Shown piece after piece: positions 1 through 64,000 of a DNA stretch of 64,000 bases (within the stretch, counting starts at the first letter, position 1; each line of letters begins with the position of its first letter). The translations under genes were made by a program, and so were the position numbers. This stretch comes from Arthrobacter castelli DSM 16402 (GTDB lineage Bacteria; Actinomycetota; Actinomycetes; Actinomycetales; Micrococcaceae). The notes under the pieces are model-generated. The model saw nothing but the letters and a program-made list of their open reading frames with translations. It was not told the DNA's origin and did no database searches. The stretch is taken from NCBI RefSeq assembly GCF_000430705.1, contig NZ_AUMN01000001.1, positions 310,001 through 374,000 on the forward strand, written 5' to 3'.

Positions 1-625
1 CGACCACGCAGTCGGCCGTGCGCTCATGCTTGACCTTGTGCATCACCCGCCTGTCCTGTTGGTATGTCAACTCGCGCGGTTTGGCAATGATCCCGTCCAG
101 GCCCGCGCCTTCCCAGCGGTTGAACCAGTCTGCGGCGGTGTCGACATCGTCGGTGGCGGGTGTGATGTAGACAGGGGGTCTGGCATCGGCGAGGGCGTCC
201 TCGAGGCGGGCACGACGGCGGTCCATGGGCTGCGCTGTCAGGTCCTCGTCGTCGAGGGCCAGCAGGTCGAAGGCCACAAAACTGGCGGGGGTTTGGCTGC
301 TCAGCAGTTTCACTCTGCTGTCGGCCGGATGGATGCGCTGCTGCAGCACCTCGAAGTTCAGCCCGCTGCCGGTGGGGTCGACGACGACGATCTCGCCATC
401 CAGTACGCACCGGTCGGGCAGGTTCGCCTTCAAAGCGGTGACAACTTCGGGAAAGTAGCGGGTCATTGGCTTGCCGTTTCGACTGCCGATCTCCACCTCT
501 TCGCCATCGCGGAAGATGATGGCGCGGAAGCCGTCCCACTTGGGCTCGTAGATTTGACCGGCCGGGATTGTCTTCACCGGCTTGGCGAGCATTGGCCTCA
601 CCGGGGGCATTACTGGAAGGTCCAC
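1..625 (-). CDS. ligC: ATP-dependent DNA ligase, LigC type (3' part off window)
   Basis: The protein seals nicks in duplex DNA using ATP and belongs to the accessory ligases of actinobacteria that work beside the essential NAD-dependent LigA. The 208 residues visible cover the adenylation domain. Motif I (EPKWDG, lysine about residue 29) carries the residue that becomes adenylated, and RNGKPMTRYFPE, CVLDGEIVV, FVAFDLLAL and EGAGLDGIIAKP follow in the expected order. The resemblance to Mycobacterium LigC is strong from the first residues. The start chosen is GTG at 625 (VDLPVMPPV), matching the usual N-terminus; ATG at 610 is possible. The C-terminal OB-fold lies beyond the left edge. It is divergent from the PRC-barrel gene. 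Confidence 0.9.
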   Translation of the reverse strand, partial: MDLPVMPPVRPMLAKPVKTIPAGQIYEPKWDGFRAIIFRDGEEVEIGSRNGKPMTRYFPEVVTALKANLPDRCVLDGEIVVVDPTGSGLNFEVLQQRIHPADSRVKLLSSQTPASFVAFDLLALDDEDLTAQPMDRRRARLEDALADARPPVYITPATDDVDTAADWFNRWEGAGLDGIIAKPRELTYQQDRRVMHKVKHERTADCVV

Positions 626-736
626 ACGCACAGCGTAACGCGATGTGGCATCAATCACGAGCTTACTGCACGGCCGGCCTGCCCCGTAAGGTGGAGGAGG
701 CATGCACCGCCCCGGCGAGAACCACAGGAGAACCTC

Positions 737-1120
737 ATGGTGAATATGCAGGCACTTCAAGACATTCTGGAAAAGAATGGCAACATCGTCGACCGTGAGG
801 GCGCCAGGATCGGAAAGGTCGGGCAGATCTATCTGGACGACCAGACGAACGAACCGGAGTGGGTCACTGCCGCAACCGGCCTGTTCGGCTCCTCTGAGTC
901 CTTCGTTCCCGTGAAGGGCGCGGTGGTGCACGGTGGCGAAGTGGCCGTCGCCTACGGCAAGGACATGGTCCTGGGCGCCCCGCGGATCGAAGCCGAAGGA
1001 CATCTGAGCGCGCAGCAGGAATCCGAGCTGTACGCGTACTACGGGCTCGAACACCCCGGAAGCAATAGCGCAGCGTTGCGCAAGCACGTAGGGCGCGGGG
1101 ACGGTCGAGACTCCTCTTAG
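737..1120 (+). CDS. PRC-barrel domain protein
   Basis: This is a small soluble protein of 127 residues whose first 80 residues fit a PRC-barrel fold: [32 protein letters not shown] is the characteristic opening, followed by FVPVKGA. PRC-barrel proteins of this type are common stress-related actinobacterial proteins with unknown ligands. The C-terminal 40 residues are charged and look like the short helical tail seen in relatives. ATG at 737 is preceded by AGGAG about 6 bases upstream, which settles the start. The gene stands alone in its orientation before nhaA; no enzymatic role can be inferred. Confidence 0.85.
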
Positions 1121-1215
1121 GTCACAAAAAGTCCGGCAATGTAGGGTGGGTTCTGGTGAGCCGGGAAGTCTGGTCGGCGAGTACAAACGTCGAGCCTTCC
1201 CGGGAGCACTCTTAT

Positions 1216-2559
1216 ATGGCTGAACATTCGCCCGAACACAGCCCGCCGTCCGTACCTGCCCGCCGCAGTTCCGCTGAGTCGCTGCGTATCGGCCGGATCC
1301 TGAGGAAGGAGACCGTCGGCGGCTTACTGCTGGTCGTCGCCGCCGTCGTCGCGGTGGTGTGGGCCAATTCGCCGGCCGCTGACAGCTACTTCGCCTTGCG
1401 GGATTTCACCATTGGATATGAGCCGTGGCATCTCGAGTTGAGCCTCGGTGCCTGGGCCGCTGACGGATTGCTGGCCATCTTCTTTTTCCTGGTCGGCCTC
1501 GAGCTGAAGAAGGAGTTCGTCGCCGGGGACCTACGGGACTTGAAGAAGGCCGTCGTCCCGGTGGCGGCTGCGGCCGGCGGGGTGGTGGTGCCTGCGGTGA
1601 TCTACGTGCTGATCAACCTGTCCACTCCCGAGACCTTGTCCGGCTGGGCGATTCCCACGGCCACGGATATTGCGTTTGCCGTTGCCGTGTTGGCTGTGAT
1701 CGGATCGCATCTGCCCAGCGCCCTGCGGATCTTCCTGCTGACGCTGGCGGTCGTGGATGACTTGTTGGCTATCTCCATCATCGCGTTCTTCTACACCGAC
1801 AATGTCCAGCTGCTGCCGCTGGCGCTGGCGCTGTTGCCCCTGGCTGTGTACACCTTCCTGGCCCAGCGGTTCCGCCGATTCTTTGGCCTCAAGGCCTCCG
1901 CAGCATGGTTTATTCTGCTCCCGATCGGGGTGCTGGTCTGGGCCCTGATCCACGCCTCCGGTATTCACGCCACGGTTGCCGGTGTGCTGCTTGGCTTCGC
2001 CGTGCCGGTGATTCGCAGCCAGGCAAGCGGCGGACCCGGGGCAGGGCCGGGCCTGTCGGAGATCTTCGAGCACCGGTTCCGCCCGCTCTCGGCCGGATTC
2101 GCGGTGCCTGTGTTTGCGTTTTTCTCCGCCGGCGTGGCCATTGGCGGGTGGAACGGGTTCGTCTCCGCCGTATCCGATCCGGTCGGCGCCGGGGTGATTC
2201 TGGGACTCGTGGTCGGCAAAGCAATCGGGATCCTGGGTACTACATGGCTCGTGACCAAGGGCACCCGGGCCGAACTCGATTCGTCGTTCAAATGGATTGA
2301 CGTGCTGGGCGTGTCGCTCCTGGCCGGGATCGGTTTCACCGTCTCGCTGCTGGTTGCCGAGCTGAGCTTTGGCCCCGCCAGCATCGAGACGGCTCATGCC
2401 AAGGTGGGTATCCTTGTCGCCTCCGTGCTGGCTGCACTGCTGGCCTCGGTGATTTTGTTGGCGCGGAATCGTCAGTATCGCAGGATCGAAGAGGCCGAGG
2501 GGGCCAAGGCCAACCAGGACAACAGCCCCGACGGGCACCAGACGGACTCCGGGGAGTAA
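1216..2559 (+). CDS. nhaA: Na+/H+ antiporter NhaA
   Basis: The protein exchanges cytoplasmic Na+ (or Li+) for external H+ and serves sodium and pH homeostasis. About eleven hydrophobic segments fill residues 30-430. The ion-binding signatures are present: [13 protein letters not shown] around residue 149 (equivalent to E. coli Thr132/Asp133) and VVDDLLAI around residue 180 (equivalent to the Asp163/Asp164 pair). [21 protein letters not shown] near the C-terminus matches the last conserved helix. ATG 1216 has GGGAG about 9 bases upstream; an in-frame GTG at 1156 would add 20 residues. It converges with the next gene, leaving only 3 bases between stop codons. Confidence 0.93.
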
Positions 2560-2562
2560 CTG

Positions 2563-3756
2563 CTACATCCCGATCGCCCCGCGCAGCGCCGACGCATCCT
2601 TCGGCTGGTTGTCGGCCAGTACCTTCCGCGCCTCGGCCAGCCGGTCCGGTACATTCCACAGCAACACGCCGGCAACAACATTGCCTCCGTCGAGGTAGTA
2701 GACCACGCCCTTGCGCTGCGGCTCGGCCCAGTCCTCGACCATCTCCAGTGAGGCATCGACCGTGCCGACGGCCTGGTAGGCCATGTCGAAAACGTTGGAG
2801 TAGTAGTACGGCGTATGATCGTAGATCTCGTTGCTGCCAGCCATGGCCCGACCGGCCGCGCTGCCCATCAGCGTGGCATTGTCCACGTGCTCGATCCGCC
2901 GCCGTCCCAGAATCCGGTCGGGATAGTTCGCCACATCGCCGGCGGCATAGATATCCGGGACGCTGGTGCGCAACCCCTCGTCCACCACAATCCCGTCGTC
3001 GACCTGCAGCCCGGCCTGTTCGGCCACCTCCATGCAGGGGCTGATGCCGAGTCCGCTGACCATGGCGTCGAAGGATCGCTCGCTGCCGTCATCAAGGGAG
3101 AGTACGACGCCGTCACTCGTGGTCCTGCCGGAGGTCACCGTCGTGCCGGGGAAGAGTTCCACCCCGTGTTCAGCGTACGTTCGCTCGAATCGGGCGGCCA
3201 GATCGGCCGGGAACATTGAGCCGGTGAGCACCTTGTCGGGATAAATCAGGCTCGGCCGGGTGCCGTTCTGCACCAGCGCGGCGGCCAGTTCGGTGCCGAT
3301 GTAGCTGCCGCCGACGACGGCGATGTTCCGGTCTTTGCCGCTGAGCCGGCGGAGAGCGCGGTAATCAGCGAAGCTGCGGAAGTAGATCGACCGTGGACCG
3401 GCCGGCACGTCGAGTCTCTTGGGGTGACCACCGGTGGCCAGCAGCAGTTTGCCATAGCGGATGCTGCCGCCGTCGTCCATCGTTGCGGTGTGCTCATGGG
3501 GATTAACGGCGCTGATCACCGTTTCGGTCATCACCTCCGCGTCGGTTTCGGAGGCGGTGTGCAGCCAGTTGTCCTCGGCGGTGAACTCCGGGTCGGTCCA
3601 GAGCTTCTTGGTCAGCGCCGGACGGGTGTACGGCGGGTCGACGTCGTCGCCGGCAATTCCAATAGTGCCGATGCTGTCCACCTCCCGGATGCCCTTCGCG
3701 GAGGCATCGGCAGCCATTCCACCGCCAATGATCAGGTAGTCGAATTCGGGAATCAT
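2563..3756 (-). CDS. FAD/NAD(P)-dependent oxidoreductase, ferredoxin-reductase-like
   Basis: This 397-residue flavoprotein has the two-dinucleotide-fold layout of the rubredoxin/ferredoxin reductase class. An FAD-binding GGGMAADA motif lies near residue 12, PPYTRPALTKKLW follows, the NAD(P)-binding motif AVVGGSYIGTELAAAL lies near residue 147, and the second FAD motif DIYAAGDVANYP near residue 275. The C-terminal 110 residues resemble a reductase C-terminal domain. The active region has no CxxC pair, so it is not a disulfide reductase. It lies 11 bases downstream of an SDR gene in the same direction and is probably co-transcribed with it. The electron acceptor is unknown; no ferredoxin gene is adjacent. 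Confidence 0.85.
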   Translation of the reverse strand: MIPEFDYLIIGGGMAADASAKGIREVDSIGTIGIAGDDVDPPYTRPALTKKLWTDPEFTAEDNWLHTASETDAEVMTETVISAVNPHEHTATMDDGGSIRYGKLLLATGGHPKRLDVPAGPRSIYFRSFADYRALRRLSGKDRNIAVVGGSYIGTELAAALVQNGTRPSLIYPDKVLTGSMFPADLAARFERTYAEHGVELFPGTTVTSGRTTSDGVVLSLDDGSERSFDAMVSGLGISPCMEVAEQAGLQVDDGIVVDEGLRTSVPDIYAAGDVANYPDRILGRRRIEHVDNATLMGSAAGRAMAGSNEIYDHTPYYYSNVFDMAYQAVGTVDASLEMVEDWAEPQRKGVVYYLDGGNVVAGVLLWNVPDRLAEARKVLADNQPKDASALRGAIGM

Positions 3757-3767
3757 GGGTGTCCTTC

Positions 3768-4568
3768 CTAAATCGTGGCGACTGAGCCGCCGTCGACCCG
3801 GTAATTAGCGCCATTGACGTAGCTGGCCAGGTCCGAGCAGAGGAACGCGATCACCGCCGCCGCCTCGTCGGCCGTTCCGCGGCGTCCGAGCTCGATGAAC
3901 GGGCGCTCCTCGGGCAGGAAGGACGCGATCGCGCCGTCACGGTCCGTTCCCAATTGTTGAGCCCGCCGGTCCATCATGTCGTCGGTCATCGGGGTGGCGA
4001 TGAAGGCGGGGGAGACGGTGTTGACCAGCAGCCCCTCCGCGGCGTAGCTCCGCGAGAGCCCCTTGGCCAGCGAAAGTACTCCTGCCTTTGCGGCGCAGTA
4101 GGGGAGTTCGTCATCGTAGGGCTGGACGGCGTCCTCGGAGGAGACAAACACGATCCGGCCCCAGCCGCCATCGCGCAGCTGTGGCAGGAACGCCTGCAGC
4201 ACCCGGACCTGGCCCATCAGGTTCACGTCCAAGGTGTGTTGCCAATCGGCCTCGGAGATGTCATGGAACAAGCCTGCCGGACCGTGGATGCCTGCCGACT
4301 GCACGAGGATGTCGATGCCGCCCACCGCCGCGAGGACATGTTCGGCCAGCGCCTGCACTGATTCCGTGCTGGTGATGTCTGCCGCGAACGCGTGCAGCTT
4401 CCCTTCGGGGGCGTCCAGTTGGATGGCTGCGGTATCAAGGCGTTCCTGCCCGACGTCGGTCATCACCACAGTGGCGCCCTCGGCCAGCAGCCGGCGTGCC
4501 GTTGCCAGTCCGATGCCGGAGTCGGCCCCTGTCACCAGAGCCCGCCGTCCGGAGATGTTCAAATCCAT
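3768..4568 (-). CDS. SDR family oxidoreductase
   Basis: This is a classical short-chain dehydrogenase of 266 residues. The cofactor motif VTGADSGIGLATA lies at residues 12-24, an NAG-like element reads VQSAGIHG near 88, and the catalytic set is Ser about 144 (VFVSSED) with YCAAK about 157-161 (Tyr/Lys). The motif ALVTGA and the Asp after beta-2 (MTDVGQ) suggest NAD preference. The C-terminal NGANYRVDGGSVATI is the normal family ending. It is first in a probable two-gene operon with the flavoprotein that follows. The substrate cannot be read from sequence. Confidence 0.88.
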   Translation of the reverse strand: MDLNISGRRALVTGADSGIGLATARRLLAEGATVVMTDVGQERLDTAAIQLDAPEGKLHAFAADITSTESVQALAEHVLAAVGGIDILVQSAGIHGPAGLFHDISEADWQHTLDVNLMGQVRVLQAFLPQLRDGGWGRIVFVSSEDAVQPYDDELPYCAAKAGVLSLAKGLSRSYAAEGLLVNTVSPAFIATPMTDDMMDRRAQQLGTDRDGAIASFLPEERPFIELGRRGTADEAAAVIAFLCSDLASYVNGANYRVDGGSVATI

Positions 4569-4660
4569 ATCCCGCCTCCTCGCTCAAGCGTGGGTTTCGG
4601 GCAAGCATACCCTAATTGAAAAGCATACTTACTAGGTGTCCGGCGGCCAACCTCCCGGTG

Positions 4661-4698
4661 TTTACATGCAGTCTGCATGGGCAGATAATAGACGCATG
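4661..4698 (+). promoter_or_regulatory. Promoter with palindromic operator of the decayed VapBC-type module
   Basis: A near-consensus promoter reads TTTACA (4661-4666), a 17-base spacer, then GATAAT (4684-4689). The spacer holds a perfect palindrome CATGCAG-T-CTGCATG (4665-4679), well placed for autorepression by a toxin-antitoxin complex. The predicted transcription start falls on or next to ATG 4696, so the message would be leaderless. All of this is seen in sequence; the regulatory role is inference. Confidence 0.65.
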
Positions 4699-4926
4699 GT
4701 CCACCTTTAAGTGCGCAACGTTCCCGAGCAAACCCATGAAGTCCTCAAGGTGCGCGCCGCTGCCGCCGGGCAGAGCCTGTCCGAGTACCTTCTCGCCCAA
4801 CTCAATACGCTCACCGCAACACCCAGTATCGAAGAGTTGACCACCCGCATTAACTCCCGTGAGCCCGTCGAACTCGAAAGTTCGGTCAGTGAGATTATTC
4901 GGGAAGAGCGCGACCGGGCGTGCTAG
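4696..4926 (+). pseudogene. FitA/VapB-like antitoxin with in-frame stop at codon 5
   Basis: Reading from the leaderless ATG at 4696 gives MVHL, then TAA, then VRNVPEQTHEVLKVRAAAAGQSL. Family antitoxins usually begin with a few residues running directly into xRNVPExxHxxLKxRAA, so the TAA looks like a nonsense mutation (one change from CAA). Translation could restart at GTG 4711, giving a 71-residue protein lacking the first beta-strand residues of the ribbon-helix-helix fold. The C-terminal part (ELESSVSEIIREERDRA) resembles the toxin-binding tail. It overlaps the toxin reading frame by 7 bases, the usual arrangement. Confidence 0.7.
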
Positions 4927-5302
4927 TGCTGGATGCCTCGGTGATTGTTGAATATTTGCTGGGGACGGAAAGGGGAAGGTTGGTGGCGCAGCGTGTCACC
5001 GAAGCCGATCAGTTGGCGACTCCCTATCTGAGTTCGATCGAGGGTGTGCAAACGTTGCGGGCGTTGTGCGCGCGTGGTGAACCCGCGCGGCGGAGGCTGT
5101 ACGGGATATTGTCTACCTGCCGGTCTCCCGTTACCCGGCTGAGCCGCTGATTGCCCGGATGTGGCAATTGCGGCATAATCTCAGCGCCTACGACGCTCAT
5201 TACGTGGCTCTGGCGGAAGCTTTAGGGGCAACCGTGTTGACCTGCGATCGCAGAATAACCAACGCGCCCGGCACCTCCGTCCAGTTCGAGGTCGTCGACT
5301 GA
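4920..5302 (+). pseudogene. VapC-like PIN-domain toxin, frameshifted
   Basis: The first part reads VLDASVIVEYLLGT (catalytic Asp of the PIN domain) up to about ALCARGEP. The family sequence then continues in another frame: AEAVRDIVYLPVSRYPAEPL, MWQLRHNLSAYDAHYVALAEALG and TVLTCDRRI, ending at TGA 5300-5302. The two halves together make a normal VapC of about 127 residues. The total length of 383 bases is not a multiple of three, so one base has been lost near 5079-5085. Without correction the product stops at 76 residues and lacks the C-terminal acidic residues, so the RNase should be inactive. With the damaged antitoxin this is a decayed module. Confidence 0.8.
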
Positions 5303-5359
5303 GGTCTGACGATCCATTGGCCAACGCGGGTGATCCCTGCTCCCTCGGGCCCCGACCTG

Positions 5360-5402
5360 TTGTCGCCGGCGGATATTAGACAGTAGGCTTACTGCATGCA
5401 GT
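5360..5402 (+). promoter_or_regulatory. Candidate promoter and palindromes upstream of the P450 gene
   Basis: A possible promoter is TTGTCG (5360-5365), 18 bases, TAGGCT (5384-5389). Two inverted repeats overlap or follow the -10: CAGTA-GGCT-TACTG (5381-5394) and the perfect 12-base palindrome ACTGCATGCAGT (5391-5402). They could be operators, but no regulator gene is adjacent. Confidence 0.35.
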
Positions 5403-5424
5403 CGCACTGATTGGAGCATCTGTC

Positions 5425-6678
5425 ATGAGCGTGCCGGCGTTAAGCATTCCAGACAGTACTGTGGGATTTCTGCGTGACGGGTATGCGTTTATCAGTTCCC
5501 GCTGCGACCGGCTGGGCACTGATGCTTTCCGCACCCGGATTGCCGGACGGCCGGTGATTTGCATGCGCGGTGCTGAGGCGGCACGACTCTTCTACGACGG
5601 CAACCGCTTCACCCGGGCCGGCGCGCTTCCACCTAATACCGTCCGGCTGTTGCAGGATCGAGGCAGTGTGCAGACGCTCGACGGCGAGGCTCACCGGCAT
5701 CGAAAAGCCATGTTCATGTCGCTGATGACCGTTGATTCACTGGACTGGCTGGTGGAGATTTTTGAGCAGACCTGGCACAGCTACGAGGGCTTGTGGCGGC
5801 AGTTTGGCCGCATCGTGCTGCACCACCAGATCCGGAAGGTGCTGACCAAAACGGCTTGCGAATGGGCGGGCATTCCGCTGCAGGAGCCCGAGGTCACCGA
5901 ACGGGCCCGGGAGTTCTCGATGATGATCGACCAGGCCGGCTCCTTCGGTCCTGCGAATTGGTACGCGTTGCTGAAGCGCCGCGGCACGGAAAAGTGGGCC
6001 CGGTCAGTCGTTGACGGCGTCCGGGACGGAACAGTGCGGCCACCCGAGGGCAGCGCGCTGGCAACCATTGCCGATTACCGGGACGAGGACGGCGGACTGC
6101 TGTCGGCTGACGCTGCCACCGTGGAATTGCTCAATGTGCTCCGCCCGATTGTTGCCGTGGCACGTTTTATTGTCTTCGCCGCCGTCGCGCTCGAACAGCA
6201 TGCCGGATGGAAGGAACGATTCGCATCCGGAGAGCAGGTCAACCTTGAGCCCTTCGCCCAGGAGGTGCGCCGCTACTTCCCATACTTTCCAGCTGTCGGC
6301 GGCACAGCCACGGAAGGATTCAGCTTCGGCGGCAGCCGGTTCGAGGCCGGAACCTGGGTATTGCTCGATCTGTACGGCACCAACCACCACAGTGGAATCC
6401 GGGAGAACCCGGAGACCTTCAGCCCCGAACGGTTCCACGACTGGGACAACAATCCATACACCTTGGTACCGCAGGGGGCGGGGATTGTCGATGAATCGCA
6501 CCGCTGTCCCGGCGAACGCATCACCGTCGAACTCATCAAGAAAGCAACGCAGCTGCTCTCGACAACGGACTTCACCGTTCCGGCACAAGACCTGACGTTC
6601 AGCCTCGACCGGATTCCCGCGGTGCCGAACAGCGGGTTCGTTCTGCAGGCGCCCGGCTACCGGAAGAGTTCCACATGA
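5425..6678 (+). CDS. Cytochrome P450 of the CYP152 (fatty-acid peroxygenase) family
   Basis: CYP152 enzymes use H2O2 rather than a reductase to hydroxylate or decarboxylate fatty acids. The 417-residue protein shows the family hallmarks. The heme thiolate is Cys361 in PQGAGIVDESHRCPGE. The I-helix has LRPIVAVARF with Arg240-Pro241, the pair that binds the substrate carboxylate, in place of the usual acid-alcohol pair. EVRRYFPYFP carries the ExxR pair. Position 83 (SVQTLDGEAH) is Gln, as in Bacillus P450-BSbeta, where the decarboxylase OleT has His, so hydroxylation is the likelier main reaction. A GGAG element lies 9 bases before the ATG. No redox partner is adjacent, as expected for a peroxygenase. 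Confidence 0.9.
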   Translation: MSVPALSIPDSTVGFLRDGYAFISSRCDRLGTDAFRTRIAGRPVICMRGAEAARLFYDGNRFTRAGALPPNTVRLLQDRGSVQTLDGEAHRHRKAMFMSLMTVDSLDWLVEIFEQTWHSYEGLWRQFGRIVLHHQIRKVLTKTACEWAGIPLQEPEVTERAREFSMMIDQAGSFGPANWYALLKRRGTEKWARSVVDGVRDGTVRPPEGSALATIADYRDEDGGLLSADAATVELLNVLRPIVAVARFIVFAAVALEQHAGWKERFASGEQVNLEPFAQEVRRYFPYFPAVGGTATEGFSFGGSRFEAGTWVLLDLYGTNHHSGIRENPETFSPERFHDWDNNPYTLVPQGAGIVDESHRCPGERITVELIKKATQLLSTTDFTVPAQDLTFSLDRIPAVPNSGFVLQAPGYRKSST

Positions 6679-6700
6679 TGCACCGTGCTAGCCTGCCTGC

Positions 6701-6946
6701 ATGTTTGCCTGCCGCGTCCTTGGCCACCGACTCCACTTCACGGCGCAGGGGACCGTCATGTCGTGGGAATGCGAACGCGGATGCGGCCAAGGCGGGGGAC
6801 AGAAGACGTATCCCACGGCCGCCGAAGCTGAGCGCTTCGCCCGCGGGCTCAATCGGAAAGACTCCGACGACCTGGGGCGCCGGGCCCCGCTTATCGGGCT
6901 GCTTCCATTGCGGCTGTGGCGCAGATTGCGGGGCCGGAAGGACTGA
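6701..6946 (+). CDS. Small DUF1660-like putative zinc-binding protein
   Basis: This 81-residue protein opens with MFACRVLGHRL, where Cys4 and His9 may form one metal-binding pair, and continues with WECERGCG (Cys24 and Cys28), the second pair. TYPTAAEAERFARGLNRKD and a basic, hydrophobic C-terminus (LIGLLPLRLWRRLRGRKD) follow, as I recall for DUF1660-type actinobacterial and phage proteins. No function is known. It starts 22 bases after the P450 stop and might be read through from it. No clear ribosome-binding site is visible, so the start is less certain. Confidence 0.7.
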   Translation: MFACRVLGHRLHFTAQGTVMSWECERGCGQGGGQKTYPTAAEAERFARGLNRKDSDDLGRRAPLIGLLPLRLWRRLRGRKD

Positions 6947-7009
6947 ACCGGATCATGTTCCGCCGAGGGGGCCGTTGGCCCGGAACAGCGAAGAGGGGAG
7001 TGGCATCTC

Positions 7010-8836
7010 ATGAGCGGCACCGTCGAACTGGGCAAGATCACCACCCAGGTTCCCAGCAGGTTGGACCGGCTTCCTTGGTCCAGGTTCCACTGGCTGGTAG
7101 TCATTGGCCTGGGCAGTGTGTGGATCCTGGACGGCTTGGAAGTGACAATGGTCGGCGCCGTCGCCGCACGGTTGACCGAGAATGGCAGCGGGATCAACCT
7201 CACTGCCGGCCAAGTGGGCATCGCCGCAAGTATCTATGTGCTCGGTGCGTGTCTGGGCGCCTTGTTCTTCGGTCAACTGACCGACAGATTCGGCCGCAAG
7301 AAGCTGTTCATGATCACGCTGCTGGTCTATGTCGTGGCCGCGGCGGCTACCGCCTTTGCCTTTTCGCCGTGGTACTTCTACATCGCCCGCTTCGTCACGG
7401 GAGCGGGGATCGGCGGCGAATATGCGGCGATCAACTCGGCCATCGACGAGCTGATACCGGCGCGACTGCGCGGACGCATCGACCTGATCATTAATGGCTC
7501 GTACTGGTTGGGCGCTGCGGGCGGCGCGGCCAGCGCGTTGTTCTTCCTGGACACAGACATCTTCCCCAAGGACCTGGGCTGGAGGCTTGCCTTCGGTTTT
7601 GGCGTGGTGCTGGCGTTTGTGGTGCTGTTTGTCCGCAAGAACATTCCGGAGAGCCCCCGCTGGTTGTTCATCCACGGCTATGAGGATGAGGCCGAGCGGA
7701 TTGTCGGCGATATCGAGCAGGACGTCCAGGAGGACACTGGACAGCGGCTTGAAGAGCCGGAGGATTCCCTGACGGTACGGCAGCGCAGGACGATTTCGTT
7801 CCGCGAGATCGCCATGGTCGCCTTCAAGCGCTATCCCAAGCGGTCGGTGCTGTGTTTTGCCCTCTTCGTGGGCCAGGCATTCATCTATAACGGCGTGACG
7901 TTCAACCTTGGCACCTTGTTCAGCGGGTTCTATGGTGTCGCGTCAGCGAGCGTACCCCTGTTCTTCATTATTTGGGCATTGAGCAATTTCGCCGGTCCGG
8001 TGCTGCTGGGCCGACTCTTTGACACCTTGGGCCGTAAGCCGATGATTGCCGGCTGCTATATCGGCTCGGCACTGATCACGGTGTTACTGGCATGGCTGTT
8101 TGTCGCCGGCGTCGGAGGCGAATGGTTGTTCCTGGCGGTGCTGGTGTGTGTCTTCTTCCTCGCCTCCTCCGGCGCGAGCGCCGCGTACCTGACGGTCAGT
8201 GAGATCTTCCCGATGGAAACCCGTGCCTTGGCGATCGCCTTCTTCTATGCCATCGGTACCGCCGCCGGTGGCATCACCGGGCCGGTGCTCTTCGGCGTCC
8301 TCATCGGCTCTGGGGAGCGGTCGCTGGTTGCCCTTGCATTCCTGATCGGCGCGGCGGTGATGACGCTTGGCGGCGTGGCGGAGATCTTCTTCGGGGTGAA
8401 GGCAGAGCAAGCGAAGTTGGAGGACGTGGCTGAGCCGTTGACCGTTGCCGAAGCTGACGAAGCAGCAGCAGCCGGGCACGCCGGAGGGACGGCCGACGAC
8501 GGAACCCGGGCTGACGGCGGCACATCGGCCGGCGCCGGGGCGGGCGCTGGAGGCGAAGGCAGTTCGCGGTTCCGGCCCGGGCCCGGAAGTGCGGGACTGT
8601 TTGCGCCGTGGCAGTCGGTTTCCAGCCGCCCGGATGATACTGAGACCTTGGAACGTGAAGTCGAATCGCTGGTCAATGCGGTGCAGGAAGTCGGTGTGGT
8701 CAGCGAACAGGAACTGGAAAGGATCGTCGCGGCGCGCTATTGGGGACCCGGCCGCTTCCGGGGCGCGCTGCGGCAAGCCATGAACGAAGGCCGCCTGCGC
8801 CGCGCCGGACCGAACAGAGTCGGCCCTGTGGAGTAG
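7010..8836 (+). CDS. MFS transporter (sugar-porter-like) with extra C-terminal domain
   Basis: The first 460 residues form a 12-segment major facilitator. It has GQLTDRFGRKK after TM2, RFVTGAGIGGEYAAINSAIDELIPARLRGR in the TM4-5 region and PESPRWL at the central loop, the pattern of sugar- and aromatic-acid/H+ symporters. An Ala/Gly-rich linker (about 470-530) leads to a soluble tail of about 75 residues, TLEREVESLVNAVQEVGVVSEQELERIVAARYWGPGRFRGALRQAMNEGRLRR, which looks like a small winged-helix fold. That fusion makes the protein 608 residues, well above the usual 440-500. ATG 7010 is preceded by GAGGGGAG. The substrate is unknown. Confidence 0.85.
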   Translation: MSGTVELGKITTQVPSRLDRLPWSRFHWLVVIGLGSVWILDGLEVTMVGAVAARLTENGSGINLTAGQVGIAASIYVLGACLGALFFGQLTDRFGRKKLFMITLLVYVVAAAATAFAFSPWYFYIARFVTGAGIGGEYAAINSAIDELIPARLRGRIDLIINGSYWLGAAGGAASALFFLDTDIFPKDLGWRLAFGFGVVLAFVVLFVRKNIPESPRWLFIHGYEDEAERIVGDIEQDVQEDTGQRLEEPEDSLTVRQRRTISFREIAMVAFKRYPKRSVLCFALFVGQAFIYNGVTFNLGTLFSGFYGVASASVPLFFIIWALSNFAGPVLLGRLFDTLGRKPMIAGCYIGSALITVLLAWLFVAGVGGEWLFLAVLVCVFFLASSGASAAYLTVSEIFPMETRALAIAFFYAIGTAAGGITGPVLFGVLIGSGERSLVALAFLIGAAVMTLGGVAEIFFGVKAEQAKLEDVAEPLTVAEADEAAAAGHAGGTADDGTRADGGTSAGAGAGAGGEGSSRFRPGPGSAGLFAPWQSVSSRPDDTETLEREVESLVNAVQEVGVVSEQELERIVAARYWGPGRFRGALRQAMNEGRLRRAGPNRVGPVE

Positions 8837-8873
8837 GCCGCCAGCCACCCCGCAATCTTAGGAACGGTAACTG

Positions 8874-10112
8874 CTACTCGGCACCTGCAATCGCGGCGTC
8901 GTCGGGCACGGTGTGCGGGTCCGGAGAGCGCCGGCGGAGCAGCAGCAGCGCCGCGGCCACCAGGCAGCAGATACCTGCCACCCGGAACGGGGCCGCGACG
9001 TCGCCTAACCAGACGGCAACGTGGCCGACCAGAATCGCCGAGACGGCACCGCCCAGCCAGCGCAGGAAATTATAGCCGGCGCTGTTCACGGCCCGCGGAC
9101 CGGACCCGGCACTCATCGCACTGCCGGTGAACAGGGTGTTGAGGATGCCGGAGAAAACCCCGGACACAATGACGCCAACAATCACCACGGCCTTGTTGCC
9201 CGAGGCCATGGCAAAGAGGATCAGCGCATAGATGACGACGGCGGCCACCGCACCACCGCGCTCGCCCAGCAGCGCCGCGACCTTGGGCGCCAGCACGACG
9301 CCGGAGACCGCCACGCAGATACCCCAGCCGAAGAACACAAAGCCGATGAAGAATGCGCCCTCGCCGAGCACAAACGGCGCCCAGGCAATGATGGCGAAGA
9401 AGGCGGCAGTGTAGAACGCGGAACCAAGAGAGGTCAGCAGCAGGTCGCGGTTGCGCAAGGCCAGCAATGGGTCGACCAAGCGGATCGGCTGCCGTTCCGC
9501 CTTCGGTCCGTCCTGGGCCAGCATGGTGGTGCACAGCACCACGCCGAGGGCCATCAGCACCGCGGTGCCGGCGAACGGGCCGCGCCAGGAGACGCTGCCC
9601 AGTACGGCGCCGACCAGCGGCCCGACGGCAAGTCCGACGCCGAGCGCTGCCTCGTAGAGAAGGATGGCTCCCTGCTGGCCGCCGGCTGCCGCCCCGACAA
9701 TCACGGACAGGGCGGTGGCGATGAAGAACGCATTGCCCAGCCCCCACAGCGCGCGCAGCCACACCAGCGCCTCAATGCTGTTGACCAGCGCGCAGGCACC
9801 GGCCGCCAGCACGATCAGCACCAGCCCGGTGATCAGCGTCCGTTTGGCCCCGAACCGGTACGAGACGACTCCGGTAAGCAGCATGGCGATCACTTGCACG
9901 CCGAGGTAAGACCCGAAGAGCAGCGTGGTTTGCGACGGCGTGGCGTTGAGTTCCTCGGTGATGGTGTTCAGGATCGGGTCCACCAGTCCGATGCCCATAA
10001 ACGCGATGACGGCGGCGAACGCCGTCACCCAGACCGCCTTGGGCTGGCCGCGCAGCGCGTCAGTGAGTTTCGGGTGATCGGATTTCTGCGGCGCTGTGCC
10101 AGGTGCGCTCAT
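8874..10112 (-). CDS. MFS efflux transporter (DHA1-like)
   Basis: This is a 412-residue, 12-segment facilitator. The N-terminal half carries GLVDPILNTITEELNATPSQTTLLFGSYLGVQVIAMLLTGVVSYRFGAKRTLITG, where the loop 2-3 motif is RFGAKR. Helix 5 has LGVGLAVGPLVGAVLGSVSWRGPF, a motif-C pattern typical of drug/H+ antiporters. It overlaps the 3' end of a MarR gene by 53 bases, so the two are co-transcribed. A MarR repressor paired with an efflux pump is a common arrangement for ligand-inducible export of a toxic compound. Confidence 0.88.
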   Translation of the reverse strand: MSAPGTAPQKSDHPKLTDALRGQPKAVWVTAFAAVIAFMGIGLVDPILNTITEELNATPSQTTLLFGSYLGVQVIAMLLTGVVSYRFGAKRTLITGLVLIVLAAGACALVNSIEALVWLRALWGLGNAFFIATALSVIVGAAAGGQQGAILLYEAALGVGLAVGPLVGAVLGSVSWRGPFAGTAVLMALGVVLCTTMLAQDGPKAERQPIRLVDPLLALRNRDLLLTSLGSAFYTAAFFAIIAWAPFVLGEGAFFIGFVFFGWGICVAVSGVVLAPKVAALLGERGGAVAAVVIYALILFAMASGNKAVVIVGVIVSGVFSGILNTLFTGSAMSAGSGPRAVNSAGYNFLRWLGGAVSAILVGHVAVWLGDVAAPFRVAGICCLVAAALLLLRRRSPDPHTVPDDAAIAGAE

Positions 10113-10572
10113 CGTTGGCTATTGCCTCTCTTCGGTCTCGGTCGGTCGTCAGGTCGAGCAGTCTGGTCATGGCAGGTACGGCGGCCTCGAGTGCGGCTCG
10201 TTCCTCGCCGGTGAGCCTGTCCAGTTGCCGGGCGAAATACTGGTTGCGGTCTTCGGCGAGTTCTCCGACCTCGGCGCGGCCTTGGGTAGTCAGATCGACG
10301 ACCACGGCCCTGCGATCGTCGGGATCGGCGCGGCGTTCCACCAGTCCCAACTTGATCAGCCCATTGACCACACTGGTGGCCGTGGGCAGCCGCACACCTT
10401 CCAGATTGGCCAGCGTGCCCATCCGCATCGCGCCTTTGTCGGTCAGCGTGGTGATCACCGACGATTGCGCTGTCGTCATATCCCAGCCGGGGCTGCGCCG
10501 TCTGATCAGGTGGTAGAGCCGGGGCAGCAAGGGCCGGAGCAATCGGGACAACTCCAAGGACTCAGCGCTCAT
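10060..10572 (-). CDS. MarR family transcriptional regulator
   Basis: This 170-residue winged-helix regulator has the MarR core: MTTAQSSVITTLTDKGAMRMGTLANLEGVRLPTATSVVNGLIKLGLVERRADPDDRRAVVVDLTTQGRAEV, covering helices 2-4 and the beta wing with the DxRRxxV signature. It probably represses itself and the overlapping efflux gene. A perfect palindrome covers its own start codon and -10 region (10571-10591), as expected for autorepression. The C-terminal 50 residues would form the dimerisation helix. The ligand is unknown. Confidence 0.9.
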   Translation of the reverse strand: MSAESLELSRLLRPLLPRLYHLIRRRSPGWDMTTAQSSVITTLTDKGAMRMGTLANLEGVRLPTATSVVNGLIKLGLVERRADPDDRRAVVVDLTTQGRAEVGELAEDRNQYFARQLDRLTGEERAALEAAVPAMTRLLDLTTDRDRREAIANDERTWHSAAEIRSPETH

Positions 10573-10591
10573 AGTTAGATAGTCTAACTAT
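10571..10591. promoter_or_regulatory. MarR operator candidate, perfect 9-3-9 palindrome
   Basis: ATAGTTAGA (10571-10579), TAG, TCTAACTAT (10583-10591) is a perfect inverted repeat. It overlaps the ATG of the marR gene (start at 10572, minus strand), and TAGACT or TATCTA within it could be the -10. Binding here would block both transcription and a leaderless or short-leader message. Confidence 0.75.
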
Positions 10592-10642
10592 TCGGAAAAC
10601 TAATGTTAAATGGTCGACGGGCTATCGTGGCAGCCCAACCGA

Positions 10643-11233
10643 CTACAGGTGCTTCAAGTAGCGTTGTGGTGAGGAGAGAAATGCTTGCCAGTTGGCCACA
10701 AGATCCAGCTCGTCCCACGGCTTTGGACGTATGCCCCAGCTTCCCACTTCCAGGATTTGCAACCAGAGTCCGCGCCCACGGAAACGATCCATGACCAGTT
10801 CCAGAAATGATTCACCATGGGACATTTGGTGAAATGTCAGATCTTGTTCGTGTTGAGGCGCTCTTGGATTCAGTTCAAGGTAGGTAAAGAGTCCATGCAT
10901 CGTTTCTGCTCGAAGAAAATAGCCTCGACGTGTTGTTCCGGCGTTGCGAACCAGCTGCAGGTGGTTCGCAAGCTCGGATTCCGTAGACCGGGTCGTATGT
11001 TGTGCCCCGGTCGACCCACCCTCGGGCGAAAGACCGTAGGAAAGGGCGATAGCTTCTACCAGTGTGGATTTTCCGGAACCGTTCTCGCCTACGAACACGG
11101 TCGCAGGAGACAAGTCCAGCCCGTGATCAAGCAAATGAGCCACTGCTGGCAGAGTCGCCGGCCAACTGCGCCGGTCGAGCACATTCGCTGGATCTTCAAA
11201 CAACTGACGAATCGGAAAACGTTCGAAGGCCAT
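10643..11233 (-). pseudogene. AAA/ABC-type ATPase lacking the Walker B region (probable in-frame deletion)
   Basis: The protein starts like a standalone AAA family ATPase: FPIRQLFEDPANVLDRRSWPATLPAVAHLLDHGLDLSPATVFVGENGSGKSTLVEAIAL holds Walker A at about 49-56. MSHGESFLELVMDRFRGRGLW, the signature-like helix, also fits. In relatives this is followed by LDEPES, about 40 further residues, a D-loop and STHSPLLA before ILEVGEWG. Here GLW is joined directly to LQILEVGSWGIRP, so Walker B, the catalytic Glu and the switch His are missing. The 196-residue length and the clean ending (FLSSPQRYLKHL) fit an in-frame deletion of about 45 codons near 10757-10765. ATP hydrolysis should be lost. The family comparison is from memory. 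Confidence 0.7.
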
Positions 11234-11435
11234 AACCCATTCTTACAGGGCCAGTATTCTAGATCCTTCCCCGCGCCCCTTGATGCGGATAGACGACCGT
11301 TCGAAAACGCGGTCGTCGCAGCGAATCCGGCAGACGAGCAGCCGTCAATGAAACGGCGCCCGGGCTGGCATGCCATTCTCCCCGCAAGATGTTCGGCCGG
11401 ATTCCTTGACGTTCCCGGTAACGCAGAGTGGACTG

Positions 11436-11837
11436 ATGTCCATGGGTAATGGCTCCGGCCGGGAGCCGGCGCGCGTGGCACAGGGCGTGGCGTTCATTCT
11501 GGCCACAGCTGCAACGTTGGCGCTGCTTCTGTCGCCCACCGTCATGACCGCGACAACCGGAAGCGAAGCTGGACAGACTCTGGAAGGACGCACCCTGTTG
11601 CAGGCGCAATCGGCGACAGTACTCGTCCCACTGGCAATACCGCTCATATTGACAGTGATCCCGCTGCTCTGGCCGGCACGAGCATGGAGGGCGGTCTCGC
11701 TGATTTGCATCATTCTTCTCGCTGGCTTCGTTGTCATTGGGTCAGCCTCAGTGGGGTGGTTTTACATTCCTGCCTTGATTGCCGGTTTGATTGCGCTCTT
11801 TCACCGGCCAAAGCCCCGGCAAACAGCCGGGCCGTAA
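11436..11837 (+). CDS. Small multi-pass membrane protein, unknown
   Basis: From ATG 11436 (MSMGNGSGREPARV) the product is 133 residues with about four hydrophobic stretches: VAFILATAATLALLLSPTV, ATVLVPLAIPLILTVIPLLW, AVSLICIILLAGFVVIGSA and VGWFYIPALIAGLIALF. A loop, TGSEAGQTLEGRTLLQ, lies between the first two. Small actinobacterial proteins with this pattern are widespread and uncharacterised. Nearby ATG codons at 11442 and 11370 are alternatives. No operon partner is evident; flanking genes point the other way. Confidence 0.6.
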   Translation: MSMGNGSGREPARVAQGVAFILATAATLALLLSPTVMTATTGSEAGQTLEGRTLLQAQSATVLVPLAIPLILTVIPLLWPARAWRAVSLICIILLAGFVVIGSASVGWFYIPALIAGLIALFHRPKPRQTAGP

Positions 11838-11990
11838 TCGGGTGTGTATGCCGAACATTTCCAGCTCCCGGTCGAGCTCAACACCCGGATTTTTTCGGCT
11901 CCTGCAATTGTTCAGGACGGTCGGAAATTTGCTGTCCCGCCGGACCTGTATGTGCCGCCACCTGCGGTTCCTTCGGAGCACCGATGACGC

Positions 11991-12803
11991 TCAAACCGGC
12001 CTCAGGGGGATAGAACCCAGGAACGCTTGCAGTTCAGCGTTGAACGCTGCGGGCTGTTCCAGGTTGGGGTAGTGGGCCGCGCCGCGGATGAGCGCGGTGC
12101 GTCCGTCGGTCACCGAGTCCGCGGCACGGGCGGCCATGCGAATATTGTCGGGGGTGTCCAGCGCGCCGGAAAGTGCCAGTACGGGTACTTGAATTTCGGC
12201 CAGTCGGCTCCAGGAATCCGGAACCGCCTCAGGCGCAGCGGCGTCGGGCCGTACATGGTTTGCAACGGTGCGGGTCACCATCTGCCGAAGGTGCCGCACG
12301 ACGTCGTCGTCCATGTCTTCAAGCCGCCGTTTCGGGCCGGCTGCGAACAGCATGAACGCCTCGATCCAGCCCTCGGCATCGCCGGCCGCCGCTGTGCGTC
12401 TCCAGGTGTCGAGGAGGTCCAGGACCCATGGGTCTTCGAAGTCGGGTTCGCTCGTGCCTGCACCGACAACGACCACTCCGCGAACCAGATCCGGGTGCTC
12501 CAGGGCGGTGTCCAGGGCCGTGCCGGCGCCCATTGACAGGCCGATAAGGATGGCGGGGCCGGCGTCGAGATGCCGGATGAGTACGGCCACGTCGTCACAG
12601 TGACGAAACGGGGCAAACGGCGTGGACGAATGGCCATGACCACGCGCGTCGGGTACGACGACACAATGCGTTTGCGCCAGCTCCGGAACCTGAGGATCCC
12701 ACATCCGTCCATCGAGTCCACCGCCGTGCAGCAGGAGCACCGGCGGGCCGGTTCCGTATACCGCATAGTGCAGCGTGCCATTGGCGACTTGCAGTGTGTT
12801 CAT
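11991..12803 (-). CDS. Alpha/beta hydrolase
   Basis: This is a 270-residue alpha/beta-hydrolase fold protein. The oxyanion-hole motif LLLHGGGLDGRMW lies at residues 24-36, the nucleophile elbow GLSMGA (Ser about 90) follows, and GHGHSS lies between them. ALSGALDTPD (Asp about 221) and GAAHYPNLEQP (His about 247) supply the remaining triad members. It resembles 3-oxoadipate-enol-lactonase-type and related small-molecule hydrolases, but the substrate is open. It lies 12 bases downstream of a DHA2 transporter gene in the same direction, so the two may act together in handling a compound. Confidence 0.88.
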   Translation of the reverse strand: MNTLQVANGTLHYAVYGTGPPVLLLHGGGLDGRMWDPQVPELAQTHCVVVPDARGHGHSSTPFAPFRHCDDVAVLIRHLDAGPAILIGLSMGAGTALDTALEHPDLVRGVVVVGAGTSEPDFEDPWVLDLLDTWRRTAAAGDAEGWIEAFMLFAAGPKRRLEDMDDDVVRHLRQMVTRTVANHVRPDAAAPEAVPDSWSRLAEIQVPVLALSGALDTPDNIRMAARAADSVTDGRTALIRGAAHYPNLEQPAAFNAELQAFLGSIPLRPV

Positions 12804-12815
12804 GGGTTTCCCCTA

Positions 12816-14273
12816 TCAGCCAGTATCGGGTTGGGGCGATCGAGCCTTTGGTTTGCCAGCGAAAACGGCCGTTACCAGGCCAACGAGCGCCACGACGACG
12901 CAGCTGAGCAGGGCAGTATTGACGGCGTCGGCGAACACGTCCGGACGACCGAGCGTTCCCGGAATGCCATCGGAGAAGGGCGTATCGGCAACGTTGGCGA
13001 CGATCCGGTCCTGCCATACACCCGACACCACCGCCACACCGAGCGCAATCCCCAGCAAGTAGGTGACGTACGAGGCACGCCAACCTGTCTCGGAACTCGC
13101 AGCCGGAAGATCGGCCCGGGTGAGCGTATCTGCCGGCGATTCGAGAAGACCGATGCCGGCGCCGAAGAGTGCCAATGGCGCGAGGAAGAACGTCCAGTCC
13201 ACGTCCGTGGTGACGTGGGCCGTCCAATAGGTCCCGGCTGCGGCCAGAGCGAAGCCCGGCAGGAGCAGCCACCGGACATCGACCCGGGTGGTGAGTTTCT
13301 CGGCGATGGAGGCGGTGATGATGCTGGCGGCGATCACCGTCATCAACAGTCCGCCGGCGGACAGCGCCGAGTAACCGAGTTGCACCTGCAGGAAATGCGA
13401 CAGCGCGAAAAAGATGCCGATACTTGCGAATTCGGTGGCCGCGCGTACGACATTGCCTGCGGCAAACCGGCGATATCGGAACAAGGCCAAATCCACCAGC
13501 GGCTGGGCGGCACGCGCTTCAACGACTGCGAACAGGGCCGCCGCGAGAGCAGACACGACGAAGGATCCCGTGATCATCGGTGCGCCCCATCCCCGCGTTG
13601 CCCCCTCGATCAGCCCGAACATTAAGGCGACGACAGCGAGGGCGCCGGATGACAGCCCCGGCCAATCCATCCGGCGTGGTGGATAGAGGGCGCGGGAGTC
13701 GGGAAGCAGCAGGACGGCACCGATGAGGACGGCGACAGCGAGCAGCGTGTCCATCCAGAAAATGAACTCCCACGATAAGGCTGTAGTCAGTGCGCCGCTC
13801 AACAGCGGCCCCAGTGCTCCACCGGCAAAGAACCCGCCCGCCTGGATGCCGAAGGCCCGCCGTTGCAACTGAGCCGGGATGGTTGTGCGGATAGTGGCGT
13901 GGATGGCCGGCTCCACCATCGCCGCTCCCGCACCGAGCACCGCTTGTGCCGTGACCAGGAACCCAATCGACGGTGCGGCCGCAGATGCGGCCGAAGCCAC
14001 CGCGATGATTGAAATGCCGGTCAGGAACAGCTGGCGTCTGCCGCAAATATCTCCCAGCCGGGCACAAGGGATCAGCAGTAGGGCGAAGACGGTGAGGAAT
14101 GCTCCCAGCACCCACGTGATCTCCTCGAGTGTGGCGCCGAAGTCCTCCATGATCGAGGGCAGCGGGATCGGCAGGGCGGCCGCATTGAGGATCACCACGA
14201 ACGAGGCCAATGCCAGCAGCACCAGCATCGCCGTCGTCCGCCGCCCTAATCCGGCCGAGGGCGAGGTGGTCAT
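12816..14273 (-). CDS. MFS transporter, DHA2 (14-TM drug/H+ antiporter) family
   Basis: The 485-residue protein fits the 14-segment DHA2 type (QacA/EmrB-like). LASFVVILNAAALPIPLPSIMEDFG forms TM1 with the loss of the usual Asp (normally LDxTVVNVALP). GDICGRRQLFLTG is motif A, and GFFAGGALGPLLSGALTTALSWEFIFWMD is motif C. These proteins export cationic or lipophilic compounds. It is upstream of, and probably co-transcribed with, the alpha/beta hydrolase. No regulator is adjacent. Confidence 0.87.
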   Translation of the reverse strand: MTTSPSAGLGRRTTAMLVLLALASFVVILNAAALPIPLPSIMEDFGATLEEITWVLGAFLTVFALLLIPCARLGDICGRRQLFLTGISIIAVASAASAAAPSIGFLVTAQAVLGAGAAMVEPAIHATIRTTIPAQLQRRAFGIQAGGFFAGGALGPLLSGALTTALSWEFIFWMDTLLAVAVLIGAVLLLPDSRALYPPRRMDWPGLSSGALAVVALMFGLIEGATRGWGAPMITGSFVVSALAAALFAVVEARAAQPLVDLALFRYRRFAAGNVVRAATEFASIGIFFALSHFLQVQLGYSALSAGGLLMTVIAASIITASIAEKLTTRVDVRWLLLPGFALAAAGTYWTAHVTTDVDWTFFLAPLALFGAGIGLLESPADTLTRADLPAASSETGWRASYVTYLLGIALGVAVVSGVWQDRIVANVADTPFSDGIPGTLGRPDVFADAVNTALLSCVVVALVGLVTAVFAGKPKARSPQPDTG

Positions 14274-14403
14274 GGCACTGCTGCCGGGCAGCCGTGTTCC
14301 GGAAATGGTGCCATACGATCAGGATAGTGGTCGTGTCGGAGCGTGCAGGCGAGCACTACGACATGCTGACTATGCGGAGAACAGCAGTGCGCAGCAGGGT
14401 GTC

Positions 14404-15687
14404 TTACCGGTTGACGTCGAGCTCATCGGGGAAGCGTTTCCAGGTGCGAAGCGGCGAGAAGCAGATCGGCAGCGATGCTGCGGCGGCGATGGCTGCCCAC
14501 GCCCATAGGACGGGGACGACGCCGACCCACGCTGCCAGGGCGCCGCCGGCCAGGCTGGCGATAGGCATAATACCGAGCACGAAGAGGCGATTGCTGGCCG
14601 TGACGCTGCCCAGCATGGCTGACGGGGCAACTCGTGGGGTAATGCCCGAGCCGGCAACAGTGGACATCACGATCAAGCCGGCCCATCCGAAGCCGGAGAG
14701 GGCAAACCATACAGCCGGGTGCAATGGCAGGACCGGGGCCAACGGAAGCAATCCAATGACCGGCAGTGAGATGAGGCAGGCAAAGATCTTCGTTCGGCCG
14801 ATACCGAGCCGGCGCAGTACGGGCACAGCTGTCAGTGAGCCGGCCAGGCCGCCCAGGGCGGAGAAGGTGCCGAGGGCAGCGTACAGTCCGGGGCCAATTT
14901 CGAGGACCGACAGGGCATAAACTGCGCTGGCTGTGTTGCCGAACATGGCCGCGGTGTTGGTCATCATTGACGAAAGAAACAGTGGTCGCAAATGCGGATG
15001 CCGGACTGTGAATGAGATACCCAGCCGGGCTGACGCCCAAAAATCCTGGCGGCTTCCATTTGACGGCGGCGGCTCACGATGGGGGATCCGGCCGATGAGC
15101 AGTGCCGAAACGAGGTAGGACACTGAAGCGGTGAACAGTGCCAGGGGTGCGGCGACGAGGCGCAGCAGGGCCCCGGACAGGGCGGGCGTTCCAACGGTGA
15201 CCGTGGTCTGGGCTGATTGCAGTCGGGCGTTTGCCTCGTCGAGTTCGTCTCCAGTCACGATCGACGGGAGGTAGGTGCTGTGTGCCGTGGTGAAAAAGAC
15301 GTCCGCGATGCTGACGAGGGTCACAGCCGCGAATACGTGCCACATGGTCAAGAACCCACAAAGGTACGCCACCGGCAGCGATGCGATCGTAATCGCCCGA
15401 CACAGGTCAGCCGCTATCATCACCCGCCGCTTACGCATCCGGTCGACCCATACGCCAACCGGCAGCCCGATGATCAGGAATGCGCTGAGACCCAAGGCAT
15501 TAATTACGCCGACGTCGAATGCCCCTGCCCCGAGCATCGACACCGCGATGACCGGCACCAACGTCCTGCTGGCCTCGTCGCCAACACTTTCGAGGGCACC
15601 AGAGAACCACAGCCGGCGGAACGCGGGACGGCGGAGAAGGCCCGGCTCAACAGGGACACCTTCATCGGAAACAGCATGTAAGGACAT
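14404..15687 (-). CDS. MFS transporter (MFS_3/EntS-like efflux type)
   Basis: The 427-residue product from ATG 15687 (MSLHAVSDEG) has 12 hydrophobic segments and the opening GLLRRPAFRRLWFSGALESVGDEASRTLVPVIAV. It continues with GLPVGVWVDRMRKRRVMIAADLCRA, the loop 2-3 motif of EntS-like and macrolide-type exporters. AHSTYLPSIVTGDELDEANARLQSAQTT is typical of this subgroup. Longer reading to 15948 is open but lacks family sequence. A perfect palindrome (15689-15705) sits directly upstream, shared with the divergent zinc-finger gene. Confidence 0.87.
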   Translation of the reverse strand: MSLHAVSDEGVPVEPGLLRRPAFRRLWFSGALESVGDEASRTLVPVIAVSMLGAGAFDVGVINALGLSAFLIIGLPVGVWVDRMRKRRVMIAADLCRAITIASLPVAYLCGFLTMWHVFAAVTLVSIADVFFTTAHSTYLPSIVTGDELDEANARLQSAQTTVTVGTPALSGALLRLVAAPLALFTASVSYLVSALLIGRIPHREPPPSNGSRQDFWASARLGISFTVRHPHLRPLFLSSMMTNTAAMFGNTASAVYALSVLEIGPGLYAALGTFSALGGLAGSLTAVPVLRRLGIGRTKIFACLISLPVIGLLPLAPVLPLHPAVWFALSGFGWAGLIVMSTVAGSGITPRVAPSAMLGSVTASNRLFVLGIMPIASLAGGALAAWVGVVPVLWAWAAIAAAASLPICFSPLRTWKRFPDELDVNR

Positions 15688-15688
15688 G

Positions 15689-15705
15689 CCTGACAGACTG
15701 TCAGG
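15689..15705. promoter_or_regulatory. Perfect 8-1-8 palindrome in a divergent promoter region
   Basis: CCTGACAG-A-CTGTCAGG lies 2 bases upstream of the MFS start codon (minus strand) and 65 bases before the plus-strand zinc-finger/HTH gene. The symmetry and size suit a TetR- or MarR-type dimer. No regulator of those families is next to it; the zinc-finger/HTH protein is a possible but unproven ligand. Confidence 0.55.
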
Positions 15706-15769
15706 TGTAGCCTTACAACACAAGGCTTTTGGTTTCCGTATCGGTGACCACCAAGGGAGATGAGTGTGT

Positions 15770-16162
15770 ATGGCGATTGAAGAGACAGGTCCGCATCCTT
15801 CGTTCTGCAGCTTCTGCGCAAAGCCACGATCCAGCACCTCGCGGCTGGTGGCGGGTCCCGGCGTCGCTATTTGTGGCAGTTGCGTTGAACGTGCGGCAAG
15901 GGTGCTGGACGATTCGGTGGGCGCGCCGGAGGATTTCGAAAGTGGCAACGGGCGGGAGTCGATGACCGATGAGCAGCTGCTGTCCCACTTACCGCAGGTG
16001 GCCGACGTCGGCGGGCAGGTCGAAGCGGCGCTCAGTGCCTGGGTGAGTATCGCCCGCGACCGAGGTATCAGCTGGGCCAGGATTGGCGGTTCCCTTGGGA
16101 TGACGAGGCAGTCGGCGTGGGAGAGATTCCGCAGCCGCCCTGGCCCACTTGCCTCGGAATGA
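15770..16162 (+). CDS. ClpX-type C4 zinc-finger protein with C-terminal HTH-like segment
   Basis: Residues 12-45 (CSFCAKPRSSTSRLVAGPGVAICGSCVERAARVLDD) match the zinc-binding N-domain of ClpX, with two CxxC pairs, but no AAA+ domain follows. The C-terminus (ARDRGISWARIGGSLGMTRQSAWERFRSRPG) reads as a helix-turn-helix of the type used to pick out promoters. The product is 130 residues from ATG 15770, or 132 from GTG 15764, which sits closer to the AAGGGAG element. Proteins with this pairing occur in actinobacteria and are uncharacterised. The divergent MFS gene and the palindrome between them make an efflux-regulator role possible. Confidence 0.75.
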   Translation: MAIEETGPHPSFCSFCAKPRSSTSRLVAGPGVAICGSCVERAARVLDDSVGAPEDFESGNGRESMTDEQLLSHLPQVADVGGQVEAALSAWVSIARDRGISWARIGGSLGMTRQSAWERFRSRPGPLASE

Positions 16163-16366
16163 CCCAGGCATCAAACGCTCTTCAACCGGACCGCCATACC
16201 GACGAGCGGGTGAAGCGAGCAGCTCAGGCACAGCCTATCGACAGGCGGCAGATGAAACGCATTCAGTAAGCTGATGGCAGCATAATCGCCGGGCTTGTCC
16301 TTGGGCCGGTTACGGCCGACTGCATAGTGATTGACTGGGACGTGTGCTGGGCACAGGAAGGAACAC

Positions 16367-17199
16367 ATGAGCGCATCCGAACTGCTGACAGGTGACTCCT
16401 GGCATACGGACCTCTTCGACATCCCCGCCTATTTGGCAGCACTCAATGTTGAGCCGGCGCCCCGAGTCTCGGTCTCCTCGAGCGGCTCCATTGGGCCCAT
16501 GTCCACACGCTGACTTTTGCAAACGTCGACGTGCTGCTGGGAGACCATCCAGGAGTCAGCCCGGAGACCGTCCAGGCTCAACTGATCGATCGCGGGCGGG
16601 GCGGTTACTGTTTTGAGCATGGCCAGATATTCGCGGCGGCCCTCGAATATCTTGGATTCAGCGTCCGCCGCCATCTTGGACGGGTGCGTGGTTTAAGTAG
16701 CGCCCGGACCCACACGACCGTCCATGTCGACCTCGATGGACGTCGATACATGTGCGACCCGGGTTTCGGATTCAGCGTCACCGGCCCTATCCCTTTGGAA
16801 GACGGCGCCGTCCGCAGCGAGGGCGATCGACATTTCAAGATCGAGAAGCGCCAGGACTCGGGTGCTCCCATCTGGGCCCTGACCCGGCAGGGCAATGCCG
16901 AGCACTTCACGGACGAGCTGCCTGTTCATCCGATTGACGTGTACACCGGCCATCTCATTACTTCGACCAGCCCCCAGTCTGTTTTCACGCAGCACCTGAT
17001 GGTCATGCGGCACACCGACGAAGGGCATGTGACGGTCACCGAGGGCGGGGTGACCACCCGCGTGCCTGGCCGCGAGACCGAGCATCGGGAGATCACCGCT
17101 GCCGAAGCAGTCCGCCTCGCCCGGGATCTGGGGGTGCGGCTGACGGAACATGAGGGCCGGCGCCTGCAGCGGGTGCTGGACGACCTGCAAGCGAAATGA
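16367..17199 (+). pseudogene. nat: Arylamine N-acetyltransferase, frameshifted in a C run
   Basis: The start (ATG 16367, AGGAAGGA upstream) gives MSASELLTGDSWHTDLFDIPAYLAALNVEPAP, then goes out of frame. The family sequence resumes one base off: PSLGLLERLHWAHVHTLTFANVDVLLGDHPGVSPETV and RGRGGYCFEHGQIFAAAL, with the catalytic Cys. RTHTTVHVDL (His) and CDPGFGF (Asp) complete the triad. Restoring one C to the CCCC run at 16460-16463 gives a complete NAT of about 277 residues. The enzyme would transfer acetyl from acetyl-CoA to arylamines or hydrazines. Either the gene is recently inactivated or there is a sequencing error in the homopolymer. Confidence 0.85.
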
Positions 17200-17271
17200 G
17201 CCAGACGGGATAAGAATCCGTCCGACTATGGGGGGCTGGCTTGGCGAGTTGCAGCGTCGCACAATAGTTGC

Positions 17272-17388
17272 ATGGGTGCATCCGCGGAGATAGATGCAAG
17301 CTACAGTGCTTACGACGAGCATCCGCTCAGCGAACCAGACGAATGGGGCGACCCGGACTCATTCCGGCGAGCGGCCGCAGCTTCATGA
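17272..17388 (+). CDS. Possible small ORF, 38 residues, unknown
   Basis: An ATG-started frame encodes an acidic, Ser/Ala-rich peptide beginning [19 protein letters not shown] and containing [11 protein letters not shown]. Its composition looks protein-like rather than random. No ribosome-binding site is obvious and no family is recognised. It fills most of the 17200-17446 gap, which otherwise shows nothing. Confidence 0.3.
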
Positions 17389-17446
17389 GCACTTCACATG
17401 TCTCCAGACGGATGGCTCAGGGGAGGGGCCGCTCGTGTCCTGGAAA

Positions 17447-17941
17447 TCATTGGTCGGATGCGGTTGCGTTGCCGACCGTGCCCACCTGCGATCGGCGGAT
17501 GGCGCGCCGTCGTGCATTGTCATGAGCGCCACGCAGCAGTTCGACGACGGTTGCCATGGTCTTGTCGTCGGGGCCGACGACGGCGATCCAGCCCAGCGCT
17601 CCGTAGACAGGATGCGGCATGAAGGTGTCCGGCGCTGCGAAATCGCGAGGCCCGAAGGTACCGGGGCTTTCACCGGTGAGCTCCGTGAACGTCGCCTTCG
17701 GGACGTGGATGTTCGCCCGCCACCGGCCGTCCGGGTCCAGGTCGGACTGGGCATCGTCGGGATAGTTCTTCGTCACGATGGTGGCGTAGGGCTGGATGTT
17801 CCGCGGGATTTGCCCATCCGGGGCGTAGTTGAAGAAGAAATCGCCCCATGCGACCTCGGGGAATCCGCTTCCCTCGCTCGGTGCGAGGACGAGGACCTCT
17901 TTAAAAGATCTGACTGTTTCAAGAATCTGTTCCATACTCAT
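17447..17941 (-). CDS. DUF6194 family protein
   Basis: The 164-residue protein opens MSMEQILETVRSF and contains APSEGSGFPEVAWGDFFFNYAPDG, PYATIVTKNYPDDAQSDLDPDGRWRANIHVPKATF and PHPVYGALGWIAVVGPDDKT. These match my memory of DUF6194, a small soluble family common in Streptomyces and relatives, possibly related to MmcQ/YjbR-like folds. No function is known. It is divergent from a double-MerR regulator and shares the promoter region with it, so it may be that regulator's target. Confidence 0.8.
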   Translation of the reverse strand: MSMEQILETVRSFKEVLVLAPSEGSGFPEVAWGDFFFNYAPDGQIPRNIQPYATIVTKNYPDDAQSDLDPDGRWRANIHVPKATFTELTGESPGTFGPRDFAAPDTFMPHPVYGALGWIAVVGPDDKTMATVVELLRGAHDNARRRAIRRSQVGTVGNATASDQ

Positions 17942-17971
17942 AGTTCAAGTATCTGCTTCAAGTGCGTATGG
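17932..17971. promoter_or_regulatory. Repeats between the DUF6194 and MerR-like genes
   Basis: A direct repeat TTCAAGT occurs at 17944-17950 and 17957-17963 (13-base period). It lies inside a wider inverted repeat CCATAC (17932-17937) and GTATGG (17966-17971). These lie in the 37 bases between divergent start codons and overlap both ends, so they are candidate sites for the MerR-like protein. Confidence 0.35.
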
Positions 17972-17978
17972 AGGGTTT

Positions 17979-18710
17979 ATGCCTCACGCCAGCCCGGCCG
18001 TGCCGGGCCAGTGGCTCAGCACATCCACGGTGGCCGCAGCTTCGGGCTATTCCGTGCAGCAGGTCCGCGACCTCGAGCGGCTCGGCGTCATCCCGCCGGC
18101 AGCCCGGGCCGCGAATGGCTATCGCCAATTCTCGCCAAAGCATCTGCCCGCGTTGCGTGCATATCGGAACCTGGCTGCCGCCGTCGGGCCCGTGCCAGCA
18201 CGGCAAACGCTCGCTGAAGCGCGTATTCTCCCGCTGGACCAAGCGGTGGCACTGATCAATTCACTGCATGTTTCGCTGGCCCGGGAGCGCGAGGACGCGC
18301 TTGCCGCCCTGCGCGCGCTCGACCTGATTGCTGCGGAATCCCACGGCCAGGCTGCCACTGTAGAGGCCGATCCGATGACGATTACGGAGCTCGCCGGGGC
18401 GCTCGGCGTCCGCCCGTCGACCCTCCGCTTCTGGGAGCAGGCCGGGTTGGTGAATCCTGAGCGGGTGACCACGCTCAACGCCCGCCGCTATCCGTCGGCG
18501 GCCATCCGTGAAGCGCGGATCACCGCCGCACTGCGCGCCGCCGGCTACAGGATCCCCGACGTCCAGCATGCCATCCAGTCCATCCGGCGGATCGATGACC
18601 TCGACACCTCAAGGGCGGCTTTGAGAACCCGGCTGGACGCAATCGCCCGGCGGATGCTCGCGCTGCTGACGGCAGGCACGGAGATCACCGAACTCATCAC
18701 AGCGGCATAG
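17979..18710 (+). CDS. MerR-like regulator with two HTH domains
   Basis: From ATG 17979 the 243-residue protein carries two MerR-type winged helices. The first is WLSTSTVAAASGYSVQQVRDLERLGVIPPAARAANGYRQFSPKHLPALRAYRNL (about 12-65). The second is MTITELAGALGVRPSTLRFWEQAGLVNPERVTTLNARRYPSAAIREARITAALRAAGYRI (about 132-192). The second is followed by a helical segment ending at LLTAGTEITELI. Single-chain proteins with both domains could bind DNA without dimerising. No Cys residues are present, so metal sensing is unlikely. A longer frame from 17829 overlaps the divergent gene and is not supported. Confidence 0.8.
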   Translation: MPHASPAVPGQWLSTSTVAAASGYSVQQVRDLERLGVIPPAARAANGYRQFSPKHLPALRAYRNLAAAVGPVPARQTLAEARILPLDQAVALINSLHVSLAREREDALAALRALDLIAAESHGQAATVEADPMTITELAGALGVRPSTLRFWEQAGLVNPERVTTLNARRYPSAAIREARITAALRAAGYRIPDVQHAIQSIRRIDDLDTSRAALRTRLDAIARRMLALLTAGTEITELITAA

Positions 18711-18761
18711 TCCCGGCTCGCCCGCGGCGGCCCCTCCATGAGAGCGGGGTGAGCATTGGCC

Positions 18762-19293
18762 TCAAACGTTGACGACCTCACCCTCGTTCGGCACCCAGAC
18801 CTTCCCTCGAGGGTCCCGGAAGGCGAGAGGGACGCCGCGGGATCGCTTCCAGTCTGTTGAATCAGAGACCTGGACGTGTACATGGGGTTCGGTGCTGTTG
18901 CCCGAGTTGCCGCATTGACCGACGCGCTCGCCGGTGTCCACCCGCTGGCCCGGACGCACCTGGAGCGTGTTCCGGCCCGAGGGCCACGGGCGACCGGCGC
19001 CCCTCGTGATCGGGCTCCCCATCGTGGACCGCAACCACCCGGCCCGATAACGGTGCCAGAACCGGTTGGCCGAAGCCGGCGAAAATCCCGGGCGGTTCGG
19101 CGGCCACCAGCGTGCGCCAGTTGCGTGGGGCGGACAGGCCGGCGTCGTCGACGGCGACGAAGTCGATGGCGTGCGACGTGCCGAAGGCATAGGTGCCATG
19201 GCTCGGAACGCGGCGGGCCGGACTGTTTTCCACCTTCCATGTGCCTTGGAAAGGAAAGTCGAGCGTCACGACTGTTTGGCGGGTCATCGTCAT
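18762..19293 (-). pseudogene. M23 family peptidase, internally deleted and frameshifted
   Basis: From ATG 19293 (GAGG 8 bases upstream) the frame gives MTMTRQTVVTLDFPFQGTWKVENSPARRVPSHGTYAFGTSHAIDFVAVDD, the N-part of a zinc endopeptidase with its His/Asp ligand motif, to about GEPDHEGRRSP. The rest appears in a different frame: LQVRPGQRVDTGERVGQCGNSGNSTEPHVHVQVSDSTD (the HxH motif) and RGVPLAFRDPRGKVWVPNEGEVV, ending at 18762. The segment of about 35 residues joining these in relatives is missing near 18960-19020. The 532-base length is not a multiple of three, so no active enzyme can be made. Confidence 0.75.
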
Positions 19294-19475
19294 GTGGTCC
19301 TCGTTTCGATGCCAGGCCCATTCTCCGGAGGGCGCCAGCGTCATATCGCTGTGAGTCCAAGGACACCTGACCAGGGCAATTTTACTCGGTTTGACTCCGC
19401 AAGCCACGGGGGACTTAGCCGCACAGCTCCTCCTTCGTGCCGGGCTCGGCGGCAAAAGGGAATCCGTAGCTAGAC

Positions 19476-19498
19476 AGTTACGTAAATAATTAGTTACG
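19476..19498 (+). promoter_or_regulatory. Direct repeat and palindrome at the ArsR promoter
   Basis: AGTTACG occurs at 19476-19482 and 19492-19498, 16 bases apart. The first copy overlaps the perfect palindrome TTACGTAA (19478-19485). The A/T-rich spacer (TAAATAAT) could be the -10, and the start codon is 9 bases further on. The placement suits autorepression by the ArsR-type protein. Confidence 0.4.
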
Positions 19499-19506
19499 CT
19501 TTGTTC

Positions 19507-19872
19507 GTGGATGAGATCTTTGAGGCGTTGGCCGACACCAACCGGCGAATGATTATCGAGTACCTCCGGAGCGGGGAGATGAGCGCAGGTGCCATTGCCT
19601 CGAAGTTCTCCATTGCGCGTGAAGGAGTTTCGAAGCACCTTCGCATACTGCTGGCGGCCGGGCTGGTGTCTGTGAAACAAGAGGGCCGCAGCAGGGTCTA
19701 CCGGCTTGAACCGGAAACCTTCAAGGAGCTGGACCGGTGGATGGACCCCTATCGAAGGTTCTGGGAGCAGCGTCTGGATGCGCTGGCCACGGAGATTCAG
19801 CGCGGCAAGCGCAGCCCTGCTTCCACTGCACCGCAGCCCACGTCCAATCGACCTGATATCAAAGGAGCATAA
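19507..19872 (+). CDS. ArsR family transcriptional regulator
   Basis: This small winged-helix repressor reads VDEIFEALADTNRRMIIEYLRSGEMSAGAIASKFSIAREGVSKHLRILLAAGLVSVKQEGRSRVYRLEP. It has the core ArsR fold and no Cys metal site, as in the subgroup that works with AHSA1/SRPBCC proteins. FKELDRWMDPYRRFWEQRLDALATEI is the C-terminal helix typical of that subgroup. GTG 19507 is chosen; TTG 19501 is also possible. The SRPBCC gene begins 2 bases after the stop, so the pair is one operon. The disordered tail (PASTAPQPTSNRP) is unremarkable. Confidence 0.88.
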   Translation: MDEIFEALADTNRRMIIEYLRSGEMSAGAIASKFSIAREGVSKHLRILLAAGLVSVKQEGRSRVYRLEPETFKELDRWMDPYRRFWEQRLDALATEIQRGKRSPASTAPQPTSNRPDIKGA

Positions 19873-19874
19873 CT

Positions 19875-20444
19875 GTGAATAGTCTCAAAGGAGAGATGGC
19901 CAATGTCATCCTTGGCCGGTTCCAACGTGAGACACCGGCGAAGAAGCGGGTGCACCTCATGCTCGAGCAGCACTATGACACCACCGCTTTGGATCTGTGG
20001 AACGCCGTCACTGACCCGGACCGCCTCGCCCGCTGGTTCGCATCGGTTGACGGTGATTTTCACGAAGGCGGTCACTTTGTCGTGGATTTTGAGGAAGGAG
20101 ATGCCTCACAAATCGCGAGCGGAGAAGTGACCAAGTGCAGGGCGCCGGAGGAACTCCAGGTGACCTGGAATTTTCCCGGTGAAGAGCAATCTGGTGTTGA
20201 AATTTCGATCCATCAGGAGAGCGGTGGAGCGCTGCTGAAATTGAAACATCTCAGATTGTCAGAAAGAGCGGCTGCGGAGTATGGGGCCGGATGGCAGGCA
20301 TACATTGAAGCGTTGGGGGCCGATCTCAATGGAGAATCAGCACGTGGGCCGGCCTGGGATGATCGTTGGAGCATCCTGCTGCCCGATTACCAAGAGCTCC
20401 TCGTGGCCCTTACGCGATCCACGAAGCCTGGCTCCACTTCGTAG
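19875..20444 (+). CDS. SRPBCC/AHSA1 domain protein
   Basis: The 189-residue protein has the Bet v1-like AHSA1 core: HLMLEQHYDTTALDLWNAVTDPDRLARWFASVDGDFHEGGHFVVDFEEGDASQIASGEVTKCRAPEELQVTWNFPGE. It is followed by the long C-terminal helix AAAEYGAGWQAYIEALGADLNG. Such proteins bind hydrophobic ligands, and in this operon type they are regulated by the ArsR protein upstream. GTG 19875 has AAAGGAG 8 bases upstream. The C-terminus (LLPDYQELLVAL) is intact. Confidence 0.85.
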   Translation: MNSLKGEMANVILGRFQRETPAKKRVHLMLEQHYDTTALDLWNAVTDPDRLARWFASVDGDFHEGGHFVVDFEEGDASQIASGEVTKCRAPEELQVTWNFPGEEQSGVEISIHQESGGALLKLKHLRLSERAAAEYGAGWQAYIEALGADLNGESARGPAWDDRWSILLPDYQELLVALTRSTKPGSTS

Positions 20445-20504
20445 CCTCAGGCAGGAATCGGATCGTATTGGCCCGGCCAGGTTCGGCTCGTTAGCCCACT
20501 GGTG

Positions 20505-20654
20505 CCGGGCTCGAAGCGACTCGGCTGAGCCGAACATCTCGACCACGACGGAGCTGGTCCAGAACAGCAGGATGAGCACGAAGCCCGTCAGCCCTGCCAG
20601 CAAGTGGATGCCTCGCAGCAGGTCCCGGGGATGCTGGAGCGTATCTGCGCACAC
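20505..20654 (-). pseudogene. Remnant of a membrane protein N-terminus
   Basis: The minus strand reads LLRGIHLLAGLTGFVLILLFWTSSVVVEMFGSAESLRA, one clear transmembrane segment with the SAES loop I associate with small actinobacterial membrane proteins of about 140 residues. After SLRA the sequence turns unrelated (RHQWANEPNLAG) and no second membrane segment follows. The frame then runs into the SRPBCC gene on the other strand. I read it as a truncated remnant; its exact left end is uncertain. Confidence 0.45.
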
Positions 20655-20987
20655 CGTCGGTTGCGTAATGGCGGCCGCGCCGATGCTCCGAGTGGGCGCC
20701 CTAGTTGCTAAACTCTGCTGACGAAAGTCTTGCCCACCCTTGATGGTTACCCATTCGTTGCAACGAGCGGTATGAAGTACCGCTTCAGAGGTGTTGAGCC
20801 TGCGGACCAGCCGCGTGGAGGGGCTCAGACATGCTGCAAGTTAGCTGCGGATGGGGTATCAGCGGGAGTGGCCAAGGTGTACAGGACCGGGCTTTGTTGA
20901 CCAGCTATTGACGAGGGGCGTAGCGTCAAAATCGAGGGGTCAACTGGCCCGTGAGGATTGCTTGAAAGAGCGAGGATTCAGGGGAAA
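20655..20987. other. 333-base gap before the sigma factor gene: upstream region
   Basis: No credible gene is present. A hairpin-forming repeat AGCGGTA-TGAAG-TACCGCT lies at 20766-20784. A possible promoter for the sigma gene is TTGACC followed after 18 bases by TAGCGT, ending near 20935, which would leave a leader of about 50 bases. AGGGG sits 4 bases upstream of ATG 20988. Confidence 0.4.
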
Positions 20988-21983
20988 ATGAACTCAACGC
21001 AGCACGAAGAGCACGCCGGGTTCATTTATTCAGATCTCGACGACGATCTGCCGGCCGCCGAGCTGGTTGCACCCGGGGCATCCAACGATCCCGTAAAAGA
21101 CTACCTGCGGCAGATCGGCAAGGCAGGGCTGCTCAAGGCAGCCGAAGAAAAAGACCTTGCCCTGCGGATCGAAGCGGGCCTCTACGCCGCTCATAAGCTT
21201 TCGGCCGGTGGCATCGATCCCAAGCTCAAGCGCGAGTTGGACTGGGTGGTGCATGACGGCAAGCGGGCCAAGAACTACCTGCTGGAGGCGAACCTGCGTT
21301 TAGTGGTGTCGTTGGCCAAACGATACACCGGCCGGGGAATGCCCTTCCTGGACATCATCCAGGAAGGCAACATGGGCCTGATCCGGGCGGTGGAGAAGTT
21401 CGACTACGCCAAAGGCTTCAAATTCTCCACCTATGCGACGTGGTGGATCCGGCAGGCGATCACCCGTGGATTGGCCGATCAATCCCGCACTATCCGCATC
21501 CCGGCGCACGTGGGGGAGACCCTCAGTAAGCTGGTCCGCGCGCAGCGGCAACTGCTGCAGGACCTGGGGCGCGAACCCGAGGTTGAGGAACTCGCCCGCG
21601 AATTGGACGTAACTCCGGAGAAGGTGGCCGAGTTGCAGCGCTACGGGCGTGAGCCGGTTTCACTCGACACGCCGCTCGGGGAGGACGAAAGTTCCAGCTT
21701 TGGCGACTTGATTGAAGACAACGACGCTGTCACCCCTCCGGACGCCGCCGAGTTTACATTCCTCCAGGAGCAACTCCATGCCCTGCTGGATACCTTGACC
21801 GAGAGAGAAGCCGGGGTAGTGGCGATGCGGTTCGGGCTGGTCAACGGCGAGCCGGCGACTTTGGACATGGTCGGGGACGTATACGGGGTCTCCCGCGAAC
21901 GCATCCGCCAGATCGAGCGCCAAACCATGGCAAAGCTCCGCCATCCAGCGCGGGCCCAAACACTGCGGGACTACCTGGACTGA
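20988..21983 (+). CDS. RNA polymerase sigma factor, group 1/2 (SigB/MysB/Hrd-like)
   Basis: The 331-residue sigma-70 protein has region 1.2 ([31 protein letters not shown]), region 2 ([74 protein letters not shown]), region 3 and region 4 ([21 protein letters not shown]). The -10-recognising segment is identical in type to primary sigma factors. The short N-terminus and size match SigB-like second primary factors of actinobacteria, which support stationary-phase or stress transcription. [10 protein letters not shown] and IRIPAH lack unusual substitutions. ATG 20988 is supported by AGGGG. Confidence 0.9.
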
Positions 21984-22021
21984 TTTCGTCCGCGGCCTGC
22001 CGGCGCCGGAACGCGCACAGG

Positions 22022-22246
22022 TCAAGACCTGGTCGCGTCCCGACCCTCCGCCGGCGATGGAATCCGCCCTTCAGGAAAGTACGCCTCAAGAGCGGTGACC
22101 GGAACCCGGAACGAACGACCGAAATGAACTGATGGCAGTTCTCCGGAATGAATCTTCCGGTACACGGTCATCTTCGATACCCGCAAAATAGCCGCCACTT
22201 CAACGGCGGTGAGTAAATCGATCCCCTCGAAGTGCCCGGCCATCAT
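22022..22246 (-). CDS. Excisionase-like helix-turn-helix protein
   Basis: The 74-residue protein MMAGHFEGIDLLTAVEVAA... contains a MerR/excisionase-type HTH: LTAVEVAAILRVSKMTVYRKIHSGELPSVHFGRSFRVPVTALEAYFPEG. This domain is found in phage and plasmid excisionases and in small developmental regulators such as BldC. It ends 38 bases after the sigma gene in convergent orientation. It stands about 150 bases left of a 59-bp repeat that bounds an inserted cassette, but lies outside that cassette. GGAG precedes the start by about 5 bases. Confidence 0.75.
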   Translation of the reverse strand: MMAGHFEGIDLLTAVEVAAILRVSKMTVYRKIHSGELPSVHFGRSFRVPVTALEAYFPEGRIPSPAEGRDATRS

Positions 22247-22394
22247 CGGCTCCGGCTCCGGGCACGCCGTACTACAATTTCTGATCTCATTTTCATGCAC
22301 GCCCCCCGCGCTTACACGCTCGGACTCTCCTGGCTGGAGCCGTCGTCGTGTGTAACACATGATACGCGGAAGAACGCCCCTGTCACAGAGGAAA

Positions 22395-22453
22395 CACCGG
22401 CGAGTCAGCTCAGAATGTCCTTGGTGCTGAACCGCCCGTAGGCCAGAGCTCCG
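22395..22453. repeat. 59-bp direct repeat, left copy (displaced 3' end of the ABC permease gene)
   Basis: These 59 bases are identical to 27008-27066. They match the last 49 bases of the ABC permease coding sequence (read on the minus strand) plus 10 bases beyond its stop. Here they stand alone, without the rest of that gene, next to unrelated sequence. Identity begins at CACCGG and ends at AGCTCCG; the bases outside differ on both sides. Confidence 0.95.
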
Positions 22454-22469
22454 TGACAGTGCCTCATTC

Positions 22470-22526
22470 TACTTTTAAAAGTAATTACCTTATACCTATT
22501 GTCATTACGTTATGCTGTGTTTAGAC
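22470..22526 (+). promoter_or_regulatory. Palindromes and promoter of the GntR-led operon
   Basis: An A/T-rich stretch holds the perfect 14-base palindrome TACTTTTAAAAGTA (22470-22483), the 8-base palindrome GTAATTAC (22481-22488) and GTAAT...ATTAC half-sites. A possible promoter is TTGTCA (22499-22504), 16 bases, TTAGAC (22521-22526). This puts the transcript start beside ATG 22534. It may be the GntR operator. Confidence 0.5.
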
Positions 22527-22533
22527 TCACACC

Positions 22534-23244
22534 ATGGCTCGGGCAAAGCACACTGAAATCCGGGAGTGGGTCGAATCGGAAATCCATTCGGGGCGCTTCT
22601 CTGTCGGCGACAGGTTACCGACGGAGATGGAGCTCATGCAGCGATTCGGCGTGAGCCGCAATCCGGTGCAGAAAGCGATGTCCGGATTGGTTGAGGCGGG
22701 CATCATCGTCCGTCGACGAGGGTACGGGTCGCTGGTTGCATCAGCGGGCTTACGCGGCAACCCGCTTCGACTGCTCAATCCGACGCTTACCGGGCCAGAG
22801 ATCGAGGGCGGCCACAGAGTCGTCAGACACCACGTGGCTTCGACCGAAAACTTTCCGCTCAGTAAAGGGGTACTGCCTTCGGGGGTTCCGGTGGTGGAGC
22901 TCACCAGGATGAAGTTGGACGGCGCTTCGGCCCCGGTCATCCTCGAGCGCTGCGTCGTTGACCTCTCCAAGGTGCCCAATCTTCTCAATGAGCACCTTGG
23001 AGAACTGACAACAGTTGCCTACTACAACTCGTTGCATATCAACGTGCGTCGTGTCACTTCGGTACTTGACGCTGTGCACCTCGACGCAGCAGATGCCACG
23101 GAACTGGGGATCTCGACCCAGACGCCGGTGGTGAGGCAGGTACGAACGGTGTACATCGGCGAAGCCAAGCCCATTGAAGTTGCAGAGTTCATATTCCACC
23201 CGAGCAACATGACCTTGGAGGTAAGCCAAATTGACAGCCCATAA
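22534..23244 (+). CDS. GntR family regulator, HutC/UTRA subfamily
   Basis: The 236-residue protein has an N-terminal GntR winged helix (IREWVESEIHSGRFSVGDRLPTEMELMQRFGVSRNPVQKAMSGLVEAGIIVRRRGYGSLVA). The C-terminal UTRA effector domain follows, with GVPVVELTRMKLDGASAPVILERCVVDL and TPVVRQVRTVYIGEAKPIEVAEFIFHPSNM. HutC-type regulators sense the substrate or an intermediate of the pathway they control. It leads an operon with two flavin oxidases and a symporter whose reading frames all overlap, so it probably represses that operon from the palindromes upstream. Confidence 0.9.
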   Translation: MARAKHTEIREWVESEIHSGRFSVGDRLPTEMELMQRFGVSRNPVQKAMSGLVEAGIIVRRRGYGSLVASAGLRGNPLRLLNPTLTGPEIEGGHRVVRHHVASTENFPLSKGVLPSGVPVVELTRMKLDGASAPVILERCVVDLSKVPNLLNEHLGELTTVAYYNSLHINVRRVTSVLDAVHLDAADATELGISTQTPVVRQVRTVYIGEAKPIEVAEFIFHPSNMTLEVSQIDSP

Positions 23245-24385
23245 AACCAATCGCGTTGCGGTTGTAGGCGGCGGCATTATCGGCACTATGACCGCATGGC
23301 AGCTCGCGAGTCGGGGACTCGACGTCACAGTGTTCGAGCAGTGGAACACGCCAAACGACAGGGGCGCCTCAGCCGGTGAGTCACGGATCTTCCGAACCAT
23401 CTACAAGGAGGGTCCTGAATATGTCCCATTGCTTAAAAAATCCAGGGACAAATGGGATGAGTTGCAAGCATGTCAACACATGGATGTGCTCGACATGTGT
23501 GGCGGGGTCACGATAGGCCCTCCAAGCGAACCTGATGTCGCGGCAGTCATTGACTGTGCCAAAGCGGCGGATTTGGACCACCGCGTCATTAACGCCAAAG
23601 AGATGGCGGAGGAGTACCCGCAGTTCGCTCTCGATGAGGACGAAGTCGGTGTCTACGATCCGGGCGCGGGGATTTTCCGGCCCGAACTTGCGGTGCTGGC
23701 TGCGCGCAATGAGAGCATCCGTCATGGGGCCGAGTACAGGTCGTACGCCAGAGTCCTCAACATTCGCTCCGTCGCCTCATGCGTCATGATCGATACCGCG
23801 GATGGTCCAATTGGGTTCGACTCCGTCGTCATCGCCACCGGGCCATGGGCCAGCGAGCTGAGCGGACTCGATCAGGCGATGGTCGCAGCCAAACGTCTGG
23901 TCGCGATGTGGTTCCCCGCTATGAACGTCTCCCTGCACCAGCCGCGATCGATGCCGATCTCCATTCGACGCAACGACGTGGGCGGCTTCTCCTGCTTCCC
24001 CGTAGTTGACGGTGCAGGGGTCAAGATCCTTCCGCACCATTTGCCGTGGCAGGACCTGGGCGATGTCAATGACCTGCCACGGTTCATCGAACCCGAAACG
24101 GTCCGCGCGACTGAACAGACCGTCCAGCGCCTGATGCCTGGACTGGACCCAACTGCCGTGCGTGTCTCGACCTGGACCGAGGGGTTCACGACCGATGGAG
24201 CGCCCGTCGTAGGCCCCTCGCCGCTTGATGACCGGATCATGCTCGCAGTAGGCATGTCAGGACAAGGCTTCAAATTCTCCCCAATGATCGGATCGATCAT
24301 CTCCGATTTCGTGGAGAACGGGTCTTCCCGCGACTCACTAAGAATCATGGATCCGGACCGCTATATAAAGGAGCCTGTACGATGA
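23231..24385 (+). CDS. FAD-dependent oxidoreductase, monomeric sarcosine oxidase/MTOX-like
   Basis: The 384-residue protein has the Rossmann FAD motif VAVVGGGIIGTMTAWQLA at 9-26 and the GASAGESRIFRTIY segment typical of monomeric sarcosine and N-methyltryptophan oxidases. The C-terminal GMSGQGFKFSPMIGSIISDF binds the flavin. These enzymes oxidise N-methyl or other secondary amines. The stretch that holds the covalent-FAD cysteine in that family reads VRVSTWTEGFTTDGAPVVG here, with no Cys, so FAD is probably non-covalent or the substrate differs. The start is TTG 23231 with GGAGGT upstream; it overlaps the regulator gene by 14 bases. Confidence 0.88.
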   Translation: MTAHKTNRVAVVGGGIIGTMTAWQLASRGLDVTVFEQWNTPNDRGASAGESRIFRTIYKEGPEYVPLLKKSRDKWDELQACQHMDVLDMCGGVTIGPPSEPDVAAVIDCAKAADLDHRVINAKEMAEEYPQFALDEDEVGVYDPGAGIFRPELAVLAARNESIRHGAEYRSYARVLNIRSVASCVMIDTADGPIGFDSVVIATGPWASELSGLDQAMVAAKRLVAMWFPAMNVSLHQPRSMPISIRRNDVGGFSCFPVVDGAGVKILPHHLPWQDLGDVNDLPRFIEPETVRATEQTVQRLMPGLDPTAVRVSTWTEGFTTDGAPVVGPSPLDDRIMLAVGMSGQGFKFSPMIGSIISDFVENGSSRDSLRIMDPDRYIKEPVR

Positions 24386-25815
24386 ACATCGGTCTTACTG
24401 CCCTCATTGCGATCGCATCGGTCGTTGTGATCGGCATTGGTGCGGGGATCGCCTTCTACGTCGGTCGCAAGAAGAATACCGAGGAAGATTGGATTGTGGG
24501 CGGCCGCAGTCTTCCGATCTACGTCATCGCATTTACCCAGTACGCAACGGCCGTCGGTGGCGGTGTCCTCGTTGCGCACGTCGGCATCTCCTATGCATGG
24601 GGATTCTCGGTGTATTGGTACGAGCTATTCGTCATTGTCGGCATGCTCATCCTGGCTCTCTTCGCCAACTGGTTGCGGAAGCGCAAATTCAGTACTATTC
24701 CAGAGATCTTCACCCGTCTCTATGGCGAGCACAAGACAATGATGACGATTGTCGCGATCGCGGTCATCATCGTCCCTTTCGGCTGGCTGGCCACTCAGTT
24801 CGTGGCATTCGCGAGCCTATTCAGCGAGGTGACAGGAGTGCCGTTTGCGCCGCTGATAATCGCGATGGCTATCATCACGTTGCTCTTCGTCCTTCCAGGC
24901 GGCCTGACCTCTGTTGCATGGACTGACTTTTTCTTTGGCGTATTCATGATCGGTATGTCTGTCGTCATCGCCGGATATGCGATCCACGCCGCCGGGGGAT
25001 GGGGAGACGTAGTCGCCAAAGTGCCGGACGATATGTTCGCCCTGCCTGAAGGGCTTACGCTCGCCGGAGGCTCCACCATTCTTCTCTGGCTGTTCGCTAT
25101 CCTGCCCGGGACACTGACGAACCAGCTCTACTACCAGCGAATCTTCGCTGCCAAATCCGGAAAGGAAGCCCGGACCGGGATTTATCTCAGCTGCGTCATG
25201 ATTCTAATTGCCGGGACGTATGCGCTGATTATCGGTGTTGCCGTTCACGCGATGAACCCGTCGTTCGGAGTTGAAGGGCGTGAAGATGCGGCAGGTTGGT
25301 TCCTCACACAAGTTCCTGTGTGGTTGCTTGCGATATATGGGGCGTTCCTGATGGCAACCATCGTGTCGACGACCGGCTCGGCCCTCCAATCGGTGGTCGC
25401 CAACTTGATAAACGACCTCCGCAACGCCTTTGTGAATAGAGAGGCGGATACCCGCAACCGGATCTCCTTATCCCGCTGGTGCACGGTCGGCGTCACAATC
25501 GTCGCCGCCGTCCTTTCTATCGTCTACCCGCAGGCCCTGGGGTGGCTCGTAGCAACGTATGCGTACTCGGCGTCGATCCTGGCCGTGCCGCTGCTTTTCG
25601 GAATCATCATGAGCAAGCGGTACAACGTCAACGTAGCTGTGGCATATGCCTCGATGGCCGCCGGATTCATTGGGTGCGCCATCGCCCATGTGCTCGGGAC
25701 GACAATTCCCTATGCAGTATTCGGGATCGTCGCGAGTCTCGTCGGATACATCGTTGCGCTGCTCATCGCCCGGCCCGCCACCGTTGCCCAGCAAGAGGAA
25801 GCGACTATCTCATGA
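24382..25815 (+). CDS. Sodium:solute symporter (SSS family)
   Basis: The 477-residue protein has about 13 membrane segments. DWIVGGRSLPIYVIAFTQYATAVGGGVLVAHVGISYAWGF (TM2-3) and the SSS signature STTGSALQSVVANLINDLRN identify the family. It would import the oxidisable amine or amino acid with Na+. It overlaps the upstream oxidase gene by 4 bases (ATGA) and the downstream oxidase in the same way, so the three are translationally coupled. The exact substrate cannot be told from sequence; proline- and pantothenate-type members are relatives. Confidence 0.9.
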   Translation: MNIGLTALIAIASVVVIGIGAGIAFYVGRKKNTEEDWIVGGRSLPIYVIAFTQYATAVGGGVLVAHVGISYAWGFSVYWYELFVIVGMLILALFANWLRKRKFSTIPEIFTRLYGEHKTMMTIVAIAVIIVPFGWLATQFVAFASLFSEVTGVPFAPLIIAMAIITLLFVLPGGLTSVAWTDFFFGVFMIGMSVVIAGYAIHAAGGWGDVVAKVPDDMFALPEGLTLAGGSTILLWLFAILPGTLTNQLYYQRIFAAKSGKEARTGIYLSCVMILIAGTYALIIGVAVHAMNPSFGVEGREDAAGWFLTQVPVWLLAIYGAFLMATIVSTTGSALQSVVANLINDLRNAFVNREADTRNRISLSRWCTVGVTIVAAVLSIVYPQALGWLVATYAYSASILAVPLLFGIIMSKRYNVNVAVAYASMAAGFIGCAIAHVLGTTIPYAVFGIVASLVGYIVALLIARPATVAQQEEATIS

Positions 25816-26963
25816 GGATCTGCGTTATCGGAGCAGGCATACTCGGCTTGACGACCGTATACGAATTGTGCTGTCGAGGTCATGATGTCACGATCGTGGA
25901 TCGCGAGCATGCCTTCGCCGGTGCAAGTCACCGCTCATTCGCGTGGATCAATGCGAACAACAAATCACCGGCCTCCTACCATCGGATCAATGCACTAGGC
26001 GTCGAAGAGCATCAACGACTGCAGGATCGGTTTCCTTCGGACAGAGAGTGGGTCCACATGAGCGGAAATATTCTTGCGGACTTTTCGGCCTCATATGCGG
26101 AAACCTACGCAAAGCGCATCGAAACGGCGGACGAAAACGATTACCCAGTTCAGCGGATCAGTCGAGACGAGTTAAAGGCGTTGGAGCCGGAGGTCGAGTG
26201 GCCGGATAATGTCGAAGGCGCTCTATTCTTCCCTGAGGAAGGGTACCTGGACAACGACATCCTCGCTGAAGAGATAATTGCCTCGCTTGAGACGCGTGGC
26301 GTCGGGATAGACCGGGCTGAAGCTGAGCGAATCGACAGTTGCGAATCATCAGCAACTGTTGTATTCACCGACGGCCGTGAGGCACAGTTTGATCGCGTGG
26401 TCATTGCCGCAGGAGCTGGATCACGGGAGCTTGGTGCGACCTCCGGCTGGGAAATCCCGGTCGCTGACCTCTCGACCCCATCGCCTCGGACCCACAGCCT
26501 GCTGGGCCTGACGAAGCCGAAAAATATTGGACTACGCCGAGTCATCATCTCCGACCGCATCAATGTCCGCCCGCGGCACGACGGCAGGATGTGGGTTCAG
26601 GTGCCCGGAATCGAAGTCCGGGTTGAAGAGGGAGAATCACGGAAGCTTCTCTCGGAAGTGGGCTTGGTGATGGAAGCAGAACTTGAGAGGCTTTTTGGCA
26701 AAGAAGTGCCGATGGAGAAAGTGATCTTCAGTGGCCGCAGTTTTCCAGAGGACGGTATGTCGATCGTCGGGCACGTCGATGAGTGGCGAAAAGTCTACTG
26801 CGCCATCACGCACAGCGGGATGACCTTGGCAGCACTTTTCGCACGTCTAACAGCCGACGAACTTGAGGGAGCGGAATCCGAGCTGCTGGCGGACTTCCGG
26901 CCTTCTCGGTTTGCCGGCGAAGTGATTCAACCTGCCGACGACAATTTCATAGGCAAGCAATGA
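25812..26963 (+). CDS. FAD-dependent oxidoreductase, DAO/DadA-like
   Basis: The 383-residue protein begins MRICVIGAGILGLTTVYELCCRGHDVTIVDRE, a DAO-family FAD motif, then AGASHRSFAWINANNKSPASYHRINALG, the loop typical of D-amino-acid dehydrogenase and glycine-oxidase relatives. VVIAAGAGSRELG and PEDGMSIVGHVDEWRKVYCAITHSGMTLAALFARL close the flavin site. It is the second oxidase of the operon and shares an ATGA overlap with the symporter. Two DAO proteins in one operon suggest successive oxidative steps on one imported compound, for example N-demethylation followed by deamination. Confidence 0.87.
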   Translation: MRICVIGAGILGLTTVYELCCRGHDVTIVDREHAFAGASHRSFAWINANNKSPASYHRINALGVEEHQRLQDRFPSDREWVHMSGNILADFSASYAETYAKRIETADENDYPVQRISRDELKALEPEVEWPDNVEGALFFPEEGYLDNDILAEEIIASLETRGVGIDRAEAERIDSCESSATVVFTDGREAQFDRVVIAAGAGSRELGATSGWEIPVADLSTPSPRTHSLLGLTKPKNIGLRRVIISDRINVRPRHDGRMWVQVPGIEVRVEEGESRKLLSEVGLVMEAELERLFGKEVPMEKVIFSGRSFPEDGMSIVGHVDEWRKVYCAITHSGMTLAALFARLTADELEGAESELLADFRPSRFAGEVIQPADDNFIGKQ

Positions 26964-27007
26964 CACTTGACCTTGCGGGGTATTCGGCGGTGCGACCGGC
27001 CACACTC

Positions 27008-27066
27008 CACCGGCGAGTCAGCTCAGAATGTCCTTGGTGCTGAACCGCCCGTAGGCCAGAGCTCCG
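27008..27066. repeat. 59-bp direct repeat, right copy (3' end of the ABC permease gene)
   Basis: This copy is identical to 22395-22453 and is the working copy. Bases 27018-27066 are the last 49 bases of the permease coding sequence and 27008-27017 lie just beyond its stop codon. The preceding bases (ending CTC) belong to the cassette. Confidence 0.95.
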
Positions 27067-27881
27067 AAAACGGCGATGTAGCCCAGCTGCAGCAGCGCAT
27101 TATCGGCGTACGAGTTCCACGCGATGGGTTGGCGCAGCAGGTCGGCGAAGCCGATCCAGTGGTGGCTGAACAGCCAGGGATGGAGCCACTCGAGCTGCGG
27201 GAGGCTATCCAGGATTTGCGACACCACCGCGGCGACCACCGTGGCGGCCATCGCACCGACCGGCATGGTGGTCATGGTGGAAATGAACAGTCCGATGGCG
27301 GTCAGGCCCAGCAGCGAGAGCGTCACGTAGCCGGCCAGCAGCACCAGTCGCACGGCGTATCCGGCGCCGCCGATGGTGTCGCCGGACAGCAGCGTCACGG
27401 GCCCTACGGGAAACAGCATCGCCCCGATGGCCGCTCCGGTGAGCACCACGACGGCGGTCGCGGCGAGGCAGAACAGTCCAGCTCCGGCGAACTTGACCAG
27501 CAGCAGCCGCACCCGGCCGGTGGGGGCGACCAGCAGGTAGCGCAGGGTGCCCAGGTTCGCTTCGCCGGCGATGGTGTCCCCGGCCACCACTCCCACAGTC
27601 AGCGGAAGGAACAGTGGGATGGCGACGGTCAGGGCGGTGAGCGAAACGAAGAGTCCGTTCTGGGTGATGCTGTCCAAAAAGGCCGGTCCACGGCCGGACG
27701 ATGGACCTTCGGTGATCCGGACTGCCACGGCGATCAGGATCGGCACGGCCGCCAGGGCCGCCAGCATGGCCCAGGTACGACGGCGGCGGAACAGCACCGT
27801 GATTTCGGACGCCAACAGCGCGAAACCGGCGTTACGGGTGGAGTTTTCTGGCCCGGCATGTCCGGGGGAGTCAGTGGTCAA
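27018..27881 (-). CDS. ABC transporter permease (ABC-2 type)
   Basis: The 287-residue membrane protein has six hydrophobic segments and the ABC-2 pattern. A cytoplasmic start (ITVLFRRRRTWAMLAALAAVPILIAVAV) is followed by a long external loop, GVVAGDTIAGEANLGTLRYLLVAPTGRVRLLLVKF with the conserved E...G..R coupling helix, and further membrane spans. The last 49 bases are duplicated 4.6 kb away at the far end of an inserted cassette. Its start overlaps the ATPase gene by 11 bases. The substrate is unknown; drug or lipid export is typical for this type. Confidence 0.88.
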   Translation of the reverse strand: MTTDSPGHAGPENSTRNAGFALLASEITVLFRRRRTWAMLAALAAVPILIAVAVRITEGPSSGRGPAFLDSITQNGLFVSLTALTVAIPLFLPLTVGVVAGDTIAGEANLGTLRYLLVAPTGRVRLLLVKFAGAGLFCLAATAVVVLTGAAIGAMLFPVGPVTLLSGDTIGGAGYAVRLVLLAGYVTLSLLGLTAIGLFISTMTTMPVGAMAATVVAAVVSQILDSLPQLEWLHPWLFSHHWIGFADLLRQPIAWNSYADNALLQLGYIAVFGALAYGRFSTKDILS

Positions 27882-28821
27882 TGTCGAACCCCTCTCCGGT
27901 CAGCGCCACGAAGCGGTCCTCCAGACTGGTGGCGTCGGCGGCGAAACCGCGCACTCGCACCCCGGCCGAGACTAGCGCGGCGTTGACGGCCTCGGGGTGC
28001 AGCCCGGGTACGGTCAGGTCCGCCGTGACCGTGGCGGCAGCCATCGGGCCGCCCTGGTCGGGCTGCAGCCCCAGCGAGGCCAATACCTGGCGCGCGTCGC
28101 CAACATCCGGGGTCTCGATCCGAAGCTGGACGTGGTCATGGCCCCGCAGCTCCTCGAGGGTGCCCTGGGCGACCAGTCGCCCGGTGCTCATCACCGCGAC
28201 GTGGGTGCACATCTGTTCCACCTCGGCGAGCAGGTGGCTGGAGACGAAAACTGTGCTGCCGCCGTCGGCCAACGAACGGACGAGGTTGCGCACCTCCCGG
28301 GTCCCTTGCGGATCCAGACCGTTGCTCGGCTCATCCAGGATCAGCAGATCCCGCGGCGTCAGCAGTGCATTGGCAATGCCCAGCCGCTGCTTCATGCCCA
28401 GCGAGTACGCGTGTGCGCGCTTCCCGGCGGCGTGCGAGAGCCCCACCCGCTCCAGCGCTTCATTGACCCGTCGCCGCCTGGTGGAACGCGGCGCATATCG
28501 GTCGGCGGTGTCGAGGCGGTGCAGGTTCGCCCGCCCGGACAGGAATGGATAGAATGCCGGGCCTTCCACGAGGGCACCCACCCGGGGCAGCACTTCCGCT
28601 GCCGCGTCCGGCATCGCGCCATCGAGCAAACGGATGGTTCCGCTGGTGGCCGAGGCCAGTCCCAGCAGCATCCGGATGGTCGTCGTCTTGCCCGAACCGT
28701 TGGGCCCGAGGAAGCCGAACACCGAACCGCGCGGCACTGACAGTCCGACGTCGTCGACCGCCTGCTGGTGCGCGAAAGACTTGGTCAGCCCACTGGTCTC
28801 AATGGCTGCCGGCGCGGTCAC
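27871..28821 (-). CDS. ABC transporter ATP-binding protein
   Basis: The 316-residue ATPase has Walker A GFLGPNGSGKTTTIRMLLG (about 36-54), the Q-loop region PRVGALVEGPAFYPFLSGRANL, signature YSLGMKQRLGIANAL, Walker B LLILDEPSNGLDP and switch SSHLLAEVEQM. The order and the C-terminal extension of about 90 residues are typical of ABC-2 (DrrA-like) exporters. It is GTG-started, overlaps the upstream LolA-like gene by 4 bases and drives the permease that follows. Confidence 0.92.
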   Translation of the reverse strand: MTAPAAIETSGLTKSFAHQQAVDDVGLSVPRGSVFGFLGPNGSGKTTTIRMLLGLASATSGTIRLLDGAMPDAAAEVLPRVGALVEGPAFYPFLSGRANLHRLDTADRYAPRSTRRRRVNEALERVGLSHAAGKRAHAYSLGMKQRLGIANALLTPRDLLILDEPSNGLDPQGTREVRNLVRSLADGGSTVFVSSHLLAEVEQMCTHVAVMSTGRLVAQGTLEELRGHDHVQLRIETPDVGDARQVLASLGLQPDQGGPMAAATVTADLTVPGLHPEAVNAALVSAGVRVRGFAADATSLEDRFVALTGEGFDIDH

Positions 28822-29978
28822 CGTGCCGCGGCGGCCATCAGCGACTCGGCGCTGACGGCACCGATCAGTACCCGGCCGTCGTCGGTGAGCATCACCGAGA
28901 CCAGCTCGGTTTGCAATACCTTGCCGCCATCGACCGGGCGCATCAACTGCTGCAGCGTCCGTTCACCCCGGTTGGAGTCGGGCCTTCCGTCGAGGGCGCT
29001 GTCGGCGGGCAGCGAGAGGATGCTGTTCCAGCCTTCGCCGATCACGGTCGGCTGCTCTGCGGTCTGGCCGGCAGAGCCACCGGGGCCGGGTTCGCTGCCC
29101 GGGCCACGCTGGTGTTCCTTGGCCATCGGGTGCTTCCCCTTGGAGGGCACGTCGGTGACGGAGGCGCTCTGCGGGGGCGTGAACTCGAACAGGCTGTCCG
29201 CCGGCGCCGTGAAGTCGATATCGGTGAAGGTGACTGAGTAGGCCGGCGCTGTGTCGCCCCGGGCAGTGATGGCGAAGCTCAATGGCATGCCGGTCTGCGA
29301 GTCGACGCCGAGGGTGACGGAGCCGATCAGCGTGTCGGATGTCTTCGGCGTCAACTCGAGTTCGTAGGCACTGCGTCCGGCGATCGTGGCTGTCCCCGAG
29401 ACCGTGACGGTGGTGGAGGGTCCGATCTTGGCAAGGAACCGCTCCGCCAGGTCCGCAGGGGCGCCTGGCTTCAGGGCGTGGCCGGGCGTACTGGCGTTGC
29501 CGTGGGGGCTGGCATTCCCCTGCTTCTGCTTCGCGGCGTGGTCGGGCCGCTTGAGGTGGGTGGCCTCGTTGGTGCGGGAATTGTAGGTCCAGACCTCGTC
29601 GTCGTTGACAATGATGTCGCGCTGGGACATCTGTTCCATGATCTGGATGCGCAGTTGCTCGTCGTCCCCCACATGCACCTGCGCCTGGTGCGATCCGGTG
29701 AGCATCTCGAGGGTGTTGGCAGCACCGCCAGTCCCGCCATCGGGCGAAGAGTGCGGCGAGCCGCTGGAGGGCAGTTGGGGCAGACCGAGATCAGAGGTTT
29801 GTTTGACGGTGCCGGAGTATGCGGTGTCATCACTTTCGGCGATGAAGGTGAGCAGTTGCTGCGGCGTCTTGTCCGGCAACTGCGGCGCGGCACCGGCGAC
29901 CGTGGGCACGGTTGCAGCGACGACGACGGCGGCCGGCGCGATGACGGCCGGCATCCAGCGCAGCAGGTTCTTTTTCAT
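28818..29978 (-). CDS. Exported LolA/outer-membrane-lipoprotein-carrier-like protein
   Basis: The 386-residue protein begins with a signal peptide (MKKNLLRWMPAVIAPAAVVVAATVPTVAGAA, cleavage after AGA). The middle resembles the LolA/DUF2092 beta-sheet fold: YSGTVKQTSDLGLP, QIMEQMSQRDIIVNDDEVWTYNSRTNEATHLKRPD, AGRSAYELELTPKTSDTLIGSVTLGVDSQTGMPLSFAI and YSVTFTDIDFTAPADSLFEFTPP. A Gly/Ser-rich region sits between strands. It is co-transcribed with the ABC exporter and may deliver a lipidic ligand to or from it at the outer membrane face. That role is inferred from context. Confidence 0.8.
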   Translation of the reverse strand: MKKNLLRWMPAVIAPAAVVVAATVPTVAGAAPQLPDKTPQQLLTFIAESDDTAYSGTVKQTSDLGLPQLPSSGSPHSSPDGGTGGAANTLEMLTGSHQAQVHVGDDEQLRIQIMEQMSQRDIIVNDDEVWTYNSRTNEATHLKRPDHAAKQKQGNASPHGNASTPGHALKPGAPADLAERFLAKIGPSTTVTVSGTATIAGRSAYELELTPKTSDTLIGSVTLGVDSQTGMPLSFAITARGDTAPAYSVTFTDIDFTAPADSLFEFTPPQSASVTDVPSKGKHPMAKEHQRGPGSEPGPGGSAGQTAEQPTVIGEGWNSILSLPADSALDGRPDSNRGERTLQQLMRPVDGGKVLQTELVSVMLTDDGRVLIGAVSAESLMAAAAR

Positions 29979-30068
29979 AGGTGGCACCTTACGGAACGCA
30001 ACACCCGGTTCGGCGTGTTCTCTATGGGTTAACGCTACACCCGAAGCGGCCGGCAGATAACAGTTTGG

Positions 30069-30097
30069 CCTACCCTGCCCGGAACGGGCAGGGTAGG
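30069..30097. promoter_or_regulatory. Perfect 13-3-13 inverted repeat upstream of the OpuC-like operon
   Basis: CCTACCCTGCCCG (30069-30081), GAA, CGGGCAGGGTAGG (30085-30097) lies between the divergent LolA-like and OpuC-like genes. A TATAGT -10 candidate follows at 30111-30116, so the right arm would cover the -35. It has no U-tract, and neither neighbouring gene reads into it, so an operator or hairpin in the leader is likelier than a terminator. Confidence 0.6.
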
Positions 30098-30144
30098 AGG
30101 CTGGCCCAACTATAGTGACGTAGAAGGGGAAGGGGGATTGACTC

Positions 30145-30789
30145 GTGAATTTCTTCGAATTCCTGGTGGCTCGTAGCGAAGACATGCTGGAGCTGGGGCT
30201 GGGACACGCCGCACTCGTCGGTGCCGCAGTGCTGATTGCAACTGTGATCGGCGTGCTGCTGGGCATTGCAACCTATCGCAAAGAGAAACCCCGCGAGGCA
30301 ATCCTCGCCGTGTGTGGTGCCTTCCTGACCGTTCCCTCGTTCGCCCTGTTCGTCTTGCTGATCGGCCCACTTGGCCTGGGTTGGAAGCCCGTGCTGGTCG
30401 CGCTGACGATGTACGGGCTGCTGCCCATCGTGCGCAACACGATAACCGGGCTGCGTGAGGTGGATCCGGCCATTGTCGAATCGGCCCTCGGGATGGGCAT
30501 GAGCCGCAGACAACGGCTGTTGCGGATCGAGCTACCGCTGGCCTGGCCGGTCATCATCACCGGCGTGCGCGTCACCACCCTCGTGCTGCTCGGCATCGCC
30601 GCGATCGGCTCGATCGTACTCGGCCCCGGCTACGGCGAATTCATCTTCACGGGGCTGGCGCGAGTGGGCACCCCCGTTGCCGTCAACCTGGTGCTCGCTG
30701 GAACCCTCGGCGTGATCGTCCTCGCCATCCTCTTCGACCTTGCCTTCTATCTGCTGCGCAAGATCACGACCTCCCAAGGAATCCGATGA
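30145..30789 (+). CDS. OpuC/ProU-type ABC transporter permease
   Basis: The 214-residue membrane protein matches the quaternary-amine uptake permeases (OpuCB/OpuCD, ProW type). GHAALVGAAVLIATVIGVLLGIATYR is followed by the coupling region EVDPAIVESALGMGMSRRQRLLRIELPLAWPVIITGVRV, then PGYGEFIFTGL. It would import compatible solutes such as glycine betaine, carnitine or choline. The GTG start has AAGGGGG 8 bases upstream. Its end overlaps the ATPase gene by 4 bases (ATGA), starting a four-gene operon. Confidence 0.9.
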   Translation: MNFFEFLVARSEDMLELGLGHAALVGAAVLIATVIGVLLGIATYRKEKPREAILAVCGAFLTVPSFALFVLLIGPLGLGWKPVLVALTMYGLLPIVRNTITGLREVDPAIVESALGMGMSRRQRLLRIELPLAWPVIITGVRVTTLVLLGIAAIGSIVLGPGYGEFIFTGLARVGTPVAVNLVLAGTLGVIVLAILFDLAFYLLRKITTSQGIR

Positions 30790-32006
30790 CCAGTCCAACC
30801 AATGCGACGTCCCATGACGGCCGGGTAATGATCCGGCTCGAGGAACTGACCAAGAAGTTCCCCGGCCAGAAGCAGAACGCGGTCGACAGCTTGACCCTGG
30901 ACATTCCCGAAGGCGACATCGTCGTGCTGGTCGGCCCCTCTGGTTGCGGCAAGACCACCACGATGAAGATGATGAACCGCATCATCGAGCCCAGCTCAGG
31001 GCGGATTATTCTCGATGGCGAAGACGTCACCTCCAGCGACCCGGACCAGCTGAGACGGCGGATCGGCTACGTCATCCAGCAGATCGGCTTGTTTCCGCAC
31101 CAGAGTATCGGCGAGAACGTCGGCACGGTTCCGAAGCTGCTCGGCTGGGACTCCAAGCGCATCTCCACGCGGGTCGATGAACTCCTCGAGATGGTCAACA
31201 TGGAGCCGTCGCAGTTCCGCAACCGGTACCCGAAACAGCTCTCCGGCGGGCAGAAGCAGCGCGTCGGCGTCGCCCGCGCTCTGGGAGCCGACCCGGACGT
31301 GATGCTGATGGACGAGCCCTTCGGCGCCATTGACCCGATCACCCGCGACCGGCTGCAAAACGAATTCCTCCGCCTGCAGTCCGAAGTCCGCAAAACGATC
31401 GTGTTCGTCACCCACGACATCGATGAAGCCATCAAGATGGGCGACCGGATCGCGATTCTGCAGGACGGCTCGCATATTGCGCAGTATGACACCCCGGAAC
31501 AGATCCTCACCGCCCCTGCGAATGACTTCGTCGCAGACTTCATCGGCAAAGGAGCGTCGCTGAAGCGGCTTAACCTCAGCCGGGTTGCCGACATCGGCCT
31601 TAAGCAGTTGCCCACCGTGCAGTTGGGAACCGACCGCGAGGGAGTCATGGCGGCGCTGCGGCAGACGGAACTGAGCGCCGTGCTGGTGCTCGACGGCGAA
31701 GGCAGACCCCTTCGCTGGGTCGGCGCCGAAGATTTGCAACGAGGCGGCGGCCGGCCGCTGGATGAACTCGGTCTGGCTCCCGAAGCCGCCGTGGAGGCCC
31801 GAGCCACCCTCAGCGACGCGCTCAATGAACTGATCACAGCCCGATACAGCATCACTATCGTGGTCGACTCCCGCGGCGTATATCAGGGGGTTGTGGATAT
31901 CGACCAAATCAACGACGCCATCCGCACCATGCGCAGCACTGCCGTCGCAAAAGCCCGTGAGAGCCTGACCGACGACTCAATGGCGGAACAGGGGCGGCTG
32001 CCATGA
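30786..32006 (+). CDS. OpuC/ProU-type ABC ATP-binding protein with C-terminal CBS-like region
   Basis: The 406-residue ATPase has Walker A VGPSGCGKTTTMKMMNRIIEPSSG, signature LSGGQKQRVGVARALGADP, Walker B VMLMDEPFGAIDPITRDRL and switch VTHDIDEAIKMGDRIAIL. The final 130 residues (VMAALRQTELSAVLVLDGEGRPLRWVGAEDL and ITARYSITIVVDSRGVYQGVVDIDQINDAIR) form a CBS pair, which in OpuA-type transporters senses ionic strength. It energises both permeases of this operon and overlaps each neighbour by 4 bases. Confidence 0.92.
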   Translation: MTSPTNATSHDGRVMIRLEELTKKFPGQKQNAVDSLTLDIPEGDIVVLVGPSGCGKTTTMKMMNRIIEPSSGRIILDGEDVTSSDPDQLRRRIGYVIQQIGLFPHQSIGENVGTVPKLLGWDSKRISTRVDELLEMVNMEPSQFRNRYPKQLSGGQKQRVGVARALGADPDVMLMDEPFGAIDPITRDRLQNEFLRLQSEVRKTIVFVTHDIDEAIKMGDRIAILQDGSHIAQYDTPEQILTAPANDFVADFIGKGASLKRLNLSRVADIGLKQLPTVQLGTDREGVMAALRQTELSAVLVLDGEGRPLRWVGAEDLQRGGGRPLDELGLAPEAAVEARATLSDALNELITARYSITIVVDSRGVYQGVVDIDQINDAIRTMRSTAVAKARESLTDDSMAEQGRLP

Positions 32007-32797
32007 CTTCAGCCGCTGAAGCTCGAAAGCATGACAAGGACCAGGTCGTCTCGACGCCGGCGCGGACCTCCCGCCGCACCCTGACCGGGTATCTGGCCTT
32101 GCCGGTGATCCTGGCGGCGGTGTGTTTGGCGATGTACTTGTGGATCTCCTCGCTGGAGCTGGACAGCATCGAGGCGCGCTCACTGAACGCCTCGTCGCTG
32201 GCCATCGCCACGTGGGAGCACGTCCAGCTCACGGCCGTCTCCACCGTGATCACCCTGCTGATCGCGGTTCCCGCCGGGATCATCCTGACGCGTCCCTTCA
32301 CCGGACGGGTGCGTCCGTACCTGTTGACCCTGCTCAACCTGGGTCAGGCCGTGCCCACCATTGCGATCCTGGTGCTGCTGGCAGTGGCGTGGCTATTCCT
32401 GGGGTTCCAAGCCGCCATCGTCGGGTTGGTGCTGTACGCGATCGTGCCGGTGCTGTTGAACACCATGGTCGGACTGGAACAGGTCGACGACTCCATCCTC
32501 GAGGCGGCGCGCGGCATGGGCTATTCAAAGATGGGCGCCCTGCGCAAAATCGAGCTGCCGCTGTCCGTGCCGATCATCCTGGCCGGCGTGCGCACTGCGC
32601 TGATCATCAATGTGGGCACCGCGACCCTGGCGGCGTATATCAACGCCGGCGGCCTGGGCGAAATTATTGTGGCCGGGCTGTCCACCAACCGTGTGACCGT
32701 GCAGATCGTGGGTGCTGCTCTGACGGCGGTGCTGGCATTGCTGATTGACTACATTGCCGGCCTGGCTGAAGACATGCTGCGGCCTGAAGGACTGTGA
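32003..32797 (+). CDS. OpuC/ProU-type ABC transporter permease (second)
   Basis: The 264-residue protein is a second permease of the same family, with EHVQLTAVSTVITLLIAVPAGIILTRPFTGR and the coupling helix EQVDDSILEAARGMGYSKMGALRKIELPLSVPIILAGVRTALIINVGTATLAAYINAGGLGEII. A hydrophilic N-terminal tail of about 30 residues precedes the first membrane span. With two different permeases, one ATPase and one binding protein, the operon has the full OpuC set. Confidence 0.9.
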   Translation: MTSAAEARKHDKDQVVSTPARTSRRTLTGYLALPVILAAVCLAMYLWISSLELDSIEARSLNASSLAIATWEHVQLTAVSTVITLLIAVPAGIILTRPFTGRVRPYLLTLLNLGQAVPTIAILVLLAVAWLFLGFQAAIVGLVLYAIVPVLLNTMVGLEQVDDSILEAARGMGYSKMGALRKIELPLSVPIILAGVRTALIINVGTATLAAYINAGGLGEIIVAGLSTNRVTVQIVGAALTAVLALLIDYIAGLAEDMLRPEGL

Positions 32798-32849
32798 GGC
32801 AACCAAACGGCCCGACGACGACGGCGGGCCCGGACCGAGAAGAGGAACA

Positions 32850-33806
32850 GTGAACACCACTTACCGAAAGACAAAGATGATGGCCGCCTTTGCAGCCATC
32901 CTGGGACTTACGCTGACCGCCTGCGGCGGCGGTTCGGACGACGGCGGCAACGCCGGCGGGGGAGACGGCGGCGGGAAACTGGCCGGCGCCGAGCTGGCCG
33001 TGGGCTCGAAGGAATTCACCGAATCCAAAATCCTCGGCCAGATCACGGCCCTTGCATTGGAGGATGCCGGCGCGGAGGTCAACGAACGGATGGGCATCTC
33101 CGGCAGCGCCACCGTCCGTGAGGCGCTGGAGAGCGGTGAGATCGACATGTATTGGGATTACACCGGTACCGGCTGGGTCAACATCCTCGGCAACACCACC
33201 AAGAATGTTCCCGACGACCTGTATCAGGCGGTGAACAAGGCCGACAAGAAGAAGAACAACGTCGTGTGGCTGGAACCGGCGCCGTTCGAGAATACCTACC
33301 GTATCGCCGTGCCTGAAGAGTTCGGCCAGGAAAACAACCTGACCAACATGACCGAGGCGGCTGAGTTCATCCGGAACAATCCCGACCAGGGCGCGGTCTG
33401 TGCCGCCAGCGAGTTCATCAACCGCAGCGACGGGCTGCCCGGGCTGGAAAAGTTCTACAACTTCGAATTCTCCGAGGTGGTCGAGCTGGACCTGAACCTG
33501 ATTTACACACAGATCGGCGAGTCCTGCAACTTCGGTGAGGTCTTCTCCACCGACGCCAGGATCGTCTCCAACAACCTCACGGTGCTCGAGGATGACAAGG
33601 GCTTCTTCGTGGAGTATCAGGGTGCGCTGACCATGCGTCAGGAAGTCCTGAAGCAGCACCCGGCGATTGAGAAGATCATGGCCCCGATCAGTGCAGCGTT
33701 GACCGACGAAGTCATCACCGAGCTTAACGGCAAGGTGGACACCGAAGGCCAGCTCGAACGTGACGTCGCCGAGGAATGGCTGAAGAGCGAAGGCTTCATC
33801 GAGTAG
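32850..33806 (+). CDS. OpuCC-type glycine betaine/choline-binding lipoprotein
   Basis: From GTG 32850 the 318-residue protein has a lipoprotein signal (KMMAAFAAILGLTLTACGGG, lipid-anchored Cys) and a Gly/Asp-rich linker. The substrate-binding domain follows: AELAVGSKEFTESKILGQITALALEDAGAEV, SGSATVREALESGEIDMYWDYTGTGWVN and VVELDLNLIYTQIGESCNFGEVFSTDARI. This is the OpuAC/osmoprotectant fold, with Trp/Tyr residues available for a cation-pi cage around a quaternary amine. It ends the operon. AGAGGAA is the ribosome-binding site. Confidence 0.9.
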   Translation: MNTTYRKTKMMAAFAAILGLTLTACGGGSDDGGNAGGGDGGGKLAGAELAVGSKEFTESKILGQITALALEDAGAEVNERMGISGSATVREALESGEIDMYWDYTGTGWVNILGNTTKNVPDDLYQAVNKADKKKNNVVWLEPAPFENTYRIAVPEEFGQENNLTNMTEAAEFIRNNPDQGAVCAASEFINRSDGLPGLEKFYNFEFSEVVELDLNLIYTQIGESCNFGEVFSTDARIVSNNLTVLEDDKGFFVEYQGALTMRQEVLKQHPAIEKIMAPISAALTDEVITELNGKVDTEGQLERDVAEEWLKSEGFIE

Positions 33807-33809
33807 AAG

Positions 33810-35417
33810 TTAACGGGCATTTACGAAGCCCGGTCCAAGTCGTCCGGATCCTCGGTGCCGGAGGTCGACGATTCGGGTCGACGATTCGGGTCGTCGCTCC
33901 GAACGCGGGGCCGGACCGGGTCGGGGCGGCGTGTCCCGTAGTGGGCGCGCTGTCCCGGTTCGGGACGCGGCGGATCCTGTTCGCGGCTTGGCAGTTCCAG
34001 GCAGAGGTGGTGCAGTGGAGCGATAAATGCGGCCGGTCGGCGTGACGGTCTCGACCGTATGTCTGGTGCCGGGGATAGGTCTGGATTCGTATCCGGAGGC
34101 CTCTTTCGCCTGGTTGCACCGTTCACACAATCCCTGGCCGTTGTTTTCGGTGGATTGTCCACCGACGCCGTGGGCGAGGATGTGGTCAATGTGGCGGATT
34201 GGCGCATCGCAGTAGGGGGTGCGGCAGGTTTGGTCGCGGGCGATGATCATTCGGCGTAATCCCTTGGGGAAGGTCCGTGCGGTTGAATCCATGCCGATCA
34301 GTTGGCCTGTGCCCGGAGCGGTGTACAGGCGGCGGATCCATACGTCGCTTTCGGCAACGTTTCCTTGCCTGATGCGGTCTGAGCCGGAGCCTGTATCGGT
34401 GCCAGAGTCAGAGTCAGTACCGGTGCCTCCGGCGTCGTCTGTGTTGGCATTCCGGGGTCCAAGGAGGACGTCGCGGGCCCAGCCGGCCGGAACGGTTCCA
34501 TAACCTTGCAGATGCGCCGGTTCGTGATCGCCGGCCAGCAGGGTGCGGTCAGTCATGACGAGTTGGATCTCGATTCCGGCGCCGCCGGCTGCACCGGGCA
34601 AGCCGTCCTGCTGGTGTTCGGGACGGGTGACACGATCCACCAGTGTGTCGGCCATAATCTGGCCCCGTCCACGTGTGTCACCGCTTGCACGCAACTGGTC
34701 GGCGACCCGCTGCAGTGCGGCCTGGACGGCCACGCCTTGGGCGACCGGCAGGAGTCCTGTCACGTAGGTCATCGTGTCCGGCGCCGGCCGGCAGGTAACT
34801 GTCCGCTCCGACGCGGCCTTGGCCGCACGGCGCACCACCGAATGCGGGTCACACCGGTAGGCCTCCTTCTTCGCCATGGCGGCCAGCTTCTTGTTGCCGA
34901 GGCCGTCCAGCGCCCGTGGATCGGCGGCAAGGGCTTCATCGACCCGGCTTCGGTCGGAGGCATCGAGGCAGGCGGTCTCTTTGACCAGGAGGGTCGCCCG
35001 CCACTCATTGAGTACTCCGGACGTGAGGGCGGCCAGGGTATGCGGCATTTCTGCAACCAATGCCTTGGCCGCGCCCAGGTGTTGTCCGCCCGCGTGGGGG
35101 CTGTCCTGCCGTGCCTTGCCGATCTCTCCGGCGACGCCTTCGCCGATTTTGGCTGTACGGACGCCGGCATCGGCTTGAGCCTGGCGTCGTGCCGCGTCAT
35201 AGACAACGGTGGCCCGCGCCTGTGCCGCCGCGGCCGCAGACTTCAACTTCTCCAGGGCGGTGATCCGGTCCAGCAACTCCGCATCGCCGCCGGCCGGCTC
35301 CAGGTCACCCAGCACCATCGCGACATCGTCAACCCAGGAAGAGTCCCGGGTCGCAGGGCTCCCGTTGGTCACTCCGGTGGAATGACCGCCGGTTCCGGAG
35401 GCTGATGAGTGGAACAT
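33810..35417 (-). CDS. DUF222/HNH endonuclease domain protein
   Basis: The 535-residue protein has a helical DUF222 N-terminal region (residues about 40-320) and an HNH nuclease motif near residues 395-440: CRTPYCDAPIRHIDHILAHGVGGQSTENNGQGLCERCNQAKEASGY. This architecture is highly repeated in actinobacterial genomes, often phage- or repeat-linked, with no settled role. An Asp/Thr/Gly-rich spacer separates the domains. A 13-bp tandem duplication (33864-33889) shifts the frame in the last 20 codons; without it the protein would end in TSGTEDPDDLDRAS at 33821. It converges on the OpuC operon 4 bases away. Confidence 0.85.
   Translation of the reverse strand: MFHSSASGTGGHSTGVTNGSPATRDSSWVDDVAMVLGDLEPAGGDAELLDRITALEKLKSAAAAAQARATVVYDAARRQAQADAGVRTAKIGEGVAGEIGKARQDSPHAGGQHLGAAKALVAEMPHTLAALTSGVLNEWRATLLVKETACLDASDRSRVDEALAADPRALDGLGNKKLAAMAKKEAYRCDPHSVVRRAAKAASERTVTCRPAPDTMTYVTGLLPVAQGVAVQAALQRVADQLRASGDTRGRGQIMADTLVDRVTRPEHQQDGLPGAAGGAGIEIQLVMTDRTLLAGDHEPAHLQGYGTVPAGWARDVLLGPRNANTDDAGGTGTDSDSGTDTGSGSDRIRQGNVAESDVWIRRLYTAPGTGQLIGMDSTARTFPKGLRRMIIARDQTCRTPYCDAPIRHIDHILAHGVGGQSTENNGQGLCERCNQAKEASGYESRPIPGTRHTVETVTPTGRIYRSTAPPLPGTAKPRTGSAASRTGTARPLRDTPPRPGPAPRSERRPESSTRIVDLRHRGSGRLGPGFVNAR
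33864..33889. repeat. 13-bp tandem duplication in the HNH gene tail
   Basis: GTCGACGATTCGG occurs twice in direct succession (33864-33876, 33877-33889), followed by GTCG, the start of a third copy. Thirteen is not a multiple of three, so the duplication changes the reading frame of the C-terminus of the HNH protein. Confidence 0.9.
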
Positions 35418-35520
35418 ACATTCGAGATTATCCGGGCCGGCAACAACCTTCTACGGGCTACTGCCGCCATGTGGACAAATCCATGGTCACGCAAGGCGGT
35501 GGAGGACAAGAGGGACGGAA

Positions 35521-37041
35521 TTACGCCTCGACGAACCGCCCCACGTTGGCCTGTGCATTCACCCCGGGCAGCGCTCGGGCGAACATCCGGTAGTAGGCCA
35601 GTTCCTCGCCGGTGCGTAGCGGCGGTTGGAGCACATCGCGCTCCCGCGCCAAGTCGTCGTCGCTGACCGTACCGCCGAAGTGAGCGCGGAGCACATCGTT
35701 CATGCCGGTGCCCTGTCCGAATTGTTCCTTGGGCCGCCACAACACCTCGTCGGGCAGCCATCCATTGAACGCAGTGCGCAGCAGCCACTTGGCGATGCGG
35801 TCGTCGCTGGTGAGCTTCCACGCCGGCGGCAGCGCCAGCGCCAGCTCGACCAGGTCCAGATCCAGGAAGGGCAGCCGCGGCTCAAGCCCGTGCGCGGCTG
35901 TGACCCGGTCCACGCGCTGCAGCCCGCCGATGTGCAGTCCCTCGATGGTCTCCAGCAGGTCTTCGTGCAGCGCTTCACCGCTGTCGTGCTGACCGTAGTG
36001 GGTGTAGCCCGCGAAGAGTTCGTCGGCCCCTTCGCCCGCCAGCACAATCTTCACCTCGGCCGCCGCCAGCTTGGCCACCATGTAGTTGGGCACGGCACTG
36101 TGCACCAGCGTCGGGTCGAACGACTCCAGCGAGGCGATCACCTCGGGAACCAGGTCGATGGCGTCGTCGGCGGTGTAGACGAGTTCGCGATGGTCGCTGC
36201 CCACGTGTTCGGCCACCAACCGGGCAGCCACCAGGTCGGCGCTGCCTTCCAGCCCGGCGGCGAAGGTCTTCAGCTTGGTTCCTTGTTTCTCCGCCTTCCG
36301 GGCCGCGATGGCCGTGACCACGCTGGAGTCCACCCCACCCGAGAGCAGCACCCCGGCCGGTACATCGGCCTCCATGGCGCTGTCCACGGCACGCACAAGC
36401 GTTTCGCGGATGGCATCGAACACCCACCGCGGCGGCTCCTCGTCGGGCTCGCGGCTCTTCAGCAGCACCGGCGCTCCGGTCGGGAACTCGGGGCGGGCAA
36501 CCAACCCGTCGTCGGGCGTCCAGATCTGTCCGGGAGGGAACGGCTTGACGTCGGCAGACCAGTCGGCGTCGAAAGCCTTCAGTTCCGACGCGAACACTAC
36601 GGTCTCCCCGCGCCGCGCCCAGTACAGGGGAGTAACGCCGAGCGGGTCGCGGGACACCGCGAACCGGCCATCCTCGGCGGCGATGATCAGCGCATAGGTT
36701 CCCCACAGCTTCTCGAACGCGGTAGTGCCCCTGGCATCGAACAGCTGCAGTGCCGCTTCGAGATCGGAACGGGTGGAGAACCGCTCGGCGCCCAGCACAC
36801 TGCGGATCCGGTCGTGGTTGTACACCTCACCATCACCGACCAGCCACACACTCTGTGAACCGTTGGACAACGGCTGGCCTTCGCCGCCGGGCGCGACAAT
36901 CTCCAGGTTCCGGCTGCCCAGCCACGCCGAACCGACCTGGCGCTGTCCCTCGCCATCCGGGCCACGATGGGCGAGCCGGGCAAGCATCCGCTGACCCATG
37001 GCCGGATCGGAGGGGTGGTGTATTGCGACAATGCCTGACAT
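35521..37041 (-). CDS. Asparagine synthetase B-like protein with Ser in place of catalytic Cys
   Basis: The 506-residue protein has the class II glutamine amidotransferase domain (residues 1-190: LARLAHRGPDGEG, GDGEVYNH, SRDPLGVTPLYWARRG) and the asparagine synthetase ATP-pyrophosphatase domain (PAGVLLSGGVDSSVVTAIAARKA, LAGEGADELFAGYTHYG). The N-terminal nucleophile of the glutaminase is Cys in functional enzymes (MCGI), but codon 2 here is TCA (Ser): MSGIVAIHH. It would therefore be expected to use free ammonia, or to act on another substrate. The reading frame is otherwise complete, so this is unlikely to be simple decay. Confidence 0.87.
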   Translation of the reverse strand: MSGIVAIHHPSDPAMGQRMLARLAHRGPDGEGQRQVGSAWLGSRNLEIVAPGGEGQPLSNGSQSVWLVGDGEVYNHDRIRSVLGAERFSTRSDLEAALQLFDARGTTAFEKLWGTYALIIAAEDGRFAVSRDPLGVTPLYWARRGETVVFASELKAFDADWSADVKPFPPGQIWTPDDGLVARPEFPTGAPVLLKSREPDEEPPRWVFDAIRETLVRAVDSAMEADVPAGVLLSGGVDSSVVTAIAARKAEKQGTKLKTFAAGLEGSADLVAARLVAEHVGSDHRELVYTADDAIDLVPEVIASLESFDPTLVHSAVPNYMVAKLAAAEVKIVLAGEGADELFAGYTHYGQHDSGEALHEDLLETIEGLHIGGLQRVDRVTAAHGLEPRLPFLDLDLVELALALPPAWKLTSDDRIAKWLLRTAFNGWLPDEVLWRPKEQFGQGTGMNDVLRAHFGGTVSDDDLARERDVLQPPLRTGEELAYYRMFARALPGVNAQANVGRFVEA

Positions 37042-37339
37042 CGATCTCTCCTGGAATAGTTCGTTTCCTCGAGTTTAGACATGAATCTGCCGGTGGAGAC
37101 CGTTGCGGCCGAAACGCTGGATTCCACTGCGCCTTGACCCGGTGCGTCGTTGCGCACTGTCCGGCACTATGATCAGGTGGAATAGGTGCCCGGCGCCGCT
37201 CCGGAGGGATGGAGACTTCCGCGTCTATCCTTCCAAGGGCATTGAATGCTGCTGGTGATCCGCCGAATGGAGCCGCCGGACTCAAATCTACACGTACGTC
37301 AGGGCAGCTAGACCTGCCTTGAAGGGATGGAGCATACCT

Positions 37340-38944
37340 GTGACTGCCACGACGACGAGCCCGGAGAAGGCCGCGGGCCCGGATATCCGGTTCGAGGCGG
37401 GACGCCGGCGCACGTTTGCCGTGATTTCGCACCCGGACGCTGGCAAATCCACGCTGACGGAGGCCCTGGCATTACACGCACGGCTGATCCAGGATGCAGG
37501 GGTGACCCATGGGAAGGCCAGCCGGCACGGCACTGTCTCGGACTGGATGGGTGTGGAGCGCGACCGCGGGATATCCATCAGTTCGGCCGCGCTGCAGTTC
37601 GAACACCACGGAACCGTCTTGAACCTGGTCGATACACCCGGCCACGCCGATTTCTCCGAGGACACATACCGCGTCCTGGCCGCGGTGGACTGTGCTGTGA
37701 TGCTCATCGACGCCGCAAAGGGTTTTGAGCCCCAGACGCTCAAACTCCTCCAGGTGTGCAAACAGCGGGGCCTGCCCATTGTGACGGTGATTAATAAGTG
37801 GGACCGGCCCGGACTTGATGCGTTGGAACTCATCGATGAGGTCGGCCGACGCACGGACATGCTGCCGGTGCCGCTGACCTGGCCGGCCGGATCTGCCGAC
37901 AGCTTCGAGGGCCTGATCGATCTTCGCCATGATCAGTCGATCGGACTGGAAGCGGTTGAGGGCGGAGCGCTGCCCGCCCGCGAGAGCGACGTCAGCGTAT
38001 CGGAGCTGCCGGATGAGTCCGCCGCGTTGTGGGAAGCAGCCGAGGAATCGGCAGAGCTGGTGGGATCGGCGAACGGCGGATTCAGCCCGGAAGCGTTCCG
38101 CGCTGCCGAACAAACCCCGGTCCTATTCACGGCGGCCGCACGAAATTATGGTGTCCGGCAACTGTTGGACGTGATCGGCGAGCTCGCGCCTCCGGCCGTG
38201 ACACGGACATCGGTCCACGGTGAACCACGGGATGTGGACAGCGATTTTTCCGGGTTTGTTTTCAAGGTCCAATCCGGCCAGAATTCTGCGCATCGGGACC
38301 ATATTGCATTCATGCGGATCTGTTCAGGGATGTTCGAGCGGGGCATGGTGGTGACCAACGCCCGCACTAAGAAGCCTTTCGCCACGAAGTACGCCCACCG
38401 GATGGTGGGCCGGTCCCGCCAGGGGGTGGACACCGCCTGTCCCGGGGACGTCGTGGGGCTGGTCAATGCCGCAAGTCTGCGAGTTGGAGACACCTTGTAC
38501 AGCGGGGAGCCGGTGGAATTCGCCGGGATTCCGCACTTCGCCCCGGAACATTTCACTGTGGCGCGTGCGCTTGACCCCGGACGTTATAAGCAGTTCCAGC
38601 GCGGCATCGGGCAGCTCGAGCACGAAGGCGTTGTGCAGGTGTTCCGGTCGGAGCGCCGCGGTGACCAAGCGCCGGTGCTGGCCGCCGTCGGCCCGCTTCA
38701 GTTCGAAGTTGCCGAACAACGGATGCGCGAAGAATTCGGTGCTCCGGTCAAACTCGAGGCACTTGACTACACCTTGATCCGAACCTTGGCCGAAGGCGCC
38801 AATACTGCGCCGCTGTCCTTTCGCGGCGGCGAAACCCTTCACCGCGGCGACGGGGAAGTGGTGGCGCTCTTCGCGGACCGGTTCAAGCTGACGCACTTTG
38901 ACGAAGACTTTCCGGACGTGTCGATGAAGGTTGTTGGTCTCTGA
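37340..38944 (+). CDS. prfC: Peptide chain release factor 3
   Basis: This 534-residue translational GTPase recycles RF1/RF2 from the ribosome after termination. It has the G1 motif ISHPDAGKSTLTEAL, VDTPGHADFSEDTYRVL (G3) and NKWDRPG (G4), plus the RF3-specific SGFVFKVQSGQNSAHRDHIAFMRICSGMFERGM and HFAPEHFTVARALDPGRYKQFQRGIGQLEHEGVVQVF. GTG 37340 has GGATGGAG upstream; a longer frame to 37319 lacks support. It stands alone. RF3 is not universal in actinobacteria, so its presence is mildly informative. Confidence 0.93.
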   Translation: MTATTTSPEKAAGPDIRFEAGRRRTFAVISHPDAGKSTLTEALALHARLIQDAGVTHGKASRHGTVSDWMGVERDRGISISSAALQFEHHGTVLNLVDTPGHADFSEDTYRVLAAVDCAVMLIDAAKGFEPQTLKLLQVCKQRGLPIVTVINKWDRPGLDALELIDEVGRRTDMLPVPLTWPAGSADSFEGLIDLRHDQSIGLEAVEGGALPARESDVSVSELPDESAALWEAAEESAELVGSANGGFSPEAFRAAEQTPVLFTAAARNYGVRQLLDVIGELAPPAVTRTSVHGEPRDVDSDFSGFVFKVQSGQNSAHRDHIAFMRICSGMFERGMVVTNARTKKPFATKYAHRMVGRSRQGVDTACPGDVVGLVNAASLRVGDTLYSGEPVEFAGIPHFAPEHFTVARALDPGRYKQFQRGIGQLEHEGVVQVFRSERRGDQAPVLAAVGPLQFEVAEQRMREEFGAPVKLEALDYTLIRTLAEGANTAPLSFRGGETLHRGDGEVVALFADRFKLTHFDEDFPDVSMKVVGL

Positions 38945-39043
38945 GGCATCAGCGTGAGTTACTTCCGACACAGTGACCCTCGGCGTGACGATGGGCCGCT
39001 CTTCGTCGGAGACGATACGCAGATAGATGCTTCGCAGCGGCCG

Positions 39044-39259
39044 TCATCGGTAAATGTCACTGCGGCGGTCGATGTGCACTACTTCCAGCCAGTGTTCGTC
39101 CTCAACGATTGCATAGACGATTCGATAGTCCCCGGGCCGGGCTGACCGCAGGCCCGCCAACTCCGCGCGGAGTGGCTTTCCGACCCGCGGCGGGTTCTCG
39201 GCAAGCGGACCGAAAATGAACTCGACACACTGCCAGCACTGTATGGGAACCGGATTCAA
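39044..39259 (-). pseudogene. RelE/ParE-like toxin, N-terminally truncated, no antitoxin
   Basis: Residues VEFIFGPLAENPPRVGKPLRAELAGLRSARPGDYRIVYAIVEDEHWLEVVHIDRRSDIYR match the second and larger part of a RelE-superfamily mRNA interferase of about 85 residues. The first 25 residues (with the initial beta strand and helix) are replaced by a short unrelated start (TTG 39259, LNPVPIQCWQC). There is no room for an antitoxin gene before tctA. It is probably a decayed remnant, though the conserved C-terminal catalytic segment is intact. Confidence 0.6.
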
Positions 39260-39375
39260 TATTGAGGGTCGGCCTTAAGCGGCTGAGGGCCCCGCAGCTC
39301 CTGGCCGCGGGACCCTCAGTGATCCATAACAGGGAACCCGTCCCTGTCTTCGTTTACAGTTTACGGCCGATGCAA

Positions 39376-40911
39376 CTACGCGTCGACCAGTTCCCGATCT
39401 TGCTGCTGTGCCTCTGCCTTACGCCGCCGCAGATGCTGGACGGCGCTGAAGATCAGACCTGCGGCCAGCACGATATACAGGGTGATTGTGAACGGGCTGC
39501 TTACCAGCACGCCCAGATCACCTTCCGACACGGACAGCGCCCGGCGCAGTTCGGTTTCGGCCAGCGGCCCGAGGATCACTGCGATCAGCACCGGCGCCAC
39601 GGGGAATGCGTACCGGCGCATCACAAACCCGAGCAGGCCAATGCCCAGCAGCAGCCACAGATCGATCGTCGAGGAGCTGATGGCATAGACGCCGAGCATG
39701 GCCAGCACCGTGATGGATGCGTAGAGGTAATGCCGTGGGATCAGCAGCAGCTTCGCCCACAGCGCCGCGAACTGCAGGTTCAGCACCAGCAGCACCACAA
39801 GGCCGATGAACATGGAGGCCAGCAGCGGCCATACCAGGTCGGCGCCGCGCTCGAACAACAGTGGCCCGGGCTGCAGTCCGTATTGCTGGAAGGCGGCGAG
39901 CATGATGGCGGCAGTGGCCGACGTCGGCAGTCCGAGGGCGAGCAGGGCGCCCATGGCCGTTCCCGCCGTCGCGTTGGACGCCGCTTCCGGAGCGGCCAGG
40001 CCCTTGATGGAGCCGGTGGTGCCGAAGTCCGTGTCGCCGTTGCGCTGGGCCAGCTTCTTCTCTGTGCCATAGGCCAGGAAGGTCGGAACTTCGGATCCGC
40101 CGGCCGGGATGACGCCGAACGGCAGCCCGAAACCGGCGCCGCGCAGCCACGCCGGCAGCGCCTTCTTGAACTCGGACGGCCGCAGCCACGGCCGGCCGCT
40201 GGGCCTGATCTGGCTGTGGTTCGGATCGCGGTGGATGCGCGAGGCGACGCTGATTACTTCGCCCAGGGCCAGCAGTCCCACCGTGATCACGATGATGGAG
40301 ATACCGTCGAACAGCTGAGGCAGCCCCAGGGTGAACCGCGAAGTCCCGCTCGGTCCGTCCACGCCGACAACGGACAGTGCCAGACCGATGCCCAGCGCCG
40401 CCAAGCCTTTGATCATGGAGTCGGAGACGACGGCGGAGATCGCCAGGAACGCGAACGCGGCCAGTGCGAAGTATTCGGCAGGGCCGAACAGGGTGGCCAT
40501 CTGTGCCAGCACCGGGGCGAAGAACACCACCACGGTGGTCGCGAGCAGGCCGCCGATGAAGGCGCCGATCGCCGCCGTCGCCAAGGCCTTGGCAGCGCGT
40601 CCGTCCTTGGCCAGCTTGTGGCCTTCGATGCTGGAGGCGATAGCCGAGGAATTGCCCGGGGTGTTGAGCAGAATGCCGGACGTGGAGTCACCGAACAGCC
40701 CGCCGAAGTACACCCCGGCGAACATGATGAAGGCCGCGGTCGGATCAAGCGAGAAGGTCACCGGCAGCAGCAGGGCCACGGCCATCGCCGAACCCAGCCC
40801 GGGCAGCACGCCGACGGCGGTTCCCAGCACCGCGCCGACGACCACCCACAGCAGGTTGATCGGGGTCAGCGCATCGGCAAACCCGTCGAACAGCAGGTTC
40901 AAGGATTCCAT
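39376..40911 (-). CDS. tctA: Tripartite tricarboxylate transporter, large membrane subunit
   Basis: The 511-residue protein has 11-12 membrane segments and the TctA signatures: VLPGLGSAMAVALLLPVTFSLDPTAAFIMFAGVYFGGLFGDSTSGILLNTPGNSSAIASSIEGHKLAKDGRAAKAL in the first half, and FGVIPAGGSEVPTFLAYGTEKKL in the second. It forms the pore of a tricarboxylate (citrate/tricarballylate) importer driven by an ion gradient. It is the third gene of the tctC-tctB-tctA operon; its ATG directly follows the tctB stop. Confidence 0.93.
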   Translation of the reverse strand: MESLNLLFDGFADALTPINLLWVVVGAVLGTAVGVLPGLGSAMAVALLLPVTFSLDPTAAFIMFAGVYFGGLFGDSTSGILLNTPGNSSAIASSIEGHKLAKDGRAAKALATAAIGAFIGGLLATTVVVFFAPVLAQMATLFGPAEYFALAAFAFLAISAVVSDSMIKGLAALGIGLALSVVGVDGPSGTSRFTLGLPQLFDGISIIVITVGLLALGEVISVASRIHRDPNHSQIRPSGRPWLRPSEFKKALPAWLRGAGFGLPFGVIPAGGSEVPTFLAYGTEKKLAQRNGDTDFGTTGSIKGLAAPEAASNATAGTAMGALLALGLPTSATAAIMLAAFQQYGLQPGPLLFERGADLVWPLLASMFIGLVVLLVLNLQFAALWAKLLLIPRHYLYASITVLAMLGVYAISSSTIDLWLLLGIGLLGFVMRRYAFPVAPVLIAVILGPLAETELRRALSVSEGDLGVLVSSPFTITLYIVLAAGLIFSAVQHLRRRKAEAQQQDRELVDA

Positions 40912-41562
40912 TTAGAGCACACCTTCCAGGAAGCCGGACGGCAGGTTCAGGCCGAGCAGCGCGTTGAACGCCAGCTGGATGGCCGAAGAAAAGAGGATCG
41001 CAAGGCTCGCGTCGAACAGCCGGCGCTTGCTTCCCAGCACAAAACAGACCATCCAGAACAGGAAGGCGGCGCTGAGGATCCAGCCGGCAATCGGGAGCAG
41101 CAGGATGAAGGCCACGATGGAGCCGACCAGGATGCCGACGGTCTTCCAGTCCGTGTAGGTCTTCGGTTCCGGTGTCTTTGGATCGGGCGTCGCGCCGTCG
41201 GCATCGGGGTCGAGCGCATCGGTGTCGTCCGGCCCGGATTCGTCAGCCGCTGCCTCTTTGCCCCGCGCCGGGTTGCGCAGGATCTGGAAGCCCAGCACAC
41301 CGGCGACGGCGTAGAGCATGACGCAAATGATCGTCGGGAAGAACTTCGGGCCGGGCACGGTGTCGCCGGCTACGTCCATCGTGACGGTTCCCACGGTCAG
41401 GAAGATCGCCACCGCCAACACCAGCGCCACGACAACGAGTTCGCTGCGCCCGGTCCAAAAGGACCGCTTCGGTGCCGGTGCGGCAGGTTCAGTATTGGTG
41501 TCTGCTCCGTCCGTGCCCGTGCCCGTGTCCGGACGGGTTGCTGTCTTGTCAGTGATGCTCAT
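40912..41562 (-). CDS. tctB: Tripartite tricarboxylate transporter, small membrane subunit
   Basis: The 216-residue protein has four membrane helices (LVVVALVLAVAIFLTVGTVTM, FFPTIICVMLYAVAGVLGF, VGILVGSIVAFILLLPIAGWILSAAFLFW and a final helix). A charged loop of about 55 residues (EAAADESGPDDTDALDPDADGATPDPKTPEPKTY) sits between them. The pattern is that of TctB. It overlaps tctC by 4 bases and adjoins tctA directly. The long hydrophilic tail at the N-terminus (about 40 residues) is Thr/Ala/Pro-rich. Confidence 0.88.
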   Translation of the reverse strand: MSITDKTATRPDTGTGTDGADTNTEPAAPAPKRSFWTGRSELVVVALVLAVAIFLTVGTVTMDVAGDTVPGPKFFPTIICVMLYAVAGVLGFQILRNPARGKEAAADESGPDDTDALDPDADGATPDPKTPEPKTYTDWKTVGILVGSIVAFILLLPIAGWILSAAFLFWMVCFVLGSKRRLFDASLAILFSSAIQLAFNALLGLNLPSGFLEGVL

Positions 41563-42542
41563 AGTCCCAGATCTTCCACAATTGATTTGGTGCGCCGGAT
41601 TTCCTTGTCGAGGAATTTGTCGAGTTCATCTCCGGTCATGAAGCTGTCGGTCCAGTTGTTGCGCTCCAGCGCGTCCTGCCACTCGGGGGTCTTGCGGGTC
41701 TCGGACATGATCTCCACGAACTCCGCCTTTTCCTCCTCGGTGATCCCCGGTGCGGCGGCCACGCCCCGCCAGTTCGCCATCGAAGCGTCGACACCCTGTT
41801 CCTTGAAGGTCGGAACGTCGATGTCGGGCAGCGGCTTGGGGGCGGAGATGGCCAGCGGGCGCAGGTTTCCGGCCTCAATCTGCGGGGCGACCTCGTTGTA
41901 GCCGGACATGCCGGCCGTCGTCGTGCCCGAAATCATCGCCGTCAGCGCTTCACCGCCGCCGGAATAGGCCACATAATTGACCTTTTCGGGATCGATCCCC
42001 ACCTTCTTCGCCACCAGACCGGTCATCAGGTGGTCGATCGAACCCAGCGACCCGCCGGCGATAGAGGTTCCGCCGGGATCTTTTTTCCACGCGGTGAGGA
42101 AGTCCTCAAGGGTCTTGTAGGGGGAGTCCGCCGGGACCACCAGGGCCGCATAGTCATCGGAAACCCGTGCAATCGGGACGATGTCTTCCATGGTCTCGGG
42201 TGAGTCGGCGAGCTGGATGGCGCCGATCATCACCCCGCCGGTGACCATCAACATGTCATTGCGGCCCTCCATCTGGACGAACTGGCTCAACCCGATCGTG
42301 CCGCCGGCACCGGGGACGTTGACCACTTGGACATTATTGACAACGCCGTTGGCGCGCATCGCCTGCTGGTTTTCGCGGGCAAAGCTGTCCCAGCCGCCGC
42401 CGGGGGAGGCCGGCGCCATCAAGGTGAGCTTTGTTCTGGCAGTTGCGCCACCGCCGGCCGAAGCTGCATTGACGAAGGCCAGCGCGGCTATCACGACGAC
42501 GGCCACCGAGTAGACGGTCCGCCGTATTGGGTGTTTTCTCAT
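41559..42542 (-). CDS. tctC: Tripartite tricarboxylate transporter, substrate-binding protein
   Basis: The 327-residue exported protein has a signal peptide (MRKHPIRRTVYSVAVVVIAALAFVNAASA) followed by the TctC/BugT fold: TLMAPASPGGGWDSFARENQQAM, VVNVPGAGGTIGLSQFVQMEGRNDMLMVTGGVMIG and GTSIAGGSLGSIDHLMTGLVAKKVG. It captures the tricarboxylate outside the membrane. It is the first gene of the operon. ATG 42542 is chosen; TTG 42545 is an alternative. A GAGG element lies 11 bases upstream. Confidence 0.9.
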   Translation of the reverse strand: MRKHPIRRTVYSVAVVVIAALAFVNAASAGGGATARTKLTLMAPASPGGGWDSFARENQQAMRANGVVNNVQVVNVPGAGGTIGLSQFVQMEGRNDMLMVTGGVMIGAIQLADSPETMEDIVPIARVSDDYAALVVPADSPYKTLEDFLTAWKKDPGGTSIAGGSLGSIDHLMTGLVAKKVGIDPEKVNYVAYSGGGEALTAMISGTTTAGMSGYNEVAPQIEAGNLRPLAISAPKPLPDIDVPTFKEQGVDASMANWRGVAAAPGITEEEKAEFVEIMSETRKTPEWQDALERNNWTDSFMTGDELDKFLDKEIRRTKSIVEDLGL

Positions 42543-42628
42543 CAAGTTCCGTAACCTCTGTGTTGGATCTCCTCGTTGACTGGTTAATCACAGTGACAGA
42601 GATGTGAGCCGCAACACGGCGAAATTCC

Positions 42629-42665
42629 GGTTCTGAAAATAGAACCCAGTATTGAAACTTAAGTT
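42629..42665. promoter_or_regulatory. Inverted repeats between tctC and the sensor kinase gene
   Basis: GGTTCT-6-AGAACC (42629-42646) and the perfect 10-base palindrome AACTTAAGTT (42656-42665) lie between divergent starts at 42542 and 42690. They are candidate binding sites for the response regulator encoded two genes away or for RNA polymerase elements of the sensor gene. Confidence 0.4.
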
Positions 42666-42689
42666 CACGGCCGCGACGTTAAGGTTCGG

Positions 42690-44282
42690 ATGATCAAGAG
42701 AAGACCTGGAGGTGTGGTGAACAAGGACCGGTTTCCGCTGCGCCTGCAGCTGCTGGGGCTGCAGGTGTTCATTGTGCTCGCCCTGGTCTCCGTGGTGCTG
42801 GCCTTCGTGGTCAAGATCGAGGCGGACCAGATCCGCGAAACCACCATTGAGAGGGTGCGCGACGTCGCCACCCAGACGGCGTCGCTTCCCGTCGTCGTCT
42901 CCGGGTTGCAGAGCGCGGATCCGCCCCGGGACATCGCACCGGTGGCAAAGCTGGTGGCCGACGCCGCCGGGGTGGATTACGTAGTGGTCGTGGACATGGA
43001 TGGTATCCGCGCCGCTCATCCGGATCCGGGCCGCATTGGCGAGCACGTTTCCTCCAATCATGAAGACATCCGGCAGGGCGGCTCCTTCGTCGGCGTGCAG
43101 GAGGGGCCCGTGGGGGTCACCCTGCGGGCCAAGGTGCCGGTGTACGACGGCGACACAATCGTTGGAACGGTCTCCGTCGGGATCCTCGAGAGCCGGATGC
43201 AGGACGACCTGCAAGGCACCGTGGCCGCGCTGGCACCGTGGACCATCGGCGCCGTCGTACTCGGGGTGCTGGCCGCAGCGTGGGTGACCCGGATGGTGCG
43301 GCGGCGGATCTTCGGGCTGGAGCCGTCCGAAATCGCCTCGCTGATGCAGTCCAACGAGGCGCTGCTGCACAGCGTGCGCGACGGGGTGGTCGCCGTCGAC
43401 CCCCAGGGCAGGCTCGGGCTGATCAATGACGAGGCCTCCCGCCTGCTGGGTATCGGACCGGACGTGGTGGGCCGGCCGGCAAGCGAGGTGCTCGACGACG
43501 ACGTCGTCGCGCTGCTGCAAAGTTCTGAGCCGACGGCGGAGGAGCAACAGTATGTGCTCGCCGGTGAACGCGTGCTGCTTGCGGCGCGCAGCGACGCCTG
43601 GGTGGATGGACGGCACGTGGGACGGACCCTGGCCCTGCAGGATCGCACCGAACTGGAGAGCACCCTGCGGGACCTGGCCGGACAGCGCTCCACCGCCGAA
43701 ATGCTCCGCTCGCAGACCCACGAATTCTCCAACCGGCTGCATATCGTCTCCGGACTGCTGGACCTGGGCGAAGTGGACGAATTGCGCCGCTACATCGGCA
43801 CCCTGACCGGGTCGGACCCGGAGCAATTCCCGGACTCCGGCATCGCCGACCCCTCGCTGGCCGCACTGATCAACGCCAAGTCCGCTGTGGCACGGGAGGC
43901 GGGCGTCACGCTGACGATTGACCCGGAAAGCACTGTCGAAGACAGCTCGGTGGACGATGACACACTGACGGTGCTGGCAAACCTGATCACCAACGCCACC
44001 GAGGCCGCCGGAGCGGGAGGCGAGGTGCTGGTGAAGCTCGCGCTGGACTGCGGCGGCTCGACGATGACGGTCGGCGACACCGGCCCCGGCGTCGCCGACG
44101 ACCAGCGCGGCAGCGTGTTCACCCGGGGCTTCAGCACCAAGTCCGTGGCCGACAACCCCCAACGCGGCATCGGGCTGGCACTGATCCAGCGCATCGCTGC
44201 CCGCCGCGGCGGCTCTGCGCACGTGGGCAGGTCCGCATTGGGCGGGGCCGAGTTTATCGTCAACCTGCCAGCGGAAAGGTGA
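42690..44282 (+). CDS. Sensor histidine kinase, DctS/CitA/DcuS family
   Basis: The 530-residue kinase has an N-terminal membrane segment (LQVFIVLALVSVVLAFVV), an extracytoplasmic PAS-like sensor domain (VAKLVADAAGVDYVVVVDMDGIRAAHPDPGRIGEHVS and VPVYDGDTIVGTVSVGIL) and a second membrane helix near 190-210. A cytoplasmic PAS region follows. The SPOB-type kinase core reads LRSQTHEFSNRLHIVSGLLDLGE, with the phosphorylated His in THEFSNRLH, and ends in the ATPase motifs (NLITNATEAAG, DTGPGV, GIGLALIQ). It senses external tricarboxylates and is next to its response regulator. GTG 42717 with GGAGG upstream is an alternative start. Confidence 0.9.
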   Translation: MIKRRPGGVVNKDRFPLRLQLLGLQVFIVLALVSVVLAFVVKIEADQIRETTIERVRDVATQTASLPVVVSGLQSADPPRDIAPVAKLVADAAGVDYVVVVDMDGIRAAHPDPGRIGEHVSSNHEDIRQGGSFVGVQEGPVGVTLRAKVPVYDGDTIVGTVSVGILESRMQDDLQGTVAALAPWTIGAVVLGVLAAAWVTRMVRRRIFGLEPSEIASLMQSNEALLHSVRDGVVAVDPQGRLGLINDEASRLLGIGPDVVGRPASEVLDDDVVALLQSSEPTAEEQQYVLAGERVLLAARSDAWVDGRHVGRTLALQDRTELESTLRDLAGQRSTAEMLRSQTHEFSNRLHIVSGLLDLGEVDELRRYIGTLTGSDPEQFPDSGIADPSLAALINAKSAVAREAGVTLTIDPESTVEDSSVDDDTLTVLANLITNATEAAGAGGEVLVKLALDCGGSTMTVGDTGPGVADDQRGSVFTRGFSTKSVADNPQRGIGLALIQRIAARRGGSAHVGRSALGGAEFIVNLPAER

Positions 44283-44286
44283 GGCC

Positions 44287-44988
44287 ATGGAAGAGACAAG
44301 CGTACGTACCCTGATTGTCGACGACGACTTCGCCGTCGTGGCCATGCACCGGCGCTTCGTCGACGGGCTGGAAGGCTTCGAAACCGTCGCCACCGCCACA
44401 ACCGGCGAAGAGGTGGTGCCGATCGTGCGGGAGCGGGAGATCGATCTGGTGCTGCTGGACGTGTATCTGCCGGACACCAGCGGACTCGAAGTGCTGGGCC
44501 GGCTGCGGGCCGCAGGCTTCCATCAGACCGGCGTCATCATGATCACCGCGGCCAGCGAGCAGGAGGCCGTGAAACGGGCGCTCGGGCAGGGCGTCGCAGA
44601 TTACCTCGTGAAGCCGTTCTCCAAGGACCAGCTATACGAACGGCTCCGCCGGTTTCGCTCTTCGCTGGCGGCGCAGTCGCCGGCGGGGCAGGAGCAGGAG
44701 TCGCTCAGCCAGGCCGAAGTCGACTCCCTGCTGGGCCGCTCGGTCGAGACGCCCGCGCCGTCGTCGTTGCCCAAGGGCTTGTCCGGGCCCACCTTCCAGC
44801 TGGTGTCGAAGACCCTCAGGGAGGCCGGTGCGGATATGGCCGCCTCCGAGGTCTCGGCCAGCTGCGGAATATCCCGGGTCAGCTCCCGGCGCTATCTGGA
44901 GTACCTGGTCTCCCGCGGTCTTGCGGAACTGCGCCCCCGTTACGGTTCCACCGGCCGGCCCGAACACAGGTACCGCTGGCTCCGCTAA
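44287..44988 (+). CDS. Response regulator, CitB/DcuR-like
   Basis: The 233-residue regulator has a receiver domain (TLIVDDDFAVVAMHRRF with Asp acid pocket, DLVLLDVYLPDTSG phosphorylation site, MITAAS, DYLVKPFSKDQL) and a C-terminal HTH (FQLVSKTLREAGADMAASEVSASCGISRVSSRRYLEYLVSRGLAELRPRYGSTGRPEHRYRW). This organisation matches regulators of dicarboxylate and citrate uptake. It follows the kinase by 4 bases. The targets are probably the divergent tctCBA operon and perhaps tcuA further right. Confidence 0.9.
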   Translation: MEETSVRTLIVDDDFAVVAMHRRFVDGLEGFETVATATTGEEVVPIVREREIDLVLLDVYLPDTSGLEVLGRLRAAGFHQTGVIMITAASEQEAVKRALGQGVADYLVKPFSKDQLYERLRRFRSSLAAQSPAGQEQESLSQAEVDSLLGRSVETPAPSSLPKGLSGPTFQLVSKTLREAGADMAASEVSASCGISRVSSRRYLEYLVSRGLAELRPRYGSTGRPEHRYRWLR

Positions 44989-45032
44989 GCGAGGAGTCGG
45001 CGAGCATCTGGGAGGAATACTACGATGCTGGG

Positions 45033-45404
45033 ATGGACGAGTTGGATGCCAGGCTGCAACGGATCGGGCAGCACCGCTTCCGGGCAAAGTTCCGGCTGCG
45101 TGGCCGGGACCGCGCCGTCGTCGACCTGCGCGGCGTCACAACTGTGCGCCGACACGCCGAGGAGCTGATTGAGCGCCGGCTGGCCCCGGCTGAACCGCGC
45201 AACGACGGCCGCCAGACGCCCTACCGGGGGCATCCCGTGTTCGTCGCGCAGCACGCCACCGCAACGTGCTGCCGCACCTGCTTGGAGCGTTGGCACGGCA
45301 TTCCCGCCGGGCATGAGCTCGACGACGCCGAGCGAGGCTACGTCGTTGAAGCGATCTGCCGATGGATCGCAGGGCAGTACGCTCCACTTGGCCCGCCACC
45401 GTGA
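45033..45404 (+). CDS. DUF4186 family protein
   Basis: The 123-residue protein MDELDARLQRIGQHRFRAKFRLRGRDRAVVDLRG, with RRHAEELIERRLAPAEPRNDGRQTPYRGHPVFVAQHATATCCRTCLERWHGIPAG, matches the DUF4186 pattern as I recall it. The HPVFVAQHATATCCRTCL motif (His, Cys) suggests a metal site. In-frame sequence before ATG 45033 (ASIWEEYYDAG) looks coding but lacks a start codon, so the true start may lie upstream. No functional link to the citrate genes on either side is apparent. Confidence 0.75.
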   Translation: MDELDARLQRIGQHRFRAKFRLRGRDRAVVDLRGVTTVRRHAEELIERRLAPAEPRNDGRQTPYRGHPVFVAQHATATCCRTCLERWHGIPAGHELDDAERGYVVEAICRWIAGQYAPLGPPP

Positions 45405-45425
45405 GCCGGTCGAAGAGGCGGTTGC

Positions 45426-45830
45426 TCAGGCGGACGGCCCAGCCAGACGGATTTCACAACGGAGGCCACTTGAACGGGCGAGTCGGGCGTCGGCTGTGAC
45501 CAAAGGGCAACCGTAGGTTTCGGCGGCCGCAATGTAGGCGGAATCGTACCCAGTAACGTTGTCGCGGAGCTGCCACATTCGGGGTAGCAGGGCAGTGGTG
45601 GCCAGCAGGTCGATTGTCGAGTCTGCCAGAGCGTCGAGAGCATCCAAGGCGCGCTGTCTGCTGATCCTGTTTCCGAGGTGTCGGCCGCGTATCGCAGAGA
45701 ACGTCTCGACCACCAAGTGCTCAGGGGCTGCCCAGTGTGTGTCGCGGGCGAGCTCGGCCCGCGCCCTCTGACCGACTGAACCGTCATCGGTGAGTGCGTT
45801 GGTAAGCGTGGATGCATCTACGATGATCAA
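45426..45830 (-). CDS. vapC: VapC-type PIN-domain toxin
   Basis: The 134-residue protein MIIVDASTLTNALTDDGSVG begins with the catalytic Asp. It contains WAAPEHLVVETFSAIRGRHLGN, RMWQLRDNVTGYDSAYIAAAETYGCPLVTADARLAR with the further acidic residues, and is full length. It would be a Mg-dependent ribonuclease. The upstream antitoxin gene overlaps it by 4 bases. The module lies between citrate-metabolism genes, unrelated in function. Confidence 0.88.
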   Translation of the reverse strand: MIIVDASTLTNALTDDGSVGQRARAELARDTHWAAPEHLVVETFSAIRGRHLGNRISRQRALDALDALADSTIDLLATTALLPRMWQLRDNVTGYDSAYIAAAETYGCPLVTADARLARSSGLRCEIRLAGPSA

Positions 45831-46105
45831 GCGACGTCGCTTGGCGATGCTGGTTGTCCATTGAGCTGGACATCTCGCTCGGCACGCGCACTGTCCAGTC
45901 CGTCAGTGGCCTCGCCGGATGACAGCCGGGATCCGTCGTCACGCCCGGCGAAGCGGTCCAATAGGGGCAAGTTGGCTGAGCGTCGTGCCTCTTCCTCCAC
46001 CAGTGACAGCAGGAAGGCTTGCAGCGACTGTCCTCGGGCGCGTGCGCGCTCGGACAGTGCCTGCCGTACATCGTCAGGGACATCGCGAATCTGCAAAGCA
46101 ACCAT
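45827..46105 (-). CDS. vapB: VapB/FitA-type antitoxin
   Basis: The 92-residue protein MVALQIRDVPDDVRQALSERARARGQSLQAFLLSLVEEEARR has the ribbon-helix-helix DNA-binding N-terminus; a disordered acidic tail for toxin binding follows (LSSGEATDGLDSARAERDVQL). It probably represses its own transcription as a complex with VapC. The ATG follows a TAAACT -10 candidate by 6 bases, so the transcript is likely leaderless, as in the decayed module at 4.7 kb. Confidence 0.87.
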   Translation of the reverse strand: MVALQIRDVPDDVRQALSERARARGQSLQAFLLSLVEEEARRSANLPLLDRFAGRDDGSRLSSGEATDGLDSARAERDVQLNGQPASPSDVA

Positions 46106-46130
46106 GCATGCAGTTTACATGGTTCGCTCC
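46103..46130 (-). promoter_or_regulatory. Promoter/operator of the intact VapBC module
   Basis: On the minus strand the sequence just before the ATG reads CCATGTAAACTGCATGC. It contains a TAAACT -10 and the elements CTGCATG and TGTAAAC. The same elements (CATGCAG and TTTACATG) occur in the promoter of the decayed module at 4661-4679, which suggests related operators. Confidence 0.5.
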
Positions 46131-46238
46131 GATTTGGGTACATTTCGAAAGCTCAGGACCCCGATAGTCCATGCTTGGGTAGTGAATTGCTGCTAGTGGC
46201 GAATGAATCTCGGACTCCTGATCGACGTGCATTCTTCA

Positions 46239-46271
46239 TATGCGCATACGACTGTATACACTGGTATCCAG
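46239..46271. promoter_or_regulatory. Palindromes upstream of the TcuA-like gene
   Basis: Three symmetric elements line up: TATGCGCATA (46239-46248), TGTATACA (46253-46260) and CTGG-TAT-CCAG (46261-46271), ending 21 bases before the GTG start. TGTATACA resembles operators of FCD-type GntR regulators, and one such regulator gene directly follows tcuA. Confidence 0.5.
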
Positions 46272-46292
46272 CAAACGGAAGAGGGAGAACCA

Positions 46293-47768
46293 GTGGAACA
46301 GAATATGCTCGATGCGGACGTCATCGTGGTCGGTGGGGGCAATGCAGGATTCACGGCGGCACACGCCGCAGCGATGCGCGGACGAAAGGTGTTGCTGCTG
46401 GAAAAGGGTGCGGCCGATATGGCCGGCGGCAATAGCTACTACACCGCCGGAGCCACCCGGATCTCTCATGCGGGCTTGGATGACATCGCCGACTTCGTCG
46501 AGCCGGACAAGCGTCACAGTGTCACCGAAGTTCCTCCCTATCCGGCCGCCGAGTACACCGCGGACCTGGAGAAGGTCACCGAGGGCCGCAACGACTCCGC
46601 GCTGACCGAGGTGCTGGTCTCCGAAAGCCAGCAGACGCTGCGGTGGCTGAACAGCCTGGGACTGAAGTACCGGTTGATGTATGAACGCCAGGCCTACGAA
46701 CGGCCCGACGGAACCTTCCTGTTCTGGGGCGGTCTGCACGTGGGCAACGTCGGCGGGGGAGAAGGCCTCATCGCGGATCACACCCGCGTCGCCGCAGAGC
46801 TCGGCTACGAGGTGCGGTACGGGCAGCAGGTGCAGGAGCTGGTGTACGACGGCGGCAAAGTCACCGGTGTGCGCGTGGCGCAGCCGGACGGAACGCTGGC
46901 CGAACTGCGCAGCGAATCTGTGGTGCTGGCCGCAGGCGGCTTCGAATCCAGCCCGGACTGGCGTCGCCAGCACCTCGGGAAGGGCTGGGAGAACGCCAAG
47001 GTCCGCGGCACCCCGTATAACACCGGCGACCTGATCTCTGCAGCCCTGGCGGTCGGCGCGGGCCGTGGCGGAGACTGGAACACCTGCCACAGCGTGCAGT
47101 GGGATGCCTTCACCGCGCAGAACGAGTCCAACCGCGAGCTGACCAACCGGCTGACCCGGCAGAGCTACCCGCTGGGCATCATCGTCAATAACGAGGGCAA
47201 GCGGTTCCTGGACGAAGGCGCGGACTTCCGCAATTACACCTACGCCAAATACGGCAAGGAGATTCTCGCCCAGCCCGGATCCACCGCCTACCAGATCTTC
47301 GATGCCACCCTGCGCCCGATGCTGCGCACCGAGGAGTACGAAATGCCCGGCATCTCCGTCGAAACCGCCGACACTATCGAAGAGCTCGCCGCAAAGATCA
47401 AAGTTCCGGCAGAAGACCTGGCCAAGACCGTCGCCGATTACAACGGCTCCATCGACCGCTCCATCACCTTCGACCCAACGGTCAAAGACGGACGCAAGGC
47501 CGACGTCGAGCCGGTCAAGTCCAACTGGGCGGCACCGCTGGAAACCGGCCCGTTCTACGCCTACGGCGTCACCTGCGGAATCACCTTCACCTTCGGCGGC
47601 ATCAAGTCGGACACTCATGGCAGGGTACTCAATGACGACGGCGGCCACATCGGCGGTCTCTACGTCTGCGGCGAGATGCTCGGCGGGCTGTTCAGCGCCA
47701 ACTACCCGGGCGGCTCCGGCCTCGCCGCCGGTTCGGTGTTCGGACGCCGCGCCGGTACGCTGGCGTAG
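46293..47768 (+). CDS. tcuA: FAD-dependent tricarballylate dehydrogenase-like protein
   Basis: The 491-residue flavoprotein belongs to the fumarate reductase/3-ketosteroid dehydrogenase superfamily: DVIVVGGGNAGFTAAHAAAMRGRKVLLLEKG, AGGNSYYTAGATRI, SVVLAAGGFESSPDWRRQHLGKGWENAKVRGTPYNTGDL and the ending LYVCGEMLGGLFSANYPGGSGLAAGSVFGRRAG. This fits TcuA, which oxidises tricarballylate to cis-aconitate. Tct transport genes and a tricarboxylate-type sensor system lie close by, which supports that role; fumarate-type substrates remain possible. GTG 46293 has GAGGGAG upstream. Confidence 0.82.
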   Translation: MEQNMLDADVIVVGGGNAGFTAAHAAAMRGRKVLLLEKGAADMAGGNSYYTAGATRISHAGLDDIADFVEPDKRHSVTEVPPYPAAEYTADLEKVTEGRNDSALTEVLVSESQQTLRWLNSLGLKYRLMYERQAYERPDGTFLFWGGLHVGNVGGGEGLIADHTRVAAELGYEVRYGQQVQELVYDGGKVTGVRVAQPDGTLAELRSESVVLAAGGFESSPDWRRQHLGKGWENAKVRGTPYNTGDLISAALAVGAGRGGDWNTCHSVQWDAFTAQNESNRELTNRLTRQSYPLGIIVNNEGKRFLDEGADFRNYTYAKYGKEILAQPGSTAYQIFDATLRPMLRTEEYEMPGISVETADTIEELAAKIKVPAEDLAKTVADYNGSIDRSITFDPTVKDGRKADVEPVKSNWAAPLETGPFYAYGVTCGITFTFGGIKSDTHGRVLNDDGGHIGGLYVCGEMLGGLFSANYPGGSGLAAGSVFGRRAGTLA

Positions 47769-47770
47769 CC

Positions 47771-48406
47771 ATGGACCATCAGAGTATCTACACGCGGCTC
47801 AAGGACGAGATCCTGCACGGCAAACACCCGCCGGGCACACCGCTGCGGGAAACCTCGCTGGCGAGCCGGTTCGGCGTCTCCCGCACCCCCGTGCGGGAAG
47901 CGCTGGGCCGGCTGCAGCACGAAGGCCTGCTCGAGCGCGGCCAGCGCGGACTGCAGGTGCGCCGCGTCGACCCGGAACAGATCCTGCAGGTGTACGACAT
48001 GCGCATCATGCTCGAAGAGGAAGCCGCCCGGCAGGCGGCGGCCGCGCGCACCGAGATGGATCTGGTCCGCCTCGACAGCCTGCTGGAACGGGACCGCTCC
48101 CTAAGCGCCCCGGATGACGCCACCCGGATTGCCACCAACCTCGAGTTCCACGCTGCCATCTGGACGGCGGCGCATAACCCGGTGCTGGAGGACCTGCTGG
48201 AACGCCTCTCCACCCACCTGGTGCACGCGCCGACGTCGACGCTGTCGGTGGGGAACAGGTGGCCGGAATCGCTGGACGAGCACGCCGGCTTGGTCGAGGC
48301 GGTACGCACGCGGGACACAGACAATGCCGGTTTGCACGCGAAAGAACACATGACGACGGCGCGTAACCTGCGCCTGGAGATGTTCCGCCACTCTGCTGGC
48401 GGGTAG
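47771..48406 (+). CDS. GntR family regulator, FCD subfamily
   Basis: The 211-residue protein has a GntR winged helix (IYTRLKDEILHGKHPPGTPLRETSLASRFGVSRTPVREALGRLQHEGLLERGQRGLQVR) and an FCD effector domain with metal-ligand-type residues (EFHAAIWTAAHNPVLEDLLERLSTHL and HAGLVEAVRTRDTDNAGLHAKEHM). It starts 2 bases after tcuA and probably controls that gene, perhaps through the TGTATACA site. Ligands of this subfamily are often small organic acids, in keeping with the neighbourhood. Confidence 0.9.
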   Translation: MDHQSIYTRLKDEILHGKHPPGTPLRETSLASRFGVSRTPVREALGRLQHEGLLERGQRGLQVRRVDPEQILQVYDMRIMLEEEAARQAAAARTEMDLVRLDSLLERDRSLSAPDDATRIATNLEFHAAIWTAAHNPVLEDLLERLSTHLVHAPTSTLSVGNRWPESLDEHAGLVEAVRTRDTDNAGLHAKEHMTTARNLRLEMFRHSAGG

Positions 48407-48448
48407 GTCAGCGTTGCCGCGCCGGCTCGACGCACATGCTGGTGGGGT

Positions 48449-48934
48449 TCAGTCGTTCGGAAGCTCGATGTCCCTGGCGTTGAGACACTTTTCATCCTGA
48501 GGAATCTGATCCACAGCGCCGCTCACATCCACCAGCACGGTGCTGGAAGCGACATTGTCCGGATTGATCAGCACCTCGGTGGCCGGATTGCGGCCGTAAG
48601 TGGTCAGAGTCCAGTTCTTCTTGCCCTCTTCAATTATCCAGTCCACGCCGTTGACCCCGACACACCTGTCGGTGGTCGGACCAGGTTCGGGCACGCCACA
48701 GCGCAGCACCACTTTCGACGGATCGCCCCACGCGGCCGTCGCCTGGCTGTCGGTCTCCCGCTTCTCAAATCCAGCCACCTTGTCCGGCAGTGCGATCATG
48801 ATTTGAGCGCACTTCGGATCGGCGGCATTGGCCGCTGGCTCGACGTGGACGGTGGGGGTGCACCCGGTCAACGCAAGCGTGCCACCCAAAAGTGCGGCAA
48901 TCAGGGCATGACGGAATCGGGCAACGTTTCGCAT
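48449..48934 (-). CDS. DUF3515 lipoprotein
   Basis: The 161-residue protein has a lipoprotein signal (LIAALLGGTLALTGCTPT). The domain AANAADPKCAQIMIALPDKVAGFEKRETDSQATAAWGDPSKVVLRCGVPEPGPTTDRCVGVNGVDWIIEEG follows, with four or so Cys residues that may pair outside the cell. The pattern matches actinobacterial DUF3515, often found near thiamine or D-Ala ligase genes, with no assigned role. GGAGG abuts the ATG. It is divergent from the LCP gene. Confidence 0.82.
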   Translation of the reverse strand: MRNVARFRHALIAALLGGTLALTGCTPTVHVEPAANAADPKCAQIMIALPDKVAGFEKRETDSQATAAWGDPSKVVLRCGVPEPGPTTDRCVGVNGVDWIIEEGKKNWTLTTYGRNPATEVLINPDNVASSTVLVDVSGAVDQIPQDEKCLNARDIELPND

Positions 48935-48994
48935 CCTCCAACCGTATCGTGCGATAGAATCGGGCCTTGCCTTGAACTCTAGGGAGTCAACTTA

Positions 48995-50047
48995 GTGAGC
49001 AACGTCTTCGATCAACCAGACTCATATGATGAACAACCCCGTAAGCGGCATACCACCCGGAATGTGTTGTTCGTCTTTCTGGGTCTATTTCTCATCGCAG
49101 CGCTGGTGGCCGGCACCTATATCTATAACCTGGCCAACACGTTCAACAACAGCACCCAGAAAATCGAGACGGCGTTCCCCGACGAGTCCTCTCGGCCGAC
49201 CAAAGAACCCGAAGATAAGAACCCCGGTCCTGAAGCGGTGAACATCCTGCTGATGGGCAGCGACACCCGGGCGGACATGGGGAATCTGACCTCCGGCAGC
49301 CCCACCGGGGAACGATCCGACACGATCATGCTGATGCACATCCCGCCGGATCGCGAAAACGTCTATGTGATGTCCATCATGCGCGACCTCTGGGTCGAGA
49401 TTCCCGGACACGGTATGAACAAGATCAATGCCGCCATGTCCTTCGGCGGGATACCGTTAACCGTTCAGACCATTGAGGGCATGTTCGACGACCGCATCGA
49501 TCACGTGGCCGTCATCGACTTCCAAGGCTTCAAGGCCCTGACCGAGGCACTTGGCGGCGTGACGGTCAACGTCCCCTACAGCTTCTCGACGGGGGAGTAC
49601 GCATTCGAAGCCGGCCCCATGACACTGGAGGGCGAACAGGCGCTTGCGTTCGTTCGCGAACGTAAGGCGTTCTCCAGCGGTGATTACCAGCGGGTCGCCA
49701 ACCAACAGATCTTCGTCAAGGCATTACTGTCGGAGTTCCTGAACGCCAAGACGTTGACGAATCCGGGGCGTATTAGCGACGTCGTAAAGAACTTTGCGCC
49801 ATACATCAGTGTCGATGAACAATTGGACGCTGGTCGTGTCGGAGAACTTGCCTTCTCGCTGCGTGGGGTGCGGAGCGATGATGTCAAGATGTTCACGCTT
49901 CCAACTCAGGGAACTGGCACCTCTGACGATGGCCAGTCCATCGTGCTGAAGGATGAGCAAGCCATCGAGCGCATTTCGCAGGCGCTCGATGACGGCACTC
50001 TGGGCCAGTACCTGCAGAGCCAAGGTTTGGTTAATAGTGGAGGCTGA
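48995..50047 (+). CDS. LCP (LytR-CpsA-Psr) family glycopolymer ligase
   Basis: LCP enzymes attach undecaprenyl-linked glycopolymers to the cell wall. The 350-residue protein has a short cytoplasmic tail, one membrane helix (VLFVFLGLFLIAALVAGTYIY, 25-45) and an extracytoplasmic LCP domain (NILLMGSDTRADMGNLTSGSPTGERSDTIMLMHIPPDRENVYVMSIMRDLWVEIPGHGMNKINAAMSFGGIPLTVQTIEGMF). The domain holds the conserved Asp and Arg residues that bind the pyrophosphate. It opens the polysaccharide locus. GGGAG lies 9 bases before GTG 48995. Confidence 0.9.
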   Translation: MSNVFDQPDSYDEQPRKRHTTRNVLFVFLGLFLIAALVAGTYIYNLANTFNNSTQKIETAFPDESSRPTKEPEDKNPGPEAVNILLMGSDTRADMGNLTSGSPTGERSDTIMLMHIPPDRENVYVMSIMRDLWVEIPGHGMNKINAAMSFGGIPLTVQTIEGMFDDRIDHVAVIDFQGFKALTEALGGVTVNVPYSFSTGEYAFEAGPMTLEGEQALAFVRERKAFSSGDYQRVANQQIFVKALLSEFLNAKTLTNPGRISDVVKNFAPYISVDEQLDAGRVGELAFSLRGVRSDDVKMFTLPTQGTGTSDDGQSIVLKDEQAIERISQALDDGTLGQYLQSQGLVNSGG

Positions 50048-50131
50048 CTCGGCAAGGTATAGTACCTAAGGCCGCCAAGCAGCCACCCGCCCGCATACAC
50101 GCGTTTATTACAAGGAAATTGGTGACATCAC

Positions 50132-51529
50132 ATGGAGTTGCAGGACTACCTGAAGGTATTCCGCCAGCGGTGGCTTTCCATCGTTATCTTTGCGATTGCC
50201 GGGTTGGCTATAGCAGCCGTATACACCTTCCTGCAGACTCCTCAATATGAGGCCAGAACTCAGCTCTTCGTCTCCGTTGGCGGGTCCGAGTCGCCCACAG
50301 ATGCTGTCCAGGGCTCCACGTTCGCGGACTCCCGGATTTCCTCGTACGTGACGCTGGCGACGAGTCCGTCTGTTCTGGAGGCCGTAAAGAACGAACTGGA
50401 TTTGGAGAAATCCGTAGATCAACTGGCAGGGTCCGTGACGGCCAGTTCCCCGTCGGAAACCGTGCTCATCAACGTCACAGCCACAGATCCAGACCCCGAA
50501 CTTGCTGCCGATATATCGGTGACAACTGCGCAGAAATTGGTTCAGGCAGTTGAACGAGTCGAGGACGTGGGCCTGGTGCAGCTGAGCGTCTTCGAGAAGG
50601 CCGCGGTACCGACGGAACCGGTAACGCCGCGCACGACCATTAATTTGGCGTTGGGGGGCGTTCTCGGGCTGTTGATTGGCATGGGCGTCGCGGTTTTGCG
50701 GGAAATACTCGATACTCGGCTGCGGTCAGAGGAGGACATCAAGCGGGTCACCGATGCCGGCGTGCTGGGGACATTCGCTGCGGAGTCCGATATGGACCGT
50801 CATCCGCTAGTGACACAGCAGGAACCATACAGTCCGCGGGCTGAAAGCTTCCGTCAATTGCGTACCCATCTGCATTTCACCAACATTGAAGGCGGTTCGC
50901 AGAGCGTTGTCTTTACGTCGTCTGTCCCGGGCGAAGGTAAGAGCATCTCGGCCATTAACCTTTCCATCATGCTAGCCGAAAGCGGAACAAGAGTGCTGCT
51001 GGTCGATGCAGACCTCCGCAGACCCCGGGTGGCGAAGTATTTGGGGCTGGAAAATGTCGTCGGGCTGTCGACGGTCCTGTCACACCAGGTCTCTTTTGAA
51101 GACGCTGTTCAAAGCTGGGGGCCGGGTGGCGCACTAAACGTCATGACGGCCGGCCAGCTTGCTCCGAACCCAAGCGAGCTTCTCGGATCGCCCGTGATGG
51201 AGAAGCTCGTTCAGCAAATGGAAGAGCAGTATGAAGTTGTCATCATTGACGCTCCGCCGCTCCTGCCAGTGACGGATCCCGCGGTGTTGGGATCCATCGC
51301 CAGTGGAATTATTCTTGTGGTGAGCGCAGATGGCATGGTTAATCGGGACGAACTTGCACGATCAATTGAGAATATTGATGCTGTGAACGCTCGACTGCTG
51401 GGGCTGGTTCTTAACCGGCTTCCCATCACGCGTGGCAACTACAGCTACTACGACTACAAGCCGGATGCACCATCCAAACCACGTCGAGGCAAGGGAAAAC
51501 GCGAGCTATCGGGCATGAGGCACCTCTAG
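50132..51529 (+). CDS. Wzz/BY-kinase fusion: polysaccharide co-polymerase with tyrosine kinase
   Basis: The 465-residue protein combines a Wzz-type chain-length domain with two membrane helices (about 14-34 and 170-190) and a cytoplasmic BY-kinase. The kinase has Walker A at 266-271 (SSVPGEGKS), A' at 290-296 (LLVDADLRRPR) and Walker B at 371-374 (IIDAPPLLPVTDP). A C-terminal tyrosine cluster (NYSYYDY, 437-442) is the autophosphorylation tail. Kinase cycling controls polymer length and export. In Gram-positives these domains are often split (CpsC/CpsD); actinobacteria commonly fuse them. The cognate phosphatase gene begins 2 bases downstream. Confidence 0.9.
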   Translation: MELQDYLKVFRQRWLSIVIFAIAGLAIAAVYTFLQTPQYEARTQLFVSVGGSESPTDAVQGSTFADSRISSYVTLATSPSVLEAVKNELDLEKSVDQLAGSVTASSPSETVLINVTATDPDPELAADISVTTAQKLVQAVERVEDVGLVQLSVFEKAAVPTEPVTPRTTINLALGGVLGLLIGMGVAVLREILDTRLRSEEDIKRVTDAGVLGTFAAESDMDRHPLVTQQEPYSPRAESFRQLRTHLHFTNIEGGSQSVVFTSSVPGEGKSISAINLSIMLAESGTRVLLVDADLRRPRVAKYLGLENVVGLSTVLSHQVSFEDAVQSWGPGGALNVMTAGQLAPNPSELLGSPVMEKLVQQMEEQYEVVIIDAPPLLPVTDPAVLGSIASGIILVVSADGMVNRDELARSIENIDAVNARLLGLVLNRLPITRGNYSYYDYKPDAPSKPRRGKGKRELSGMRHL

Positions 51530-51531
51530 AC

Positions 51532-52137
51532 ATGGAATCACCGAGTCCTTTTCGTATTCTCACGGTATGCACAGGGAACGTCTGCCGTTCCGCCATGGTG
51601 GAACGAGTCCTACAAGCAATGCTCGACCAAAGTTCGCCCGGTAGTTTTGACGTGCGCAGTGCCGGCACGCACGCGCTCGTGGGCCAAAGCATGACGGCGG
51701 AAATCGCGCAATTGGTTCGAGACGCAGGTGGAAGCGATACGGGGTTCGAATCAAGGCAACTGACGGGACAGGTGCTTGCTGAGCAAGACCTGGTACTGGC
51801 GCTAACGAGGGAACACCGGGCGAAGGTCTTGGAAATTTCTCCAAAACATCTTCGCCGCACCTTCACGCTGAGGGAATTTGGTCGTATGGTGCAACTCATT
51901 ACCGAGGAATCAGGATCCGCCATCGAATGGTCGGCAACTGCTTACGACAGGTGGAAGCAGTTGATCCCCGCTGTCACATCCGTGAGGCACCAGGTCATTG
52001 GGACGGCTGCCGACGACGACGTCGTGGACCCGTACCGCAGAGACATGAGCGTACATCATCAAATGTTGCATCAGATCGAACCGGCCCTTGCCGCCTTATC
52101 TGGGTTTCAAACCCGCTCAGTAGAGGCGCAAGCCTGA
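51532..52137 (+). CDS. Low-molecular-weight protein-tyrosine-phosphatase
   Basis: The 201-residue enzyme has the active-site loop CTGNVCRS (Cys13 to Arg19) and DPYRRD near 167, which contributes the general acid. It would dephosphorylate the tyrosine tail of the kinase encoded just upstream. The protein is about 40 residues longer than the classic 150-160, with a helical insertion between (FGRMVQLITEESGSAIEWSATAYDRWKQLIP), as seen in other actinobacterial members. Confidence 0.88.
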   Translation: MESPSPFRILTVCTGNVCRSAMVERVLQAMLDQSSPGSFDVRSAGTHALVGQSMTAEIAQLVRDAGGSDTGFESRQLTGQVLAEQDLVLALTREHRAKVLEISPKHLRRTFTLREFGRMVQLITEESGSAIEWSATAYDRWKQLIPAVTSVRHQVIGTAADDDVVDPYRRDMSVHHQMLHQIEPALAALSGFQTRSVEAQA

Positions 52138-52209
52138 ACAAATTTCATTGGGGGACTAACGAGACGTCACTGGGGGCCAACGGGACGCTAAATGTGAAGG
52201 ACGATGAAA

Positions 52210-53988
52210 ATGGGACAACCGAGTGCCGTTCCCCGCCAATTTGGTCAGTTCGTCATCGACGCCCTTATCTGGGGCTTGGCAATATGCTTTGGCGTGCTCC
52301 TGCGTTTCGACTTCAACGCTGCAATGGCCAATTGGTCGTGGGTGTTTGTCTACTGCGCTATGGCGGCTGTATTACAGGGTGTCGGCGGTTCATTCGTTGC
52401 ACTGTACAGGGGACGGTACAGGTACGGATCGTTCGATGAAGCGCGGCCCCTTGTCTGCGTCGTTGTCGGTGTCGGGGGAGTGCTTTTTGTACTCGGCCTC
52501 CTGCTCATCTCCGCCTCAGGTGTTCCACGGAGCACTATTCTCATAGCCCTCCCTGCAGCGTTCGCCATGATGGGAGCCGTACGCTACTGGCGCAGGATTG
52601 CTGTCGAACGCAAGCATCGGCCAGGCGATAATGCACAGCGTGCCTTGGTCTACGGTGCCGGACATCTGGGCGAAAATGTCGTCCGCAACATGCTTAAGGA
52701 CCCGATCTCACCGTATGTGCCGGTTGGATTGATCGATGATGACCTTCGCAGGCAGCAGTTGCGATTGACCGGAGTGCCGGTTCTCGGTCAGGGGACCGAC
52801 TTGGAGGAGATAGCCGAACGTACCGGAGCCAGCGCACTCATAATGTGTATTGCCCGGGCCGAAGCCGATACCGTCCGGGAAATTTCCGACCGGGCGGATT
52901 GTGCGGGACTGCGATTGCTGGTGCTGCCGCCCCTGGAAGAGATACTTGAAGGTGGCGGACAGCTTACCGACGTGCGCGATGTCAGGATCGAAGACATCAT
53001 TGGCCGCCACCCGGTCGACACGGACATCGCCTCGATCGCCGACTATCTCGCGGGCAAGAGGGTTCTGGTTACCGGAGCCGGTGGTTCGATTGGTGCAGAG
53101 CTATGCCGCCAGATCGCAAAGTTCTCCCCCGAAGAGCTGATTATGCTCGATAGGGATGAGTCCGGGCTGCAAACTACGCAGCTTTCGATCCTGGGCCATG
53201 GTTTATTGAACAGCAGGGACGTTGTGCTCGCAGATATCCGTGATCGCGATGTCGTCGGTGGCATTTTCTGCGAGCGTCGGCCGCAAGTGGTTTTCCATGC
53301 GGCCGCATTGAAGCACTTGCCATTGCTCGAGCAGTATCCCGAAGAAGGTTGGAAGACGAACGTTCTGGGAACTTTGAATGTCATCGAAGCCGCGTTGGAC
53401 ATACAGGTGGACACTTTCGTCAACGTTTCCACTGACAAGGCAGCGGACGCGACGAGCATATTGGGTCGCACCAAACGGCTCGGTGAGCGTTTGACAGCAT
53501 GGGCCGCAGAAAGGACAAACGGGACTTTTCTATCCGTTCGCTTCGGGAACGTCATCGGCAGCCGCGGCTCTATGCTGCCACTATTCGCCGGGCAAATTGA
53601 AAGAGGAGGGCCGGTTACCGTCACCCACCCTGACGTAACGCGCTATTTCATGACGATCCCGGAGGCCTGTCAACTGGTTGTTCAGGCGGGAGGTATTGGC
53701 CGGGACGGTGAAGTACTCATTTTGGATATGGGAGAGCCCATAAAGATTCTGGACGTGGCTAAGCGGATGATTAACATGACTGGCCGCGACATTCCGATCG
53801 AGTTCACCGGGCTCCGGCCAGGGGAAAAGCTCCACGAGGTGCTCATTGGGCAGTCCGAGCACGACGAACGTCCACTGCACCCCAAAATTTCACACGCTTC
53901 CGTTCCAGGTTTGGAACCTGGCGAACTTCCGGCATATGCCGTGGATGAAGGCGCTCCATCGGTCCTCCAGCAACCAAGCCAATCATAA
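52210..53988 (+). CDS. Membrane-anchored nucleotide-sugar 4,6-dehydratase (PglF/WbpM/CapD type)
   Basis: From ATG 52210 the protein has 592 residues. Four membrane helices (about 10-115) precede a CoA-binding-like domain (RALVYGAGHLGENVV) and the catalytic SDR domain, RVLVTGAGGSIGAELCRQIA. VNVSTDKAADATSILGRTKRL holds the Ser and Lys; the position usually occupied by Met or Tyr is Leu. LRPGEKLHEVLI ends it. It would convert UDP-GlcNAc to the 4-keto-6-deoxy sugar. ATG 52204 is an alternative start with poorer spacing to AAGGA. It probably supplies the aminotransferase encoded at 55.3 kb. Confidence 0.87.
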   Translation: MGQPSAVPRQFGQFVIDALIWGLAICFGVLLRFDFNAAMANWSWVFVYCAMAAVLQGVGGSFVALYRGRYRYGSFDEARPLVCVVVGVGGVLFVLGLLLISASGVPRSTILIALPAAFAMMGAVRYWRRIAVERKHRPGDNAQRALVYGAGHLGENVVRNMLKDPISPYVPVGLIDDDLRRQQLRLTGVPVLGQGTDLEEIAERTGASALIMCIARAEADTVREISDRADCAGLRLLVLPPLEEILEGGGQLTDVRDVRIEDIIGRHPVDTDIASIADYLAGKRVLVTGAGGSIGAELCRQIAKFSPEELIMLDRDESGLQTTQLSILGHGLLNSRDVVLADIRDRDVVGGIFCERRPQVVFHAAALKHLPLLEQYPEEGWKTNVLGTLNVIEAALDIQVDTFVNVSTDKAADATSILGRTKRLGERLTAWAAERTNGTFLSVRFGNVIGSRGSMLPLFAGQIERGGPVTVTHPDVTRYFMTIPEACQLVVQAGGIGRDGEVLILDMGEPIKILDVAKRMINMTGRDIPIEFTGLRPGEKLHEVLIGQSEHDERPLHPKISHASVPGLEPGELPAYAVDEGAPSVLQQPSQS

Positions 53989-54031
53989 TGGCTCCAACCT
54001 GTCGGCCATTTGTCACAAGAGATTGAAGGTC

Positions 54032-55090
54032 ATGAATATGAACACGTCTTATGCAGGCAAGAAAATTCTGATCACCGGAGGAACAGGGTCCTTTGGCCAT
54101 ACCGTGGCAAAGAAGCTCCTCGACCGTGATGTGGAAGAAGTACGGATCCTGAGCAGGGATGAGGCTAAGCAGGATGCGATGCGCCGTCAGCTTGCGGACC
54201 CGAGACTGCGCTTCTACGTGGGGGACGTCCGGGAATACCAGAGTGTTGATCGGGCCGTGAAGTCCGTGGATCACGTATTCCACGCGGCGGCGTTGAAGCA
54301 GGTTCCCTCCTGCGAATTCTTTCCGATGGAGGCTATTCGTACCAATATCCATGGCAGCGAAAACGTGATCAGGGCCGCTGAGGCGCATGGGGTTGCATCC
54401 GTTGTTTGCTTGAGTACCGATAAAGCCGTGTACCCAGTCAACGCCATGGGCATGAGCAAGGCGATGATGGAGAAGGTGGCTCAATCGCATGGTTTGAACA
54501 ATCGTGAAGCGGAGACAATCGTATCCTGCGTCCGGTACGGGAACGTGATGTACTCCCGCGGATCGGTGATTCCGCTGTTTGTCGATCAAATAAAGTCCGG
54601 AAAGCGATTGACTATTACCGACCCGGATATGACCAGGTTTATGATGTCGTTGTCCGATTCTGTGGAGCTGGTCGAGTTTGCGTTCAGCAACGCGAACCAG
54701 GGAGACCTGTTTATCCGCAAGGCTCCTGCTTGCACAATTGGCGACCTGGCGAAGGCCGTCGGTAACCTATTCCAAATATCGCCCGAAATTGACGTGATTG
54801 GCACCCGCCACGCTGAAAAGGTTTCAGAGTCGTTGGCAAGCCGCGAAGAACTTGCCCGGGCGCGGGACATGGACGACTATTTCCGTATCGAAGCGGACAC
54901 TCGTGACCTGAACTACAACGTCTTCTTCTCCGAGGGAGACCCCAATCAAGTGATGTACGACGACTATGATTCCCATTCAGTTTCACGTATGGATATACCA
55001 GAGATTGAAGCCCTGCTTCTAACTCTGCCCGAAATTCAGTCCGAACTGCAGATCGCCGGTATCGAGCCGCGAATAAGCGTTGCTGGATAG
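54032..55090 (+). CDS. UDP-GlcNAc 4,6-dehydratase/5-epimerase, CapE/FnlA type
   Basis: The 352-residue soluble SDR reads KKILITGGTGSFGHTVAKKLLDRDVEEVRILSRDEAKQDAMRRQLADPRLRFYVGDVREYQSVDRAVKSVDHVFHAAALKQVPSCEFFPMEAIRTNIHGSENVI. The catalytic segment is STDKAVYPVNAMGMSKAMMEK, with MxxxK in place of YxxxK, the hallmark of CapE. It starts the route to UDP-N-acetyl-L-fucosamine, continued by the CapF- and CapG-like enzymes further right. ATG 54038 is an alternative start. The gene overlaps nothing and follows the dehydratase by 43 bases. Confidence 0.9.
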   Translation: MNMNTSYAGKKILITGGTGSFGHTVAKKLLDRDVEEVRILSRDEAKQDAMRRQLADPRLRFYVGDVREYQSVDRAVKSVDHVFHAAALKQVPSCEFFPMEAIRTNIHGSENVIRAAEAHGVASVVCLSTDKAVYPVNAMGMSKAMMEKVAQSHGLNNREAETIVSCVRYGNVMYSRGSVIPLFVDQIKSGKRLTITDPDMTRFMMSLSDSVELVEFAFSNANQGDLFIRKAPACTIGDLAKAVGNLFQISPEIDVIGTRHAEKVSESLASREELARARDMDDYFRIEADTRDLNYNVFFSEGDPNQVMYDDYDSHSVSRMDIPEIEALLLTLPEIQSELQIAGIEPRISVAG

Positions 55091-55128
55091 TGAAACAGTC
55101 TCTACAAAGCGAGGCGCTCTGCTAATCT

Positions 55129-55152
55129 GGAACGGCGATAATCCGCCGTTCC
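55129..55152. other. 9-6-9 inverted repeat in the spacer after the CapE-like gene
   Basis: GGAACGGCG (55129-55137), ATAATC, CGCCGTTCC (55144-55152) could form a hairpin in the 222-base spacer between two locus genes. It has no following U-tract, so termination is doubtful; partial attenuation or an internal promoter element is possible. The rest of the spacer shows no gene. Confidence 0.45.
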
Positions 55153-55312
55153 TCTGCAAACCGAACTGGATTGCTGCTGCGGAATTTCAGGCTTCGACGA
55201 TGAGCTCGACAGCTGAGGCCGTGCATGCTGTAAGCGACACACCGTCCTCACGCTCAAGCCCACTTTCCGGCAAATGGGATCAGCGACATGCTGAACTAGA
55301 AGGAGGTTCACG

Positions 55313-56452
55313 ATGGCCGACCGCGTGCTGATGTCGCCGCCCGACGTCGGACAGGTTGAGGAGGAGTACGTTCTCCAGGCAATGAGATCGGGTTGGGTGG
55401 CTCCCACCGGACCTGACGTCACGGCATTCGAGAATGAAATTGCTGACCGGGTAGGAGTTGGACACGCAGTTGCGCTGAGCTCCGGTACCGCTGCGTTGCA
55501 TCTCGGCATGCTTGGCCTTGGAGTTGGGCCCGGCGACGTGGTGATCGTACCCACGATGACCTTTGTGGCCAGCGCGAATGCAGTGACGTATACCGGCGCC
55601 CGGCCCTGTTTCGTTGATGTCAGCCCTGACGATGGAAATATGGATCCTCAGGTGCTTCGGGATGCCATTTCCTACGTGCAGGCTGAGGGACACCATGTAG
55701 CAGCCGTAATGAGTGTCGACATATTCGGCGTATGCGCAAATAACACAGCTATCGCCAAGGTGTGCGCTGACGCAGGCGTGCCCTTGATCGAGGACGCAGC
55801 CGAAGCTCTGGGAGCTACAGATGAAACGGGCCAAGCTGCGGGAAGCTTTGGCAGGGTCGCAGCACTGTCATTCAACGGCAATAAGATAATGACCACCAGC
55901 GGCGGCGGCATGCTTGTCAGTAACGACAAGGAGCTGGCCGATCACGCACGGTTCCTGAGCACTCAGGCACGGGAGCCAGTGTTGCACTACGAACACAAAC
56001 ACATAGGCTACAACTATCGCATGAGCAATATCCTCGCGGCGTTGGGCCGGGGGCAGCTGAGCCGCTTGGACTCGATGATCGCCAGGCGCCGCGAAATCCG
56101 CGAGATCTATCACTCTCTGTTCGACCCGCTGCCCGGGATACGTCTTTTCGGCGCTGAGCAGGAACAGACGGCCAACTGCTGGTTGTCGTCGGTCGTGGTT
56201 GACCGTGAGGTGGCCGGCTTCTCGGCGAGTGAACTCGGCGAATTCCTCAACGGCCGCAATATCGAATGTCGTCCGTTGTGGAAGCCGATGCACCTGCAGC
56301 CGACTTTTGCAGACTCCCTCCGCTATGTGACAGGAGCAGCCCAGGGTCTCTTCGAAAGCGGCCTGACACTACCCAGCGGATCGGCACATGATGATGCAGT
56401 CATCAACGGAGTCACTGAGACGATTCGCGAGTTTATGGCGGCTGGAGCATGA
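55313..56452 (+). CDS. DegT/DnrJ/EryC1 sugar aminotransferase
   Basis: The 379-residue PLP enzyme opens SPPDVGQVEEEYVLQAMRSGWVAPTGPDVTAFE and has SSGTAALHLGMLGLGVGPGDVVIVPTMTFVASANAVTYTGARPCFVDV, DAAEALGA and the PLP lysine in SFNGNKIMTTSGGGML. It would aminate C-4 of a UDP-4-keto-6-deoxy sugar, as PglE and WbpE-like proteins do. AAGGAGG lies 8 bases before the ATG. It sits between the CapE- and CapF-like genes, so two nucleotide-sugar pathways are interleaved. No acetyltransferase of the PglD type is in the window. Confidence 0.88.
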   Translation: MADRVLMSPPDVGQVEEEYVLQAMRSGWVAPTGPDVTAFENEIADRVGVGHAVALSSGTAALHLGMLGLGVGPGDVVIVPTMTFVASANAVTYTGARPCFVDVSPDDGNMDPQVLRDAISYVQAEGHHVAAVMSVDIFGVCANNTAIAKVCADAGVPLIEDAAEALGATDETGQAAGSFGRVAALSFNGNKIMTTSGGGMLVSNDKELADHARFLSTQAREPVLHYEHKHIGYNYRMSNILAALGRGQLSRLDSMIARRREIREIYHSLFDPLPGIRLFGAEQEQTANCWLSSVVVDREVAGFSASELGEFLNGRNIECRPLWKPMHLQPTFADSLRYVTGAAQGLFESGLTLPSGSAHDDAVINGVTETIREFMAAGA

Positions 56453-57576
56453 AGGTTGCGGTCACAGGCGGGCATGGCTTCCTGGGCTGGCACACTGCGG
56501 TCAGGCTGCGTGCACTTTACGACATCGAGCCGGTATTGCTACGGCGCGAAGACTTCGCCGACCCATCCGGGCTTTCGACTGCACTGAGCCAAGTGGATAC
56601 GGTCATCCATTTGGCCGGGGTCAACAGAGCCGGAACTGACGACGAGGTCGAGTCCGGGAACATGCAGATTGCAGAAGTCCTCGCGGAGGCGCTGACAGAA
56701 GCCGGCGGACGACATCACGTTGTTTATGGCAACTCCATCCAGTCCGAACTTGATAACCCTTACGGCCGGGGCAAGGCACGGGCGGGAGAGGCGCTGAAAT
56801 CAGCACTGATGACTACCGGCGGCTCTGTAGCAAATGTGCTGCTGCCGAATCTCTTCGGCGAGCACGGCCAACCGTACTACAACTCCTTCGTCGCCACCTT
56901 CTGTCATGAGATTGCACATGGACGCAAACCTGAAGTGACCGGGGACAAAGAGGTGCGTCTACTGCATGCACAGCGGGCCGCTGACCTTTTGATCGAATCG
57001 TCCCTTCGTCGTGAGAATCACCAGCGGACCCCCGAGGGCGATTCTTTTCAAGTCAGCGAAATCCTGATCCGCCTTATCGACTTTGATGATGCATACGGGC
57101 AGGGTCAGATACCAGCCTTGACCGACCCTTTTACGATCGATCTATTCAACACTTTCCGGTCATATCTGTTTCCTCAGCATTTTCCGTTCCGACCCAACGT
57201 GAACGCAGATGAACGCGGAGAGCTGTTCGAGACGGTCCGGATGCACGGTGGGACAGGACAAACGTTCGTGTCCTCAACTGTCCCAGGGGCAGTTCGAGGC
57301 GAGCATTATCATCTAAACAAGATCGAACGGTTCTTCGTGCTGAAGGGCACGGCGGAGATAGCTCTGCGTCGTGTCCTGGACGATGAGATTCTCCGTTTTC
57401 GGATCACTGGCGATGAACACGGCTTCGTGGACATGCCCACGATGTGGACCCACAAGATCAGCAATGTGGGCGAAGATGAATTGCTCACCATGTTTTGGAC
57501 GGATCAGCTATTAGACCCGGCTGCCCCCGACACCTACCGGGAGCACGTCGAGTCCGAAGGGAACCGAGGTCTGTGA
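56449..57576 (+). CDS. CapF-type UDP-sugar reductase/epimerase with cupin domain
   Basis: The 375-residue bifunctional protein has an N-terminal SDR domain (MKVAVTGGHGFLGWHTAVRLRALYD, VIHLAGVNRAGTDDEVE, NPYGRGKARAG) and a C-terminal cupin (GELFETVRMHGGTGQTFVSSTVPGAVRGEHYHLNKIERFFVLKGTAEIALRRV, with metal-binding His/Glu). This is the CapF architecture that makes UDP-L-6-deoxytalose-NAc from the CapE product. It overlaps the aminotransferase gene by 4 bases and the epimerase gene downstream in the same way. Confidence 0.9.
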   Translation: MKVAVTGGHGFLGWHTAVRLRALYDIEPVLLRREDFADPSGLSTALSQVDTVIHLAGVNRAGTDDEVESGNMQIAEVLAEALTEAGGRHHVVYGNSIQSELDNPYGRGKARAGEALKSALMTTGGSVANVLLPNLFGEHGQPYYNSFVATFCHEIAHGRKPEVTGDKEVRLLHAQRAADLLIESSLRRENHQRTPEGDSFQVSEILIRLIDFDDAYGQGQIPALTDPFTIDLFNTFRSYLFPQHFPFRPNVNADERGELFETVRMHGGTGQTFVSSTVPGAVRGEHYHLNKIERFFVLKGTAEIALRRVLDDEILRFRITGDEHGFVDMPTMWTHKISNVGEDELLTMFWTDQLLDPAAPDTYREHVESEGNRGL

Positions 57577-58691
57577 CTAAAGTAATGACGATCGTGGGTA
57601 CGAGGCCTGAGATCATCCGGCTCTCCCGGGTGATAGACCGTCTCGACGATACGGTGGACCATGTGCTGGTTCATACGGGCCAGAACTACGACCGCCAACT
57701 GAACCAGGTGTTTTTCGATGACCTTGGACTTCGGGCCCCCGATCATTACCTGGACGTGAACACCTCGTCGCTGGGGCAGGTCCTTGGCGAGATCCTGATC
57801 AAATCAGAACAAGTACTTCTCTCGGAGAAACCCGATGCCGTGCTGGTTCTTGGAGATACCAACTCCTGCATTGCAGCTGTGATGGCCAAACGGATGCGTA
57901 TTCCCGTCTACCACATGGAAGCTGGAAACCGGTGTTTCGACGAGAACGTTCCAGAAGAAACGAACCGCCGCCTCGTCGATCACGTCGCAGATTTCAACTT
58001 GGTCTATACAGAACATGCACGGCGCAATCTGCTGTCGGAAGGGCTCCACCCACGCAGGATTCTGCTGACAGGTTCTCCGATGCGGGAAGTCCTGGAACGA
58101 TACCGGAACGAAATTGACGCCTCGGATGTGGTGGGCAAGCTGGCTCTTGAACCTCAGAAGTATTTCCTCGTTTCAGCCCACCGCGAGGAGAACGTTGACT
58201 CACCTGAACGATTGGGGCAGCTTGTTGACTGCCTGAAGGCTGTGTACGAGCAGTGGAACTTTCCTGTCATTGTTTCGACACATCCCAGGACACGGCGGCG
58301 CCTTGCTGCCTTGGACGCTGATCTTGGCGAGGCAGATATCCGGTGGCTGGAACCCTTCGGGTTTCACGATTACAACAAGCTGCAACTTGAATCGGCATGC
58401 ACGCTCTCTGACAGCGGAACTATCTCTGAAGAGTCCTCCATACTCGGCTTTCCTGCGATCACTTTGCGGGATTCCATAGAACGGCCTGAAGCACTGGACA
58501 GTGGCTCGATCACCATGACGGGCCTTGAGGCGGGCAATGTTGTTGAAGCCGTCGATCTCGCATTGCAGGTTGGTTCCCGAGGCTTGTCGATGCCGGCGGG
58601 ATATGAGATCAACGACACGAGTAACCGCGTCGTCCGCTTTATTGTGTCGACTTGGCGCAGGCATGCGCAATGGGCGGGCCTTCGCAAATGA
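57573..58691 (+). CDS. UDP-N-acetylglucosamine 2-epimerase family (CapG/WbjD type)
   Basis: The 372-residue protein reads KVMTIVGTRPEIIRLSRVIDRLDDTVDHVLVHTGQNYDRQLNQVFFDDLGLRAPDHYL, with the conserved VLVLGDTNSCIAAVMAKRMRIPVYHMEAGNRCFDENVPEETNRRLVDHVADF. The position after CapE/CapF fits conversion to UDP-L-FucNAc. GTG 57573 overlaps the CapF stop (GTGA). A longer frame from 57495 lacks family similarity. FHDYNKLQLESACTLSDSGTISEESSILGFPAITLRDSIERPEALDSG completes the active site. Confidence 0.9.
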   Translation: MTKVMTIVGTRPEIIRLSRVIDRLDDTVDHVLVHTGQNYDRQLNQVFFDDLGLRAPDHYLDVNTSSLGQVLGEILIKSEQVLLSEKPDAVLVLGDTNSCIAAVMAKRMRIPVYHMEAGNRCFDENVPEETNRRLVDHVADFNLVYTEHARRNLLSEGLHPRRILLTGSPMREVLERYRNEIDASDVVGKLALEPQKYFLVSAHREENVDSPERLGQLVDCLKAVYEQWNFPVIVSTHPRTRRRLAALDADLGEADIRWLEPFGFHDYNKLQLESACTLSDSGTISEESSILGFPAITLRDSIERPEALDSGSITMTGLEAGNVVEAVDLALQVGSRGLSMPAGYEINDTSNRVVRFIVSTWRRHAQWAGLRK

Positions 58692-59626
58692 CCGATGGGA
58701 CTGATCGTGAATCGACGGTGCAACGGCGTTCGCTCGGGGGGCATGTCGTGGAAGCTGGCTTGGCGGCCGTTGGCTTCGATGCCAGTGCCAATAACGATGT
58801 GGCGCTCGTTGAAACGGCGCGACCACACCGCTCACCATACCGGATCGTGCTGGCTCAGAACGCGTGGAACGTGGTTGACATTTCCACATTCTGGACCCTG
58901 CTGGGTAACTACCCGATGTCCCGCCGCCTTCGATATATCGTTCGGCGTGTGATTGCAGGGATCAATCTCCGCCGGGCAAAAAAAGTTGTTTGTCTTACTG
59001 AGTCGATGTCCGCCCTTTGTGCCAAGTACTCCAGTAATGTCGTCACGTCGCCTGTGACAGTCCCGGTTGACTTCCTCTCGCGGTCAGCTCCGCAGGCAGA
59101 AGCCGACTGGTCTGATACCGTCCTCGTTCCCGGGACCGTAACCTGGCACAAAAATCCGGTCGAGGCCATCCGGATAGTGCAAGCGCTTCAACGTAATGGG
59201 ACGTCAATCGCCAAGGTCGTTTTTGCGGGCTCCGACGATGGCTCCGGTAGCTGGCAGGAAGTTGAATCGGCCGCAAACGCCGCCGGTATTCCCTGCTCGC
59301 GAATGAGGTTGTCGCGGGACGAGATGTCCATTGCATGTGCCTCGGCAGCGGCTGTGGTGATACCAAGCCATCTCGAGAGCTTGAGCCTTTCGATGGCGGA
59401 AGCATTGGCGACTGCTTCGATTGTCATTGCGAGTGATATTCCGGCGCATCGGGAGCTTGCCCGCCGGTTGGGCCGTGAGCCGGTATGGGGCCGTGATGAA
59501 GTTGGTCTTGAACGGCTTCAGGAGCAGGCTCTGCCGGATCTCGATGTCAACGGACTTTGGCGGGAATGGAACAGACTAGGCGAATCCCTTGACTTGCCAA
59601 CGATGGCTGGTCCTCCCGAGGGGTAG
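58688..59626 (+). CDS. Glycosyltransferase family 4-like
   Basis: The 312-residue protein resembles the GT-B fold of family 4. The N-part is short, YRIVLAQNAWNVVDISTFWTLLGNYPMSRRLRYIVRRVIAGINLRRAKKVVCLTESMSALC. The C-part, DTVLVPGTVTWHKNPVEAIRIVQALQRNGTSIAKVVFAGSDDGSG and VVIPSHLESLSLSMAEALATASIVIASDIPAHRELA, holds the nucleotide-sugar-binding ESLSLSMAEA motif. At 312 residues it is somewhat shorter than the usual 350-400. Which sugar it adds is unknown. It overlaps the epimerase stop by 4 bases. Confidence 0.8.
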   Translation: MTDGTDRESTVQRRSLGGHVVEAGLAAVGFDASANNDVALVETARPHRSPYRIVLAQNAWNVVDISTFWTLLGNYPMSRRLRYIVRRVIAGINLRRAKKVVCLTESMSALCAKYSSNVVTSPVTVPVDFLSRSAPQAEADWSDTVLVPGTVTWHKNPVEAIRIVQALQRNGTSIAKVVFAGSDDGSGSWQEVESAANAAGIPCSRMRLSRDEMSIACASAAAVVIPSHLESLSLSMAEALATASIVIASDIPAHRELARRLGREPVWGRDEVGLERLQEQALPDLDVNGLWREWNRLGESLDLPTMAGPPEG

Positions 59627-59679
59627 GGCCGGAACATCAGCATCCGCATTATGGCACTGAATTTCAGTTAGAGGTATTC

Positions 59680-60501
59680 ATGAACGCAAGCGCAAAGATC
59701 AGCGAACAGATGCGACGCGTGGCGGCGCGCTCCACCAGAGAAATTATGCGGCGTCGCGGAACTGATTTGGGTATGTACATGGGGTGTGGATTTCCCAAAT
59801 CCGGCACCGTGTGGCTCTGCCAGCTTCTCGGCACTGCGTTGGGCGTTCCGTACCCGCGTGAGTACCGGTCTCCGATTGCGATGGCCTCGGTGATACATAC
59901 CCACTGGCGCTATGACGCGAAGTATCCGGCCACCGCGTACATTAGGCGCGACGGTCGCGATGTCATGCTGTCACTCTATTTCTATTATGTTCGCGCTTTG
60001 GACCATCCAGGTAAGCCAAGCCGCGCGCGGAATCTGCGCGAAATGTTTGAACACATGTATGGGCCGGGCTTCGATGCGACAGCTGTACGTGAGAACCTGC
60101 CGAAATTCATCGAGACCCAGATGCGTTCTCCCCGTGGGTCCGAAGGGCTTGCCTGGCATCAACACGTCTCGGATTGGTGGCAGAGACCCGGGGTTGCACA
60201 CGTGTCGTACGAGGAACTGCTCGCTGACCCAGTGCCGGCCGTCATGAGGCTGACTAACGAGCTGACTGGATCTGCGGACGATAATATCGCCCGCCTGGCT
60301 GCCGAACGGTGGTCGTTTGCCACGGCGGCTCAGCGCAAACCCGGGCAAGAGGACCGATCCAGTTTCATGCGCAAGGGAGTCGCCGGCGACTGGAGTAACT
60401 ACTTCAGCCGCGAAGCCGGAGAAGTTTTTGACTCCTTTGCCGGCGCAGAGTTGGTGGAGTTTGGGTATGCGTCGGATAGAGATTGGTATCTGAATCTGTG
60501 A
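59680..60501 (+). CDS. Sulfotransferase (PAPS-dependent)
   Basis: The 273-residue enzyme has the 5'-phosphosulfate loop YMGCGFPKSGTVWLCQLLGTALG at about 33-55 and the 3'-phosphate region TAYIRRDGRDVMLSLYFYYVRAL. GWHQHVSDW-like text (LAWHQHVSDWWQRPGVAHVSYEELLADP) and the final RKGVAGDWSNYFSREA motif match cytosolic-type sulfotransferases that use PAPS. It would transfer sulfate to a carbohydrate or lipid hydroxyl. Sulfotransferases are unusual in Gram-positive polysaccharide loci. It is closely linked to a deacetylase and a second sulfotransferase. Confidence 0.87.
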   Translation: MNASAKISEQMRRVAARSTREIMRRRGTDLGMYMGCGFPKSGTVWLCQLLGTALGVPYPREYRSPIAMASVIHTHWRYDAKYPATAYIRRDGRDVMLSLYFYYVRALDHPGKPSRARNLREMFEHMYGPGFDATAVRENLPKFIETQMRSPRGSEGLAWHQHVSDWWQRPGVAHVSYEELLADPVPAVMRLTNELTGSADDNIARLAAERWSFATAAQRKPGQEDRSSFMRKGVAGDWSNYFSREAGEVFDSFAGAELVEFGYASDRDWYLNL

Positions 60502-61361
60502 GGACTCTCAAAACCCAGGTACGTGCAGGCGCTCGAAGCATGGCTCTCGATGCCTTATCCACATGGCGCTCTGTCAGTGGAAGAGACAGGGAAGCGTTCG
60601 AACGCCCCCGGGTCTACTTTCCATACCTGCACGACGTGCCAGAGGACGAAGAAAACGCTTTTCGGGCGTTTGTCGAGATGTTATCGGACAGCCATACATT
60701 TCTCTCGTACAGCGATGCGATAGATAGAGTCCTCAATGGGCCAATTGATAAGCCCTATGTGGCGTTCAGCTTCGATGATGGTTTTGCGAGTAACATCGCT
60801 GCATCGAGAATCCTTGAGGAATATGGCGCAACAGGTTGCTTTTTTGTGCCACCGGGTTTTATCGATAGCAAACTACCGACCGCTGATGCGATGAGAGAGT
60901 TTGGCTTTTCCCCAGGGACCTGCGAGGAACCCATGACATGGAGCGATCTCGAGGACATGAAATCCAGAGGCCATGAAATCGGAAACCATACCTTGAACCA
61001 CAGGACTTTGTCGTCCATTTCCGAGGAACAAGCGTCAGACGAAATATCACGGGGCGCTGATCGAATCCGTGGAGTCCTTGGTGAATGCCGGCACTTTGCC
61101 TGGCCGCGGGGTCAGTTCAAGCACATGACGGATATCGCGGCACGCACAGTATTCGAAACGGGGCACGACAGTTGTGCTTCAGCGGAGCGAGGGGCACATG
61201 TTCAACCGCTCCATAGTGATCCACAGTTGCTGTGCGTCAGACGTGACCACATTATGACATCGTGGCCTTTACGGCACGACAAATACTTTATTGGAAGGGC
61301 CAGCGAGACGGCGTCGGGACAATCGAATGCATGGCCCCACGGTTGGAGTGTCAGGCCATGA
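60498..61361 (+). CDS. Polysaccharide deacetylase (NodB domain)
   Basis: The 287-residue protein has the NodB motif FSFDDGF (metal-binding Asp-Asp) and HTLNHRTL (two His), with the later ECRHFAWPRGQFKHMTD. This is the fold that removes N-acetyl groups or acts on polysaccharide chains. There is no signal peptide, so it may act on cytoplasmic lipid-linked intermediates. GTG 60498 overlaps the sulfotransferase stop (GTGA), and its own stop overlaps the next gene. N-deacetylation next to sulfotransferases recalls heparan-type N-sulfation, though that is speculative. Confidence 0.85.
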   Translation: MRTLKTQVRAGARSMALDALSTWRSVSGRDREAFERPRVYFPYLHDVPEDEENAFRAFVEMLSDSHTFLSYSDAIDRVLNGPIDKPYVAFSFDDGFASNIAASRILEEYGATGCFFVPPGFIDSKLPTADAMREFGFSPGTCEEPMTWSDLEDMKSRGHEIGNHTLNHRTLSSISEEQASDEISRGADRIRGVLGECRHFAWPRGQFKHMTDIAARTVFETGHDSCASAERGAHVQPLHSDPQLLCVRRDHIMTSWPLRHDKYFIGRASETASGQSNAWPHGWSVRP

Positions 61362-62212
61362 CTTCACTGCCGGATTTCCTCGTAATTGGTGCTCAGAAGT
61401 GTGGCACGACAACGCTCTACGAAGATCTGCGATCTCATCCCCGCGTTTTCATCCCTGACAAAGAGACCTCCGGTTTAGTGGATCTCAAATTAGATGATGC
61501 GTCCTCAGTTGAGAAGTATTGCTCCATGTTCGAGCAGGGCGGAAGCCGCTTGAGCGGTGAAGTCTCCACCTTATACTCGATGCTGCCAATGTACGACGTG
61601 GCGCGGACCGCGGGACGGCTGTTGGGGGCAGCACAGATTTTGTACATAGTGCGCGAGCCGATATCGCGTGTGATCAGTCATCATCACCATGAATTCTCGG
61701 CCGGGGCTATGGGGCCTGATATCGACGTGGAGGTGGAACAGCGCCCCGAACTGGTCGACAACTCCCGCTACGCAACCCAAGTCGCGCCGTGGATCGACGC
61801 GTTTGGCAGGTCGAATGTTCACATCATTCGTTTCGAAGATTATATGGCGGATCGCCAGGCGGGAGCCGACGGCGTGTTCCGCAAATTGGGTCTTGACCAA
61901 TGGAAACTGCCAACAGCCTCTGAGGCATTCAACACAGCCGATAATAAGTTCCTTGCGACCGGTCTTAGGGGGAAGGTTTCACGTAGCACGCCGTATCGGA
62001 GACTGATCAGACCGCTATTCCCGGAGGCCGTCCGCCGCCGGCTCATGCGCCTGGTCTTGCCCAAACCGCCAAAAAGACCTAATCCTCCCAGTGAAGATAC
62101 AGTGGCAGAGCTCGTCCGTCGTTTGCAACCGGAAGTAGTGGCCCTGTCCGAATGGACTGGTGGCGAACTATGGTGGGATCTGAACACCGTCTTGGAGAAC
62201 CACCGTGGTTAA
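61358..62212 (+). CDS. Sulfotransferase (second, PAPS-dependent)
   Basis: The 284-residue enzyme begins MTSLPDFLVIGAQKCGTTTLYEDLRSHPRVFIPDKETSGL, the 5'-phosphosulfate loop typical of heparan N-sulfotransferase/Stf0-like families. ILYIVREPISRVISHHHHEFSAG covers the 3'-phosphate-binding region. The C-terminal tail is Pro/Lys/Arg-rich (RLMRLVLPKPPKRPNPPSEDTVAELVRRLQPEV). It differs clearly from the sulfotransferase at 59.7 kb, so two distinct positions or acceptors are likely. It overlaps the deacetylase by 4 bases. Confidence 0.87.
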   Translation: MTSLPDFLVIGAQKCGTTTLYEDLRSHPRVFIPDKETSGLVDLKLDDASSVEKYCSMFEQGGSRLSGEVSTLYSMLPMYDVARTAGRLLGAAQILYIVREPISRVISHHHHEFSAGAMGPDIDVEVEQRPELVDNSRYATQVAPWIDAFGRSNVHIIRFEDYMADRQAGADGVFRKLGLDQWKLPTASEAFNTADNKFLATGLRGKVSRSTPYRRLIRPLFPEAVRRRLMRLVLPKPPKRPNPPSEDTVAELVRRLQPEVVALSEWTGGELWWDLNTVLENHRG

Positions 62213-63509
62213 ACTCCAGTCCGGCCAGCCTCGCCGCCTCTCCCTGAGGCGAAACTTCAGCTGGAATTTTGCGGGCACCGTCACCTATAACCTTGCTCAG
62301 TGGCTGTTGTTGGTCATTCTTGCCCATGTTGCTGGTGCGGCGCAGGTCGGTCTGTTCTCTCTCATGCTGGCTATTTCGGCCCCGGTCTTCCTGACAGTCG
62401 GGTTGAACCTGCGAGTCCTGCAAGTTACCGATGCAAGCCGCTTTTGGCGGTTGTCGGAATATTTGGCACTGCGTCACATTCTGAACCTGTTGGCGGTATT
62501 GCTCACTGTCGCTGCGGGAGCCATTGCGGGGCTTCATGGTGAGGAACTTTTCGCGCTCGTCATCATAGCTCTGGCCAAGTGTGTCGAGGCGGTCAGCCAA
62601 ACGTATTATGCGTACTTCCAGCAGCACGACCGTCTGGATCTGGTCGCTCGTGATTTGGTGGCGCGGAGTGCAACTGGTCCCATATTGTTCCTGATCGGGG
62701 TGGCTTACGGAGGGAATCTTGTATTTGGCGCCAGTGGCCTGCTGGTGGGGTGGCTGATACCGCAACTCCTCCTGGATCGCCCGAACGCCCGGCGCCTTGC
62801 AGCACAAGGCGGACTGGCACTACGTAGAGAGGGTGGCCTGGACTGGAGATCTATGGTCAGGCTGGCGCGCAAGGGCGTTCCACTGGGATTGGACCAAGGG
62901 CTGAGTTCGTTAGCAATAAACATCCCGCGATATGCGGTACAAGGCGTCCTCGGGCCCGCGAGTTTGGGAATCTACGCGACCTTGGCGTATCTCGCTCAGA
63001 CAGTCCAGCTGATCACGTCGACGCTGACAACTGCAGCAATAAACCGGCTCTCTATTCATCATTACGAAGGCAGGAAGAAAGCGTTCCTGCGTCTGTTGAC
63101 CAAGCTTACTGCCTTCGGGATGGCGGTTATGGCAGTGGCGATACTTGGTGCCTTCCTACTGGGAGAGCCCTTCCTGCAACTGGTGCTCGGCGAACAGTAT
63201 GCCGATAGGAGCCTGCTGATCGCGCTCATGCTCAGTGCCGGTGTGACGACCTTTCAACGTGCGCTGTGTAAGGGAGTGGAAGCCGCGCGTCGGTTCAAAA
63301 CATACGTCCTCGTGGATATAGCAACAACTGCGGGCGTTGCAGGTTTGTCTTGGTACTGCGTTGAGCGTTGGGGTCTTGAAGGCGCAGCTGTGGCGATGGC
63401 CGGCGGCTTTGGTATCGGCATTATCGTTGTCGGCGTTGTTCTTTTCGATGTAGTTCGTAAAATGCCCAAGGTAGCTGCATCCGAAGTCCGAGAAGAGCCT
63501 GGGAGTTGA
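62205..63509 (+). CDS. Oligosaccharide flippase (Wzx/MOP family)
   Basis: The 434-residue membrane protein has 11-12 helices and the MOP/Wzx pattern: RRNFSWNFAGTVTYNLAQWLLLVILAHVAGAAQVGLFSLMLAISAPVFLTVGLNLRVLQVTDA at the start, PLGLDQGLSSLAINIPRYAVQGVLGPASLGIYATLAYLAQTVQLITSTLTTAAINRLS later, and a final helix pair. It would move lipid-linked repeat units across the membrane, feeding the polymerase. GTG 62205 overlaps the previous stop by 8 bases. Confidence 0.87.
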   Translation: MVKLQSGQPRRLSLRRNFSWNFAGTVTYNLAQWLLLVILAHVAGAAQVGLFSLMLAISAPVFLTVGLNLRVLQVTDASRFWRLSEYLALRHILNLLAVLLTVAAGAIAGLHGEELFALVIIALAKCVEAVSQTYYAYFQQHDRLDLVARDLVARSATGPILFLIGVAYGGNLVFGASGLLVGWLIPQLLLDRPNARRLAAQGGLALRREGGLDWRSMVRLARKGVPLGLDQGLSSLAINIPRYAVQGVLGPASLGIYATLAYLAQTVQLITSTLTTAAINRLSIHHYEGRKKAFLRLLTKLTAFGMAVMAVAILGAFLLGEPFLQLVLGEQYADRSLLIALMLSAGVTTFQRALCKGVEAARRFKTYVLVDIATTAGVAGLSWYCVERWGLEGAAVAMAGGFGIGIIVVGVVLFDVVRKMPKVAASEVREEPGS

Positions 63510-63512
63510 TCC

Positions 63513-64000
63513 GTGACCGTTAAACATGCTTCCTCGGCGGCGGAAGTGCGTTCTCGAGTAAGCCCGAGGCGGATCTCTCCCGCTCTCATCGCCTGGCTTA
63601 TTGCTCTCGTGCTGTGCTATATCGGCGAATTAACGGTGTTGGGATCCAAGCAGACGCAGCTCGCCATCTCGCTCATCGGGCTGGCGCATAGTGTCTCGGG
63701 GTTCTGGTCAGATGGAGGGAAGCGCATTAGTGCGCCGGGCATTTCGTTCTTTGCCTCAGCTCTTTTCGTGTATTTTCCGGGAGCTTATTTAGCTCTCACT
63801 CCAGCCGCGATGTTTTACCATCTTGACCTGACTCGAGCGATTACGATCGTCCTGGTTATGCAGGTACTTGCTTATCATCTTGTGTGGCAGTATCGCAGGG
63901 TTTCGAACAGCTCCGACGTCAAGACGATACCGCCAAGTGTCGCTCGGCCTGGTATGGTCCTGGGGCTGGTTTTTCTGGCTGCTGGCGTGGGGGCATCATT
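63513..64000 (+). CDS. Membrane protein, probable polysaccharide polymerase (Wzy-like), 3' part off window
   Basis: From GTG 63513, with GGGAG upstream, the visible 162 residues begin VTVKHASSAAEVRSRVSPRRISPALIAWLIALVLCYIGELTVLG and continue through several hydrophobic helices to the right edge. Position after the flippase and the many membrane spans suggest an O-antigen-type polymerase. The conserved polymerase region is beyond the window, so the identity is inferred from context only. Confidence 0.6.
   Translation, partial: MTVKHASSAAEVRSRVSPRRISPALIAWLIALVLCYIGELTVLGSKQTQLAISLIGLAHSVSGFWSDGGKRISAPGISFFASALFVYFPGAYLALTPAAMFYHLDLTRAITIVLVMQVLAYHLVWQYRRVSNSSDVKTIPPSVARPGMVLGLVFLAAGVGAS

Follow-up and report, generated by a model that had tools for sequence, protein, structure and literature searches.

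Does this locus join N-deacetylation and sulfation of polymer sugars inside a Gram-positive cell, a type of chemistry familiar chiefly from the heparan sulfate of animals? We asked this of a locus in Arthrobacter castelli DSM 16402 in which a deacetylase gene lies between two sulfotransferase genes. A recurrent Gram-positive locus with an N-deacetylase among several sulfotransferases would open bacterial chemistry of the glycosaminoglycan (GAG) kind to genetics, and would offer a cytosolic deacetylase with sulfotransferases to partner it; in heparin biosynthesis, obtaining active NDST from bacterial expression is said to be a bottleneck (PMC13353177). Sulfated Wzx/Wzy loci are already known, including one that a June 2026 paper predicts in an actinomycete (PMC13390465). 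The same source calls sulfated bacterial exopolymers uncommon outside cyanobacteria, and marine examples are reported (PMC11766843, PMC11641403). In titles and abstract openings of the open-licence literature on sulfotransferases, deacetylases, sulfated or N-sulfated exopolysaccharides and Gram-positive capsules, we found no description of this gene set. The window is the whole 64,000-nucleotide stretch that we analyzed (G000:C1:310001-374000).

Two sulfotransferases flank a deacetylase in a Wzx/Wzy locus

Three frames follow one another on the forward strand: (i) ST1, a SULT-like sulfotransferase (59680..60501); (ii) a CE4 polysaccharide N-deacetylase (60498..61361); and (iii) ST3, a heparan-sulfate-type sulfotransferase (61358..62212). 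All exceeded their Pfam cut-offs: ST1 matched PF00685 (E 4.2e-17, 62.8 bits, cut-off 22), the deacetylase matched PF01522 (E 7.7e-19, 68.3 bits, cut-off 23.1; frame scanned from 60483), and ST3 matched PF13469 (E 3.2e-11, 44.4 bits, cut-off 27) and PF00685 (E 4.5e-9, 36.5 bits, cut-off 22), with its frame scanned from 61262 in both cases. The deacetylase starts at GTG 60498 or, alternatively, at TTG 60483, and ST3 at ATG 61358. ST1 and the deacetylase share four bases (GTGA, 60498-60501), as do the deacetylase and ST3 (ATGA, 61358-61361), and the Wzx frame starts at 62205, inside the 3' end of ST3. Because the trio and the flippase frame overlap in this way, translational coupling seems likely. 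Both sulfotransferases have a 5'-PAPS loop, KSGT and KCGT in the ST1/ST3 pair, and they belong to different subfamilies. A sequence-only reading of this DNA had claimed sulfotransferases with differing PAPS loops on either side of a deacetylase, overlapping frames, and an actinobacterial polysaccharide locus; all of these were borne out.

The surrounding genes supply the Wzx/Wzy context. Upstream, on the same strand, are a protein that we take to be LytR-CpsA-Psr-like and that may attach polymer to the wall (48995..50047; hydrophobic segment near residue 25), a Wzz/tyrosine-kinase-like chain-length protein (50132..51529; PF02706 and AAA_31), a low-molecular-weight phosphotyrosine phosphatase (51532..52137; PF01451), and a PF02719 protein that is presumably a CapD/FlaA1-type membrane UDP-HexNAc 4,6-dehydratase (52204..53988; homologs at 48% in Janibacter and 51% in genome G767). 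These are followed by an FnlA-like dehydratase/epimerase (longest ORF 53846..55090; TIGR04130 FnlA, E 5e-131, below its cut-off), whose homology begins at about residue 70, so that the real start lies further in. A DegT-type sugar aminotransferase (55313..56452; PF01041, LegC/PseC-like below the cut-offs), an FnlB-like reductase (56449..57576; NF047837, E 3e-66, below cut-off), an FnlC/WecB-like 2-epimerase (57495..58691; PF02350, with TIGR00236 above cut-off) and a glycosyltransferase (58652..59626; PF00534, PF13692) lead up to ST1, all on the forward strand. Downstream of ST3, the Wzx flippase (62205..63509, forward; PF01943) is followed on the same strand by a frame that is Wzy-like by position only (63513..64000, running past the window to L008:898), and no Pfam match was found for its L008 part. 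The same locus continues past the window end, in L008, with four reverse-strand genes: the third and fourth sulfotransferases, STc (L008:957-1874) and STd (L008:2524-3474), an initiating sugar transferase (PF02397), and a second glycosyltransferase, WcaI-subfamily-like by a match below cut-off, which we take to be WbuB. Beyond it are genes that we presume to be thiL and recG.

One locus thus brings together the flippase, the chain-length protein, the initiating transferase and the sulfotransferases (PF01943, PF02706, PF02397, PF00685/PF13469). Of the 6 PF00685 matches in the whole genome, 4 lie in this locus; PF03567 proteins, at least two of them, are encoded elsewhere in the genome. We recognized no uronic acid gene in the locus. 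The gene set is probably a Wzx/Wzy locus whose product is a sulfated exopolymer or capsule with amino sugars, including L-FucNAc. Promoter and terminator scans returned about as many sites as in shuffled sequence, and the G+C content is 0.555-0.574 in bins from 50001 onward versus 0.575-0.677 before.

Related gene sets recur in other actinobacteria

The sequence-only reading had proposed a search for the three-gene set in other genomes. In an order-level sample, the deacetylase was detected in 5/396 genomes at E 1e-10 and in 2/396 at E 1e-20, namely the host and Janibacter corallicola NBRC 107790 (G178, contig C31), which belongs to the same order; ST1 at E 1e-25 was likewise found in these two (2/396). 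The end of Janibacter contig C73 and the start of C31 both fall inside cysD and share 44 identical bases, making one locus. This locus encodes relatives of ST1 (41%), the deacetylase (38%), ST3 (32%), STd (52%), CapD (48%), FnlA (56%), FnlB (48%), FnlC (67%), DegT (57%), the glycosyltransferase (49%) and the initiating transferase (58%). It also includes CysC, CysD and CysN, another protein matching PF13469, a FemAB/GNAT-like gene with a sulfotransferase on either side, and an ORF that is presumably TauE-like, its counterpart on host contig C23 matching PF01925.

In a phylum-level sample, 3/396 genomes had the deacetylase at E 1e-20: the host, G688 and G767. A single stretch of G767 carries CapD, FnlA, FnlB, FnlC, DegT, the glycosyltransferase and the initiating transferase together with STd (34%), ST3 (36%) and the deacetylase (32%). 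The phylum search gave no ST1 match in G767, where nothing in 51 kb was better than E 0.09, and no match to the host PAPS proteins was found within about 51 kb. The G688 deacetylase is on a contig of 4.2 kb, on which no sulfotransferase was seen. Among named genomes, the best deacetylase match was that of Dietzia natronolimnaea (48%), whose 8-kb contig also carries FnlC, Wzx (42%) and, on the opposite strand, ST1 (50%). ST3 is not on this contig; the Dietzia genome has two PF00685 matches, of which the second, located on a different contig, is related to ST3 at 25%. Related sets therefore recur, with drift, but the trio is ruled out as an obligate unit by G767, which lacks ST1, and by the Dietzia contig, which lacks ST3. 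The order and orientation of the genes vary from locus to locus, which suggests that the keeping of the parts goes beyond simple synteny.

ST1 also occurs in eight genomes of family f34 in the phylum sample. No deacetylase was found beside it at E 1e-4 in nine stretches from these genomes, several of them short contigs; of the other locus proteins searched for, CysC (37%) and STc (28%) were each matched once and CysQ twice, weakly. That these ST1 relatives occur with neither deacetylase nor FnlABC set in the stretches read is consistent with sulfotransferases acting on a small molecule or glycolipid, the polymer coming from the sugar genes only, and so is the finding that the solved structures nearest to ST1 are small-molecule SULTs. 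We nevertheless consider a small-molecule role improbable, as CapD-FnlABC-DegT loci include ST3 and STd in three genomes, each of a different family, and ST1 as well in two of these, and as the ST1 and ST3 frames overlap those of the deacetylase and the flippase.

Distant relatives of the deacetylase mostly lack sulfotransferase matches nearby

As a control, we collected 80 loci with relatives of the deacetylase, of which 78 were from neither Dietzia nor Janibacter and 13/80 were under 10 kb. A sulfotransferase motif or profile match was present in the flanks of 4/78 (L022; L039, weak; L046 and L052, motif only), by scans that can miss divergent sulfotransferases. At least one sulfotransferase accompanies the deacetylase in 4/4 actinobacterial loci with enough context (host, Janibacter, Dietzia and G767). 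Fisher p was 4e-5 with the host locus, 4e-4 without it, and 0.0015 without it and with G688 counted as lacking a sulfotransferase; these values are only a guide, because the profiles derive partly from the positive loci, short loci are included, and the loci are related.

The deacetylase resembles CE4 enzymes

Residues D93, D94, H164 and H168 of the deacetylase (Asp-Asp and His-x3-His; metal/catalytic) are invariant in 30/30 aligned sequences. The predicted model (pLDDT 89) matches the folds of IcaB (Z 23.4), PplD (23.2) and PgaB (22.4), with Bacillus peptidoglycan/polysaccharide deacetylases so close behind (Z 22.1-22.2) that the nearest fold relative is not separable. CE4 enzymes were the best matches in the structure list, in Foldseek and in the profile search. 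NDST was missing from the structural match lists, an absence that does not prove a different fold. The NDST deacetylase domain is reported to be Agd3-like (PMC10864358) and nearer CE18 than CE4 (PMC13353177). Judging by fold and profile, the window deacetylase is predicted to be a CE4 enzyme of the PgaB/IcaB/PplD type, unlike the type reported for animal NDST.

The best NCBIfam match of the deacetylase, the HfsH equivalog NF050820, is sub-threshold (38.6 bits, cut-off 400) and suggests another fate for the amine: it may be left free or later acylated, giving a zwitterionic or N-acylated polymer in which all sulfates are O-linked, in the manner of HfsH in holdfast processing or of NodB/NodH in Nod factor. 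HfsH is reported to be cytosolic and is proposed to unmask amines (PMC5362036), and the FemAB/GNAT-like gene of the Janibacter locus would fit acylation. However, no acyltransferase was recognized among the window-locus genes scanned, and a free or acylated amine leaves unexplained why this deacetylase clade keeps sulfotransferase company, which is mostly not seen for distant relatives. We rate this outcome just short of an even bet.

ST3 resembles both N- and O-sulfating enzymes, and ST1 is SULT-like

Among the many SULTs matched by the ST1 profile is an amine sulfotransferase, 7v1o (4.8e-11). A three-sequence ST3 profile found 3rnl first, then 3-OST-3A1 (1.2e-9) and NDST1 (1nst, 1.9e-7), and a two-sequence profile found the NDST1 sulfotransferase domain (1nst, 1.4e-6) and 3-OST-5 (1.9e-6). 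The DKE motif of ST3 is kept in 3/3 sequences, and its Glu aligns with a Glu of 3-OST-5 that we take to be the catalytic one. A paralog from another locus (L013, contig C14) also matches both 3-OST and NDST1, so the resemblance is a property of the class and does not distinguish N- from O-sulfation. Homology therefore cannot prove ST3 to be an N-sulfotransferase. A predicted structure of ST3 from two sequences (pLDDT 43) was set aside. No family match named a substrate for any of the sulfotransferases or the deacetylase. By hydropathy, there is no hydrophobic or membrane segment in ST1, the deacetylase, ST3, STc or STd; these modifying enzymes look cytosolic, which would suit enzymes acting in the compartment that contains PAPS.

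These matches bear on an NDST-like outcome, in which an amine exposed by the CE4 enzyme would be N-sulfated by ST1 or ST3, N-deacetylation/N-sulfation having evolved bacterially with another deacetylase family. The overlapping deacetylase and sulfotransferase frames, the reach of the ST3 profiles to 1nst and of the ST1 profile to 7v1o, a deacetylase whose nearest folds are polysaccharide de-N-acetylases, and the sulfotransferase company in all four loci with enough context are consistent with it, and N-sulfated exopolymers have been measured in Pontiella (PMC7356697). Against it, 3-O-sulfotransferases match ST3 about as well or better, the L013 paralog matches both kinds, and neither ST1 nor ST3 is found in every deacetylase locus. 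We regard this outcome as rather doubtful. The same tentative standing attaches to its fuller form: cytosolic N-deacetylation/N-sulfation of a lipid-linked amino-sugar repeat by a PgaB/PplD-type CE4 enzyme and an NST/3-OST-like or SULT-like sulfotransferase, convergent with animal NDST and passed as a capsule locus from one actinobacterial family to another.

PAPS supply

PAPS synthesis genes, which the earlier reading had suggested looking for, are present in the genome, outside the window's own locus. Contig C23 encodes CysC (435 aa, with a C-terminal kinase domain), CysD and CysN, all three scoring over their curated cut-offs, as well as a CysQ-like protein that does not reach its own; next to these genes is a polymer locus of ABC/TagD type, which has two PF03567 sulfotransferases. 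A genome search found no CysH, the sole PF01507 protein being CysD (control positive in 14/14 genomes), and no sulfite reductase, the sole PF01077 (NIR_SIR) match being NirB (control positive in 11/14 genomes). Reductive sulfate assimilation was thus not found in a host genome given as 98.95% complete, and PAPS in the host therefore probably serves sulfation.

APS kinase occurs in 17/99 relatives, host included. Janibacter and Dietzia each have an APS kinase and two PF01507 matches, one besides CysD, so in these two, assimilation could be a further use of PAPS or APS. The CysC/Q/D/N cassette is also present in the sister species G782, together with one of the PF03567 proteins. G782 has two PF00685 matches, and the stretches read hold a 27% ST3 relative and a 28% STc relative and no match to ST1 or the deacetylase, which suggests that the cassette is older than the window locus. 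Because the cassette adjoins another polymer locus, and G782 has it without ST1 in the stretches read, the presence of PAPS genes is not specific evidence for sulfation by the window locus.

A proposed pathway

From the gene content, homology, overlaps, recurrence and PAPS genes, we infer the substrate, the order of steps, the sulfate linkage and the product. CapD, FnlA, FnlB, FnlC and DegT would make UDP-amino-deoxy sugars, from which the small initiating transferase and two glycosyltransferases would assemble a short repeat linked to undecaprenyl diphosphate. On the cytosolic side, one HexNAc would lose its acetyl group through the CE4 enzyme, and up to four sulfotransferases would transfer sulfate from PAPS onto the repeat. 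CysD, CysN and CysC would supply the PAPS, and the CysQ-like protein would clear PAP. Wzx would then flip the modified unit and Wzy polymerize it, and the wall-attachment protein may anchor the polymer. The product is, in our judgment, quite likely a sulfated polymer in which at least one amino sugar is de-N-acetylated. O-linkage is probable for most of its sulfates. It is more likely that the freed amine is left free (zwitterionic) or re-modified than that it is N-sulfated, although N-sulfation, by ST1 or ST3, is to be reckoned with.

Comparison with known systems

The sequence-only reading had likened the set to the deacetylation/sulfation of animal GAGs. The analogy holds halfway: an N-deacetylase-type enzyme stands beside sulfotransferases, but the deacetylase looks CE4 rather than NDST-type, the enzymes appear cytosolic, sequence does not tell N- from O-sulfation, and the trio is not obligate. 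Like NDST, the set pairs a putative metal-dependent HexNAc deacetylase with a PAPS sulfotransferase, one whose profile reaches the NDST1 domain. NDST, however, is one two-domain protein, whereas here the genes are separate and overlapping, with products that have no hydrophobic segment, and the locus has FucNAc genes and no recognized uronic acid gene.

CE4-type polysaccharide deacetylation is also known from HfsH of the Caulobacter holdfast, described as cytosolic (PMC5362036). The window deacetylase, however, falls far short of the HfsH cut-off. PgaB, IcaB and PplD share the CE4-type reaction, and their folds match at Z 22-23; PgaB and IcaB act outside the cytosol. To our knowledge, none of the HfsH, PgaB, IcaB and PplD systems involves sulfation.

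Synechan (xss) of Synechocystis resembles our locus in its Wzx/Wzy organization and sulfotransferases of distinct subfamilies, and its polymer was measured to be sulfated; it differs in having two sulfotransferases, in its cyanobacterial host, and in that "deacetylase" does not occur in the main text of the source (PMC8205485). The wps-1 locus of Actinoplanes missouriensis is an actinomycete Wzx/Wzy locus with two sulfotransferases, one of heparan-sulfate type; its sulfated product is a prediction, and the sole deacetylase mentioned in the source belongs to wps-3 (PMC13390465). The exopolymers of two Pontiella strains carry 75% and 80% of their sulfate N-linked, although their genes are not proven and the phylum is another (PMC7356697). 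The Cobetia marina capsule cluster is ABC-exported, and the main text of its source does not use "deacetylase"; it resembles the Janibacter locus in bringing together a sulfotransferase with cysN/C, cysD and cysQ, and the structure of the Cobetia polymer has been solved (PMC11766843).

A second polymer locus in the genome of the window strain

Contig C23 carries a second polymer locus (L012:1-12083), which encodes an ABC exporter along with TagD-like and CDP-alcohol transferase proteins. Within it we identified two PF03567 sulfotransferases and a PAPS-related CysC/Q/D/N cassette, which has a counterpart in the sister species G782 (L148); the product of the locus is possibly a sulfated teichoic-type polymer. 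The APS kinase of this locus (L012:5530-6834) and that of stretch L128 (4768-5961), both on the minus strand, have N-terminal extensions of approximately 210-255 residues, for which a Pfam scan returned no match. Additional sulfotransferase genes are found on contigs C14 (L013) and C6 (L014), at loci other than the window locus, and one is a class relative of the heparan-sulfate-type ST3.

Relatives of the window enzymes in other genomes

Relatives of the SULT-like ST1 (37-43%) occur in nine stretches of eight family f34 genomes (L113-L121), several of them short contigs, and none of these stretches holds a deacetylase match at E 1e-4. Close to these relatives lie an APS-kinase match (L118) and a match to the further sulfotransferase STc (L115); L113 and L114 hold weak CysQ matches. 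A Myxococcales MAG encodes a deacetylase 40% identical to that of the window, with a PF13469 sulfotransferase close by (L022:2579-6251) and no evident polysaccharide locus around the pair. In the Janibacter corallicola locus, two sulfotransferases flank a FemAB/GNAT-like gene (L020:9366-10397, minus strand), whose product could acylate an amine freed by the deacetylase.
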